Shown here in pieces: positions 1 through 64,000 of a stretch of 64,000 nt of DNA. Numbering within the stretch: the stretch's first letter is position 1; every line of letters begins with the position of its first letter. A model generated the notes under the pieces. That model was not told the origin of the DNA and did no database searches. It saw nothing but the letters and a program-made list of their open reading frames with translations. Both the position numbers and the translations under genes were made by a program. The DNA is taken from contig NW_019029044.1 in the NCBI RefSeq assembly GCF_002105155.1, positions 154,813 to 218,812 on the forward strand, in the 5' to 3' direction. Source of the DNA: Lobosporangium transversale. Its lineage: Eukaryota; Mortierellomycota; Mortierellomycetes; Mortierellales; Mortierellaceae.

Positions 1-2
1 TG

Positions 3-671
3 ATGCAAGAAGACAACAGGTTTACTTACCACATTAAAATGGTCCTAAGACGATGGTTCCAAGAGAACAAGCAGGAAGGCAAGGCTGTTGAAGACATGAT
101 CGAGGGAGAGCCGTTCGTCAATGCATCAACCCGCAAGGCCCTTGACCCCATTGGCAGCCTACCCGACGAAGGCACGGCGACCCTGCAAGCTTTTTATCCT
201 CCCCTATCTGTGCCTAAATCCAACAGACGATCTAAGAAGCGCTACGCGGCAGTGATGGGAGTGTCGAAAGCCATTGCAGAAGCCATGACGAAAGCTTCAG
301 TGCAGGATGATGATTTTGGCAAGGTTATGGACAGCTTGGACTCGATACAAAAAAGTACAAACATATCAACCAAGGAGACTGGCCTTACCGCAGGTTCTGA
401 TGAAGTTGTCAAGGCACAGGATGGTGCTGATAGCGATTGCTTGTTTAAAGGTATCCCAGTGGAGAGTATTATTGATGGAGATATACTCAATGGGAAAGGC
501 AGACCAAGAAGCCGGCGGTTTACGGCAAGCTACGAAGACAAACAGAGCAAAAATGAGCCTGCGGAGCCCACGGCAGAGACGCCAGCACGATCCATGCAGG
601 CCAAGCGAAGGAAAGTCGGGTCCGAATCACTTGTCTGGCAGATTCCAAAAACAATCTCTGATTTTAAGTAG
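3..671 (+). CDS. hypothetical protein, C-terminal part of a gene entering from the left edge
   Basis: An open frame of about 222 codons begins at the window edge and ends at 671. The first ATG is at position 3, so the true start may lie outside the window. The product is hydrophilic, with basic clusters (around residues 70-80 and 165-172) and a KRRK stretch near residue 202 that could be a nuclear localisation signal. No domain is recognised. A poly(A) run of about 29 nt follows 35 bp after the stop, and AATAAA lies at about 686, as expected for a 3' end. The length and balanced codon use make it more likely a real gene end than a chance frame. Confidence 0.5.
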   Translation: MQEDNRFTYHIKMVLRRWFQENKQEGKAVEDMIEGEPFVNASTRKALDPIGSLPDEGTATLQAFYPPLSVPKSNRRSKKRYAAVMGVSKAIAEAMTKASVQDDDFGKVMDSLDSIQKSTNISTKETGLTAGSDEVVKAQDGADSDCLFKGIPVESIIDGDILNGKGRPRSRRFTASYEDKQSKNEPAEPTAETPARSMQAKRRKVGSESLVWQIPKTISDFK

Positions 672-706
672 CATCTTTTGCAAACAATAAATTCTTTATA
701 GTGACG

Positions 707-737
<31 letters not shown>

Positions 738-1277
738 CCATTCATATTTATTATTGGTGATATTCTTTAAGATCAATTAGACTGGGAACAATTAATGGGA
801 AGGGATCTTCTTTAGCGGAAAGCGAATTGGGAGGAAGCGGTCATATTAGTCTTTTTAATTGATGGAAGCGTAAGGAGCGCGTGAAGGAAAGAATAAATAA
901 AGATGGAAGAGGAAGATGAGACATGATCGTGGAAATGAATTTTTTTTTTTTTTTTTTTTTCAGAAAAAAGTCACATGGCTACATGGATGATGATTTAGGT
1001 CCCGTTATTATACTGGTCTTGCTTTTAGAGAGGTCTTTGCCAATTATACATCTATTGCTTAATATACTTCTTGTATTTGATGGGTATTTAACTAACAAAC
1101 GGCAGCGTTACAAAGCTTTATCTGATTACTTGATTTGGAGTGAGAGGCAAAAAAAAAAAAAAAAAAAAAAAAAACCAGAAACAATTAAATGTGGATGACG
1201 GGGGGTAACAATTCGGGTGAAAACGGGGGGGGTATGGGAATTCTCAGCCGGGGGGCATTTTTCAATTTGACGGGGGG
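672..1277. other. intergenic stretch with three A/T homopolymers
   Basis: No coding frame of note. It contains a poly(A) run at about 706-736, a poly(T) run at about 940-960, a poly(A) run at about 1149-1173, and a G-rich patch at about 1199-1275 with several runs of five to eight G that differs in composition from its surroundings. Confidence 0.5.
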
Positions 1278-1955
1278 CGCATTATTCCTTAGTCCCTATT
1301 TGGCAGCCTACTTCTGGGGCTGCCACTTAACTTCGCACTCTTGGGTGGCAGCTGGGCTGCCAAATACATTACTTTTTTTTTTTTTTTTTTTTTTGATAAC
1401 AGTGTCATAACATCAGTGGTAAAACAGGCAGCGTTTTGTGGATACATTGCCTTGCACAGCTAATGCCGCCGGAGGTACTAAGGGCAGCGGCGATGACATC
1501 TTCACAAAACAACCTTCAATGTACACGGTTAGGGAATGATTTATTGAAGACGTCTAGGTAGCAGGTGAGACGCGTTTGCTCCGAGCGAAAACCTCTCATA
1601 GGCATTGATCTCCAAATGGCACCTCCAAAACTGTATGAGCGACCTACTTGAAAAAAAAAAAGTCATTAGTTTTCTAAATGAGACAAGACAATGTCACTAC
1701 ACATAACTATGACGTAGAAGACGGGAGCTTTATTAATTTGAAGTATGAGCGTTATAAACATATACGGTTCCTAGGAATGAAAAAAAAAAAAAAAAAAAAA
1801 AATAGTTAGAGGCCAAATAACGCTGGGTAGGCTGCCAAGTAAATAATGAATGTTATTTGGCAACTGGGCTGCCAAAGAGAGTCTTGAAAGTTGATTATAT
1901 TTGGCAATGGGCTGCCAAATAATATTTAGCAACTAGGCTGCCAAATAGATTAATC
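1278..1955 (-). mobile_element. MULE-like non-autonomous repeat, copy 1 (truncated outer left end)
   Basis: This segment is the reverse complement of 28503-29129. Both carry many copies of the short motif GGCTGCCAAAT and its complement in subterminal positions, plus an interior with two long A/T runs. The right end reads GGCTGCCAAATAGATTAATC (1936-1955), which equals the outer end of the copy at 29110-29129. The outer left end is missing about 36 bp relative to the other copy. No protein is encoded, so it is non-autonomous. Family assignment rests on the 11-bp target duplication of the second copy. Its right side probably extends in pieces to about 5086, because GGCTGCCAAAT-like sequence resumes at 5058-5086 beyond two nested insertions. 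Confidence 0.6.
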
Positions 1956-2070
1956 CAAATAATAGAGTCCTCGCCAAAAAGTCGTAAACTAATATATTTT
2001 TCAAGATTTTAAATTGAATAAAATACTCCCATTTTTAAACACCGAAAAAGCACGTACAAAACTCAAAATT

Positions 2071-4580
2071 TTAATTTTTTCGAAAGCGTTTTCTATTATC
2101 GATGAGACGCTCCTCCTCAGACTCACTATCCTCCACTAAATTGAATACGGTTCCAACATCTTGGACAAGATCCTCTATCTCAGACTCTAGTGCAACGGCA
2201 TCGGCTTCATCTTGGTTCACTACTCTATCAAGTTCCATGTCCCACTCGTAGCTGTCCACTCTAATCGTGTCTTCCAAGTCCTCAACAGGCTCCTGTTCAT
2301 CAGTGGCCTCTTGATAAACTTCTTGATCAAAGGTTTCTGCTTGTACACGATCTCTCTCATTGTAGTACCTCATACCAATTTTCACAGATTTTCTCCATAC
2401 AGAGTAGAAGACTCTACAAGGAATTTGGGCAAACAAACTGAGTAGCCTTTTCTTAAGTAACAAGGCTGTCATTGTCGTCCTTGCTTTTGAAGCGATTATA
2501 TTTTTCACGACAGCCCAGATCTTTTCAATAGGCTGTAGCTCGCAATGGTACGGTGGGGTCTTGAGTATTTCATGACCGCCGTTCTCCTGGGCAATCCTGC
2601 TGACAGAAAAATACGACTCGTCAGGAATTGCGCTAATCAATCCCATAAGCTCGTCTTTATTTAATGCTTTTCCATCTTCCCTCGTTGGAATAGCAATATT
2701 TTTACCCGCAAGCCATGCTTTGATAGTCGCCACAGTGTCTCTCTTAGTCGGCTTTTTATTTTCCTTGTGGAAATGATATAAAGCGCCATCAAGATGGATT
2801 TGGCAAGGTCCAAGTCCCATCTGGTTGAGATTCTCACAAAGTCGTTTAAATATACTATCAAATATATTGGCGTTGAAATTCCCATGATAGTCGTGATCCG
2901 TGGCTACAACTCCTGCGTCCCTGATCTCTACTGGCACATCGGCCCACAGCTCAGCCTCCTGTTCTTGGCCTTTCTTCGATTGAGGCTTTGGCCCTTTAGC
3001 TGGCCAGACATACACGCTGTCCCTGTCAAGGACTGACAAAGGGTTTGCAAGGAAAGGTAAGTGAATGAATAACAAGAATGATAATGAGCTGAGAACTAGA
3101 ATGGATTCACGAATAGTTTTATTGCAGACTGAGGTTTACTATGTTACAAATCTATCATATTTATACTTGTTTGACTGAAGCGGAGACGCGCTTCAAGAAC
3201 TCTAAATAAAGCTTACTCAAATATTTCCTAAGGACTTTTACCATATACGGAACTTCAAGTGTTGAGTTAACTTAATACACAGGATCCGAGGAAGATATCT
3301 GGTGCAATCTTATTTCAAGGTTCCTTGGCACTATAAGCCTTGGTTATTGGTTTATAGCTCTTCTAGAATCCTTGGAGCTATTCACGGAGCTAGAAAACTA
3401 GGAGACGCGACTTGGCTTGACAGGCAAACTATGCATGGAGGAATGAGTGAAGGAAATGAGCGGAACAAATTAATCAAGCACACGTGATCTTTTTCAGATT
3501 CGAATCAGACAAAAGTCATTCATCAATTCATGAGCTAGACATTGCTTGCTGTTCGTGACAGTCCCTGACAAATTTGTCCTCGACTTTTTTCATGGCTTCA
3601 TCATAGTACACAACGAACGCCGCGAATATAACCACTATTGGTTTCCTTCCCGCGTCGTTAACAACGCCACCACGCCTTTGGACCCAACGTCTTGCTGCAG
3701 CATGGTCAATGTGGCAATAGGATTCATCAAGGAAGACCTCTGGCATTTTAGGCACCCAATTTCCGTCAATAAATCTTAAATTCTTGAGGCGCCGCTCAAG
3801 GTAAGTTGCTCGGAATGCGACATTCTCCTTGGAGTCATGCAGGAAGTTCTGTCTAACCCCTTTACCCCAATATAAGCCCATTTTATGAAGATCGCGAGTG
3901 ATTGACCTCGCTGATCTGCCAATTCCATAGTCTTCTTTAAGTTGGTTAGCGACTATTGCCGCCGAATTAGGGGTCCCAGCCTTGTTTGATTCTACTATGA
4001 TAGACATCACCTTTGAGCTTACATTCTGATCCATTTCTTTCTTTGGGCGTCCAGTTCTTCCACGCTCAGTTCTCTTACATCCCGTTCTTCCACGATCTTT
4101 GATATCGAGGATGCCTGTGGTAGCAAGTTTAATTGCTGTCAAACAAGCGTTCCTCCCTACACCCGTTAGAGCCGATAAATTGTCCGCTCTATCAGGAGTT
4201 TTCATAAACCACTCTCGAACCGCTTGTGGTGTCTCCTCCGCGGTTATAGCTTTAAATATATGCGCTATCATAGCGTATTCATTACGTGTTATGGTCGCTT
4301 TACTGCGAGTAATTTCATCAGTGTCCTTCTGCTCGTTCGACAAGAATGGGTTTGAATCGGCGGAAATGGAAGACTGCCTGGCTTCTTTCTTTGAAGAAAC
4401 ACCCTTGGCCCTACGTCTAGGAGGAGTGATCCACCGATATTGTGTGGGTGATCTTTGAGGTGATCTTCGGGGTGGAGTTGATGTTCCTGAAAACCTTAGA
4501 TCGATAGGACCTAGCTCGTTATACAGATCACCTAAGTCATCATATGCGGGCAAGTTATGGGTTTCAGGAGGGAAAGACAT
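2071..4580 (-). pseudogene. Tc1/IS630-type DDE transposase, split by a solo LTR
   Basis: The ATG at 4580 precedes a Ser/Pro/Arg-rich leader, then a helix-turn-helix region (about 4300-3850) with a GRTGRPKK basic motif. The catalytic triad is visible: D in FLDESYCHID (about 3740), D in IHLDGALYHF (about 2790), and E in ELQPIEKIW (about 2530). A long acidic C-terminal tail follows, ending at 2071. The frame is broken at 3561 by the LTR; removing the LTR and one GGGAC (minus strand) rejoins both halves in the same frame with no other stop. The gene was therefore intact when the LTR arrived. It should cut and paste the element at TA sites. It may still act in trans if other intact copies exist. 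Confidence 0.85.
3024..3560. mobile_element. solo LTR of a retrotransposon with 5-bp target duplication
   Basis: A 537-bp segment begins TGTCAAGG and ends TTCGTGACA, so both ends show the TGTCA/TGACA inverted termini typical of LTRs. It is flanked by the 5-bp direct repeat GTCCC at 3019-3023 and 3561-3565. No internal retrotransposon genes are present, so it is a solo LTR left after recombination. It interrupts the transposase exactly, and excision on paper restores the frame. Ty3- versus Ty1-type cannot be decided from an LTR alone. Confidence 0.85.
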
Positions 4581-4795
4581 TTTACTCCTTGATAGATGAG
4601 AATATGAATGAGGATGAGGATGAGGATGAAGAATGAGAATGGTATTGATCAATAGTAATCCATATATTTTTTTAAATAAGCTTTATTGATTTAAAATATT
4701 TGTACGTAAATTTCTTATTTCTCAGACCTCAATTCAAATTGAGTATTTTAAAAATATATTAGTTTACGACTTTTTGGCGAGGACTCTATTTGGTA

Positions 4796-5057
4796 CAGTG
4801 GAATCTCGATAATTGTACACTTTTGTACAATTTTCGAATTTGCTATATTTCTCGGTTATTGATTGGCTAAGAAGCCGACAATTCATGAAAAACTATTCTA
4901 AAAATCCTCTGCTGATTCCCCTACTCCAGTTGAGTGTGGGTTTTTTAGAATACTTTTTTTTAAAAGAGTAAGGCTCTTAGCCAACCAATGGCCTAGAAAT
5001 ATATCAAATTTGAAATTTGTACAAAAGTGTACATGTACAATTATCGAGATTCCACTG
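4796..5057. mobile_element. pogo/Tigger-like MITE, 262 bp
   Basis: Near-perfect terminal inverted repeats begin CAGTGGAATCTCGATAATTG at 4796 and end with the complement, finishing CCACTG at 5057. TA duplications flank it (4794-4795 and 5058-5059). The CAGTGG...TCGAT terminus resembles pogo/Tigger ends. There is no coding capacity. A (T)9 tract and an inner inverted section lie between the arms, so the whole element can fold into one long hairpin. Confidence 0.8.
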
Positions 5058-5239
5058 TACCTGGGTTGCCAATTAGATTGATCTAACTTTAAACTGTCTT
5101 GTTTTGAACAAAAACATGCTTACAAGGTTGGTGTTCGAAAACCGGGGGATAAGCTTGACTAAAAGCTATTTTGAATGATCATGGACATCAATTTTCATCC
5201 AAGTCATCAGTATAAAAGAATATAAAACAGATGCAAAAG

Positions 5240-5313
5240 TGTTTGTACTCGGACTCGAACCGAGGACCGTCTGTGTGTTAGACAGACGTGATAACCAACT
5301 ACACCATACAAAC
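5240..5313 (-). tRNA. tRNA-Val (AAC)
   Basis: Read on the minus strand, the gene starts GTTTGTA at 5313 and pairs with TACAAAC (complement of 5241-5247), with discriminator A. The D-arm contains GGTGTAGTTGGTTATCAC, the anticodon loop is CTAACAC with stem TCTGT/ACAGA giving anticodon AAC, and the T-loop is GGTTCGAGTCC. The length is 74 nt with no intron. A and B boxes are both present. Confidence 0.93.
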
Positions 5314-5458
5314 TTCTCTTTTGATTTGTCGTAGAGCATCTACTAGTGATCTCTGGAAACTAGTAGTAATGATGAAAAATGAAGAATTGGGCAAGAGCCT
5401 CGTGGTTTTGGGATACGATAGTGATCCTAAGTAATGCTTTGAATGATTTTGAGGATGC

Positions 5459-5581
5459 TGCAAAAGGGCATCGATAATAAGAAGAGAGATCTTTAATAAC
5501 TGCTAATTTTCTGAGAATTCATAATGAGAATAATGAAGATAAACTCACCTGCAAAAGGGCATCGATAATAAGAAGAGAGAT
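5459..5581. repeat. 32-bp direct repeat, two copies 91 bp apart
   Basis: The sequence starting TGCAAAAGGGCATCGATAAT occurs at 5459-5490 and again at 5550-5581, identical over about 32 bp. The spacer contains AT-rich sequence without coding potential. It looks like a local duplication. Confidence 0.7.
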
Positions 5582-5749
5582 GCCGTTTTTGCAGTGAAGG
5601 AAAAAGCTACTTAAATACTATTTAAAAATGGTAGAAAATAGGATGATAGGAAATAAATAAATTGAAAGGAAATACATATTTAGGTAAATGAATAGGCGTC
5701 ATTTACGACAGATTGGGGCGGTTGATACCTCTATTAGTATATGTAGATA

Positions 5750-5779
5750 TTCCTACATGACCTCGTGGGTCCTTGTTAT

Positions 5780-5813
<34 letters not shown>

Positions 5814-6413
5814 AGTATATGTAGATATGAGCGCGATCACGTGGTAACTCTCTGCAATGTATAGCATCAAAAAAAAAAAAAAAAAAAAAAAAAAACTGTT
5901 TCATTTGGTGGCGATTTCTTAAGGCCATAGAGGAATTCGGTCGTACAGAAATCTGGAACAAACGGTGTAAAGTCACCGTTGAATGGGAAAAGGCCCGTGG
6001 AATCACAGTTATAAGCAAACGCGCCAGAGGACGCAACTGTGTTGGGGAGCACAGACGTAGTAGCAATGATTTCCTTGTCCCTTCCCTCAGACAAAGACAG
6101 AAGCTGAATGTAAAAGAGATCTACAAGATCGCGGATGGCCAAGTCCAGGACTGTTACCTTGGGAAAACCAAACTGGACGTGATGGAGCGGCGAGGTGGAA
6201 TGAAGTTTTTGATGACTATGGATAGCGGATAATTTGTCGTGTTGCGCAACAGGCCACGTCGGGAAGGTGAACTTTGAGTACCAACCACGGTGGTCAGGGA
6301 TACAGCGGCTCTTGCCGTTTGTGCAGTAATAGCTGTTTATTGACTATAGTTTCTGGAGCATTTTGTTCACAGAGTGTAGAAATAAATCCCATGGCCTTGA
6401 GGGTCCTTGTTAT

Positions 6414-6448
<35 letters not shown>

Positions 6449-6760
6449 GTGGCGATTCCTTATATTTTGAGTGCATTGGCAGCCTTGTTATCAAAAAAAA
6501 AAAAAATAAAAATATATATAATAAATTGAGTCGCTTGTTGTCGCTCCTACATGACTTCGTGGGTGCTCGTGTCCGTTTTGAAGCGGGATACCAGGGGAGG
6601 TTTACATGTAGTCTATATAGTCCGCCCATTAAAAAATACCATCTAAACCAAAGATATTGTAAAAAACTAAAGCAATTCCTACATGCCCTCATGGGTCCTC
6701 GTTACCAAAAAAAATACATAGAGATACAAATCGGATGGAGTGCAAAAAAAATGGCAAGCG
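5750..6760. repeat. cluster of poly(A)-tailed short repeats
   Basis: A phrase of the form GGGTCCTTGTTATC followed by a poly(A) tract occurs at about 5768, about 6398 and (variant) about 6692, with a shortened CCTTGTTATC(A)n at about 6483. A second phrase, TTGGTGGCGATT(T/C)CTTA, follows poly(A) tracts at about 5904 and 6447. The repeated 3'-tail design resembles retroposed SINE-type copies or a decayed tandem family. No RNA polymerase III A/B boxes could be recognised with confidence. Confidence 0.4.
5897..6354 (-). pseudogene. coding remnant of unknown function between poly(A) tracts
   Basis: A minus-strand frame is open from just after a TAG at about 6354 down to the poly(T) run at 5895, about 150 codons. 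Composition is protein-like (mixed hydrophobic and polar, four Cys). No start codon, splice structure or recognisable domain is seen at either end. It is bounded by the poly(A)-tail repeats, so it may be a captured or retroposed gene fragment. I do not recognise it. Confidence 0.3.
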
Positions 6761-6769
6761 TCGACGCAT

Positions 6770-7262
6770 AAATTGGACAACCTGCTATAGCACATGGTTG
6801 GAAACACTTCTTCGCCAATGAAGAATAGCTAGAGAAATCCAAGACTTACTCCAAACTCCCACACGCTGTCATAATACATATCATGTATGAATTGTATATA
6901 TTTATCTCGCAGTAAAAGGTCGCAGATGAACTAAACATTGCTTGTGCTTAGTATCGTGCAAGAAACGATATTGGAAGTAATTGTTTTGTCTTTATGATAT
7001 TTGAAGTGGTGGCAAGGCGACTCGTTCAATGAGTGTAGTGGAAATGCAACAAATAACTGTTTGTAGTAGGTATATATATTATATACCATGGATTTGCAAC
7101 CTACAAGTCTCTCGTCTGTTAAAAATCCCGAGTTTTCTTTGCAAAAAATTTCTCATACGTTCAAGCACTCTCATTATACAAAATTTATAACCTTTTTGTC
7201 TAAGAAAGCTTGCAGATGCAGATGCAAAAATGACTCTTTTCAACAGTCTTTACGGTACTTTC

Positions 7263-7293
<31 letters not shown>

Positions 7294-8640
7294 GAGCCTT
7301 CAGAATACAGAAAGAGAAGGAATCATGATCTGCAGGAATCTCTGGTGTTGCACTATTTTTTTTTTTTTTTTTTTTTTTGATCTATAAAACACAAGTGGAC
7401 TATGCAGTGACCGTGCATCCAGCAAAGTAGAAGTTCTATTTGGTGTTACTCAATCTTTAAAAAAAAGAGCAATGGTCACTGGGGAACGCATCATCCCCAC
7501 CACATAATGTCGCCATAATGTATAAATATACTAGTAACGGCTGGACTGAATGTCGAATGTGTCAGAGAAAAACAGATGATTTTGCTTTGCAAGGTTTCCT
7601 CGATTATAACATGTTGATATTTGTCGAAGGTCCAGGTAGACAGGCAGTCTTGTATACTATTGTTAACATAATTTCTTAGTATCAAACAATCTTCATTTGT
7701 ATTACATGCCCATAAAGTTTTGACATGCTCTAAACTTTTGATGGATACTCTCATGCATTTAATGCAGGGCATGGTCCAGGGTAAATCGATGTGTGATTAG
7801 ATGCTTAAATGGCAGACGAGCGAGTGGGCGTTTCTGAGCGACTTACTACATGCGGTACCAGGATTGGCTATGCCCAGTAGGCTCACTCCACGTGCAGTCA
7901 ATGGTTTGGAAACACCCCCTTGATTTACATACTACCATCTCATTGGGTCATGGTAATAGATAACAGAACAAAGCGCTAAGATGGTTGTTGCTGGGTCATG
8001 ATATTTGATGTTTGCGCACAGAAACAAAAGATTCTTTTTTTTTTAGTGTTGCGTAAAGATCCCTGTTTGTAAGCTGTCTCCTGAGCACGTTCAGGATTAA
8101 TGATAGGCGTAAGTGGCCGATGGATCTGGTCACTCCCTCATTTGGCATTTGGATGAGGGGAAAAAAAAGAGCGCCTGTTTCCAAAAAAAAAACCATCTGC
8201 TGGGTTAGAAATGTGCTGTGGAAGTGAAAGTTTGTTTGTGTCACCAGGAATGAAATAGGTCGAATGATATGTCCAAATCGAGCGTCTGCATTGAGGCGTG
8301 TGCATGCTTCCGTCCGATCAATTGGCTCATCGGTGCTCGTCCTCATGTTGACCCAGAATTGCATCACGTTGTATTTGCCCCGGTTTAGTTTGCCAGCCAT
8401 GCTCACGTTTTTCTTTTTTTTATGTGTGCTCTGTGTGTCCTTGACTACTCTCCATCTTTTCACTTCTCTTTTCACCTTCCTTCTATCTTAATCCATTCCA
8501 ACCTACTCCACTCCACTCCACTCTACTCACTTCGCATAGTCGTCTCCTTCGACTTCATTATATCTGATTGCCCTTCTTACTCTCATTATTGCTTTTTTTA
8601 TACTTTTCTACTTTTTTCCCCTACATCTCCTTATCTCTCC
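6770..8640. other. non-coding stretch upstream of the bHLH gene
   Basis: No frame here looks like a gene. The stretch holds poly(T) runs at about 7266-7293 and 7355-7378. From about 8440 it becomes strongly pyrimidine-rich with CCACTCCA repeats (about 8507-8525), typical of a fungal core promoter and 5' UTR leading into the gene at 8653. Confidence 0.5.
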
Positions 8641-8652
8641 TTGCTGATTGCA

Positions 8653-10452
8653 ATGGTTCATTCTGATACGGATCCTCTCGCCCGAAAGAAACCTACTACT
8701 TCCTATTTCAAGCCTATAGTTCCTGCTCTCGCTCCCCACTCGCGTGGTCCTGCACTTATTCGACCCGCTTCAATCCTCTCTACTTTCTCGCCTGTCACCC
8801 CAGATCCTTCTCCTATAATGAGCCCTGAGGACCCAAAGTTCCAACAACAATCTTATTCTCGCAGGAATTCTGGATCGACTACAACTGCCGCTTCCACGAT
8901 TACAGTACACGACCAGGCGTTTTCGGGCCGTACTGCCAGTGGTTCCTCACAACATCTTCCAACCTTCAGTGACTTGAGTAAACCTACAGGGACACCAAGC
9001 TCCTCTTCAAGCTCCTCTTCATCTACTCCTACTCATTCTAGTTCTAGGGCTCTGCATACGCTCTATCCACAGGGCACACCCCCAATGTCCCCTGGTGTTG
9101 GTCATGGCTTGATCTCGCCCATCACAGGACCCCATAGGGGAATTACTGATCCCAGCCACTACTCTTCATCATCATCGTCGTCTTCCGGGTTCTATCAGCT
9201 TCCACCTCCACTCCAGCCGTTTGCGCCCCGTCAGAGTCCTCATCAGTCACCCGCGATGCAACCTCAGCCGAATCACGGCCACAACAGCTCACTCACAAAT
9301 CTACCGTCATTGCCACCGCCCTCTGTACATTCCAATAGCGGATATTCACCCAGATCTACACCTCAAATGTCACCTCGCTATATGGTTTCTCCAGCTCTAG
9401 GGCCTCTCTCCCCATACCCCACACCACAGCATCAACCTCGCCATTTCTCCAGTCCTCACTCTGACCCCCTTACATCAAAACAATCCATCCCAGCCATGAT
9501 TCTACCTGCCTCGGCCCTTTCGTCCACTAATAGTAATGGCTCATCTCATGATAATGCTTCAGTAAGATCATATTCAGCCGCCTTACCGCAGCAGGAATCT
9601 GATACGGTAGGGTCCCCAATTGCTGGTCCTGTTGCAGACTCCTCTGCACCTAGCTCACCGCGGCGATATATGATGTTGCCCCCTCAGAGTCCCTCTGCTC
9701 CAATCTCTACATCTCGACGGTCATCACGTTCACAAGGCAGGAAGACCAGTGCTGAATCTAGCCCAACATCTACCAGCACAAGCACCACCACTCGCCGCCG
9801 AACCTCATCCAGCGCTAAGTTGATTGACCAAGAGACACGAGACCTGATGCGTAAGGTATCGCATTCTGCGATTGAGAGACGGCGTCGTGAACGTATCAAT
9901 GACAAGATTCTGCAACTCAAGCATTTGGTACCCGCATGCGTGGATGAGGATCATCTGCACAAATTATCGATTTTGCAGAGCACGATCGAGTATATCCAAC
10001 ATCTTAAGGCTATCTTACCAGCATCGATTGCGAATGCTAAAGTTGGCAAGGCCACAAACAACAATCCGAATAATAAGACCACAGACATGTTAGAGGCTTT
10101 GGGTGGTTCTATCTCTTCGAAATCGCCACTGACGCCGCTGATGACTACGGGCTTGAACCATATCTATGAAAAGCGGATCAGGATTGAAAAGCAAGACATT
10201 CGTGCACTCTTAGAGGATCATGGTCCAACAGTTCGACAACAGATAGAACAAAAACAAAAACAAAAGCATCAGCAACAGCAACACGTATCGTCGTCCTCAC
10301 CTTCTTTTTCATCAGATGAAGACGCAAAGGATGGTCTACTGTTATTAGCTAATCAATCGTCCTCCATCTCAGAGGCAGCAACTGGTGCTTCATCTGACGA
10401 AAGTGGATCAACTCATGAATTTAGACCACGGAAAAAAGGAAAGCATGAATAG
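8653..10452 (+). CDS. basic helix-loop-helix transcription factor
   Basis: A single-exon gene of 599 codons. I choose the ATG at 8653 because the in-frame sequence upstream is pyrimidine-rich leader. Residues 1-395 are low complexity (Ser, Pro, Thr, Gln), as in fungal activation or regulatory regions. The bHLH lies at about residues 399-455: basic part HSAIERRRRERINDK, with the His, Glu and Arg residues that read CANNTG E-boxes, then helix 1, a short loop and helix 2 ending near YIQHLKAIL. The C-terminus has a Gln/Lys stretch, Ser-rich patches and a basic end. An AATAAA lies at about 10510. The exact family is not fixed (not an obvious SREBP, since the position usually Tyr in SREBPs is Arg). 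It is convergent with adenylosuccinate lyase. Confidence 0.85.
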   Translation: MVHSDTDPLARKKPTTSYFKPIVPALAPHSRGPALIRPASILSTFSPVTPDPSPIMSPEDPKFQQQSYSRRNSGSTTTAASTITVHDQAFSGRTASGSSQHLPTFSDLSKPTGTPSSSSSSSSSTPTHSSSRALHTLYPQGTPPMSPGVGHGLISPITGPHRGITDPSHYSSSSSSSSGFYQLPPPLQPFAPRQSPHQSPAMQPQPNHGHNSSLTNLPSLPPPSVHSNSGYSPRSTPQMSPRYMVSPALGPLSPYPTPQHQPRHFSSPHSDPLTSKQSIPAMILPASALSSTNSNGSSHDNASVRSYSAALPQQESDTVGSPIAGPVADSSAPSSPRRYMMLPPQSPSAPISTSRRSSRSQGRKTSAESSPTSTSTSTTTRRRTSSSAKLIDQETRDLMRKVSHSAIERRRRERINDKILQLKHLVPACVDEDHLHKLSILQSTIEYIQHLKAILPASIANAKVGKATNNNPNNKTTDMLEALGGSISSKSPLTPLMTTGLNHIYEKRIRIEKQDIRALLEDHGPTVRQQIEQKQKQKHQQQQHVSSSSPSFSSDEDAKDGLLLLANQSSSISEAATGASSDESGSTHEFRPRKKGKHE

Positions 10453-10756
10453 ATCCAACTAGATTTCTTTTTTTCTTACTTTTATATATTGTCATGACTT
10501 GCATTAAACAATAAAGCATCATATACCATAATAATTTCTTTAAAAAAAAAGACATTGTGGATCAACATGAAATTACAAGGTCCACTGCACGTATTATCTG
10601 TAGTAAGTATCATCAACTCTTAGTTTGGTTCACAGAGGTCCATGAAGATATATAATTTCAGTAAAAATTGCGAAGTGGACGGACGATATGAATGATAAAG
10701 AGGCTATAATGACAATGTGTTATGATGATGAGGAAGAATGGGACGAAAGGAATCTT

Positions 10757-12501
10757 CTAAACGCTCAATTCAGCCTTGCTCTCCTGACGCAAGACCTCCT
10801 CATAGGGCTTCAAGGCAGGCTGGACATAGTCCTTCAAGAAGCGTTCGACCTGTTGAGGTGCACGGCCAATGAAGGTGGAGGGGTCCATCAAGGCATCGAG
10901 TTCTCCCCAAATGGGCTCAAAGTAAGAGTCTTTGCGAATGCGCTGGATCAAGTCGTTTTCACCTCCTTGTTGCTTCACTACAGCGCCAGCCTCATGAGAA
11001 AGAACACGGATATGCTCATGGCATTCTTGACGATCGCCTCCCTTCTTGACCATGGCCATAATAATGTTTTCAGTGGCCATGAAGGGCAATTCCTGATTGA
11101 TGCGACGCTCAATGACCTTGGGGTACACAACAAGGCCTTCCGAGATGTTTTGCAACAAAGTCAAAAGAATATCCATAGTCAAGAATGCCTCAGGTAAGCA
11201 GATGCGACGGTTGGCGCTGGTGTCCAGAGTATCATAGATACGCAAACAATGATTTTGTTAATTTTTTTTACTTCATCATCGCCGATCAGCAAGCTGTACC
11301 TTTTTTTTTTACCTGTCATCGAGAGTACGTTCAAGCCATTGAACGCTAGAGGTTCCAAGGGCATCCTGGACCAAGATTTGAAGGTGACGAGCCAGGGAGC
11401 AGGCGCGCTCACAGCGCATAGGGTTTCTCTTGTAAGCCATAGCAGAGCTTCCAATCTGATCCTTCTCAAAGGGCTCCTCAATTTCCTTCAAGTTAGCCAA
11501 CAGACGGATATCGGTTGCGATCTTGTGGACTGTGGCACCAAAGGAGGCCATGGGCATCAACAGATCCACATCAATCTTGCGAGAGTAAGTCTGGCCAGTC
11601 ACAGGGTAGTACTCCTTAAATCCTGAGAGTTCTGTCACACGCTGATCCAAAGCCTCGACTTTTTCATGGTTCCCTTCAAAGAGAGCCAAGAACGATCCTT
11701 GAGTTCCTGTGGTTCCCTTGACGCCACGGAATCCAATGTCCTCACGTGCACGGGTCAAGTTGCGGAGATCCCAAAGTAATTCCTGAACCCAGAGGGTCGC
11801 GCGTTTACCGACCGTGGTCAATTGAGCAGGTTGGTAATGAGTGAAGCCCAAAGTAGGGAGATCCTTGTATTGCTCAGCAAATGCACTCAGTCGCTGGATC
11901 ACACGTGCCAGCTTAGGCAACAAGATGTCGAGGCCATCGCGGAGGATAATAAGGTCACCATTGTCGGTCACGTAGCATGAAGTAGCACCCAAATGAATGA
12001 TTCCTGCGGCCTTGGGGCAGGCAACTCCAAAAGTGTGGACGTGAGCCATGACATCATGACGGCGCTTCTTCTCCTCAGCAATCGCCAATGTATAGTCGAT
12101 ATCATACTAATGTCACCATGAATAGAAGCAACAACAGCAATAAATAAATAAAAAATGAAGGAAAACATATATAAGAGATCCTTGAGTTCTCGCGGTTAAC
12201 GATATCAATTAACGATGAACCGCTTCCGAGTTGTTGTTGATATCCATGCTTTTACATTCTTCTACTCTTCTTCATAGAATAATAATAATAATAATAATGA
12301 CAAATAACATACAAGATGCTCCTTCATCTCCTTGATAGCACCATCAGGAATGTCTAGGCCAAGCTCCTTCTCAGCAATGGCCAAGTTGAGCCACAGTTTG
12401 CGCCAAGTGCTGAAGCGCTTGTTATCCGAGAAATTGGCAGCCATCTCGGGTGAGGCATAACGCGATGTCAGGGGCGACTGATAGCGAGCGTGTGGATCCA
12501 T
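10757..12501 (-). CDS. ADE13: adenylosuccinate lyase, three exons
   Basis: Exons 12501-12313, 12106-11313 and 11216-10757 join to 480 codons plus stop, the usual length for the eukaryotic enzyme. Donors are GTATGT and GTAAAA, and both acceptors end AG. The protein begins [20 protein letters not shown]. The central exon shows the fumarase/aspartase superfamily regions: [25 protein letters not shown] (catalytic His region) and the signature [15 protein letters not shown]. It cleaves SAICAR to AICAR and adenylosuccinate to AMP, serving two steps of purine synthesis in the cytosol. It lies head-to-tail with the lipin gene, whose stop is 268 bp upstream of this start. Nothing is truncated or unusual. 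Confidence 0.95.
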
Positions 12502-12769
12502 AGTGACGGCGATAATGAGTTGTTAAAAGAGAGGGTATTTTAGGGAGATTGAAGGATAAAAAGATCAAAAAGAAAAAGGAAATAGGGCGAAACAATTTTT
12601 CGTCGTGGGAGTCATTCTTTCCGATCAGCCACGCGACAGTCACTATTTTTCAATTTTTTTTTTATATTATATACTTTTTTTTAATGATAAAATGGAATGG
12701 TATGGTACATGAGGTGGCATCATACAAACAAAAAGATGCAATAAAATTAAATCAGATAAAGTCTTTTCT

Positions 12770-15301
12770 TCAATATGGAACATTCCCAATCTGTTCCAGG
12801 TACTCGTCCTCGTCGTTTTCGTCCTCTTCATCGCCATACTCGCCTTCATCATCGTCTTCGTAATCACCTTGATATTCTTCTTCACCACCATATCCTTCCT
12901 CTTCCTCAAGAGTACCATCTTCACCACCTGCTTCAGCATTGGGATGCTGCAACAGCTTCTTTGCTGCAATTTCTTCGTCCCCATCTTCATCTTTGACTGT
13001 AGCGATACCTTCGCTCTGTGGTTTCTCCAAAGTTTTAGCGATGTTTTCTTCCATATGTAACAGACCATCTGAAGGAGGAGATGATGAGAACGGCTCGGGC
13101 CGCACAACGTCGTCCGGTCCAATCAAGGATGGTGATGGCAATGAGTCTATGATTGGGTTCATGTTAGGAGATTGAGTAAACGTAGATGTCATAGGCTGAG
13201 GAGTAAGCGTTGCTTGGTTACCGGTACTGCCGCTTCGAACAGCACGCATGAATCGAGCAGGAACAAGAGCAGAGAGCATAGAAGGAGAACCAGTTTTTGA
13301 CTTTTTCGACTCTTCTTTCAGCTGCTCGGGTCCCGACTTTTGGTGCGTAGTGTCCTCCTGGCTATGGTGCTGTTGTTGGTCCTGAGTATCATCATCACTA
13401 GTCCACGTCTCATTACGGCTCAAGAGACTGGCGTAGCTGCTTCTCTCATATGATGAATCACGCTTGCCCTTTGTATCAACTGCGGATTGTGTAGGCGAGG
13501 TGGGTTGGTGAAGTGTGCTGCTTGAGGAAGAGTGGGTCAGCGATGCCATCCTCTTTGCAACAGTTGTCAATGAAGATGATCCGGTACCGGTATAGTTGTC
13601 TGGAGCCAATGGAAGGTCTGGCAGATCGATTTTTGGAAGTTCTTGCTTCCAATAATTCCAGTCATTATACTCAGGTGCCACTTGCTCTCCAGGGAAAATC
13701 TCGTTCACCAAGTCGTTCAGTGCCAAGTACGAAGATTTGAAGGCGCTCAGTAGTTCCAGCTTGACCTCTCCATAAGAATCAATTGTAAAGATTCTGGATG
13801 AGGGCACAGCCACAGCTCTGTAAGAAAGAGCATCTGTAATGCGGTTTCCAAAGCCCGCATAGAAAGGATCTCTATCCCCAAAGAGTTTCTTGATGTCACG
13901 TAAGCACGCCATCTTGAACACCTCGGGTTTTCGAATAATGACTTCACGATGGAAAGCCGAGAAGAGACGGTCAGGACTCATGATTACTGGACCATCCGGC
14001 AACTGGTAGCTGTTCTGCTCAACTTTTTGCAGGTACTTGCGTGTGTAATCAGCTTGGCCGATAGCTCGTGATGTCAGATACAAAATGTGGTATCCATTGC
14101 TCCTGATATCCGTGAATAGCTTGGCAACACCGAGATGAGTCCAATCACGACCAGCCATGGCAAATATATGGCCCAATGCATCGGATTTGGTGATGGTTCC
14201 ATCAATATCCGAAATCACTACCCGTGCGTCGTAATCCCATAGGAAGATCTTTGCTACACACGTTGCCGTGCCTTGGTATGGGGAGGAGACCGAAAACGAG
14301 ACTGTGTTTGCGCCCTTTTTCAGGTTCAACAAGCGTAGCTGATCAGATGTCAAACGAAGCGTCTTGGCGTAGCGCTTCTTTTCTTCAACCCCTTCCTTCT
14401 TTTCGGATAGTGTAGGCACAGCAATATGGTTGTGATCATTTTCACTGTTGTTGGTGGACTCTAATGGTGGTAGAGATTTACTTCTCAAAGCCTTGTTCAC
14501 TGGACGTATCTCAGTATCATCTGGACCAATGGCGACAGCGTCTGATTCATTGGACGGTGCTACTGTTGTAGAAGTAGACGTTGCATCAAGAGTAGAAGAT
14601 GAAGAACCAGTGCCAGTGTTGGTTTTCCTGAACCAGCGAGAAATTGTACCGAATCGGGTAGAGCTGGGTCGATCTTGCTCTGCTGATGCCTTTTGGCCTT
14701 TGAGATTGAGGCTCGGGACATCCGAGAGAGGCTGATGGAAAAACAAGAGTGCCACTAACTGAGGCATAGCATTGTTCCACGAGTAAAAGCGCCCATCCAT
14801 GTAACAAACAAGTTTTTTGTCAGCCAGAATTGCGGCAGGATCCTTTGAGAAGGCATCAAATGTCAACTGGGCATTTTTAAAAGCCTTGTGAGCAGCGACC
14901 TTTATAGAAGTAATTGGAGCAAGTCGAGCATCAGCGTTATTGATCACAGAAATGAAATAAAATAAAATAAAATAAAATTATAGAAAAAGCCAGTGGTCGC
15001 AGTGTGCATGAACATACCAAATTCTTGCCTAACTCCACCTCTCCACAGAGACTAATCGCTACACGACAGGTCGTGGATCCCATCTGCAATTCCTTTGTCT
15101 CAATTTCAACTGGATCTTCCGGCGTCTTTGTTTGCGACTCCTCCTTGACCTCGTCTTCTTCGTCCGGATTATTTTGTTTCACAGGCAATCCGCCCCACCC
15201 CCATGTCCATTCTTTCCCTTGAGTTCCTGTGGGCGCTGCCCTTGTTTCATACTACGTTACAGAGCACATATGATTAGTTGCTATGCTAAAAAATTTATCC
15301 G

Positions 15302-15332
<31 letters not shown>

Positions 15333-17299
15333 GAACCTCCATTTCAGTATCGCTCATGACGCTTGGACGTGGCTCTCGTTTTGGGGGGTCCTCTGCTGTT
15401 GTCGTTGTTTTTTTGGGTTGAGACTCATGATGGCGTTTGATATTTCTTGCAAACGTAGGAAGAGGTACATCTATCAAGAAAATTAGATATCACGCACACA
15501 AAAATAAGTAAGTTATAGTATATATAACCTCAATACTTCCGATACTGCAGAGAAATCATGAATGATATGCTTACCTGGTTCACCAAGAGTTGGCATGCTA
15601 TTCGCTCTCTTTCTTCCCTTCCGTCCGTGCCATCCACTCGGAATACCAGCTCGTTTCTTCTTGTGATGAGCTCTTGAAGCTAAGAAACAGGGATAAAAAT
15701 GTAGTAAAAGTAGCAATTGAGTTCAATGTCCGAACAAAAAGGGGAACTAGGACGGAAATAGATTAAAACAAAAAACAAAAAACGGTATTATAGCTTACCT
15801 TGACGCTCGGCTTGCACAGAATCCAAGCTATCGTCAGGTTTTAAGAAGGTGCCTTGCTTGATGTCATCCAGAAGTTTCTGCCGCTGATCTTTTGTGAGAT
15901 CGGATTTTTTCTTGCTAAACCTTTTCCTCAAGCCACGATTATGACGCTCGCTGTCAGATAGAATTCCTCGCGGAAGTTCGTTCTCATCGTCGGAGGACTC
16001 TGAACAAGAGTCAGTTTTGTATCCAGTCATGTCAAATAGAACCTCTATATATATAAAATAAAAAAATAAAAAAATAAAAAAATAAAAGTTAGAGAAGGAT
16101 AGCACTAACAGCTTTTCTAATTAGAGGGCTTAAGAGTTAAACATCACATACCGCTTCTGCGACGTTCTCTTGAGCGACGACTAGCGTTGAATTCAGCTTC
16201 ATTTGGATGTTCTTCGTGAACCACTGTTGGAAAGATGTCATTGATGGGAAATCCAGATTTCACCTTATTGAGAACTGGAGGAGTGGCATCTGCACTCTGT
16301 TTGCCTTTTTTGGATGATTGAGGATTAGATGGTAATGAAGGAAGAGGCGATGCTGGCTCCTGTAGTGCTTCGTGTGGTGGATCAAAGGATCCAGGCATCC
16401 TTTCAAAGGATTCAGTTGATTCGTCTCCATTAACTTGTGTTGCTTTTGTAGAAGGAGATGTAAACGAGGTAACAGACTCATGATCGCTGTCATCCTTTAG
16501 ACTTTCTTCAAAGGCCGAGCCATGACCACTTGCTGCGCTCACATATCCGTTGTCTATAGATAGATAAACATGTGCACGGGATGAATGAATGAATGAATGA
16601 ATGATGAGCATTTTCGATCGTCGTTCGTTTTGACCGTGGTAATTATTAAAATCTTTTCCGGATCATATGTCTTGCTGGGCTGGGGATTGAGCTGGATCTG
16701 AATTACGAATTTATTTTCTTTTTGTGCTCTGACATATGTCAGACATTAAAGAACAGCCAGCAATGCATACATGTACGCAGATATTGCGATTACACATGTC
16801 GGTGATCTGATTTCTGTCTTCAACTGTGATTAAAAAAAGTTGTTAAAAAAAAAATAACTAATTTACCTTCGTCCCCTTGTGGGTATTGCCCACTCGAGCC
16901 TTCCAATAACTTGCCTTGCTCTCGCTGTTGATGGTGTGCGTTATTAAGATCAAAGTAGTCAACCGGTGCCAAGTCGCTCTCATCTGCTGGGGCAGCGAGA
17001 GGTGAAGTTGCAAACTCGTCAGGCACATAGTCATTCGTTTCGAGCACAAAGAAGGCCTCGCCAGCGTCACCGACTTTCATTGCAAACGGAACAACTTCGC
17101 CATTGACTCGAACTTCAACGGCTTTGTCTTGCGGTCTTAGAATGCTGAGTTTTCCAAAGCGGACATGGAAAGGTGAACAAGCAAGTTCGCCATCAGCTTG
17201 TTGGACCACGATAATGTCAATGGCACCTGAGAGTGTTGCAGGATTGATTTCATTATAAAATTTCGTGACAGTTGAAAAAAAATTCCCAACAGAATACAT
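12770..17299 (-). CDS. PAH1: lipin-type phosphatidate phosphatase, seven exons
   Basis: My exon model is 17299-16867, 16553-16152, 16044-15799, 15679-15575, 15470-15337, 15251-15018 and 14899-12770, with matching phases, about 1,227 codons. The last acceptor (14899) is the least certain. Exon 1 encodes the N-LIP domain with the amphipathic start MYSVGNFFSTVTKFYNEINP. A basic and acidic linker with possible nuclear localisation residues (HHKKKR, HGRKGRKR) follows. The C-LIP catalytic domain in the last exon carries DIDGTITKSD, the DxDxT haloacid-dehalogenase motif (about residue 747). A very acidic tail ends EQIGNVPY. The enzyme is Mg-dependent, dephosphorylating phosphatidate to diacylglycerol at the ER/nuclear membrane, and steers lipid flow between triacylglycerol and phospholipid. 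Confidence 0.92.
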
Positions 17300-18440
17300 G
17301 GCTGAATTCTGTTTTTACACGGAGCAAAAAAAAAAAAAAAAGGAAGGAAGGAAGGAGAAGGAGAGGGGATTAGGTAGGTAAAGAAGAGGTAAAAGGGAAG
17401 GAGAGGAAGGAGGATGTAGACATGCAAGTGTTTGGAAGATTTAAAGAAGAAAGGCTTGCGTGATGGAAGAATGAGAGAACGTACTAAAAACATGGACGAA
17501 TGGGGGAAGAAGTACGCCACAGATGAGTCTGACTCAATATTAAAGGGTTTCAGACAGACTGCATGGAATGATCATGCAATTGAAGATCAAAACTTTCTCA
17601 TAATGCAAACCGCCCCTTGTTCTATTTATGCAAGCATTCAAATAATTGTTCCGATGCAAAAAAAAAAAAAAAAAAAAAAAAAAAAGAATCAGCACCACTG
17701 AGGTTTAATAAAATGCTCTGTATCATTCATGAACATCGAGATGATCATTTCATATATCATCAGGTATATCGCAGACAGATTTAACATTGATATAATATGT
17801 GGTCGGTCATGAGAGTGGACGAAAATCGGTACGATGTGGAAAAAAATGGAGATTATCAAGCACAAAACTACCCCCATGATACATGTCATGTAGTTTGATT
17901 ACTCACGCTGGCAAACTCTAGAGGAGAAGGCGTGTGGGTTCTTTTATCTCCGTAGTTTATACGATGAAACACCCTTCTTTCTTTCTTAAACTTCTTTTTG
18001 GATGATAAGTAAACAAACTCTCGGGTGATAGTCAGGAGTGATCAACTTACTGCTCTCTAAATAATTTTTCGTTCTGTTTACTGCGCACAGTTCTTGAAAA
18101 GGCAATTTTTTCCCGAGACTCGGCCCCCTTTTTCCCACCATAATTCATGTAAACTCTTCAGAGTCTTCAATTGTTCAAGGAAGGTTAAGAGAAAGAATAC
18201 AATTCAATAGAAATGCCATATTGATATTAAAGATGAAGTTTAAGCTGCTTTCTTTTTTTTTTTTTTTTTTTTTTTTTATTATAAAGTTTTTAAAGATTGT
18301 GCTATATTACAATGTGGTGGAGGTTGTTGCACTCATATATTTTGTGCAGATGGGATGCATGGGAATATTGCTTGACGGAGAGGGCAGGAAATGGTGATGA
18401 TGATGATGAGAAAAAAAATGAAAGAGAAGCGAAGAAAAGA
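17300..18440. other. intergenic: lipin promoter side and ferritin 3' side
   Basis: No convincing gene. A (GGAA)n purine-rich patch at about 17340-17420 lies just upstream of the lipin start (pyrimidine-rich on the coding strand). Homopolymers occur at about 17656-17685 (A) and 18250-18277 (T). Confidence 0.5.
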
Positions 18441-18444
18441 TATT

Positions 18445-19082
18445 TTAGTGGTCCTTCTTCAACAAGTTTTGATCCCAGAGGTATAGTCCAAGACCATCAC
18501 CACCGACACGGTTAAGTTGGGTGACAAGGTCTGCAATCTTCTTGATGGCTTCGACCTGCTCCTCCAAATATTCAGACTCGATAAAGTCACAGAGCTGAGG
18601 GTCATTGTTCTCCTCGGCAATCTTGTGAAGATTCAACAGGCTCTTGTTAACGTCCTTCTCAAGCTGAAGAGTGGACTCGATAGCGTTACGTGCCGAAGAC
18701 CATTCAGATTCGGGGGCCTGAAGAGTTTGAAGGATGACCTTGCCACCACGACGGTTTTGGTAGTCAATGAGCTTCTGAGCATGCTCACGCTCCTCCTCAG
18801 CGCTCTCTTTAAAGAACTTCTCAAGACCGGGAAGGGCCTGGTTGACATGACCAGCCCAGGCAGAGAGGGAAAGATAGACCTGTGAAGCCTGGAGTTCTTG
18901 GTTGATCTGTTAAAGAAAAGGGAGGAAAGAAGGAAAAGAGCAGTTAATAACTATAACTTGAGAACATCGAAAGCTCTGTGCAGGAACGATGGACCATGAA
19001 GTTTAGATAGAGGTAAATGGTGTACCTGATGGTTGATGCCTTCCTCACAGGCGGAAGAGAAGTTCTGCTTTGCCAAAGACAT
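18445..19082 (-). CDS. ferritin (heavy-chain type), paralogue 1
   Basis: Two exons, 19082-19026 and 18906-18445, give 172 codons. The four-helix ferritin fold is recognisable throughout: QASQVYLSLS (helix A), AEEEREHAQKL with the EExxH ferroxidase residues (helix B), NRRGGKVILQ, LEKDVNKSLLNLH (helix C) and CDFIESEYLEEQVEAIKK (helix D), ending near LYLWDQNLLKKD. No signal peptide is seen, so it is probably cytosolic. It stores iron as a mineral core after Fe(II) oxidation. Ferritin is absent from most Dikarya but known from Mucoromycota and relatives. A TATA box lies 111 bp upstream of the ATG. It pairs with the paralogue at 20441-21329, transcribed in the same direction. Confidence 0.95.
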
Positions 19083-19192
19083 GGTGGTTATTTCACTTTT
19101 GATTAAGGAGAGGGGAGAAGATGTGGATGTGAATGTAAGTGAGTATGAGTGTAAAAGTGTAAAGAAGAGAGAGAGAGAAATGATGTAGTGAC

Positions 19193-19201
19193 CTATTTAT
19201 A
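19193..19201 (-). promoter_or_regulatory. TATA box of ferritin 1
   Basis: TATAAATAG on the minus strand, 111-119 bp upstream of the ferritin 1 start codon at 19082. The paralogue has a TATA element at almost the same distance. Confidence 0.7.
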
Positions 19202-19209
19202 CTTGTGAA

Positions 19210-20440
19210 GAAAGGAAGCGGAGAGAACATTTTAGAGTTGAGTTTCAAATAACAGTCTAAAAAAGTAGAAATGGATATAGTTTTAAATAAATGAATTCAA
19301 ACAGAGGTCATGCCGCAAGGACATCCTAAAAAGATGAAGCTGTGTTTTTCCGACAACAGGACAACAGGACAACAGGACAATAGGACAAGTTGTTTGTCTA
19401 TCGGCACCGAGTCATATGCAAGCGAAAGATTGACACAAATGCAGTTAAAATAGTGAAAATAAAAAAAAAAAAATAAAATAAAAAAAAAAAAAAAAGATTA
19501 CTGTGCGTGTACTTATTGCGTATAGGCTGTAATGTGGTCCCAGACACATTTGCTACTCCGCGCACGCCATTTTTTCTTTTTGTTTTTTGCTTTTTGTTTA
19601 CTTGTTTGCGTAATCTGAGCCCAAAAAGGCAACTGTCTTCCGAAATTGCCTCTCATGCAAAACTCATCTCTCTTTGTGTCTCTTTGTCTCTCCCTCTCTC
19701 CCCGCGTAAAAAAAAAAAAAAAAAGAAAGTTCCCCCTTTTTCGCTTTGTTTTTTATCAATTCGGCTCAATTCACGAAAAAGCTTTTTGATCTCGGCATAT
19801 TATTTCCTTTTCCATCCTTAGCTCAACGCCAACCCAATAGAGCGCATTAATAATCCTCCATTCTCATATTATCATCCGAATGTCCGCTTCTCCGATTGGC
19901 GTAGGTTAGTCCAACTGATATCCTTCTATTCTATCTTTCTGTCCTTTCTTGGCATCTGTGTCTCCTTTGTCTGCCTGCCTGCCTGTCTGCCTGCCTGCCT
20001 GTCTGTTTATTTGATTTATTTGTTGTGTGAAAAGAAAACTATGCCTTTTGCATAAAAAAACACTTGGACCTCGTGAACAAAACAAATTGCTTTGTGATCA
20101 GTTTAGCTGAACTATTCAAAAAAAAAAAAAAAAAAAAAAAAACAGATGGTAGATCTTAATCCGATAACAATTCGTAAAAAATTAGACGCTAAAGCATCTT
20201 GACTTTCTATATCCATTTCTTTTTTTTTTCTTTTTTTTCTTTTGAAAGAAAATATCATCTATGAAAATGAATAGCGAAGCTCATGCGTATATGTGTAATG
20301 CTACTATACTTTTTCTTTTTCTTTTTCTTTTTTCTTTTTATTGTAGATAGAATTGAACAAAAGCCTGCATATAATTTACAAGATAGGGAAGAGTTGGAGG
20401 AGGAGAAGGAGGATGTGACGAATGTTTAAGGTTTCAGGCC
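19210..20440. other. intergenic between ferritins, microsatellites and homopolymers
   Basis: No gene seen. Short tandem repeats include ACAACAGG units at about 19358-19380, a CTGC/CTGT array at about 19976-20007 and CTTTTT-type units at about 20310-20338. Poly(A) tracts lie at about 19460-19495, 19708-19723 and 20119-20142. Confidence 0.55.
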
Positions 20441-21329
20441 TCAGGAATACTGCTTCAACAACTCTTGGTCCCAAAGATACACTAAAAAAACCAAAAAAAA
20501 TCAACACAAAGTCAGCGGTCAGCAGACAGCAAAAACACTAACATGAAGAGAAAAAGTTTGACACCATCGTGGCGTGAGAATATCTTTTTCACGAGCAACT
20601 TACATCCGAGACCATCTCCGCCAACACGGTTCAGCTGAGTTAAAAGATCGGCAATCTTCTTAATGCCGTCTACCTGCTCAGGAAGATACACTGAGGCGAT
20701 AAAATCGGTCAATTGAGAATCATTACTTTCATCCGCAACCTTGTGCAAGTTAAGCAAACTCTTGTTCACATCTATAATACAAATATAGTAAAATACCATC
20801 ATACAATCACAGTTAGTCTTGGCTGTCCTTTGTTTACAATAACAAAAAAAAAAAAAAAAAAGCAAAGTGAAGAAAAAGCACAAACCTTTTTCAAGCTGCA
20901 ATGTTGCCTCGATAGCATTCTGAGGAGAATTCCAATCCATTTCTGGCGCCTGAAGAGTCTGAAGGACGACACGACCTCCACGACGATTCTGGTACTCTAT
21001 AAGCTTCTGAGCATGCTCACGCTCCTCTTCAGCACTCTTCTTGAAAAACTGTTGGAGCCCTGGAAAGCCCTGGTTGGAACTGTCTGCCCATGAGGCTAAT
21101 GAAAGATAGACTTGTGATGCTTGAAGCTCTTGACTTATCTATAAGAGTAAATATCCAATAATAAAAATATTAGTTTTATAAAAAAGTCTTTGAGTGACAA
21201 TATTATATATATATATATATATATTTTCGGCTCTACACATTATTATTTCTTTTTCTTTATCTGCATAGTTACCTGGTAGTTAATAGCTTCTTCACTGGCA
21301 GAGGCGAAATTTTGCTTGCAAAGAGACAT
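20441..21329 (-). CDS. ferritin (heavy-chain type), paralogue 2
   Basis: Four exons, 21329-21273, 21138-20886, 20771-20604 and 20481-20441, with consistent phases, give 172 codons, the same length as paralogue 1. The first intron is at the same position as in paralogue 1; the second and third are extra. Ferroxidase residues AEEEREHAQKL are retained, as are NRRGGRVVLQ, LEK/DVNKSLLNLH and LPEQVDGIKK. The C-terminus reads YLWDQELLKQYS. No targeting signal is apparent. Likely role is cytosolic iron storage, perhaps under different expression from its neighbour. The last coding exon is only 41 nt. Confidence 0.93.
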
Positions 21330-21449
21330 GATGCAGAAAAAATTGAAAAAATCTTTAATTGTTTATCAGTTGTTGAAAAAAAAACGAAATTGTATGAAGG
21401 AAGAATAAAATGGAGAATTTGAATGGAATGCAAGCGATGATGCTATTGC

Positions 21450-21457
21450 TTTTTATA
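21450..21457 (-). promoter_or_regulatory. TATA box of ferritin 2
   Basis: TATAAAAA on the minus strand, about 121-128 bp upstream of the start codon at 21329, matching the placement in ferritin 1. Confidence 0.7.
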
Positions 21458-21576
21458 CCTATACCTCAACAGCCACAAACGCATATTATTTCCTTTTTTA
21501 TAATAAACACGTGAGTGGCTTGTTATGCATAATAATATAGTTATATATTTGTAGCAGATCGATAAACTTCAGAGCA

Positions 21577-21661
21577 TCCGAAAATAGCTCAGTTGGTAGA
21601 GCGGGAGACTGTAGTTTGTCTGTCATCTCTAGGTCCCTGGTTCAAATCCGGGTTTTCGGAT
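21577..21661 (+). tRNA. tRNA-Tyr (GTA) with a short intron
   Basis: The acceptor stem TCCGAAA (21577-21583) pairs with TTTCGGA (21654-21660). The D-arm has TAGCTCAGTTGGTAGAGC and the T-loop GGTTCAAATCC. The anticodon stem GGAGA/TCTCT encloses CTGTAG followed by an intron of about 12 nt starting TTTGTCTG, one base after the anticodon GTA, where eukaryotic tRNA-Tyr introns lie. Discriminator T is uncertain. It is 164 bp upstream of a transposon end. Confidence 0.92.
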
Positions 21662-21828
21662 ATCTTTTACCGTTTCATTATTTTTACTTGGAAAAAGATA
21701 TTTGCACGGGCCCGTACAAATAACTTCATCCTTTTTACTTAGGATGACCAATTTCATGGTTCCCGTTCCTGTTTTACTTGCACGGCGAGTGTTTTTTTCT
21801 TTTCTTTTGAGGGCTTATTACCCGGATT

Positions 21829-23600
21829 AATCTATAATGGATTATGATGCCAAATCCAGCCCTTTTTCCATTTAAGGGTATTATGTTTCATGTCTGTACG
21901 TACAAGACATGTGTCCGTTTTGTGGCTTTTACTCCGACACTTGTCCTGAAATTTGAATTGACATCAAATCCATCGAAATTTTAACAATGTCATCATGGCA
22001 TGCTAAAGATCTCTTTCTTTCTTCTTTATTTCACGCCTTCATTCCTCCATACATTCATATACACAATAAAACAATAAAACCTACAATACACAGAGTAGAC
22101 TTACCCTCTCCCCTGACTAAAGCTGAGAAAAATAACGGCACATTCGCATTTTCAAAGGTTCATTCCTGCTTGCTCACTTTCAAAATGACAAACAACAACG
22201 AAAAGATTTTATCCAATTTCACCTGCATGGATTTGGAACAAAGCACCAGTCAGACGAAGCCAACCAAGTCAAGTACTCGCACTGGATCCACTCGTGCAGC
22301 ACCGAGGAGAAAAAGAGTTATTCTGACTGACGAAACGACTCCAGAGCCTTCACCAGTGGCACAGACTGTTAGAGTTAGTGCAAAGTCTTTTAAGCGCCCT
22401 AGGCGTTGTGAGGCTGATTCTTTATCCTCAAATTTCCTTCACTCCGGCCCATTGACAGAGGAAGAGCTGGCGCTGGCGAACGCACGGAAGGAGTCGGCGA
22501 GAAGTGTGCTGTAGATGATTTTAGATGATCCAGATTCATCGACGACAGTGAATCAATATAAGACATAGCTCCGGCTGTGGGAGGTATGTTTGATCATCAA
22601 AATGTGGCTATGAGCTATCTCAGACAGGCTAGCAAACTAGACGACTTGGCTAATTCTCTTTTTTGTTTTTAGCAATACTGCAATGAAAATTATCAAGGTG
22701 ACTGTAGCGTCGATGCGAAACGCATGCTTGAATACTTCACAACGGTTGTCTTCAAGCGAACAGTGAAGCGATTGATCGGCACAGATCGTTGCTATCGTGG
22801 CGCTATTGGGTATGCCCAGCAAGGTGGAGGAGATTCTTCGAATTCTCAGGCTGGGGAAGACGCAGTCTATGAGGGAGAAGAGATCGACGAATTAGTCGAG
22901 GCAGATATCGACGAACATGAACTAAGCGACATGGAGCAGAGACTGGAGACATTAGATAATAGCGAGCAAGTTGATGACGACGACGGCCAAAGCATAGACC
23001 AAGGTCAACAACAGGGACAGGGACAGGGTCAGGAACAGGGTCAGGAACAGGGTCAGGAACAGGGTCAGGAACGGAGACAGGGTCAGGGGCAGGGACAGGA
23101 ACAAGGACAGAAACAGGAACAGGATGAAGATCTGGAGCTTCAGCTGAGGTCATTAGCACAGAGAGGTAAGAAGGCTCCTCTCTCCTGGGATAATATGGAG
23201 CCACCTGAAGGAGTCGACCCACATCAATGGCAGATTGATATAGCATTGAATGATGAGGAGCGAGCATCACATGAAGCTGTAACTGTTGGGGGTTCAAGCA
23301 AGAACATCACGCCGAAGCGGAAGACTGCAGCCGTTATCAGGACTGAAAATGAAAGAGAACAAGGTATGTAAAGATAACCATGTATTAATATATAAATTGT
23401 CAGTACTGGGATCCAAACCTTTGGGAAGGCTCCGCTATCACGCGTACCCCAGGTGACAAGACACCATGGCTGCAATTCAGTGTTAATTATCAATATAAAT
23501 AGCCTACTAAATTATGACTTAATAAATCATTCCTTAATCCTGCATCCACCTTAATGTATCTTTGATTGTTGCAATTTGGTTGATATTTTTTATTATACAA

Positions 23601-23637
<37 letters not shown>

Positions 23638-24407
23638 GATATACTTTCGCGTTTGTAGTTATCCTGCAAGCACCAGAGGACAAACATGGCAGCAAAAATG
23701 TCTTTGTTCCTCTCAGGCTGGGGACAGTCGCAAATGTTAAGAAGGCTTTGCAATACTTATGGAGGCAACAGTCTTCTTTGACAGCTCCGTATCCCAATCC
23801 CGCCCCAAACCCAAGAACGGATGTACCACTAGCGGAGGCGATCAAAAATTATGGAGAGAAACTTGTCCATCACAAAGTAACGACAGGCACCTTATCCCGC
23901 ACTGCCACCTGTGCCGTACGAGAACCTTACAACACTAAAATGTACCTGCGTATGTTGGCCTTTACATGGCGCATGCTTCCGACGGTTGGAGTAAGCGGCA
24001 GGCGACCTTCCGACGGTTGGAGTAAGCGGCAGGCGACCTTACGACAGTGTTGCGCGATTTCAATATATGAGGGAGAGGCTATGCCTCCTTGCACGCCATC
24101 ATATGTTGCTGCGGGATGAGGATATCCGAAACTTGAACCTGGCTAACACATTCAATATTCAGACCCGTCACCCCGCGCCAGGGTCAAAGCTGGCGTCGGG
24201 GCTTGTCTTCTGCATCACACGTGGAAAGACAAACCATAAAGGTGTCGAACTCTATGCGACAGCTTATCGACATAAGCTGTTCTTAAGGTGCACCGTGGGC
24301 GGGTTTGCATTTTATATACTAGAACGGTTCCAGGTAAATGATGCCGTCAGCCTTGACGCGAGCGTATGATTTTTTCTCATTCAATTACACGAAGTGACAT
24401 ATATCCT

Positions 24408-24440
<33 letters not shown>

Positions 24441-25161
24441 CCCTATTGTAGGTAGGTGTTCAAGGAGCCTCTTCTCAATTTTGCGGACCCTGACGAGTGG
24501 TACAGCATCAAGGTGCTAACAGGGGGTGGCACAAGCCAAGAACGGTTAGAGAACCGAAAGGAAGCGCTTGTTGGCCGAACCCAAATGAGCACTACGGCGG
24601 CTGTAATGCGTGCCTGCGACGTGCATTCGGCCAAAATTACGCACTCTGGCCGATATGCAGGGGTCTCGGAAGCCTACGAAAGAGGCTTAAGCCTGGACGA
24701 TATTCCACTTGGGAAGGTAGCTACAAGAGGCAGAAAACTGTTGGCTGCATCCTTGAGCCAAAAGAGGCTGAGAAAATACAATGTACAAGCAATCCATTGT
24801 CGTGAAATTTGTGATATTCCAAGGTGTTTAGCATAAGTATCATCCAGAAAAAAGCATTATCGTCAACACTATTAACAAGACAAAACACCATCAAAGCGCT
24901 ATCAAAGCATTTTTAACTCGACTCGGCTACCAACGCACTATAGCAGAAATAATTGAATACTTCATCAATATAAAAACTGTCTTAATCATTAACACTGTCT
25001 CTACCATAAAAAGATTTTGTCTATTTCGCTTCACAAATCCATTTTGTGGAAAAAGATTTGTGAAGCGAAATATAAAAATTTTGTGACTTGGTATCCTTCT
25101 GTGTCCACCTGTGTCCGCCTGTGTCCATCTGAATGGACACAGGTGAGCAATTTCGTTTCAC
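21829..25161 (+). mobile_element. Crypton element, tandem copy 1
   Basis: This 3,333-bp unit begins at AATCTAT (21829-21835). The same 7-mer recurs at the junction with copy 2 (25162-25168) and at the far end (28496-28502). It carries one plus-strand, four-exon tyrosine-recombinase gene. There are no terminal inverted repeats or long target duplication, as expected for Cryptons, which integrate as circles by recombination at short identical sequences. Confidence 0.8.
22185..24836 (+). pseudogene. Crypton tyrosine recombinase (Ndc10/GCR1-like), decayed, copy 1
   Basis: Exons by splice signals: 22185-22583, 22673-23363, 23659-24333 and 24456-24836. Exon 1 has a basic, Thr/Ser-rich N-terminus. 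Exon 2 holds a Gln-Gly-Glu repeat. Exon 3 includes the Ndc10 domain-2-like region LLRDEDIRNLNLANTF ... ITRGKTNHKG ... YRHKLFLRCTVGGFAFYIL. Exon 4 has the catalytic THSGR ... GVSEA block of Crypton recombinases. Defects: in-frame TAG codons at 22512 and 22566, a 31-bp tandem duplication (23978-24039) that shifts the frame, and a probable shift near 24700 that removes the expected active-site Tyr. The element would need a recombinase from elsewhere to move. Confidence 0.75.
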
Positions 25162-26933
25162 AATCTATAATGGATTATGATGCCAAATCCAGCCCTTTTT
25201 CCATTTAAGGGTATTATGTTTCATGTCTGTACGTACAAGACATGTGTCCGTTTTGTGGCTTTTACTCCGACACTTGTCCTGAAATTTGAATTGACATCAA
25301 ATCCATCGAAATTTTAACAATGTCATCATGGCATGCTAAAGATCTCTTTCTTTCTTCTTTATTTCACGCCTTCATTCCTCCATACATTCATATACACAAT
25401 AAAACAATAAAACCTACAATACACAGAGTAGACTTACCCTCTCCCCTGACTAAAGCTGAGAAAAATAACGGCACATTCGCATTTTCAAAGGTTCATTCCT
25501 GCTTGCTCACTTTCAAAATGACAAACAACAACGAAAAGATTTTATCCAATTTCACCTGCATGGATTTGGAACAAAGCACCAGTCAGACGAAGCCAACCAA
25601 GTCAAGTACTCGCACTGGATCCACTCGTGCAGCACCGAGGAGAAAAAGAGTTATTCTGACTGACGAAACGACTCCAGAGCCTTCACCAGTGGCACAGACT
25701 GTTAGAGTTAGTGCAAAGTCTTTTAAGCGCCCTAGGCGTTGTGAGGCTGATTCTTTATCCTCAAATTTCCTTCACTCCGGCCCATTGACAGAGGAAGAGC
25801 TGGCGCTGGCGAACGCACGGAAGGAGTCGGCGAGAAGTGTGCTGTAGATGATTTTAGATGATCCAGATTCATCGACGACAGTGAATCAATATAAGACATA
25901 GCTCCGGCTGTGGGAGGTATGTTTGATCATCAAAATGTGGCTATGAGCTATCTCAGACAGGCTAGCAAACTAGACGACTTGGCTAATTCTCTTTTTTGTT
26001 TTTAGCAATACTGCAATGAAAATTATCAAGGTGACTGTAGCGTCGATGCGAAACGCATGCTTGAATACTTCACAACGGTTGTCTTCAAGCGAACAGTGAA
26101 GCGATTGATCGGCACAGATCGTTGCTATCGTGGCGCTATTGGGTATGCCCAGCAAGGTGGAGGAGATTCTTCGAATTCTCAGGCTGGGGAAGACGCAGTC
26201 TATGAGGGAGAAGAGATCGACGAATTAGTCGAGGCAGATATCGACGAACATGAACTAAGCGACATGGAGCAGAGACTGGAGACATTAGATAATAGCGAGC
26301 AAGTTGATGACGACGACGGCCAAAGCATAGACCAAGGTCAACAACAGGGACAGGGACAGGGTCAGGAACAGGGTCAGGAACAGGGTCAGGAACAGGGTCA
26401 GGAACGGAGACAGGGTCAGGGGCAGGGACAGGAACAAGGACAGAAACAGGAACAGGATGAAGATCTGGAGCTTCAGCTGAGGTCATTAGCACAGAGAGGT
26501 AAGAAGGCTCCTCTCTCCTGGGATAATATGGAGCCACCTGAAGGAGTCGACCCACATCAATGGCAGATTGATATAGCATTGAATGATGAGGAGCGAGCAT
26601 CACATGAAGCTGTAACTGTTGGGGGTTCAAGCAAGAACATCACGCCGAAGCGGAAGACTGCAGCCGTTATCAGGACTGAAAATGAAAGAGAACAAGGTAT
26701 GTAAAGATAACCATGTATTAATATATAAATTGTCAGTACTGGGATCCAAACCTTTGGGAAGGCTCCGCTATCACGCGTACCCCAGGTGACAAGACACCAT
26801 GGCTGCAATTCAGTGTTAATTATCAATATAAATAGCCTACTAAATTATGACTTAATAAATCATTCCTTAATCCTGCATCCACCTTAATGTATCTTTGATT
26901 GTTGCAATTTGGTTGATATTTTTTATTATACAA

Positions 26934-26970
<37 letters not shown>

Positions 26971-27740
26971 GATATACTTTCGCGTTTGTAGTTATCCTGC
27001 AAGCACCAGAGGACAAACATGGCAGCAAAAATGTCTTTGTTCCTCTCAGGCTGGGGACAGTCGCAAATGTTAAGAAGGCTTTGCAATACTTATGGAGGCA
27101 ACAGTCTTCTTTGACAGCTCCGTATCCCAATCCCGCCCCAAACCCAAGAACGGATGTACCACTAGCGGAGGCGATCAAAAATTATGGAGAGAAACTTGTC
27201 CATCACAAAGTAACGACAGGCACCTTATCCCGCACTGCCACCTGTGCCGTACGAGAACCTTACAACACTAAAATGTACCTGCGTATGTTGGCCTTTACAT
27301 GGCGCATGCTTCCGACGGTTGGAGTAAGCGGCAGGCGACCTTCCGACGGTTGGAGTAAGCGGCAGGCGACCTTACGACAGTGTTGCGCGATTTCAATATA
27401 TGAGGGAGAGGCTATGCCTCCTTGCACGCCATCATATGTTGCTGCGGGATGAGGATATCCGAAACTTGAACCTGGCTAACACATTCAATATTCAGACCCG
27501 TCACCCCGCGCCAGGGTCAAAGCTGGCGTCGGGGCTTGTCTTCTGCATCACACGTGGAAAGACAAACCATAAAGGTGTCGAACTCTATGCGACAGCTTAT
27601 CGACATAAGCTGTTCTTAAGGTGCACCGTGGGCGGGTTTGCATTTTATATACTAGAACGGTTCCAGGTAAATGATGCCGTCAGCCTTGACGCGAGCGTAT
27701 GATTTTTTCTCATTCAATTACACGAAGTGACATATATCCT

Positions 27741-27774
<34 letters not shown>

Positions 27775-28495
27775 CCCTATTGTAGGTAGGTGTTCAAGGA
27801 GCCTCTTCTCAATTTTGCGGACCCTGACGAGTGGTACAGCATCAAGGTGCTAACAGGGGGTGGCACAAGCCAAGAACGGTTAGAGAACCGAAAGGAAGCG
27901 CTTGTTGGCCGAACCCAAATGAGCACTACGGCGGCTGTAATGCGTGCCTGCGACGTGCATTCGGCCAAAATTACGCACTCTGGCCGATATGCAGGGGTCT
28001 CGGAAGCCTACGAAAGAGGCTTAAGCCTGGACGATATTCCACTTGGGAAGGTAGCTACAAGAGGCAGAAAACTGTTGGCTGCATCCTTGAGCCAAAAGAG
28101 GCTGAGAAAATACAATGTACAAGCAATCCATTGTCGTGAAATTTGTGATATTCCAAGGTGTTTAGCATAAGTATCATCCAGAAAAAAGCATTATCGTCAA
28201 CACTATTAACAAGACAAAACACCATCAAAGCGCTATCAAAGCATTTTTAACTCGACTCGGCTACCAACGCACTATAGCAGAAATAATTGAATACTTCATC
28301 AATATAAAAACTGTCTTAATCATTAACACTGTCTCTACCATAAAAAGATTTTGTCTATTTCGCTTCACAAATCCATTTTGTGGAAAAAGATTTGTGAAGC
28401 GAAATATAAAAATTTTGTGACTTGGTATCCTTCTGTGTCCACCTGTGTCCGCCTGTGTCCATCTGAATGGACACAGGTGAGCAATTTCGTTTCAC
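25162..28495 (+). mobile_element. Crypton element, tandem copy 2
   Basis: A head-to-tail duplicate of 21829-25161, 3,334 bp long. The only difference I can locate is one extra T in the poly(T) run of the last intron (32 versus 31). All predicted protein segments are identical. It is followed directly by AATCTAT and then the body of the MULE-like element. Confidence 0.8.
25518..28170 (+). pseudogene. Crypton tyrosine recombinase, decayed, copy 2
   Basis: Same exon plan as copy 1 shifted by 3,333 bp, with the same two in-frame TAG codons (25845 and 25899), the same 31-bp duplication (27311-27372) and the same altered C-terminus. The shared lesions show that the decay preceded the tandem arrangement. 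Confidence 0.75.
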
Positions 28496-29429
28496 AATCT
28501 ATTTGGCAGCCCAGTTGCCAAATAACATTCATTATTTACTTGGCAGCCTACCCAGCGTTATTTGGCCTCTAACTATTTTTTTTTTTTTTTTTTTTTTTTC
28601 ATTCCTAGGAACCGTATATGTTTATAACGCTCATACTTCAAATTAATAAAGCTCCCGTCTTCTACGTCATAGTTATGTGTAGCGACATTGTCTTGTCTCA
28701 TTTAGAAAACTAATGACTTTTTTTTTTCAAGTAGGTCGCTCATACAGTTTTGGAGGTGCCATTTGGAGATCAATGCCTATGAGAGGTTTTCGCTCGGAGC
28801 AAACGCGTCTCACCTGCTACCTAGACGTCTTCAATAAATCATTCCCTAACCGTGTACATTGAAGGTTGTTTTGTGAAGATGTCATCGCCGCTGCCCTTAG
28901 TACCTCCGGCGGCATTAGCTGTGCAAGGCAATGTATCCACAGAACGCTGCCTGTTTTACCACTGATGTTATGACACTGTTATCAAAAAAAAAAAAAAAAA
29001 AAAAAAGTAGTGTATTTGGCAGCCCAGCTGCCACCCAAGAGTGCGAAGTTAAGTGGCAGCCCCAGAAGTAGGCTGCCAAATAGAGGCAAAAATTACTATA
29101 TTTGGTATGGGCTGCCAAATAGATTAATCCTTATTACCCGCTGTCTATACATTGGATATAGCAGCATGTAGTAAGCGCCTGGTACTCGAAGGGAGAGACA
29201 ACAGTTTACAGGCACTTTTACAAAAGATAATCCTGTGTTGGTGAGAAGCACAGGAGCTCCTATTGAACTTGTTAACATCCAACAAAAAAAAAGATTCATC
29301 ACTGTAGGTCAACTTAGGTTTTTGAGCGCGACATCCAGCTACAATCTAGTGACAGTAATGGTTAGAAACACATCAACGTATTTAGGCGATCGCCATACTT
29401 CTTGTTTATTGATAGATTTTTTTTATGGT

Positions 29430-29750
29430 GATGGAGTAGCTTCAGCTCAAAGTTGGAAATGATCTTGAACTCCCACTTCTTTGACTTCACCCCGACACAA
29501 CCATGCCGCCGAGCACTTTGCTAGCCATGAGTCCGAAGAAGTTGGGCCCTTGGAGCCCTGCATTATAGTATGGATACAGGCTTTAAAAAAATAAATAAAA
29601 ACTAGCAATTAATAATTTATAGCTAACAGTAGTTATGTATATGAATGAGTCTCTTACCAGTAGGCTTTGGGGATTGGAAGCAGTTTAGCAGAAACAGATG
29701 ACCTATTTGCAGCATCGATTGGAAGCTGTAGAATGGTTGACGGGCAGCAT
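29430..29750 (-). pseudogene. fragment of the 631-aa lineage-specific gene family
   Basis: On the minus strand, 29536-29430 matches two separate parts of the gene at 36683-39005: ATGGCTAGCAAAGTGCTCGG corresponds to about 38180, and the stretch encoding KKWEF ... NFELK corresponds to about 38510-38550. About 290 bp between them are deleted and the frame is broken. Farther upstream on the minus strand, a GGTAAGAG donor at about 29655 and a TTTAAAG acceptor at about 29585 resemble the exon 3/exon 4 junction of the full gene, but that part is diverged. Confidence 0.6.
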
Positions 29751-29759
29751 GCACATGAC

Positions 29760-31900
29760 ACATTGTTGGTGATCAGGACGCAGTGATTGTGTTCTTGGAG
29801 CGCGTAATTATGACTTTATCCAGCACGAACCTTTTTTTTTTTTTATTTTTTTTAGACCATCTTCTGGCGGCCTACTCGGCATGGCGTGGACACTCATATG
29901 CTCTTGGCCGAGAACTATCGCACTGAAGGGCTTTAAGCAGATCTTCGGAGAAGAGGATATTGGATTTTAACTAGACAATGTAGAGGTTAGGAAAGATTAC
30001 GGAGTCCACACACTACACCCAGTGAGCTATTCATTCATTTTGCATCAATAAGAAGGCCTAAGAATGCTATGAATTATTCATATTGTAAGCTCACGTAGTA
30101 AGTCCAGTCATTTTATATTGATTCCACCAATCAGTCAATCTATCAACCTCCTGATCGATTTATTTTGCTATGGCATTCATTTTATTAAACAGTTCGTATA
30201 TTGCTATCAAGTATAGTTCCTAGACGCTTCAGTTGAACTTCAGCAGTAATTATGAGTGTCTAATTTTACTATCCCTTAAACCGTCAACCTGGCAAATTTG
30301 CCATTATAAATGGACTTAAAATCCAGCAATTCATGGGCATTGCCTTGAAATTTTATTTCGATGTCGAAATAAATGACCGAAAACTAAACTGCCATGGAGC
30401 TATCCTGGCTTCTTTATCTGTGCCAATAAAAAACTCCTGAAGGCTTTTGCATGACACTAGCATCCTCTTGGGGGCCCATTGTGTTGTTTATTTATTGACT
30501 GGTGTAATAGAAATAGAAGTGATGATATTCGCCATAGTATCGACTTGAAAGGAGGGCAATCTGAGTTGATTCATTCTACCGCACCATAGAGTTTGCTCGG
30601 CAAGACTTGATTTGTCACATCATTTGCTTCCTCGTCTTCTTGATATATCTGGGTTGGTAAACACTGCTAATAGAGTTTGTTGGGCCTGTTGAAACCAGAG
30701 GGAACCACAGCAACATATCATACCCAAGATGATACAAATATCTCTGTTGGAGTGAGTGGTGAACTGTGTGGTTCAGATGTAGTGGACATAAAGGGCGAAA
30801 GAATGCATCGAAAGGATGTGAGCGGTTATGAGAGCAAGGAAGAAGGGGTTGGTATGCCTGTTCAAGTCCTTGGCAAGAGAGCATGAGTAGCAGTTGTGAT
30901 CAATGGTATAGTTTCTAGACCCTATCTTCCACGTACAGCATTGCATTATTGTTGTTTTCAGACCTGGCGCCAATCATGCGAGGTATTTCTTTTTCTGAGG
31001 GTTCCTTGTGTTAAACGGCCAGACAGAAAGCTTAAAAGACATACAGACACAACGGTGAAAAAAATGTATGTGAGCAAACAGTTGCTGTGTTTATTTGTTG
31101 TCTGCACATGCCTTCTATCCCTAGGAAAGGATGAAACGCGTCGGTATTAATCTCGCTTCTGTAATTCTAAATGCATATATTTTGGCGATTGGTATCAACT
31201 ATCAAGTTCGCACATACACACACCAAACGACCGCCAAAAACCACCACTCTCGCTTCTGCTCTCCCTCCATCCACAAGGCGCTGCGCAATATCACCATTAA
31301 CAAGGCACCGTCCAGTAAGAAAGGGTGCTTAGCTAGCTTTTACTCCAAGCAATAAGCACATCACCTATCTCCGCCATTGATGCCGGAACCTGAGAGCCAA
31401 CGAATATCTCTGCTTTAACGCAATAGTGCTGGGGCTGTTGGAGCAAAGAACGACATCTGAACCCATTCTCTGATAAAAAAGACTTTTTTTTTCTTTAGTT
31501 GTTACCTTTGACAAGGATATAATCACCAAGTCATATCTGTCAATGCATTTATTACCCCTGTTCAAAATTATAAATCTTCTTTTATTCATTAAATTCCTCA
31601 CAAAGCACAAAGCACAAAGCAAGGGCGAGTGCAAACAAAAGAAACTGAAAAAAAAAAAAAAAAAAAAAAATTGTGTAAAAAGGATTGACATCGACACTGT
31701 ATGCTGTATATGGAGATGATTTTTTCGAATGCTCACTTTGGTATTTCAATGCTATTGTTTCCAATCTGCTGTTCATGCGAGAGCTTGTATTTATTTGTCA
31801 ATCTCTGCTATTGACTGGGACAAAACCCCAATCCAAACAAAGGAACTGAATAAAGATTGATGTGGCCTGTGAAGCAAAGGATCGATATCAAAACTATATG
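29760..31900. other. 2.1-kb stretch without recognisable genes
   Basis: I see no gene, tRNA or element ends. Short frames exist on both strands but none has domain-like content or splice signals. Homopolymers are at about 29831-29860 (T) and 31645-31670 (A). Confidence 0.45.
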
Positions 31901-31932
31901 AGACAATGATAAAACTCATCATCAATCCAGGA

Positions 31933-31941
31933 TATAAAAAG
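31933..31941 (+). promoter_or_regulatory. TATA box upstream of the flap-nuclease/Fanzor gene
   Basis: TATAAAAAG lies 242 bp upstream of the ATG at 32183. The region between is pyrimidine-rich (about 31950-32175) with a long poly(T) run at 32085-32122, the usual look of a transcribed 5' leader here. Confidence 0.55.
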
Positions 31942-32081
31942 GGATCATTGTCTTCCTCCTTCAAAGTCCCATCCCTTTTACCACTGCCACTTGTTCCTAT
32001 ATCTTTCCCTCAATATTCTTTATCTATTCGCTTTGAATCTTTACACCATAAAAAAGCTCATCATTTTATACCTTTGTCGCT

Positions 32082-32121
<40 letters not shown>

Positions 32122-32182
32122 CATTTCTTTTCATCACCACCATTTTTCCTTTTTTCTTTCTCTTTTCGCTTAGATATTGACC

Positions 32183-35100
32183 ATGGGGCTGAAGTCCTTC
32201 TTCAAACTGGTTGCGGATCGCGGGGTTTTACCTTCGGAAACTGACGTGGGCACTTTCTTGGCGGCAAATCCTGACCATTCTGTTCATTTAGATCTCCTCG
32301 GTACGTTCTATTACGACATCCTCCGCAGAGTCGTCCATGCAAAGATGAAAAACGAAACCATCATTGATGTAGGAAGGTCCCTGGCACTCGAGATAAAGGA
32401 TCTTTTCACAACGGACAACCTGACTATACATATTGATGGGGAATCTTGTACTGAGAAAGAAAAAGCAAGGACAGAACGGCAAGCCATAAGACAAAAAAAT
32501 ATGGACGCTTTGGAGAACAATATGAGCATCTTCGAGAGAAATTCTCGGTATGGACTCGTCCTCAAGTCATGAGGCGCATCCAGAAGGGTCTTCGAGAAGT
32601 CCACACCCTGAGCGTCCAGGACAAGGATCAGCTGGCAACAGGCCTTAGTTCTGTCTTCGATGTCTGTCTGTGTGCATATGAAGCGGACCCATGCATAGGG
32701 TGCCATGATGAGGAGAATGATAGGATCGTGATATCCCAAGACTCTGATTTTTTTGCGTACGAACGAGTCTGCTTCCTAGTGCGACCCCTTCCGCACCGTA
32801 GACGGAAGTTTGGGGTTTACGATGTAGACAACGTTATCCAAGCACTAAGACTGCCAACACACGCGCATCTGGTGTTATTCTGTGCCATCGCAGGCAATGA
32901 CTACTCAAGGAACCTCGAGACGTTAGGCCCGATTACTAATCTTCGATTAATTCGAAAGGTTGCGTGGAACGAGAACTACAATAAAATGCTTCAAGATTAC
33001 CTCAGGGAAGCTAATAAGGTGTTGGGAAGGAACGTAGCCTCTAGGGAAGGCCGTTTCAGTGTAGCTCCCCGCATTTTTACTTCCGGCCATCAAACGTTGG
33101 GCCAAGCGTTACCATCGAACAATGAGTTCGATAACTTCAAGCAGCGTCTACTCAATGGAAAGGATCTTCGCCATAGAATGGCTCAGCAAAGGCGAGCGCA
33201 GCGCCGCAGAACGTAAGAAAGCTCAAGCTATAGTTTTTGGCCTTGAAACCAGACGTCCCCAATACTAATCGTTAGTCCCTTTCTTGAATAATGTAGAGGC
33301 GTACCATCATTCTATATAGCGGAAGGGGCACATAGGAACCAGTTCCGGCCCATCTTTTCTGACAAGCCGAGCATATTGAATGGGCGCACAGTTGATATCA
33401 GTAACTGCCGTCAGCACGATAGGCGAGGCCTTAAGCATCCACCACGTCGGAGAAAGGCAAAAAAGAAGCAACAGAAAAAACAAAAGCGGAAGCACAAAGG
33501 CAAGAAGCCCCACAGGGCTAAAAAAGAAGGTGCACCAATTAGGAACTTGAAGGATGCTACGAAGGTTGATCACAGCTACAGCAGTAAGCACCCTATCAAG
33601 GCCTTAACAATTGGGTCCCTTAAGGCCTCCGTGGCAAGGAAAGGCGGACTGGACGCAGATGAAAGGGATAGTATTGCAAGCCAGATCCGAGGGGCAGTTG
33701 TTGTCCTCAACCGACTACGCCGCTATGCATACTGGGCGATTGCCTTGGACATTGAGAGGATCATGCGGTTACCAGGGGCAGCAAAGTCGAGGAAAAAGGC
33801 ACTGGACGAGGTCTTGGATAGCAATGATTATTCCTTCCGTCTCGCCACCCTTCTTTTGAGTGGTCAAGGTGGCCCCAATTCAGCTTACGCGAGGGCAAAA
33901 AAACAAGGAAAGGCGGTAGAAACGCCCCATCATCACCTCGCTTATGAACATTTCAAGGTCACCACTGAACTTTCCCCAATAAAGGATATAGACATCACAT
34001 TGGGGGACTTCCAAGGCTTTGATCCCAAAAAGATCACATTTCCAAGAGCGTCAGACTTACTAATGGGCCAAGTACAGACATCATTAAGGCAGCACTACAG
34101 GAACGCAATGGTATAGCTTGTATAGGGGTATTTCCATGCATATTCTGCAATCGAATGCTCTTTATTCAGACTCTTTTTTTTATTTTTTTTTCTAGTTTGA
34201 TGTCGAGAAAACAAACGAAGATATGAGCGACATTGAGTTTTTTTTGCGGGAGAACAAAAAAGTGAAAAAATACTCAGACTTTCCTACGTCCTCCTGGTCA
34301 CCCGGGTATGTGTATCTGTCTGAACACGCCCTAGTTGACATCCTCTGGGCGAACGAAGATACCAAGCAGCTGCTGGAGCGTATTCTGCCTCTCGACAATC
34401 CTTCCAAGACTGCAATGTTTGAGTGTGTACAGGGAACAAAAGGGGTTTTGATTCAGGCTCTCTTTTGTGACATTGGAGGTGATCGCATGGTTCGTGGATA
34501 TCAAGACAAAGATCTAACTCGGTTCAAACTCAAAGGAACGATTTCTACCAACGGTCTAGTTCTGAATCTACTTGCCTATGACACAACCCAGACGAAGAGA
34601 CAGCAGCAGTCTGACGTACATGAAGAAGACCCCAGCCAAGAACTGGAGCTTTCTCAGGGATTTCTCAACACGATGTGTTCAAAGGCGGCCGGTGAAGACC
34701 TGACAGATGAAGACTACGCAGACATAAACTGGAAGAGGAGCTCCAAGCTGCTTGAAAACGTTGAGCTCACATTCAACAAACCAGGGCGATGCCCATCCGC
34801 AAACACCACAACTATCGTCGGATGTGATCCTGGTATTGTTAACGCCCTTACGTTTTCCTCCCTGGATCCTCACAACCCTAACTTGCGGCAAACGGTAAAG
34901 GTGAGAAGCAGGTTCTTGTACCTCCCCGTCCTCCGCTTCAATCACCTGTTGAACAAAAGGAAGCGTGAAAAAGGAATGATTGAGGTTGAGAGCGCCATCC
35001 CTGTGTTTGGAAGGGATACGTATAATGAGTACTTTCAATGGATGAACGAGGAGTCTCAGACACAGACAGGATCAACGAATTTGGATGTGCTTCAAGAGTT

Positions 35101-35649
35101 CTATGAGTCCAGATGGCACCTGAAAAAAAAATGGGACCTACGAAAGGCTCAACGAGCTACGTTCGACTACGCGGTACAGCGAGTGTTGAAGATGCTTGGG
35201 GATAAAGGAGTACTTGTCGTCGGCCTAGGGTCCTTTGAAAGTAGTAAAGGAGTTCCCAGCAAGCACACTGCTATAACGAGACATCTTGTCACACAGGTAT
35301 GGCTTTTTTTAAAAAAGTAAGCAAAGCTGGAAAGCCATAAAACCCTTGCTAATAAACGACTGCCATTTGAAACGCTTAGGTCAAAGCACGAGGACACTTC
35401 GCTGTAGGAGCGCACGAATTTTACACCAGCGCCCGCTGTCCCCGACCCCTCTGCGATAGCTTTTTAGAGACGCTGTACCCTCGCTCTAAATATTGCAGGA
35501 CATGTAAGGTATTCTTCGACCGTGACGCAGTAGGGGCGGAAAACATCGCAAAAATCGGTCTTGCTCAAATTGAGAGGCAAGAGAGACCTGCAAAGTACAG
35601 GCTCACGGAAGAGTCGCCTGCTCCGGCTGCAAAGCGCGCACGATGCTAG
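32183..35649 (+). CDS. FEN1/XPG-like nuclease fused to a Fanzor/TnpB-type RuvC nuclease
   Basis: Exons 32183-33254, 33299-34110, 34196-35296 and 35380-35649 have compatible phases. The N-terminus starts MGLKSFF, like FEN1 MGI. The flap-nuclease acidic residues all appear: D in VHLDLLGTFYYD (32291), D in IHIDGES, E and D in AYEADPCIG, DSD in ISQDSDFFAY, and D in AGNDY followed by a helix-hairpin-like LGPITNLRLI. A basic linker (PRRRKAKKKQ..., about 33440) and a helical region follow. The C-terminal half has RuvC-I VGCDPG (about 34817), RuvC-III DRDAVGAENI (about 35518) and a zinc ribbon CPRPLC ... CRTC, the TnpB/Fanzor layout; RuvC-II is less clear (GLGSFESSKG). Two offsetting frameshifts (about 32500-32560 and 33060-33170) put the middle of the flap domain in another frame, so it may be decayed or mis-assembled. 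One transcript is inferred from phases, not proven. Confidence 0.7.
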
Positions 35650-35660
35650 ACACAAGTATT

Positions 35661-35678
35661 TGGGTGCCGGCACACCCA
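35661..35678 (+). ncRNA. hairpin just after the Fanzor-like stop codon, candidate guide-RNA scaffold
   Basis: TGGGTGCCGGCACACCCA can fold with a 6-bp stem (TGGGTG/CACCCA), and it also contains the 10-nt palindrome GTGCCGGCAC. It begins 12 nt after the stop at 35649. In TnpB and Fanzor loci the guide RNA overlaps or follows the 3' end of the nuclease gene. That is family knowledge; here only the hairpin is seen. Confidence 0.3.
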
Positions 35679-35775
35679 CAAAAAATTTGTAAGTTCTGTT
35701 TATTTTCGTCTCCTGTATCCATCCTCTCTAATCTTTTGCCCCTGAATTTCTGGACTAACTTTAAAAACCGTACAG

Positions 35776-35950
35776 ATCAACAGATAACTTGGGTGCCTAT
35801 CGTGACATTTGTTGTCGTGGGACCACTGGCGAACGGTGCCTCCTATCCATAAGGAAACTCAAGGATAAAAGTAAGGGCGAAGAAAAAGATATTGCGCGAA
35901 GAAAATGGGGTTTCAGCATGTGCATAAAGATTGCTGACTCCAAAATCTAA
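35776..35950 (+). CDS. possible downstream exon of the Fanzor-like locus
   Basis: After a GTAAGT donor at about 35690 and a TACAG acceptor at 35771-35775, an open frame of 58 codons runs to TAA at 35948. It has two adjacent Cys (DICCRG) and a charged, Lys-rich end. Joining it to the zinc-ribbon exon requires skipping the TAG at 35647 by a different frame, so it could be a decayed C-terminus, an alternative exon or chance. Confidence 0.25.
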
Positions 35951-36682
35951 ACTAGTCTAGCGCGATGTTTAAGTGAATAATAATAAGTAAAAATTTACTG
36001 AATAAAACTTCAAGTACGGATGTTCAGTACATCAGTGCCCAAAAGGTAAATATTGTAAAATGCAGGTACATGTATAGTTTTCTTTTTAAACCTCATTTTG
36101 AGGTCTTCAACACTACGTGATGCGCAGCACTTAAACAAAAAGTTTCTCATTTGACATCGTTACCGTGCTCAAGCTATTCCAACCCCCCATCCCTTACACT
36201 AATCAAATATCTTCTTCCTTATTCACTCACCACTTTCTTTCATATTCACATTTACATTTACATTTATATTCACCTGCCTTGCGATATTATCGTTCATTTG
36301 GATATTTAGGGTAGGTATTCCTTATTCGTTGACATAATGTATTCGTAATTTAGTACTATTCAAAGCGCATGGGATCGCTCTGACGCGGGGGCTTGACTCG
36401 TGCTACAGAGCAAGCAATGAGATCAATGCACTTCTGCCCAGGTTGGCTGGGTGTCTGAGGACTTATTCGGCTGAGTCCCTTTCCAGTCATGGTTAATTTT
36501 GCCACTACTATCGGCATATTCGGAACTCTGGTTGACCTTAGTGGCGTCATCCAAAGCTTCAATAATAACTAACACTTCATTAAATTAGATAGGGTGGATT
36601 AATGGGTCATATATTGCAAACAAATAACACTATGTTTATTTGCTTTTTTTTTTTTAAGAAAGCTACGAAAAAAAAAAAAACA

Positions 36683-39005
36683 ATGTCTCAACTTCCGCAT
36701 GAGCGCTATGTGGAGCAACGCTCATTAGAGCAATACGATGCAATTGATTTCTTCGCTTTCTGTGGGTTTTTTTCGAGTCAAAAGTCACAAGCTACCTTCC
36801 AATGGAAAACTATTATTCTTCCACAAGTTCAAAAAAAAAATTACTCCCTGTACCGGCGTCTTGTTGGTTCGTGGAATGAAACAAGGTCTGCCCGGAATCA
36901 ATATTGGGGGAGTAAGAGGGCACAAGAGGAACAGGATGCACAGCTTGTAAGTATAAAGAATCCAATACTTGTGAATTCGACGACAATATTTTTTATTGAG
37001 CACACAATTGTGAATTTACAACCAAGGGTCTCCACGATATCGACTATCCCCAAGTTGACTCACGGACGGGTCATGTTGAATTTGGGGGAGATTGCTATAT
37101 ATATATATATATATATTTTAAAACAACTGTAGGATGGATTATTAAACCATTTCTGATGCTAATTTTACTTTAGAATGACCATATCAATGTCCTCCGATCG
37201 GATGCACTCAAACAAACAAGATATGTCTCAAATTCCATCACTCAGAATGTTGGCAAGCGACTTCAAGGTATCCTTGTCATATTCCAAAACCTTCATAATT
37301 AACTATGTTCATTTTCCCATTCTTGTAGTAACATTTCGCATTATTTGGTATTTAGAGCAAGGAAAATCTCCCAGAAAAACATTTTCATGTGTTATGTTGC
37401 CACCAAGAACTGGTAAGAATAAGTATATATTATATTGTTACTATTATTGCTGTTGGTTAACATAAATAATGCTCGCCGAAGCAGACCGCATAACCGCTTA
37501 AGACTTTTATACACGTCCTGACTATTCCATGATCTTTTGTATTTACAACAGCCTCTGACATTCCAAGATCCTTTGCAAGGAGAGAAACATCTTCACCAGA
37601 AATAACACCAGCCACAAGTCCAGTAATCCCAATAGCAACTGTATCCCCTACGCCTGAAGAAGCTCCGATTCTCCCTACCAGCGCGGTCGCAACCTGTGCC
37701 ACCCAAAGTATGCATGCAGAGTCACTTGAATTGAACCAAGATGTCTTAGATTTAAAAACAGACTTTAATGATCAAGACCGAGAGCACCCATTCTATGGTA
37801 TATTTCAAGCACTCTATGACATTGCACACGATCGCCCATACACCATCCCATTGGCGCCTGTAATGCAAAGCTCTCTCCAAAGAAACCTTTTCCAATACGC
37901 TGCCAACCGGCTAGGAAACTTCGACAAACTGACCAAAACCAAGCAAAAAGACATATATGTTGCAGCTTCATCTATTGCGCATATTGACATGGAGGATGCT
38001 GCAGAGGTTTTTGGGAAGACGCTTCCTGGCTTGACTTCGCGGACCAGAAACCCAACTCTTGCTGATCTTCCTCAGTTCCTAGTCGATCTCCTCACGCCTC
38101 TAAAGGAGAAAGCTCTGAACGGGGATGGAGAAGTCGACAGCGAGATGTTGTATTTATATGTCGAGCAAGAGATCGGGGGCATGGCAAGCAAGGTGCTCGG
38201 GGGCACCAAAATCGATGAGCGTGAGGCCATGGTCCTCAAGATCGTGCACGAGGTGGCATCCCTATGCCGTGCGGACCCTATACCACGCCCAAGGGATACA
38301 GAGCAGAAATCCCAGGGCGTATGGGAGAAGATCTTGGGAATCCTTTTCGCCAAGACAAGGGTATCCGTGGTGATAGGGGAGACAGGGCTGCAGGAGACCA
38401 AGGCACAAAGAGAGGCCAATGAGTCTGCCCATGCAGCATGTCCAACCAACAAGCTGGTGACTCCACGAAAGGTGGACTGCAAGTTGGTTGTGTCGGTGGT
38501 GAAGTCGAAGAAGTGGGAGTTTAAGACCATTTCCAACTTTGAGCTGAAGCCACTCCAGGCTAGCAGCCAACAGATGGAAATTCAGGTGCGAAAGAACATG
38601 CGCCTGAACCACTCAGTCGTGAAGAAACTCCCATCTACTCACCACTACTTCCTCGACATCCATGGATACTCTGCACAGCTCTATTGTATTTGGGGGCATG
38701 ATTCGGTTCATGTTTGTGGGAGAGTACTTGATGAAGAGCTGGTAATCCCAACCAGCGACTCAGAATTGGAATGGTTTTTGGACGGTCGATGTCTAGCGGC
38801 GTTGATGTCACTGAAGGCCCATCTCTTGGAGATCGCTCAGCAAGTCCAACGTGAACACGCTCGCCCAATGCAGGCACCCGAAGCTCCTCGAACGCCTCCG
38901 CACCGCCCTGCAACAGAAAACCACACGTTTTATACACCAAAACGAGTACGATCCAACTCCGCACCTGTCATCGTTAGCATAAAGAAGAGCAGACAAGAGC
39001 AATGA
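36683..39005 (+). CDS. lineage-specific protein, four exons, possible PD-(D/E)XK nuclease core
   Basis: Exons 36683-36946, 37174-37267, 37329-37412 and 37552-39005 join in phase to 631 codons; donors are GTAAGT, GTATCC and GTAAGA. The N-terminus reads MSQLPHERYVEQRSLEQ. A Pro/Thr/Ser-rich linker follows (about residues 150-185). The C-terminal half is helical, then shows VSVVIGE, KVDCKLVVSV, SNFELKPLQ and QVRKNMRLNHSV: an E, a D about 24 residues before an E-x-K, then a Q/K/N helix. That order fits restriction-endonuclease-like folds, but this is inference from spacing alone. The tail is basic (KRVRSN, KKSRQEQ). Related fragments lie at 29430 and 41705. I recognise no named family. Confidence 0.65.
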
Positions 39006-39009
39006 TAAC

Positions 39010-41690
39010 TTTCATTTATGATTCTAGTCTCGCCAAGCTACTACCCGCCACTCATTGCCTCACTCAGGATGTTTTTACAAACCACATGTCATTGTCGAAG
39101 TTATTTTAGCCGCGCCGTCCTCTTTTCTCTTGCAATACGCTCCATATGAAAATACACCAGCAAAGATTGAACTGCATTGACCTAAACTCACGATACCTCC
39201 ACATCCCTTTCAACAACGAACACTCATACATCCTCACCCCAAAGATGCACCGGAAGCGAGCTCACTCACTCCAGTCAAGCTTATCACACCACTGCTTGCA
39301 AGGACAGCGCACCATCAATAAAAATGAGACTAAAGCGCCTTGGATTAGGAATCGCTCGATAAATGTCGACGGCATTTCTGCACTATCAATACAAGCCTAA
39401 CAATAATACTGACGCCAACAACAGCACCAAGTTCAACATCAATAGTACAAGTAACGACTGGCAATTCAACTACAAGTTCTGCTGTCACAATTCCATCAGC
39501 GCGGTCGACAGCGATCTTTAATCCAGACAATGCGAGTCCTGTAGCCATTCAACTAAGGAGAGTCAAGAAGGATCTAATCAATTCTATTTCGCTTCGTTGT
39601 AGGATGTCGTGGGGCCATCCCTCTCTTCCATTTCATCTTCTGCTTTACTTTCTCCAGCTCAGACCTCTGTATTTCCCGGCAAGTTTCCAGCGCGAGATTT
39701 GCGCTCTACCTTCTACTTCCACATACCCCCCCCCCCCCCCCCCCCCCGCCGCCCCCCAATTCCTTTACCTTTCCTTTGTCTCACCCTCCCCGTGGAGCGG
39801 ACTCGAACCTCTCTGATGTCGAGATACTTGGATAATCTTCACGAACAAATCCAACATGTAAGGCGACTGACGTATCCTCAGCACCTCGCAAAGAATCAAC
39901 TTTGTCCTTGTGACAGCCATCAGGTTTTAAGATACAATAATACGCTTTAGTAAGAGCAATACCGTTTTCTTGCACAAAAGTGCCGATATATATTACAGAG
40001 CAAATAGTTCTTCCCGAAAACTGGTCAGCTTTGTCGATAAGAGGAAAACAAAAGAATACCGCTATTCGAAGCAAGGTGTTTATGTGGACATGACGCGAGA
40101 ATTCGGCAAGAACTTCACTACTAAGGAACATGCAGTGGAGACTGGCGATAACAAACTAAAAACAAAATAGAGACCATGTATAGGATGCCTTGTATGTTAT
40201 ACAATTCAATTGAGGATGGTATATCAGACGGCCCAACTCTAGTCAAACAAATGGTCAGTAAATGCCGCTATTTCTCTATCTTGTTCGGGGCTGATCCACG
40301 ATGTCGGTGTCTGTGATAACGAGCCTATCGCTCCTCTACCAGGCCAATGCCAAGATTAATGACATTGAAGGTTGGATTGATCAGGATAGCTCGAACGATG
40401 AAAACGATGAAAACGACAATGTTGGCAACAACAACAACTATCCTGACGGTGATGCACCTTAATTTCTGCCTCAATAAAGGCAACAATGGCAACAAGCAAA
40501 CATGAATGAAGTTATAGGATTTATTTTCTATATTCTTCAAACAAAATATCCCAGGCAGACATAATAGCAAAAAAAAAAATATTAGGAATTAAAATAAATG
40601 CTACAACCCATTGTTAACCAACCCATTTTCCGCAAGATATTTCAAAGATCATTTGAAGGGCCATTCTATTATACTGGCTTCAAGTGCCTAGCTCGAGGCA
40701 GCCATCGGTGCTTAATGAATATGACAAATACACATCTTAGTAGACTTGGTTTGACATCGATCTCGAATAGAGTGTGTTCATAATTTAGTACCAAGGACTT
40801 GGCATGGAAAAAGCGAAAATTACCAGCTAGCAGTGTAAAAAGAGTGCTTATTGTTCGAATAGAGGAAGGAAGGGTCGACTCGCATAGAGAGGAAAGCCTT
40901 ACTCTGAAAAATAATTACAGCTTTTTAATTCCTTTTCGTTCCAGTTGAGCCACCAACCATCTGGAGCAAACGATTGGCAGCCTGGATTTATTCTCCATAA
41001 TGCGTCCTCTTCGACACCAATACCTTTTGATACTTCTTTCTTATGGAAGGGACTGCGATATCATCCAGCTATGGTGTGGAGCTGGAATATTCCAGGGATG
41101 AATATGACCTCGAAATATCAAAGTTGTGGTGGATTGCGGTAAAGCGATAAAGATGTTGCTTCCCTGCGCAAATATTTATTAATCACTTTAATGTCGGGAA
41201 GATGGGAGGGTCGGTTCAAAAATGTAGCATACGGCAAATGGCTGGGCTAAAATTATGTCGCCAGTTGATTACCATTTATTTGCTGCAAAAGTACAACTCC
41301 TTTAAGTAAGACGCAAGTGTAAAATAGATTATGTCGAAGACGCTATATTTTAGATTTGATATCAGTTTTATTGCTATTTAATCAATTCAATGTACGATAG
41401 ATAGGCATGGTTGAGGATACAAAAGAAAAGCTGAAAGAATGGAGCAAGAACGAGGCACAAAAAAGGTAAAAGAATCAATAGGACGTTGCTGATACCCAAG
41501 AACTTGAATGACCTCCTATGTTGACAGGGAAATGGCTCTACATTGAGTAACCAGTCTGAATACAGTTTTATTATACAGAATAAACCACTCGAAATTATCT
41601 TCAGCAGGAATGATTCTGGAAATAGGACGATGGAAAAGTCCACAAGAGGGACAAAATGAAGATAGATGAGGAGTTTGGCATATATTTCCA
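39010..41690. other. stretch with short frames only, between the inverted repeats
   Basis: No complete gene is evident. A Thr/Ser/Ala-rich open stretch at about 39400-39590 resembles in composition the linker of the gene at 36683 and may be a remnant of another family copy. Apart from the poly(C) tract and the terminal-like phrase at 40775-40792, nothing else is seen. Confidence 0.4.
39726..39757 (+). repeat. poly(C) tract
   Basis: About 22 consecutive C from 39726, then GCCGCCCCCC. It is the only long C/G homopolymer in the window, where all other long runs are A or T. Confidence 0.85.
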
Positions 41691-41704
41691 CGAGAAGACA
41701 GATT

Positions 41705-41810
41705 CCTGCTTTTGGCTTGAAGAAAACCCACATAAATCGAAAGATTCGATTGCATCTTGTTGCTCTAGCGAGCGCTGCTCCATATAGAGCTCACGCACAA
41801 GTTGATACAT
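41705..41810 (-). pseudogene. first-exon remnant related to the 631-aa gene
   Basis: The minus-strand frame starting at 41810 reads MYQLVRELYMEQRSLEQQDA, then IESFDLCGFSSSQK, clearly related to the first exon of the plus-strand gene at 36683 (MSQLPHERYVEQRSLEQYDA). After that the similarity ends and the frame stops at 41601. No later exons are found, so it is a truncated copy facing the intact gene. Confidence 0.7.
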
Positions 41811-41895
41811 TAAAAAAAAAAAAAAGTGTTAATTGCATGCAAATATGGCCCATTAATTCACAATAAGTACTAACTCATCACGCCAGAAATCGTTG

Positions 41896-42832
41896 AAGCC
41901 TTGGATGACGCCTCCTGACCAGTGCTTTACCACTTGTATATCCATCTCACCCAAGGTCAAATAGGGCTCCGAACATGCAAGTGGTAATGGTAAATTAACC
42001 ATGACTGGAAAGAGACTCAGCTGAATAAGTCCTCAGACACCCAGCCAACCTGGGCGGAAGTGCATTGATCTCATTGCTTGACCTGTAGCATGAGTCAAGC
42101 CCCGCGTCGCAACACAAGTCTGTTCTAGGGTCACTCAAGCCTTGGATGACGCCTCCTGACCAGTGCTTTACCACTTGTATATCCATCTCACCCAAGGTCA
42201 AATAGGGCTCCGAACATGCAAGTGGTAATGATAAATTAACCATGACTGGAAAGAGACTCAGCCGAGTAAGTCCTCAGACACCCAGCCAACCTGGGCGGAA
42301 GTGCATTGATCTCATTGCTTGACCTGTAGCATGAGTCAAGCCCCGCGTCGCAACACAAGTCTGTTCTAGGGTCACTCAAGCCTTGGATGACGCCTCCTGA
42401 CCAGTGCTTTACCACTTGTATATCCATCTCACCCAAGGTCAAATAGGGCTCCGAACATGCAAGTGGTAATGGTAAATTAACCATGACTGGAAAGAGACTC
42501 AGCTGAATAAGTCCTCAGACACCCAGCCAACCTGGGCGGAAGTGCATTGATCTCATTGCTTGACCTGTAGCATGAGTCAAGCCCCGCGTCGCAACACAAG
42601 TCTGTTCTAGGGTCACTCAAGCCTTGGATGACGCCTCCTGACCAGTGCTTTACCACTTGTATATCCATCTCACCCAAGGTCAAATAGGGCTCCGAACATG
42701 CAAGTGGTAATGATAAATTAACCATGACTGGAAAGAGACTCAGCCGAGTAAGTCCTCAGACACCCAGCCAACCTGGGCGGAAGTGCATTGATCTCATTGC
42801 TTGACCTGTAGCACGAGTCAAGCCCCGCGTCG
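41896..42832. repeat. 241-bp tandem repeat, about 3.9 copies
   Basis: Units begin at about 41896, 42137, 42378 and 42619 with AAGCCTTGGATGACGCCTCC. Units 1 and 3 share one set of variants (GGTAAATTAACC, CAGCTGAATAAG) and units 2 and 4 another (GATAAATTAACC, CAGCCGAGTAAG), so the array is a duplicated 482-bp dimer. Each unit has an 82-codon frame on the minus strand, which I regard as incidental. A single diverged unit lies in inverse orientation at about 36370-36560. Confidence 0.95.
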
Positions 42833-43329
42833 AAGTGACCCCATACGCTTTGAATGGTACTAAATTATGGACGCATTCTGTTCTGAAAAATGAAGCTTGG
42901 ATGCATACCAATGAGATCGGTGTCAAATCAGAGTCTACTAAAACGTGTTTGTCATTCAGAATGATCTCTTTAAAATGTCTATTATATACGTCAGTTATTT
43001 TAATTCCAATTAATATTTTGATTATATCCTCACACTTGCTTTTCCTGCACTCCTATTCGCAGGGAGTTGCCACATCTTCTGTGAACAATCTCACAACCAA
43101 GCAATTGCTATTGGTCATAGGTGGAGGGGAAATAAAGCTGTAATACAAGATCTTATGTCTCCTGTAGTATTTCCTTCATCCACTATCTGGGTGGCAGTAA
43201 CGGAGTGGCGAAGGGTAAAAGTAGGTATATTTAAGAACGCTTTATATCAAATATGTTAAAGGTTTTGCGTGGTTGTGTCGATTCAAACTTTCCTGGGCGT
43301 TAATACTACCTTGGACAGTAGCTTTTTTA

Positions 43330-43620
43330 TATCACTGCTTGGCTTCAGTGCGGTCTTTAGGGGTGCCTCCCCCACCTTGGTGCACTGGAATGTCATCTCC
43401 TTTGACGGCTGTCTTGAGATACCAGTCGATGTCTCTTGAATAGCCCTGTGAAGCCCCTTTGCCTTGGTCGTATTTGGAGCCTTTACTCTGCTGAGCACTG
43501 GAATATTTTTGATGGACTGCTTTGAGATACAATTCGTCACATTTCGAATGGCCTTGAGATATGCCATTGCTGTGTTCATACATTTAGCCCACAAGGAAAT
43601 GTCAATATTATATTTCAGAT
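43330..43620 (-). pseudogene. Sel1-like repeat remnant
   Basis: The minus-strand frame shows degenerate Sel1/TPR-type units, for example YSSAQQSKGSKYDQGKGASQ followed by GYSRDIDWYLKTAVKGD, matching the usual pattern of a G-x-x-Y-x-x-G-x-G-V core and a W-Y-x-K-A-A helix. An overlapping second frame continues the pattern, so a frameshift is present. No start, stop or neighbouring exons are recognised. It is a decayed fragment of a Sel1-repeat protein gene. Confidence 0.55.
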
Positions 43621-43639
43621 ATAGGAACAGGTTCAAGAA

Positions 43640-44390
43640 GTTATGACTCTAACATGCAAGCTGTGTAAATTTCTAAGTGTAGAGAAGTATGCCATGAGTG
43701 AAAAGAGTACTAGACAACTGCACTGCTCCTTCTTCGGGTAGTCTCCAACTTACCGAATGTATGAAGTGAATCAAGAATTAACTCGAGCTTATACAAAGAA
43801 AAAAGATTAGGACTCTTTGGGATGAGATGATTTCATATCTAGAAGGCACTCAAAAGGACGTAGACAGCCCAGTAAAACCCGATGAAAGGATTTCATTGGA
43901 GAAATTCGAAAGCCTTGAATGAAGCAAGGCTTCATACGCTTGATAACCTCTGCATTAAAGGTTCTGAAACTGGACAGTCCCAACTGTGACAGACGGATCA
44001 ACGATTGAAATAAAATAAGTGGTTTCGAAAAAAAAAAGAAATAGTTCATGAACCATTGACGTTAACGACTAGCAGATATTGTGATGGCGACGTCAACTTG
44101 TACTTGAGCAGGTGCGTGATTCTTATTGCTGAGCGCGTATAGGGTCCATCCATACTGATTCCTGAGAGCAGCCATCCCCAGCTCTTGTTGTCAGTGCATT
44201 GAGTACTAGCCCCATCATTAAGATCATGCCATATCTACTTTTACCCCATTTGCTTAATTGTAGACTTCAGTTTATTCATATCACACCTCCAGTATGTTCC
44301 CTCGACCACTAAGCCCCAAGTGTCTTTCACCCTTAATTTTTTCAGGAAAGTACTTAATGCGAGAGGAATGCGAAAGGTCTTATTATTCCA
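43640..44390. other. intergenic upstream of the SR-rich gene
   Basis: No gene seen. Short minus-strand frames at about 43807-44049 lack recognisable content. Confidence 0.45.
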
Positions 44391-44392
44391 AC

Positions 44393-44393
<1 letters not shown>

Positions 44394-44428
<35 letters not shown>

Positions 44429-44460
44429 GTCAATCAATCATTCACTCAATCACTCAATTA
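44394..44460 (+). repeat. (AATC)n microsatellite abutting a start codon
   Basis: About 13 units of CAAT/AATC with a few substitutions run up to the ATG at 44461, forming the immediate 5' leader of the SR-rich protein gene. Confidence 0.85.
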
Positions 44461-45575
44461 ATGTCGGACCGCAATAGCGACATTAGGAGTAGAGATTGCT
44501 CTTCATCCAGATCTAGATCCAGATCTTACTCCAGGTCCATTTCACCTGCTCCTCGCCATCGTCGCTCCTCACGTTCACTTTCGCCAAAGCATGAAATCTC
44601 ACGTCAAGCCCCAAGCTCACTACAGCATTCTAAACCAAGATCAAGGTCAAGGTCAATGGAAGGGGCGCGTACATTTGATGATCGCAGGAACAGAAGCAGA
44701 AGTAGGAACAGAGGTCGCAGCAGGAGTCGAAACAGAGATGAAGATAGAAATAATGTCAGGGAGGCGAGTCGGAGTAGGAGAAGCAGAAGTCGGGACAGAA
44801 ATTCCAACAGAGATAATGAGAGGGACATTGTAAAGACCGGAGATGATGGTGGAGACGGATATAAAAATAAAAATAGGGATAGGGACAGAGATAGAGAAGG
44901 AGACAGGGACAGAGATGTAAATCGAAATCGAGATAGGAATAGGGACAGGAGCAGAGACAGAAGGAGCGGAGACAGAAGGAGCAGGAGCAGGTCGATGAGT
45001 AGCGACAGGAAGAGTCGACATCATCATGGTTCCCGTCGAGATCATAGATCTTCTCCTTCTTCATCCTCAAGGAGGCACCATTCTGGATCACGCTCTAGAT
45101 CTAGATCCAAGTCCAGATCGCGTTCCTCACCACACCGTTCTAGGTCCGGCTCCAGCAAACACCGCAGTAGTCGAAGTAGTCGCAGCCATCGTCATGGGCA
45201 TCACGATAAGGGCAAAAAGCGATCACGTCGGTCCAGATCTAGATCACGATCTCGCTCAATCTCAACAGATAGATCGAGTGATTCGGATGATTCTTCTATT
45301 TCAGATTCAGAATCTGATCGTGATCGTAAGCGCAGGAAACATGGTGGCAGTAGCGGCAGCAGTCGTCGAAAGAAAGATCGCAAAGATAAGAAAAAGAAGA
45401 AAGATAAGAAAAAGAGCAAGAAGGAGAGAGGGAACAGCGCTTCTAAAGAGTTTGGAACCTATGGCATCTTGACGCCAGCAGAGTAAGTTTCTTTTTGAAC
45501 GAATTGTACAATTTTAGCTGCTTTGAGCCTCCTCAGTTATTTTCCTTATTCATCTTGTCTTTTTTTTTTGCTTTA

Positions 45576-45615
<40 letters not shown>

Positions 45616-46088
45616 TTTTTTTTTTTTTTTGCTCTTATACACCTTTATACAGTATGTGGAACAAGGAAAACGAATTTCAAGCATGGTTAATGGAGGTCAA
45701 GCATTTGAACCCGGAGACAATCCCTCAAAACAAGATGAAGGAGCATTTTGTTGGTTTCATGGAAGACTACAATACTGTGACAATGCCACACGAGAAATTC
45801 TATAACCTTGCAAAATGGGAAGAACGTCAACGAGCGATCCGGATGGGAGAACCTTTGCCGGAAGAAAAGGCAGAGAATGCAGGAGCCTTGAATTTGATGA
45901 ATGATGAAGAGATGTTGAGGATGAGACAGCGTGATAAACGAAAGATGAACCTCTCGAGTCAACCGAAGATCCTAATGACCCAGAGTCAACTTCAAGAGCT
46001 GAGGAAGGTCTCGCATGAACGTGTTGAAGCAGATCGCTTAAGGAAGATGGGACTGGATGCAGGGCGGAGAGGCGTTCGATATGAGTAA
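44461..46088 (+). CDS. SR-rich nuclear protein with conserved C-terminal domain
   Basis: Exons 44461-45482 and 45653-46088 join in phase to 485 codons. I choose ATG 44461 (MSDRNSDIRSRD) over the longer frame because the upstream part is the AATC repeat. Residues 1-about 285 are dense in RS, RD and SR dipeptides, as in splicing factors. A Lys-rich block follows (about residues 300-328). The conserved part begins FGTYGILTPA and continues NEFQAWLMEVKHLNPETIPQ and EDYNTVTMPHEKFYNLAKWE. This resembles a eukaryotic family of RS-rich proteins that includes plant style cell-cycle inhibitor 1 relatives; I am not certain of that name. A role in pre-mRNA splicing or nuclear speckles is inferred from the RS content. 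The intron holds a (CT)n repeat and a (T)n run. Confidence 0.8.
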
Positions 46089-46533
46089 GACAAGAAAAAA
46101 AGTACTCGAACTTGCAGTCGTGACGAAGCCATGGATTACACTGAGACGGAATTTACTGCGATTCGAAAAGCCCATGCTACCTTTGAAATGCCACCAATTT
46201 TGCGATAAGAACATGTTCATTTGCTGGCAATAGCAACACTATCTTGTTGATGCGCTTCTGTCATGCTTTGTAACATGAATAATCACTGCATACATTAATT
46301 TATACTACATAGCACTAGTTTCCATGAATATAGCCGTTGTACTCTTGTGTTCCAGTAGATGCGATTGTTTTGATCCCTTCATGTCACCCGGTTTGTAGCC
46401 TACCCATTATTATTAGAGACCTCAGTCTCTGGCGCCGCAAGTGTAGGGATGAGAATCGACTTGGAAAGCGCCTCAGGCTTGAATTCTACTAGTGCTTCTG
46501 TTTGCATCCCAGAAAGTTGGACGTCGCGGTGGG

Positions 46534-48124
46534 TCATTTACAGCTCCATGAGTCCAGCAGAAGCTTTCTGTTTGCTTTATCCAACCTAGTAGCGCCTTGA
46601 ATACAAGCATTATACGCATGGAGTACAGTTTGCCTTGTACTCCATCTCAAACAGTATCGATATTGGTTACCCTCTTTGATAATCTGCCATCTCCTAATAG
46701 AAGCATCCTCACTTCCAGCCACCAAGAAGCAGCCTTCTTCAGAAACATCCCATATAAGGCTCCTAACATATCCACCTAGGTTTAGGATTTCAACCACACA
46801 CTCAAATGATTGGGGATCCCACAATCGTACAAGCATGTCTCCACCAGCAGAGGCAATATAGTGGCCATCAGGTGAATAAAACAGTGCAGTAACTCCATGT
46901 TTGTGCACTTTGTGCGTATGCAACATGGTTCCTGTTTTAGTATCTACCACATTAATTCGCCCGTGTGTATTTCCAACAACCAACCGATGACCGCTTGATG
47001 AGAATTCAGTCCATGTTTGGCCTTCATTTTTCAACTCTATTTTGTGGAGAAGCTCATTTGTTTGTACGTCCCGTACTTCCAACGTATTGTTATACATAAA
47101 TACTATCCCCTGACTGTCAGGCGTGTACATGATATAATGGATACACGATGTTGTTCCCCACAGTAGATGCAGATAATCTCCTGACTGCGCCGACCAGACT
47201 CTAATATTACCAGCCGAATCACAAGAAGCGATCCAATGGCCATCAGGCGAGAACACCATATACAGCAATTCCTTGCTGTCTCCTTTTAGAATGCGCTTGA
47301 GTTCTCCTGTCTGCGTGTTCCATAAACTTACTTTTCCAGTTTTATGGCCACAGGCAATTTGGTGGTCAGTGGGTGAAAAATCCATGGTCCAGATGCTATC
47401 ATCATTTTCTTGTGCTCTCAAGGTGCAGGCGACTTGGTCTGTTCGAATGTCCCAAAGGTAAACATGCGCAGTGCGGTGATAAGAGGCAAGCAACTGGCCA
47501 TCATGTGAATACTTGATATCGAATACTGCTCTTTCGTGGCTTCGCAAGCCATGACTGATCTGTCCTGTTCGAATATCCCATATGCGCACTGTACCTTCCC
47601 AGCCACAAGAACCTATATGTTGCCCATCCGGTGAACGCCTTATGCAGCTGATCGGGTTTGTATGGCCATATAGATCATGACTAGATTGTCGTGATTGGAT
47701 ATCCCAGAAGCGTATTGTGCCGTCTCTACTGAACGACGCAATCTGACGGCTGTCTGGTGAGTAGGCCACACACCATAGTGTGCTAGAGTGGCCATGAAAA
47801 GCGCTGATGAGCTGTCCTGCTCGAGGATCCCAAAGTCTTATTGTATTGCTGAGGTCATAAGTGACAATCTGCTCTCCATTAGGCGAATACTTTAAACCAA
47901 TGATGTAGCCGAAGCGCCTCTCAAAAGTACAAAAAACTTTCTCTGTTTGCATATCCCACAGGTAAACCTTCCCTCCGGAAAGCGAAGCAATGAATCCTTC
48001 ATTCGGTGAATATTGGATGTCCCCGATAGAGGTATCATGCCTCAAGTCCCACCTCTTTTGGCCAGAGCTCACATCATAGACATGTAGTGAGCTACTTTTA
48101 AAGTCACGAGTGATGATTTCTTCA
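46534..48124 (-). pseudogene. NLR-like NACHT/WD40 gene, 3' part (WD40 propeller)
   Basis: About 530 codons on the minus strand encode some 12 WD40 repeats, with blades such as RLWDPRAG, RFWDIQSR, RIWDIRTG and YLWDIRTD and the usual YSPDG turns. The ATG visible just inside the DIRS end (48147) is element sequence, not a native start. Joined to 53918 and upward across the DIRS insertion, the frame continues without a gap. As it stands it is cut off from its N-terminal domains. The WD40 block itself has no stop and could still be expressed from a promoter in the DIRS end. Confidence 0.85.
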
Positions 48125-48144
48125 TTATCCTCGTAGCCATGGTC

Positions 48145-48235
48145 CATATGTGTGACCTCTTTTTATTCCTTCTGACCGAGAAAACTAAAAATAAAATAAA
48201 TAAAATCTAGCGTTCGCTCTGATCTACTCTCTATC
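48145..48235 (+). repeat. DIRS left terminal inverted repeat
   Basis: Starts CATATGTGTGACCTCTTTTT and is matched in reverse complement by 53783-53864, apart from an extra GCTCTGATC-type stretch near its inner end. Confidence 0.85.
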
Positions 48236-48281
48236 TTCTTTTTTCTCGCTCAGGAACACATCCAGCGTATTGAAGTTCCAA

Positions 48282-51200
48282 ATGAGCGAGTATGACACTT
48301 CTGATCCAATTATACACTCTCTCCAGAGCCAGCTGGCTACACTCACCAGCCGGCTTGAAGCTCTCTCGACTAGCTCTGAATCCAGTCGATCGAACCCCTA
48401 CTTGGTTCCAAAAGAACCAGCTTACGAAATTACACCTGACGACTCCATTCTCGTCCACTACCCAGCAATGGACGGGAAAGATTTTTTCAAACATAAATCT
48501 GGAAACCGTGCAGACGATCTTGCATATGCAACAGAAATGGCTAAAGAGATGCAGTCTTTTGCCAAAAACACAACCCAAACCTATTCTGCACCCAAATCGG
48601 CACTCATTGACTGGCCCGACTCTTCCTCTCACCACAGTTCCATGGACAAAACAATCTCACGCTATCAATTACGATTGGCAAACCTTACAAGACCACTTGA
48701 TCAATTTGCCACGGAAATGTTTTCCTACGAAGTTGACCCTGCGGTCGCACAAGCGTGTTTACAGCTCGCACAGACAATGCGTGAACATATTGCACACCTG
48801 GCACAGCAAATGTCAAGCGACAGAGAGGACCTTGTTTACCAAGCGCACAAAATTTCAGTCACCAAGGACACAGTTGATCCACCAATTGTCTCTACTTCAG
48901 ACTTCATTGAAGCCAGCAAATTGGCAAAGAGTGTTCGTCAGGCTACTAACCCGACAAGACAACGGGCATACAACAGGAGGACTCAAAACCGGAGTTTCTT
49001 TAGCGCAAATACTTACAGACCCACTTCTAATTCTAGCCAATCTCATCCATCGGGTCAAACTCAGACCGCCCACTATCAAAATGACAATGGTTCTTTTTTT
49101 GGGCGAGGCCAAATCCAAGGAGAGGGGGACGAGGCCGAGGCCGAGGCTACCAAACCCCTCAATCCAACCAGACAAGTCAGGCACAGACTGCAGGCCAGCC
49201 GTAGGTGGCCGTTTACAGATTTACAGAGAAGCATGGGCTCTCATAACCGACAACGAATGGGTCAAGTCGGTCGTCTCCGAGGGATTCAAAATCCCTTTCC
49301 ACAAACGGCCACCGATATCCAGTTCAACAGCGTACCAAGCTCGAGTAGCAGCGGAGGAAGAGAAGGCGATCGATCAAGAGGTAATCGCACTCTTAGCCAA
49401 AAGAGCAATAGAGGTCGCTTCGGGCCCTGGTTTCAAGAGCCGAATATTCACTATCCCCAAGAAAACCGGGGACATTCGACCAGTCTTAAATCTAAGACCG
49501 TTGAATGCCTACGTCTCAGAGCGGCACTTCAAAATGGAGACGATGACGACAGTATGCGCAATGTTACAGAAGAACGACTTTATGACAAGCATCGACCTAT
49601 CAGACGCATTTCTTCACGTACTAATCCATCCAGATTATCGTCATTATCTACAGTTCCAATGGAAGAACCGGAAATTTCAATTCCGTACACTTCCCTTCGG
49701 GCTCTCACTCTCTCCGCTAGTGTTCACCAAAGTTCTCAAGCCTTTCCTCAAATGGGCACGACGACGAGGAATTCGCATATCAGCGTACCTAGACGATTTA
49801 ATAATCCTAGCCAAGAACAAAGAACAATCAATCCAGTTCACTCAACTAGTGCAAGACAAGTTGGCAGCGCTAGGATTCCTCATCAAGGAAGCCAAGTCTA
49901 CGTTGATCCCGTCACAGAAAATAGACCATTTAGGCTTTACCATCAACTCCCGGGATATGACTGTCACAGTTCCGAAATCCAAAGTCAGGGACATACGGCG
50001 CGAGGCAGGAAAGCTGCTACGAAAAGGCGCCACTTCTTTAAGGGAACTTTCTTCGTTCGTCGGGAAAGCAATGGCAACATCTATGGCAGTGTTCCCAGCG
50101 CGATTCATGACACGGAATCTGCTTCACCTCAAGAACACAGCACTAAAAGCCAAGGGAGCTTCTTGGTCAGACACGGTCACCCTCACGGAACCAGCCAAGG
50201 AGAACCTTCAATGGTGGAAGGAGCAACTGACGTCATGGAATGGTCTGTCATGGATTCAACAACAGACACAAATGGACATATACACGGATGCATCGGACAC
50301 CGGATGGGGGATCGTGATCAACAATCAAACATGGAGTGGCAAATGGACTCCACAAGAGAAAGACCACCACATCAACTGGAAGGAACTACAGACAGTTCTT
50401 CGAGCTGTTCAACTACCAATAACACAGGGCAAAATGATCAACATCATATGCGACAACACGACGACGATTGCACACATCAACAGGTTCGGAGGGACGAGGT
50501 CTCCGGAACTAATGAGACTAGCGGACACGTTATGGTGTCACTGCCTAGCAACGGGGACTCGACTTCGGACGACATACATCCCATCTGCATTCAACCCAGC
50601 GGATGCACCGTCACGGCGAATGATATCGCAATTGGAATGGAGGATCAGTCGCCCATTCTTTCAACAACTGGAACACCAATGGGGCCCACATCAGGTGGAC
50701 CTATTTGCGTCAGCACAGAACAAACAGCTACCGGCATTTGTCTCATGGAAATTCCATCCAGATGCTCTGAAGATAGACGCCCTTCAACACAACTGGACAG
50801 AGATGGGCAACCTTTACATTTGCCCCCCATGGAATCTTCTATCAATCATCTTGGAGAGGATACAGACCCAGAAACTGACAGCAACAATAATAACCCCATG
50901 GTGGCCGAGTGCAATATGGTTCCCAACCATCAAGGAGATGGCAGTAGCACCACCAATCCCGATCCCTCGGGAAGCAGTCCTACCAGCCGTCGGAAGCGCA
51001 AGCGATCTCCTCAGCAAGAATCCACTCTGGTCATTGACAGCATGGAGAATAAGAGGCGACGTAAAGATCTAGATGCAGGACTCTCACCATCCGCTATCAC
51101 TCTACTAGATTCAGCGGGTGCCAACAGCAAAACACGTCGACAATATCTTCCAACTCAAGAAGCTTTCGCAGTATGGGCTCAACAAGAAGGCTTCGACCCT

Positions 51201-52046
51201 AGTACGCCAAATGCAATTGCTGTGGTTAACTATTTATGCCATGCGCGGATTATTTATTCTTGGAGTAGGAATACCACTCTTAACAAAAAATCAGCTATCT
51301 TAAAGCTTTACGACGACACATCCGTGATCACAGGCAACATCTACTTTCAGCGGTTCATGGCAGCAATGAAAAGTACTGGCGTATTTCAAATGGAGCACGT
51401 ATCCGCACTCGACATTTCACCCATCCTTTCATACTTCCGCATGGAGGACAATGTGGATCTTGATATGCCTAAGCTCTCTCGCAAGCTCTGCTGGCTCTTA
51501 GGCGTTTGTGCGTTTCTCCGGCCAGATGATATCGGTTGCATTGATGTGTCAAAGTCAGAGATCAATGAAAAGGGTCTTCTCCTTACCATAGTCTTCCCTA
51601 AGGAACGGCGCGATGGGCAGCGCATCATAAAGTCGATCTTCGTAGGTAGACACCCTAACGACAAGAAAATTTGCCCAGTCGAGGCCTATACAGAATACAC
51701 CAGACGGATAGCGGACACACCTCTCGAAATCGAGCACCACAAAGATCAGGATTATAAATTCAATCCTCTTATGCGTTTTGTGAAAGACAAGTCCAAAGTC
51801 CTTAGGGTCAGTACCATAGGCACTTTTATGAATGAAATCACACGTCGGATTCCAAATCTTCCGTCGAAACGGCCTCCTCCAAAGCCACGCGCTATAGGAT
51901 CAACCTTGGCAGCCATCGCTGGCGTATCAACCCAAGATATCATGGTTCAAGGGAATTGGTCGTCTGACAAGGTTTTCAACAAACACTACCGTGTTTCCCG
52001 CAAAACCCATTCAAATTTGACGACATCGGTTTTTGGTTCGCTCTGA
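48282..52046 (+). CDS. DIRS Gag-like N-terminus and tyrosine recombinase in one open frame
   Basis: The frame from ATG 48282 to 52046 is open for 1,254 codons. Residues 1-about 290 look like DIRS ORF1/Gag (polar, Gln/Ser-rich, with a short coiled section). The middle part (about 49170-51070) overlaps the reverse transcriptase in another frame and has no domain of its own. From about 51090 the frame encodes the tyrosine recombinase: a SAM-like N-terminal domain beginning KTRRQYLPTQEAF, the FLRPDDIGCID arm (first catalytic Arg region) and a C-terminal GVSTQDIMVQGNWSS ... NKHYRVSRK block with a candidate Tyr nucleophile. It should close and integrate the circular DNA. Whether it is translated as one polyprotein is unknown. 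Confidence 0.75.
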   Translation: MSEYDTSDPIIHSLQSQLATLTSRLEALSTSSESSRSNPYLVPKEPAYEITPDDSILVHYPAMDGKDFFKHKSGNRADDLAYATEMAKEMQSFAKNTTQTYSAPKSALIDWPDSSSHHSSMDKTISRYQLRLANLTRPLDQFATEMFSYEVDPAVAQACLQLAQTMREHIAHLAQQMSSDREDLVYQAHKISVTKDTVDPPIVSTSDFIEASKLAKSVRQATNPTRQRAYNRRTQNRSFFSANTYRPTSNSSQSHPSGQTQTAHYQNDNGSFFGRGQIQGEGDEAEAEATKPLNPTRQVRHRLQASRRWPFTDLQRSMGSHNRQRMGQVGRLRGIQNPFPQTATDIQFNSVPSSSSSGGREGDRSRGNRTLSQKSNRGRFGPWFQEPNIHYPQENRGHSTSLKSKTVECLRLRAALQNGDDDDSMRNVTEERLYDKHRPIRRISSRTNPSRLSSLSTVPMEEPEISIPYTSLRALTLSASVHQSSQAFPQMGTTTRNSHISVPRRFNNPSQEQRTINPVHSTSARQVGSARIPHQGSQVYVDPVTENRPFRLYHQLPGYDCHSSEIQSQGHTARGRKAATKRRHFFKGTFFVRRESNGNIYGSVPSAIHDTESASPQEHSTKSQGSFLVRHGHPHGTSQGEPSMVEGATDVMEWSVMDSTTDTNGHIHGCIGHRMGDRDQQSNMEWQMDSTRERPPHQLEGTTDSSSSCSTTNNTGQNDQHHMRQHDDDCTHQQVRRDEVSGTNETSGHVMVSLPSNGDSTSDDIHPICIQPSGCTVTANDIAIGMEDQSPILSTTGTPMGPTSGGPICVSTEQTATGICLMEIPSRCSEDRRPSTQLDRDGQPLHLPPMESSINHLGEDTDPETDSNNNNPMVAECNMVPNHQGDGSSTTNPDPSGSSPTSRRKRKRSPQQESTLVIDSMENKRRRKDLDAGLSPSAITLLDSAGANSKTRRQYLPTQEAFAVWAQQEGFDPSTPNAIAVVNYLCHARIIYSWSRNTTLNKKSAILKLYDDTSVITGNIYFQRFMAAMKSTGVFQMEHVSALDISPILSYFRMEDNVDLDMPKLSRKLCWLLGVCAFLRPDDIGCIDVSKSEINEKGLLLTIVFPKERRDGQRIIKSIFVGRHPNDKKICPVEAYTEYTRRIADTPLEIEHHKDQDYKFNPLMRFVKDKSKVLRVSTIGTFMNEITRRIPNLPSKRPPPKPRAIGSTLAAIAGVSTQDIMVQGNWSSDKVFNKHYRVSRKTHSNLTTSVFGSL
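49162..51072 (+). CDS. DIRS reverse transcriptase and RNase H
   Basis: This frame is offset by one base from the Gag/recombinase frame. Reverse transcriptase motifs are complete: SRIFTIPKKTGDIRPVLNLR, MTSIDLSDAFLHVLIH (motif A Asp), FRTLPFGLSLSPLVFTKVLK and the active-site ISAYLDDLIILA. RNase H follows, with DIYTDASDTGWG, NWKELQTVLRA and IICDNTTTIAHINR. The region after RNase H with VDLFAS and PWWPSAIWFP is typical of DIRS pol (often annotated as a methyltransferase-like tail). The open frame extends upstream to 48292, but that part overlaps Gag and looks non-coding. No stop interrupts the domains, so the enzyme may be intact; expression would need a frameshift or a separate start. Confidence 0.85.
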   Translation: MQPDKSGTDCRPAVGGRLQIYREAWALITDNEWVKSVVSEGFKIPFHKRPPISSSTAYQARVAAEEEKAIDQEVIALLAKRAIEVASGPGFKSRIFTIPKKTGDIRPVLNLRPLNAYVSERHFKMETMTTVCAMLQKNDFMTSIDLSDAFLHVLIHPDYRHYLQFQWKNRKFQFRTLPFGLSLSPLVFTKVLKPFLKWARRRGIRISAYLDDLIILAKNKEQSIQFTQLVQDKLAALGFLIKEAKSTLIPSQKIDHLGFTINSRDMTVTVPKSKVRDIRREAGKLLRKGATSLRELSSFVGKAMATSMAVFPARFMTRNLLHLKNTALKAKGASWSDTVTLTEPAKENLQWWKEQLTSWNGLSWIQQQTQMDIYTDASDTGWGIVINNQTWSGKWTPQEKDHHINWKELQTVLRAVQLPITQGKMINIICDNTTTIAHINRFGGTRSPELMRLADTLWCHCLATGTRLRTTYIPSAFNPADAPSRRMISQLEWRISRPFFQQLEHQWGPHQVDLFASAQNKQLPAFVSWKFHPDALKIDALQHNWTEMGNLYICPPWNLLSIILERIQTQKLTATIITPWWPSAIWFPTIKEMAVAPPIPIPREAVLPAVGSASDLLSKNPLWSLTAWRIRGDVKI

Positions 52047-52050
52047 AGTC

Positions 52051-52140
52051 ACATATGGACCATGGCTACGAGGATAATGATCTGGAAGTGCTACGAAGGA
52101 CGCACTATCCTCATTATCAGAGTAGCCATGGGACATATGT
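52051..52140. repeat. DIRS internal complementary region
   Basis: 52051-52080 is the reverse complement of the left border (48122-48151) and 52078-52140 is the reverse complement of the right border (53858-53920). They share TGA at 52078-52080, which marks the joint of the circular intermediate. Confidence 0.9.
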
Positions 52141-52177
52141 CCCTCCCACACCTCCCTTTTCTTTTCACTCGTTACTA

Positions 52178-53780
52178 CAGTGGTCATCAAAAGTCATTCA
52201 ATGATTTTGAATTTTTAACATTCTCATTCCTTTTCTTCATTCTCATCTAGCATGTGGCTAGTATATTTGGGGTAGTGCATTTGTTCCCCACACCTCATGA
52301 TTACTTTCATGTCTCATTCCTAATTATGACTTCATTGTGAAATAAAACCAATTTCAATTTGACCTGCCTATTGAATGACTTCTGCTGAATTTCAATGTTG
52401 ATTGCAAAAAAAACTTTTTCACTTCTCTTTTTTCTACCAAGATTACCTTCAGCTATATCTTCATACACCTCTACTTACAATTAACATTCCACATCGTTTA
52501 GTATTTATTATGAGGACGCTTTCTATGGAAAAGGTACAAAATGCTCAGGCCTTACTTCGACAAGGGAAGTCTACAAGCGAAGTGGCAAGGCAACTTGGTA
52601 TCTCTATTTCATCGGCAATAAGGATCAGGAGGGACGTCAAGGACAATATTCCTAAACCCAGAATGGGCAGACCCTCATTGGTTTCCCCTGCTACCAAGAG
52701 GGTTATTGCACGCGAGGTTGATACGGGGAAACTTAGATCCATTCTGGCAGTTCAAGAATACATCAGATCGAGCCATGGAGTGCATGTCAGTGTAGAGACT
52801 GCCCGACGCTATGTAAAATCAGAGGGTTTGAAAAACTATGTCCGCCCATTCAAGCCTAGGCTGACAAAAATGCAGATTGCGAAAAGGAAGAATTTTGCCC
52901 TCAACCACCTTGACTGGACTGTTGATGACTGGAAGCGAGTGATGTTCTCGGACGAAAAGCTTTTTGAAAGGCTAGGGTCCTTAGGAGGAAGAACACAATA
53001 TAGGCGACCCGGCCACAGGACTTTAGAAGATCGAGATGTTAGAGAGAGATCAAGGGGAGCACATAACAAACTTATGTGGTGGGGCTGTATCACTTATCAT
53101 GGTGTAGGCGATGGTGCAGGATCCCTGCCACAGTTGATTCCTCTTTATATGTTGATGTTCTACAAGATTATGTCCTCGGCTCATGGAAGTGGTATGGCCA
53201 GGACCCTGAAAAGTTAATTTTTCAGCAGGACAATGCAAGTGTTCATACGAGTAGGATGGTTAAAGAGTTCTTAATTAAGTCACACATTACCACTTTGGAG
53301 TGGCCTCCAAATTCTCCTGACCTCAACCCTATCGAGAATGTATGGGCCTACATGGATCATCGGCTCAAGGGATATGAGAAGGTACCAAAGGATCTGGATG
53401 AACTATGGGAAAGACTACAGGATATCTGGACATCTATTCCACCTGACTTCCTTGATGAGCTATATGAAAGTATGCCACGAAGGGTAGAGGAGCTACATCG
53501 CATGAAAGGAGGTCGTACACATTACTGAAGAACAGAAAAAAAAAACAAATAAAGCAAAGCTGCTGATTTTCTTCAAATGTCATTCAATGAGATGCCAATA
53601 ATTGGCATTCATCTAAATTTTCAATTAGCAACAGGAGCTCATTGACATTGTAGTAGGAGTGACGTTGTCGATGGTCAAACTCGCTACGTAAGTTTCATTA
53701 GCGACAAGCAAGATCAAATTGGAGAAAGGAATGAGAATGTCGAAATTCCTAATTCATTGAATGACTTTTGATGACCACTG
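52178..53780 (+). mobile_element. Tc1/mariner element nested in the DIRS element
   Basis: 1,603 bp with inverted ends CAGTGGTCATCAAAAGTCAT (52178) and the complement ending CCACTG at 53780. TA duplications are at 52176-52177 and 53781-53782. It carries one plus-strand transposase gene with a frameshift. It is placed between the recombinase stop and the right inverted repeat, so the DIRS genes are untouched. Confidence 0.9.
52510..53528 (+). pseudogene. Tc1-type DD34E transposase with one frameshift
   Basis: From ATG 52510 the first part encodes the paired helix-turn-helix DNA-binding region (KSTSEVARQLGISISSAIRI, GRPS hook) and the first catalytic Asp in MFSDEKLFE. The frame then shifts once near 53100-53130, and the second part continues in another frame with IFQQDNASVHTS (second Asp) and WPPNSPDLNPIENVW (Glu, 34 residues later). 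It ends at 53528. All three catalytic residues are kept, and one indel is the only visible lesion, so the copy is young. Confidence 0.88.
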
Positions 53781-53782
53781 TA

Positions 53783-53864
53783 GATAGAGAGTAGAACGCT
53801 AGATTTTATTTATTTTATTTTTAGTTTTCTCGGTCAGAAGGAATAAAAAGAGGTCACACATATG
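53783..53864 (-). repeat. DIRS right terminal inverted repeat
   Basis: Reverse complement of 48145-48235 with a short internal difference near GAACGCTAG. It begins directly after the TA duplication of the nested Tc1 element. Confidence 0.85.
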
Positions 53865-53917
53865 TCCCATGGCTACTCTGATAATGAGGATAGTGCGTCC
53901 TTCGTAGCACTTCCAGA

Positions 53918-56900
53918 TCACAATTAGGTGAATATACTATCTGGCAAATCTCGTCATCCCAGTCTTGTGGTATCAGAGACTTCTCTCTTGTTGTTGTGTC
54001 CCATAACCATGCCGCCTCACCTCTAATACCAATTGCAATCCGCCTTCCATCAGGTGAATAAACCAAGCTTAGCACAGCCTCAACAGCATCAAATACACTT
54101 TGAAGCACACCAGAATGGGCGTCACACAGGTATACTGATCCATCATGGCTGGCTGAGGCAAGATGATGTCCATTTGGTGAGTAAAAAACAGGAACGATGG
54201 TACTTGTATGGCCCACCAAAGTGTGAACCACAACGTCTCTCCTTATATCCCACACAAGAACAGTACATGTGAAAAGCACGATAGCGATGTGTTGGCTGCC
54301 TGGCGAATACGTAAATCTGGCGGTGCATCCATCCCCATTGTAAGTCGAATGTACCTCCCATGTTGATGTGTTATAGACAACGATCGAGGCGCCACTGCGA
54401 TAACTGCTGATGAAAGCAGCAGCCAATGTCTTGCCATTAGGCGAGTATGTTCCACTCCATGCCCGACCACTTCCTCTAAGAGACGGCCGCTATCCAAACT
54501 GTGCACCTGTCATCTTTGCACCACTCAGGTCAGTTTCACGAAGCCAACAGCTTGCGAAGTTTGACCTTTCTCAAATCTGCTCCTTGTAGTTGGGCATATT
54601 CGAATACCCCATAGCTGAGATCAGCGCCTGGAATTTGAACGCCTCGCAAGTCTGCTTTGATGAACGATTCCCCTGCTAGGATTAAAATCGTTATTGCATT
54701 AGTTGTGCTGTCCGCCACTTTCTATCACTCTTCGAGAGCTCAATATAGGTATGCAGCTGCTTCTTAAATACAGGCTCAAGGCGGGCACGCTCCTCCAGGA
54801 ACTGTAGGATAGATGGCTCGTTTATAAAGCTTTTCCATGCTAGGGGAGAGTCCTCACTTGGCCTGGCTGCATCAACAACTTGCTGGTGCGTCGTTAGCTC
54901 CATGGTACCAAAAGTACACATTGGGCCGATGCTCCACCGATGGAAGTTGATGCCGCTGCTGCTTCCTCATCGTTTGTGAAAGCATTTACCACTCCCAGTG
55001 GCTCATAGATCGCTCGGTCAAACTGTACTCCAGAATAGAATGATGTACAAAGTGATACTGGCTGCCTGTACAAACGAGCGGAGAGACTTCTCGCAAAAGG
55101 CTTTTCCCATTCTCTCTACTAAAGAATCGCTCTTTCCATGTACTCTTATCTTTGATTGGAGTGTAGTCTACTACAGGGTTGCCGTTTTGATGTTTATAGA
55201 TTGCTATAGCCAATTCTGTCAAGTATCTGATCTCATTCTGTGCAAAGCCCTCCTCCGATAGTTTCTGGAATATCCGCCTATCCTCCAGTCCTTTGTCTCA
55301 CTTAGTTGTTTCTCACGCCTCTTTATCCACAATTTCATATGCTGGTCATACAGCGAGACGCGCTTGATTTCTGTTTTGGAGATATTTTATTTTACGAGGC
55401 AACCATCTCTGGCAGTATTTCCAGCGAGAGTGACAGCAAGAATGGATTCTTCACAATGTCCAGTAAACTGGAGGCCGCTTTGATTGCATGCTGGTAGTCC
55501 TCCGGTTGCCAAACCGGATCCATGTTAGCGATATATCGGTTGATATATTCGTTGACCTGGCCCTTCGAAAATGGAGCGATCACAGCCTCCTGAAATAATG
55601 TAGCGTTCGCTTGGTAATTATGGTCCATAGGACAGAAGAAGTCAAGATAACCTGGTCTAAGATACTCACTGCGGCAACTAATCACCAACTGAGCTACCCA
55701 CCCCCCAGTCTGGTTTAGCTGGTTGCTAACATACAGGTTGCTAGTTAGTTTACTCTCGTCATATCCATCACAGATCAAGACAAATGAGCGGGTCAGCTTC
55801 AGTTCCATGATCTGTGCCTCTGTGAAACCATACTTTTGCAGCTGCTTTGCAACAAAATCCTCCTCTGGGATTTCAATAGCTGGTAGGTCGATGAATAACG
55901 GGATTCGACCATGTCTCTTTTGGTATGCTTTCCACAGAGTACTCTCCAGAGTGCGGTTGAAGGTTGACTTGCCTGCTCCTGCAATGCCTTGGACAAGCAG
56001 CACTTTCTGATCCCCGTCCAGGAACTCCTTTGACTTGCCCATCAACAGGAACAAATCGTCATGGCGCGCTTGAGCATTTGCTTTGGCATATTGTGGGATA
56101 TAGAAGCTTTGGCCATCTAAGTTATTTATCCGCTGCTGTTTAAGATGGCCTACGCGTTTCTCGGTATCAAGCTTCTCCTGCACACGGCCAAGCAACGAAG
56201 AAGGTACAGATGGAGGTAGCGAAGCAGTGAAGGGATACTGAATATTAGGTTCTTGGAGACAACTTTTATATAACTCTTGCTTTTTGGCGCCTCCCTCCCT
56301 CTTTAGAGTATTCAACAAAGCGTTTGCAGCTGCGAAGAAAAAAATGAAAAGGATTTTAAAGTAATGAGGTTAATCATTTTACGCAAAATGTACGGACATG
56401 CAAGTGGATTCGTGTAGAAAAAAAAACATACCCCGTGGACTACCCACCGGCGATGAGGCTAGTTTCCTGAGGACGTGAAGGATCCATTGCTTGATTTGGA
56501 AGTAATCCCTATCATTTTTGTATATCTCTCCAAGAAAAGCAACAGCATCTCGGCGGTGTCCATGGCCCATTGAGGATCAGATGCAATATGCCCTAGCCGC
56601 TGGCATAGTCCCCATTGAAATGCTAGATCCAGTCGACAAGATACTTTGCACGCAAGAATCTTAAACTTGGCGAGCTCTCCTCTCTGGAGAAGTATGTCAG
56701 TCCTCGAAGCACTGGGTACCATGCTGTCTTGCGACTAAAGCTGAGAACCTTTTCACACACTGCTTGAATGTAGCTCCAGTCTCATGTAGCGAGGCTGTGC
56801 CTCCATATCCTCGCAGGCTCATATCAATGGTATATATAATATAGAAGCTCTTTCTGAATATTGTTCAGCTCATCGATGAAGACGTCCATATTCAAGCTGC

Positions 56901-58124
56901 TGACTGCGCTTGTTGTTCCATGTACTCCTCGAGCCACAGGGAGTGTACGTCTTAGCATTGCCTGCGTCGGTGTTTCGTCATCATATATATACAGCAGTAC
57001 ACAAGATATGGATCTGAGCTGTCTTGCAGCCTTTTCAGGTAGGCTGTTAGCGGCATATAGGTCTTCTCTCGCTTCAGACCCTTGACTTGGTTATTGACCA
57101 TAGTATCAAGGACATGTGAGACTGCGACAGCAAGGCGGTAGAGGTGATCGTCAGAGTATTCGTGGGCGTCATGTAGGTGTGGGCTAAGTGCGAGGATTCT
57201 GGTTAGATCATCCGAGTCAAGGTATCCAGGCGGGGCATGCTGAATTAACTGAGCCAATCCTTCCAACAAGTGAGTATCCAGTATGGTGTCTTGTCCGATC
57301 CCACTAATAAGAATCAAAAGAAGTGTCCTGAACTGACCAAGATTGAGAGTCGGAGCCAAAGTTAAGGCCTCAGTGATGGTAGCCTCTGTCTTGGCTCCAT
57401 CGCTAATGAACACCGCGATCATATCTGATACCAGGTCACGAAGGCGCTCATGTTCATCCAGATTGCTCGACGTGGCTAACGACCATTCCTGCTCTTGGAC
57501 TGTGAGGCCTGTTATTGGGATAGGCACAGAGGAAAGCAAGCCAAGACAATATACGAGGTGACGGTTACTGTCCAGATAAGCGCCTGGATAAGGTAAGTTG
57601 TATTTAACGGCCACCCGGGCTACACCGCGTTCAAATATTCCTAAAGGGAGAGTTACGCTGCTACGGCTTGTAGAGGCCCTTGAAGTTTTAATAGTCTTGT
57701 AGAATACGTTGCCTTCTTGTTTGGTGCTATCGTAAGCAAAGCTTTTACTAGCGTGATCATCATTTTTGTTTCGGAGATACTGCGTGCATGGGAAATGCTT
57801 GAGGCTGAATTGCTCCATTTAATTGCGCGTTCACAACTCCTTTGAGCATGGTCAGGGTGGCCGAGGCTGTCGAATAACTCGCCAACGTCATTCAGAGCGG
57901 CAGCAATTTTCTTGCATAATGCTTCGTCTGCGTCTGTTGAAGCAGGGCCCGACGCCCTTTGGTCGGGTTGTTGTACCCGTGAGAGAACAACCTCTGCATC
58001 GAAACACATCTCCAAAGCAAGCACAGGGTCCTTTGCCTTTCATGCTTGCTTCAAGTAAATACTGGCGAGGTCAAGGGCCTTTTGTGGCGGGAGTACCCTT
58101 TGTCTTGGTTGGCTTTCTAGCCAT
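53918..58124 (-). pseudogene. NLR-like gene, 5' part: helical N-terminus, NACHT, pentapeptide repeats, first WD40 blades
   Basis: Minus strand from ATG 58124. Order: short basic start MARKPTKTKGTPATKG; TPR-like segment (about 58050-57800); helical region GLLSSVPIP ... GYLDSDDLTRIL (about 57650-56960); a second helical part with FLGEIYKNDRD (about 56520); NACHT with Walker A VQGIAGAGKST (about 55985) and Walker B FVLICDGYDESK (about 55775); then HHSILEYSL; pentapeptide repeats GADLSYGVFEYAQLQGADLR (about 54610); and WD40 blades. Lesions include several frameshifts (for example near 54700 and 54560), an in-frame TAG at about 54490 and the DIRS insertion. Such STAND proteins act in fungal non-self recognition or regulated cell death; the specific partner is unknown. 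Confidence 0.82.
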
Positions 58125-58171
<47 letters not shown>

Positions 58172-58929
58172 AAGCCTGTTTTCCCCAAATTGATATGGTT
58201 TATTCGAATCACTCGTTAGGCTTGTGTCATCTGTTATGGAAGAAAAAACCATTTAGCAAAGTGAGTAAAGCTAAACATACTATGAGTACTTGAACCGAGA
58301 GAGATATACGAAAATATGGTGAAAGGATGGAAAGAAGAGGAAGGGAATAAAAAAAAAGGGCGAAGAGAATTGCAAATGGTCAGTGACAAGAAAGCGAGCA
58401 GGAAGCGAAGCCATCATCAGCCGCTTATTCGCAAAATAAGAATAAAAAAGGGAAACAGATGAAACTTCATGCAAAATGAAAATGTCAAAGCATACTTGAA
58501 CTTGATAGTCTTCGTTTAATCTCTATCTTTATGGCGGTAATCGGCACCCAATGGCGCCTCTTTCCGTCAAAGCCTCTGTCTGTGAGAATATTTACACCAC
58601 TAAGTCCTGACTATAGTGAATGTCCATTTGACTGAAGGATGCTATGAATTTGGATATCATTGAGCTACGCAAACATTCATGGTGTGGCCAGTTCAAGAAA
58701 TTTATTTCAAGAATGGCATTTATCGTTCAACCAGACATGAAAAGTGCGATCGCGGTTATTTCTTAATGATTTTCTCTGAGCAACATCACTTTATGATGGA
58801 GAGAAGATTGATGACTACAAATCAAGGACAACAAGTTCTCTTTATATCAATGCAAAGGCCACATTGTAGTGTCTTATTTATAATTTTGACATGTCGATGG
58901 CTTTATTTGCAATGCAAGCTTTATGCGGA

Positions 58930-58967
<38 letters not shown>

Positions 58968-59113
58968 ACATGTATAGAGGGTATCGTTTTCTTTCTCTCT
59001 TCTTTTTTGTATTGTTTCAAGAAAAGCTATAAGTATACAGGTTGGGAATAAAACATACGAACGAAGACAAACTGGTATACAAAAATAGGAAATGGGATGA
59101 TGAATGTTTCGTT

Positions 59114-59148
<35 letters not shown>

Positions 59149-59170
59149 GCGGCAATGTGTTTGTTGCTTG
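58125..59170. other. intergenic with very long poly(T) runs
   Basis: Poly(T) tracts at about 58130-58164, 58930-58963 and 59115-59147. No gene seen. The last tract lies just beyond the stop codon of the minus-strand gene at 59178. Confidence 0.5.
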
Positions 59171-59177
59171 GTTGTTG

Positions 59178-62100
59178 TTACATAGCAGTGATTGAATCCT
59201 TCCTCTGACCCAAAGGTCCAAATTCATCTTCAAAATTATATGTTGGAACGGTAAATGACAGAGCTGACAGGATGCTACCTGTATTCAAGTTCATGTTCAT
59301 GCTCATCCATGATGATGCAGATGTCGTTCCCAATTTCTTCATCTGTTCTTTATGTTGTCGTTGTCGTTGCCGCTGACGGTACTCTTGTTGTTGCTTTTGC
59401 AGGTGTTGTTGGAATTTCGAAGACGAGAAATCGTCATCGTTGTTGCTGTTGCTGCTGTTGTTACCACTGTGGTTACTGAGTGAACTTGAACAATATCTCA
59501 GAGATGCCGATGACGATGACGACATGCTTGCCATCAATGCAGAATGAAGCGCAGCAGATGATCGAGCCGCTGTAAGACGACCCGAACATGGGCTCATACG
59601 GTGAAGGTGATCGTCCTCCAATCGATGATGATAACGAGGAACCATAGTTATTGTTATTATTACCATTGTTGCTACTCGTGCGACCTCCGTCGTAAAGCGC
59701 AGAATAGATGGACGCCAATGACGATGTTGATGACGAACTATCTGTTGAGTCGACACTCGAGGTTGAGTCGTTATTCTGCATCATAAGTGGATTGTTGCTA
59801 TTACTTCCACGGTGTTCTCCGTTTCCACCCTTCTTGTGGCCGTTAGCACTGATGCTATGTCCCATAATTGTGCCTTCCTCTGACAAGGAAGATAGTGAGT
59901 GTCTGCGGCTGCCATTGTTATTAGTGCCATTGTTATGTTTTGAATCCCATGCACCGCTCGAGAGCTGCAGACTACTCCTATTTTTGTTGGAATTTGAGCC
60001 AATACCCTGGCCTTGAATAGTTCCTGCTGCAGCAGATACTGCTCTCTTCTGTCTGCTTGCTGGTGTATTACGGCCACGTGGGTTGATGGGCTTGATATTT
60101 GTGACCGAGGTTGAGCGTCGAAGCGTCTTGGCCCAGTCGATCGTATCTCCTGATGCTGTCAAGTAAGGGTTATTCTTATAATCACCTGTCACAGACAGTG
60201 AACGTGATGGAGGAGGTGGAGGAGGCTTATTGAAAGCTGTGTACCGACGGTTACCGCCTGGAGAGAATGGAGGTCGATTAAACTTGGGAGGAGGTGGGGG
60301 CTTTGGAGTAGGGGCACGAACAGGTGGTGGAGCTGGTGTTGCTATAAGTGCGCCGAAATTCTCTTCACTCTTGGAGGTAGTAACAATATAGTAACCCCAG
60401 GAAGACGTCTGCAATGGGAATCCAGGCATGCCAGGTGACTGTGGATTGGCAGAGGGGCACCATGGTCGGGGCTTGTCCCAGACAGGCTTATCAGACTTGA
60501 CTAGCATGTACTTTCGGACCGCGGAAGAATCCATCGACATGGATGTCACTAATTTGCCACGCAAGAACCGATGGTGGCTTGGTTTCCAATTGGGTGAAAT
60601 AGGTCTGGTGGGAAGAGTTTGTTGAGTACTCACTGTGTTGGATCGTCGCAGCCGAGGGCAGAGCCCCAGTCGCTATTGCCACTACCAACAAGGGTCTTGT
60701 CCTCTGCAGCTTCTTCCTTCTTGATCAGAGCCACGTTGGCTTTTTCTTTCAATCGAATATGATGGGCATGGAGCTTAGTGCCGATGGTGTCAAGCGATGT
60801 CTTGAGATTGGACCATCGGTTCTTTTAAATTTCTCTGACGCTCCAGCATAGCCAGACTAGGGTATAATGGGGAATGGTCCATAGTTGGAGGTGTGGGTGA
60901 CGAGGCGGTTGAGTTTGAAGCAGGAGAGAGCTGTGGAGCATCCACAGGAGTTTCAGAAGTTGGCGTTGGTGTAGTAGATGGTACGGTTGCAGCTTTTGAT
61001 CGGTGCTGGATCTCGCCTTCTTGAACCCAAAACATATTTTCAATAGCTGGTGCTGTCATGTTCTGCTTTTCGTCCAGTTCTTGGAGAACGGATGAAAGCA
61101 TTTCCATGTCCACTGGTTCTTCGGGATCCATGAAAGATTTGTTATGGGTTGGTGCAGATGATGCAGATGATGCAGATGATGCAGACAGCTCAACATGCGC
61201 TTCTGCGATATCGAGCATATCAACGGTCAAAGACTTCCGTAACATGGTATCATCCTTTCGTCTTCTGCTGTTGCTTGAGCATCCAAGGTAGTAAGGATGT
61301 TGACACACATCTTGTGGAAAATCTCGACAGGCTCCAACATACTCTCAATTTGCTTAGCCATTTTCTCAATCCGTGTCCTCCATCGATCACATTCTTCGAG
61401 ATCCCGCCAGAGCTGGTCTTTACGTGTCCGAAAAGCATGCCAGTCCTTGAGCAATCTCTGTAGAGTTTATGCATTACATATTTCTTTTCCGCAATTGAAC
61501 CCCCCTCTTGCTGCTTCAGGTTCCTGCCAGCTCTGCTCTTGAAGAGCTTGCTAGATCGTGTACATTCTGGGTAGGATTTCTGGAGGGTATCGATCTGAAG
61601 CGCTAATAATCCCATTCTCGAGTCTAGCTCCAGCATGTCATTGCTATCGACGCCGGACGTCGTGGCTCGTGCTCGTAATGAGCTAGCACTGTCTTGACTG
61701 TTCAAACTGGTGGAGCTTTCATTCCATGAATTAATATCTTGCAGAGCCAATTCGGCGGTCCGTTGCCTGTCTGCTGCAATGTCCCTCAGGCACTTTTCAA
61801 GGATCCCTGTCGCCATCTGAGTCTGTTCAGTCATGTTACGGACGCTTTGGATCCCATCACGAAGTCGTTGATGCTCTCGAATAGATCCACTGAGGTCATT
61901 GACGATCCCACGAAACCGAGACCATTCACTCAAAACTGTTTCGATCTCTGGACTGAGATGAGCCTGTGAACCATCATCATCCTTCGGTAATGGTGTTGAT
62001 GACCGTTCAGAAATCGCCTCCTCCAACTGCAACAAAATCTCAATACTTGATTCTATGGTAGATTCATATTGTCCAAACCCTGAGACAACATCCTGAATTT

Positions 62101-62411
62101 CAGCTTCGAGTTCTTCATCCTCCTCTTTCGTCTCTTTGAAATAATTGCTGCAGGGATTGTGGTTGTGATGATTTTTGCTGTTGTGAAGGCGGTTGATGAG
62201 ATGCTGAAACAGTTTCAAGGAGAGACATGGCAGCCTTAATCCATGTCAAGAGTTGTTGTGACCCAGAGAGTTGACGCTCTTGTAAAAGATCAATTGGCAT
62301 TTCATTCTTAAGGATCAATGTATGATAAAGGACCTTGTATGGCAAGGGTATTTGCTCCAGCTCTGTGACCTCCGCTAGGCCATCTAATCGTGATGATGAC
62401 ACGGGCGTCAT
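59178..62411 (-). CDS. coiled-coil, Pro/Ser-rich cytoskeletal-type protein, possibly KAR9-like
   Basis: Several exons on the minus strand, beginning MTPVSSSRLDGLAEVTELEQ at 62411 and ending EFGPLGQRKDSITAM at 59178. The N-terminal part (about 62100-61300) is helical with spectrin-like spacing (VSGFGQYESTIESSIEILLQ, WSRFRGIVNDLSGSIREHQR). The middle has a Ser/Ala stretch and a further helical piece. The C-terminal part has KPVWDKPRPWCPSANPQSPG, Pro-rich runs (PPPPPKF) and Asn/Ser-rich repeats. Visible splice candidates are a GTGAGT at about 60648 and an acceptor near 60548; others are uncertain, so exon borders are approximate. The plan recalls fungal KAR9-type cortical/microtubule adaptors, but I cannot confirm this from motifs. 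Confidence 0.55.
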
Positions 62412-64000
62412 GGGTTTTGGAAGAGTGCTTTGTATTTATAATAAAAAGCTTTGATGCAAAAAAAAAAAAAAAAAAAAAGAGTCGACTGTGCCAGTGTAGC
62501 TAGTCTCTCTATCACTCTTTCTTTTTTAAAAATGTAAAAGCAAGGTGGTTGATGTGATTTTTTTGAATTTCTGGAGCCGAGCTGTTGTGTTTGATAGTCT
62601 TGAAGGAAGAGCAGGAGTAGGGGCAAAGATATGTATTGGTGTGTCTGTGAATGGGTGTTAGTGTGAGGTATGAAAGAAGAAGGAAGTAAGAGAGAGAAAG
62701 AGAGGGAGGTGTAAGTTGGGAGAGCAATGCTGTCAATCCTAAAATAAAACGTTTAGAGCGCAAAAAGGAGAAGTAGGTTAGACTTTTTTTCTTGATGAGA
62801 GCATCAAATAATGCCAAAAAGACGACATGACAGGATGGGTAGCATGGAGTCGATGGAGGGTAGATATCAAGATAGAAAGAGTGAAACAAGGGACAGATTC
62901 CCTTGGAGTAATTCTATTGACCACAACGCATATCTTATTTGAAAATGTTTGAGACAGAAAGGGGGGGAAAGAGGAGACACCAAAGCCATGGTGGTCATGG
63001 CAATGATGATAATAGTGGGACAACGGGTGCAAAATAAAAACTTTCTGCCCTCACGATTGACTGAACGTTCACTTGATATTCCAATATATATTATTGGCAT
63101 GTGCTATTACTTTTTTTTTTTTTTTTTTTTTTTTTGTCAGAAATACATTGGATCGCTCATTGGGCCAAAAGAGCACCGAAAAATAAATGCAATTAAGCCA
63201 AAACTACTTTCGGATAGATTTTGACAAGAGCAAGACAATTACAGTCCAAGGACAGCTCCGAGGATATGAGAGTGAACAGTCCTATTGATATATAAATACA
63301 CACATAAAGGCCACGAGGGTAGCTTGTAACATTGCTCTTTTTTTCACTCTCCCAGGAATAGGATGCATGAAGAGCTCTCTTCTGATAGTGTAATGCATTT
63401 GTAAGATATTTCACTCTTCCTCCTCCTCCCTCACACCATTTCAAAGGAAATTAAAGAGGCGACAACAGTGGTCATTAAAAATAAATTCATGTGACCAATA
63501 TTTCAAACAATAGGACAGATTTGGAAGACAAGAAAGGAACACAGGCTTCCCTTAACATTTTCTGTTGTTCTTGCTGTTGCTTGCTAAGTGATCAATGCAC
63601 TGCATGTCCTACATTATGACATATTAGATGAGATCAATCTTCTTCTTTTTTTTTTTTTTTTTTTTTTTTTTGGATACACAAACGCGCAAAGAAAAACTCG
63701 ATGAGATGAAAAGCTGTGACTCGTCGCTAGTGAAAGAAACAAAGATTGGAAATTCGAATACGCGACCAATAAAAAAAAAAAACGCGAGATCAGACCTTTT
63801 TCTCTATACCTGCACTCCTTACTCGCAGTCTGAGTGAAAACGTAGGAAGATGAGCATAAAAAAGTGGAAAAAAGTAGTGGCCAAAGGAGCCTTCTCTTTG
63901 AGACATTGTGTCATTATCATCGTAAGAAAAAGTATAGATGATGTACGTGCGTTTGTAGGTGTGAGTGTGTGCATGAGTGTGAAATCGAGGTTAGAACCGC
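62412..64000. other. upstream region of the KAR9-like gene, no further genes seen
   Basis: Homopolymers at about 62458-62478 (A), 63112-63135 (T) and 63644-63670 (T). A pyrimidine-rich leader on the minus strand (about 62640-62760) precedes the gene at 62411. Short frames on both strands have no recognisable content. Confidence 0.45.

Follow-up and report, generated by a model that had tools for sequence, protein, structure and literature searches.

A family of transposable elements in Lobosporangium transversale with an apparent fusion of a FEN1/XPG-like nuclease to a Fanzor

The Fanzor1 nucleases of eukaryotic transposons, as described in the available parts of the literature (PMC3627910, PMC10432273, PMC11423790, PMC10711439), share several features with the element reported here: DPG at RuvC-I, a relocated glutamate six residues before the zinc finger, the sequence [TS][TS]xxC, an RD that follows the zinc ribbon, residence in a transposon and a conserved right end. 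The element differs in that its predicted protein adds an N-terminal FEN1/XPG-like nuclease, a domain that goes unmentioned for Fanzor1 in those parts. This nuclease resembles the FEN1/XPG/Rad2 5'-nucleases in its MG[IL]K start, in its seven acidic positions (with one Glu replaced by Asp) and in a profile match that spans most of the catalytic core, whereas it differs from them in being highly divergent, transposon-borne and fused to a RuvC nuclease. The sole text found to name a Fanzor and a flap endonuclease together does so, in the portion available, in one sentence on two viral contigs carrying 'Fanzor flap endonuclease homologs (Fendons)', where no domain fusion is described (PMC11071296). 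A FEN/XPG-Fanzor fusion was not found in the literature searched, which consisted mostly of titles and the beginnings of abstracts and does not prove that none has been published; nor did combinations of Fanzor with XPG, pogo, PIN domain or Mortierell- match any title or abstract beginning. Events after the cut are an open question in TnpB and Fanzor biology. A natural protein combining RNA-guided cutting with a further DNA-processing nuclease would show how mobile elements govern post-cut events, and would be of direct use for genome editing, where the repair outcome is a main limit.

The window, meaning the whole 64,000 nt stretch that was analysed, was taken from Lobosporangium transversale (Mortierellaceae; NCBI RefSeq GCF_002105155.1, contig NW_019029044.1, positions 154,813 to 218,812, forward strand). 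It contains one copy of an element that we call family A (Table 1). With at most one mismatch, the end patterns of this element match the genome 19 times (left) and 35 times (right), compared with no matches for the same patterns reversed, and the DNA past the right end is dissimilar between copies except in duplicate pairs. The many copies with recurring ends indicate that the gene is part of a repeated mobile element; a single-copy host gene is ruled out by the many genomic copies of the unit. TA or TATA is present at both element ends. A second family in the same genome, family B, is approximately 30-40% identical to family A, has 41 end matches, and its ends consist of TATA and then a short inverted repeat. 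Both families have fixed ends at many sites, as cut-and-paste DNA transposons do. Sailor (DD82E) transposons, which occur in L. transversale, make TATA duplications (PMC8533490); their link to the ends of family B is one of resemblance only. The 5' part of the family A element gave no Pfam family above the cut-off (17 of 19 ORFs of at least 50 residues scanned, exon 1 excluded), and no second gene and no transposase was recognised between 30270 and 35786. At 31116/31117 the window copy is without approximately 155 bp that are present in two other copies (L042 and L043).

Table 1. Features of the family A element in the window (coordinates are window positions)
Feature	Coordinates	Strand	Remarks
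Family A transposable element	30270..35786	+	5517 bp in window copy; left end TATCCCTTAAACCGT..., right end ...ATCAACAGATA
5' part of element, apparently non-coding	30270..32182	+	17/19 ORFs scanned with Pfam
Exon 1, FEN1/XPG-like nuclease	32183..33212	+	Acidic motifs; profile matches of relatives
Intron 1, phase 2	33213..33296	+	GTAAG ... TACTAATC ... TGTAG; 53-row alignment, splice sites
Exon 2, linker rich in lysine, then beginning of Fanzor half (FYI...NQFRPIF)	33297..34110	+	
Intron 2, phase 0	34111..34195	+	
Exon 3, Fanzor core	34196..35296	+	RuvC-I D-P-G at 34826-34834
Intron 3, phase 0	35297..35379	+	
Exon 4, zinc ribbon and stop	35380..35649	+	Relocated RuvC-II Glu 35416-35418; RuvC-III Asp 35524-35526
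Conserved non-coding right end	35650..35786	+	Expected place of right-end guide RNA (omegaRNA)
Candidate intron, 3' non-coding part	35689..35775	+	Ends 11 nt before element end

A first-pass annotation of this DNA had proposed a flap nuclease joined to a Fanzor in one eukaryotic gene, through introns of matching phase. The parts are indeed joined by GT-AG introns (84, 85 and 83 nt for introns 1, 2 and 3), although in the window copy exon 1 does not form a single open frame. Near 32545 it is 7 nt shorter than 19 of the 20 other loci measured, the remaining locus being 1 nt shorter than those 19 (the 20 include L029 and L059, which overlap on one copy). The shortage places two parts of the FEN segment of the window in different frames. 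As it stands, the window copy, a defective member of its family, cannot make the fusion protein. An intact version of the arrangement is found in family B, where the exons, intron positions and phases (2, 0, 0) are the same and one copy (L068) gives a continuous spliced reading of 1209 residues. The junction between the halves also had to be moved. The splice first placed at 33254/33299 was rejected as unsupported by the intron alignment, which comprises the window and 52 locus rows (several loci overlap in the same copy), and by family B, whose corresponding intron agrees in position and phase with the conserved one of family A; the conserved phase-2 intron gives 33212/33297.

The Fanzor half was assessed with published motif criteria, as given in the available parts of two reports (PMC3627910, PMC10711439). 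The motifs GCDPG (RuvC-I) and FDRD (RuvC-III) and the C4 zinc ribbon that had been read from the sequence are all in place, in order and on the same plus strand as the FEN motifs. DPG is present at RuvC-I in the window, L068 and the proteins P0003, P0001 and P0002, and is replaced by DLG in the divergent family C (L079). A glutamate six residues before the first zinc cysteine, the relocated RuvC-II residue, is found in the window, L068, P0003, P0001 and L079, and the canonical RuvC-II site is replaced by GLGSF, 44 residues before the zinc cysteine, in the window, L068 and P0003; the GLGSF pattern was not found in P0001. For the pattern D-X(125,275)-[TS][TS]xx-C4-X(5,50)-RD, the spacings are 171 (window), 223 (L068), 187 (P0003) and 156 (P0001) residues. 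The zinc ribbon of exon 4 has the form C-x4-C/C-x2-C; CxxC..RD is present in the window, L068, P0003 and L079, and P0001 is without the second half of the ribbon. The Pfam TNB zinc ribbon (PF07282) was matched above the cut-off by exon 4 of the window (3.2e-6) and by P0003 (6e-8). P0001 fell below it (0.068), and P0002, whose sequence ends before the ribbon, gave no match. A PDB profile search with the Fanzor half returned no Fanzor or TnpB structure, the best match being a TET variant (0.004).

The FEN half is highly divergent. Its acidic motifs HLD, IDGE, YEAD, DSD and GNDY lie in the order first described, on the plus strand, and all seven acidic positions are complete in the window, P0002, P0003, P0004, P0006 and P0010. 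P0007 and P0009 retain them as far as their sequences reach, two are lost in P0008, DSN is found in copies C66 and C69, and the EAD pattern was absent from the two frames read of L079. Profile searches of the two halves, a check proposed at the outset, bore out the TNB ribbon and found FEN1 by PDB profile, but Pfam XPG_I scored below its cut-off of 24.9 bits in the window copy (16.3 bits). P0003 and P0006 were likewise below the XPG_I cut-off and P0002 had no match; elsewhere in the genome, the divergent FEN-like loci L005 and L006 pass it. In the PDB search, profiles of the relatives matched FEN1 (5.1e-7, positions 184-298) and RAD2 (4.9e-6, positions 92-263), and hhalign against the host's own FEN1/XPG proteins gave 2.4e-6 with a probability of 88.9 over 282 columns. 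The AlphaFold model of P0006 is confident, with a mean pLDDT of 90.1 and a pTM of 0.88. Among the copies the pN/pS of the FEN half is 0.62, which indicates moderate purifying selection only (ten intact ORFs, a sample biased by the choice of intact ones). A PHROGs search with P0006 gave no match, and the FEN profile found 23 pattern matches and no relatives in viral contigs.

The FEN-then-Fanzor order is more than a chance arrangement: it recurs at numerous further genomic loci and in proteins from other genera. Within 6 kb upstream on the same strand, a FEN match was found for 39 of 69 zinc-ribbon loci and none for 30, a count that used 88 of 131 FEN matches from one genome search and one of 82 from another and in which four nearby pairs disagree. 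Gene models that span the junction are P0001-P0005, P0007, P0009 and P0014. P0001, from L. transversale itself, reads across the junction, and other models of this kind come from Benniella, Podila, 'Mortierella antarctica' and Entomortierella. Since spanning models occur in other Mortierellaceae (P0002, P0003, P0004, P0005, P0007 and P0009), the homologues are not always separate genes, the fusion seems to be conserved and relatives are available for testing. A merger by chance of two adjacent genes of one mobile unit is very improbable and, at the level of comparison used here, largely contradicted: neighbours do get merged by gene finders, perhaps also in P0013, but the same phase-2 intron and in-frame join are found in families that are only about 30-40% identical, as well as the spanning proteins in several genera.

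The halves might instead be made mostly as separate partners, with intron 1 usually retained to give a stand-alone FEN-like protein and the spliced fusion a minor or alternative product. In families A and B the GTAAG splice site contains a TAA stop, so that retention of intron 1 would end the protein right after the FEN half. Predicted proteins of this kind exist: P0006 (a cluster of 13 members, 341 residues) ends at this stop, P0008 stops at the equivalent position, and the ends of P0010 (partial) and P0011 are close by. However, the gene-calling basis of the sources of P0008 and P0011 is uncertain, and exon 2 lacks an early start codon (in both A and B its beginning is free of Met, as are its first 110 residues in the window), although A, B and Podila resemble one another in its opening residues. 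With the spanning models of other genera, and P0001 crossing the junction in the same species, we regard mainly separate products as unlikely.

The element is, as far as sequence comparison can establish, multicopy with fixed ends, a constant order and constant intron phases of the two halves, retained motifs and recurrence across families and genera. It is probably a Mortierellaceae DNA transposon whose single spliced gene encodes a Fanzor preceded, across a basic linker, by a structure-specific nuclease of FEN1/XPG type. The most likely role of the fusion would be to couple RNA-guided cutting to the processing of 5' flaps or 5' ends. The guide RNA would come from the right end and flanking DNA, and the Fanzor half would cut the target that matches it, such as the site vacated when the element excises. 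The tethered FEN half could then trim 5' flaps or degrade the 5' end of the broken DNA, and this may steer repair towards restoring the element by copying or clean up transposition intermediates.

Flaps carrying RNA primers are among the substrates of FEN1. By this precedent the FEN half could serve the guide RNA rather than DNA breaks, either by trimming the right-end transcript at its 5' end or by resolving RNA-containing R-loop flaps. Fanzors are expected to have a right-end RNA, according to the part of the source available (PMC10711439). The right end is conserved, with identities of 98.6-99.8% at 35650-35700 and 98.9% at 35760-35786 compared with 39% in the flank (21 of 22 chosen loci; one not located). 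A folded scaffold was not found in it: folding was no better than that of shuffled sequences (z of 0.20, and -1.59 in the spliced form). There was also no Rfam match in the right end. A guide-RNA role for the FEN half is considered distinctly improbable.

A helper function in transposition, with the FEN half trimming element ends or filled gaps, the Fanzor a hitchhiking nuclease and the tether merely keeping them together, is doubtful but less so. Academ transposons carry XPG-type nucleases, the ends of family B are short inverted repeats, and in P0013 (Entomortierella lignicola) the end of a DDE_1 transposase lies in frame before the FEN start. On the contig of the window, however, there is no DDE_1 match, and a genome search for the empty site of the window copy matched only its own two flanks and showed no target-site duplication.

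For the favoured coupling of cutting to 5' processing, a more specific version can be put forward tentatively, in which the Fanzor cuts, the tethered FEN half resects or trims 5' ends and the element is copied during repair, while 3' splicing may join a guide scaffold to a flanking guide by means of the intron that ends just inside the element. The pattern of this 3' candidate intron is present at 19 of 21 family A loci (22 were tried and one was not located) and at two of three family B right ends. Separately, a segment approximately 82% identical to exon 3 of family A sits inverted upstream of the family B gene.

The open frames at 32183-35649 (plus strand) encode a FEN-like segment, then a linker rich in lysine, then a RuvC region and finally a zinc ribbon, which bears out the order of FEN-like, RuvC and zinc-ribbon parts on one strand described in the first-pass annotation. 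In the proposed HMM search of both halves, the TnpB-type zinc ribbon of the window copy is over the Pfam cut-off (3.2e-6) and XPG_I is a weak match below it (0.013; 16.3 bits against 24.9).

The sequence indicates that the FEN and Fanzor halves are one gene, with caveats. The exons had been thought to join at 33254/33299; the boundaries of intron 1 lie elsewhere (see table), and its splice sites and branch point are kept in the aligned rows (53, with several loci overlapping within one copy); the exception is L051, where the 3' splice site is gone. In the family B locus L068 the introns measure 83, 86 and 79 nt and share the phases of family A (2, 0, 0), and the spliced reading is a single protein of 1209 aa. 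In a second family B locus, L067, they measure 96, 86 and 95 nt, and exon 3 contains a stop. No Met occurs in the first 110 residues of exon 2 in families A and B, yet A, B and Podila resemble one another at the start of this exon, FY[IV]...N.[YF]RP[IV]F, and Benniella does so in part. A search of Mortierellomycotina proteomes for the same architecture had been proposed; relatives in other Mortierellaceae have it (P0002-P0005).

Features of the window copy and database proteins that span the FEN-Fanzor junction
Feature	Source	Position or size	Details
Element ends	window, family A	30270 and 35786	
Intron 1	window, family A	33213 to 33296	GTAAG, TAG; in-frame join of exons 1 and 2
Introns 2 and 3	window	85 and 83 nt	
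Candidate intron	window	35689-35775	GTAAGT, CTAAC, TACAG; ends 11 nt before element end
P0001, P0014	L. transversale		span junction
P0002	Benniella	1160 aa	spans junction; 34% over 90%
P0003	Podila verticillata	1260 aa	spans junction; 29% over 96%
P0004	'Mortierella antarctica'	1136 aa, partial	spans junction
P0005	Podila horticola		spans junction
P0007, P0009		partial	span junction

Against a single gene stand four database proteins that consist of the FEN half alone (P0006, P0008, P0010, which is partial, and P0011). P0006, a 13-member L. transversale cluster with 99% identity to the FEN half of family B, ends at a stop formed by the intron 1 splice site. Retention of intron 1 could yield a stand-alone FEN product, a rival to the fused-nuclease mechanism; alternatively, the FEN-only entries may arise from unspliced gene calling rather than from intron-retained products.

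The acidic positions of the FEN half are complete in the window copy, P0002, P0003, P0004, P0006 and P0010. Two are missing from P0008, no EAD pattern turned up in either of the two family C frames examined, and the family A copies on contigs C66 and C69 read DSN. A four-sequence profile matched FEN1 (5.1e-7) and RAD2 (4.9e-6) in the PDB and the host's own FEN1/XPG (2.4e-6, probability 88.9, 282 columns). Structure prediction, also suggested earlier for this half, gave a confident AlphaFold model of P0006 (mean pLDDT 90.1, pTM 0.88, from an 11-row alignment). On the Fanzor side, DPG is present in the window copy, family B, P0003 and P0001; these and family C carry the glutamate that six residues separate from the first zinc cysteine downstream; and GLGSF 44 residues before that cysteine, with RD after the ribbon, is found in the window copy, family B and P0003. 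The D-to-[TS][TS] spacings (171, 223, 187 and 156) all lie inside the 125-275 given, with the motifs, in the passages on Fanzor criteria in PMC10711439 and PMC3627910. NCBIfam guided_TnpB matched P0003 at 8.9e-6, but with 25 bits against a cut-off of 100, and sequence search did not reach a solved Fanzor structure.

Most likely, the Fanzor half would make an RNA-guided break at which the FEN half would process 5' ends or flaps. FEN1, XPG and EXO1 belong to a single family of nucleases that either remove 5' flaps or resect 5' ends. TnpB cutting is considered to aid element persistence by provoking copying repair; a tethered 5'-nuclease would fit the copying-repair step. The protein differs from known Fanzors in its added FEN-type nuclease, a combination found so far in Mortierellaceae. 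The literature searched held no description of a FEN-Fanzor fusion; one sentence of PMC11071296, in the part consulted, names 'Fanzor flap endonuclease homologs' on two viral contigs without architecture.

At 39 of 69 zinc-ribbon loci a FEN match lies within 6 kb upstream in the same orientation; the other 30 have none in that interval, and four nearby pairs disagree in order or strand (counted from 88 of 131 FEN matches from one genome search and 1 of 82 from another). The one FEN-less locus read (L080 on C62), a decayed copy of the third family, shows no FEN-like frame in the 3 kb upstream; further loci among the 30 probably represent truncated copies of family B. The clearest example of the third family is L079 (C59), with the same order and DLG replacing DPG.

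The gene sits in a mobile element. Queries of the 42.7 Mb genome returned at least 148 pieces matching exon 3 (a lower bound, as 110 of 297 candidates were scored) and 131 matches to the FEN part, including the close family A, that of the window element, and the distant family B (30-40% identical). The family A right end is sharp (...ACCGTACAGATCAACAGATA), with flanks beyond it unrelated between copies except in pairs such as L013/L014 and L010/L025; the left end is TATCCCTTAAACCGT. With up to one mismatch, 35 right-end and 19 left-end patterns occur in the genome, against none for the patterns read backwards. The ends of family B are short and inverted, TATAGCCCGTTCCATT and TATAGTCCGTCCCATT, and have 41 matches. 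Both ends are adjoined by TA in family A and by TATA in family B; Sailor transposons, known from L. transversale (PMC8533490), have TATA-flanked ends like those of family B, a resemblance of ends alone. One search for an empty site of the window copy returned nothing but this copy.

The window element yielded no recognisable second gene: of the 19 ORFs in its 5' part that reach 50 aa (exon 1 aside), 17 were scanned without passing any Pfam cut-off, and none of the 44 DDE_1 matches in the genome is on the window contig. In P0013, a fragment from Entomortierella lignicola, the last part of a DDE_1 transposase (4.2e-6) stands in frame immediately before the FEN start, which suggests that some relatives travel with a transposase. 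The FEN half as a transposition helper is a rival to flap processing at the Fanzor break.

The 137 nt from stop codon to element end are the expected site of a Fanzor guide RNA. In 21 of 22 loci their conservation roughly equals that of the coding exon, except at 35700-35730 (86.9%). Folding of the right end is no better than that of shuffles (z 0.20). A role of the FEN half in guide-RNA processing is a further rival. The variable stretch falls within a candidate intron present in 19 of the 21 family A loci scored, out of 22 tried. In two of three family B right ends a comparable candidate stops 35 nt before the end. Random sequences gave the pattern 12 (A composition) and 19 (B composition) times per 20,000, rates that are optimistic because the pattern was defined once the sequence had been inspected.

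The window copy is broken: exon 1 near 32545 is 7 nt shorter than in 19 of the 20 other loci compared (L029 and L059 being overlapping loci of one copy), the remaining locus being 1 nt shorter than the 19. From 32545 onward the spliced reading of the window copy is uninterrupted and runs through 951 codons, the stop counted, to its end. Stops or broken frames occur in many of the other copies as well, so decay affects much of the family. Family B includes 15 FEN matches with 29-30% identity (E 4e-25 to 1.3e-22), 14 of them in an unbroken 341-aa frame. The pN/pS values, 0.62 among 10 intact FEN exons and 0.29 among three intact exon 3 sequences, are weak evidence because both sets were chosen as intact.

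Several further arrangements were observed. DDE_1 matches lie approximately 1.3-2.2 kb outside family A left ends, on the opposite strand, on C39, C82 and C101. A chimeric element with a family B left end and a family A body occurs at L063 and L064 (C48 and C50), one apparently a duplicate of the other as their 300-bp left flanks are identical. Upstream of the family B gene, L067 (461-1011, minus strand) carries an inverted piece approximately 82% DNA-identical to part of family A exon 3, also present in L068; stop-bearing protein-level matches beside other family B copies suggest the same piece. The FEN-like locus L005 (G000:C117:642140-645361), over the Pfam XPG_I cut-off and starting MGIVGLWPLLEEKGYD, is possibly a further family. 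In the window at 23011-28465, tandem arrays recur approximately 3333 bp apart (23011/26344, 23976/27309 and 25099/28433), pointing to direct duplication of an approximately 3.3 kb segment. A 241-bp satellite (3.9 copies, 98% alike) occupies 41896-42832, with a related reverse unit, identified by eye, near 36390-36590.
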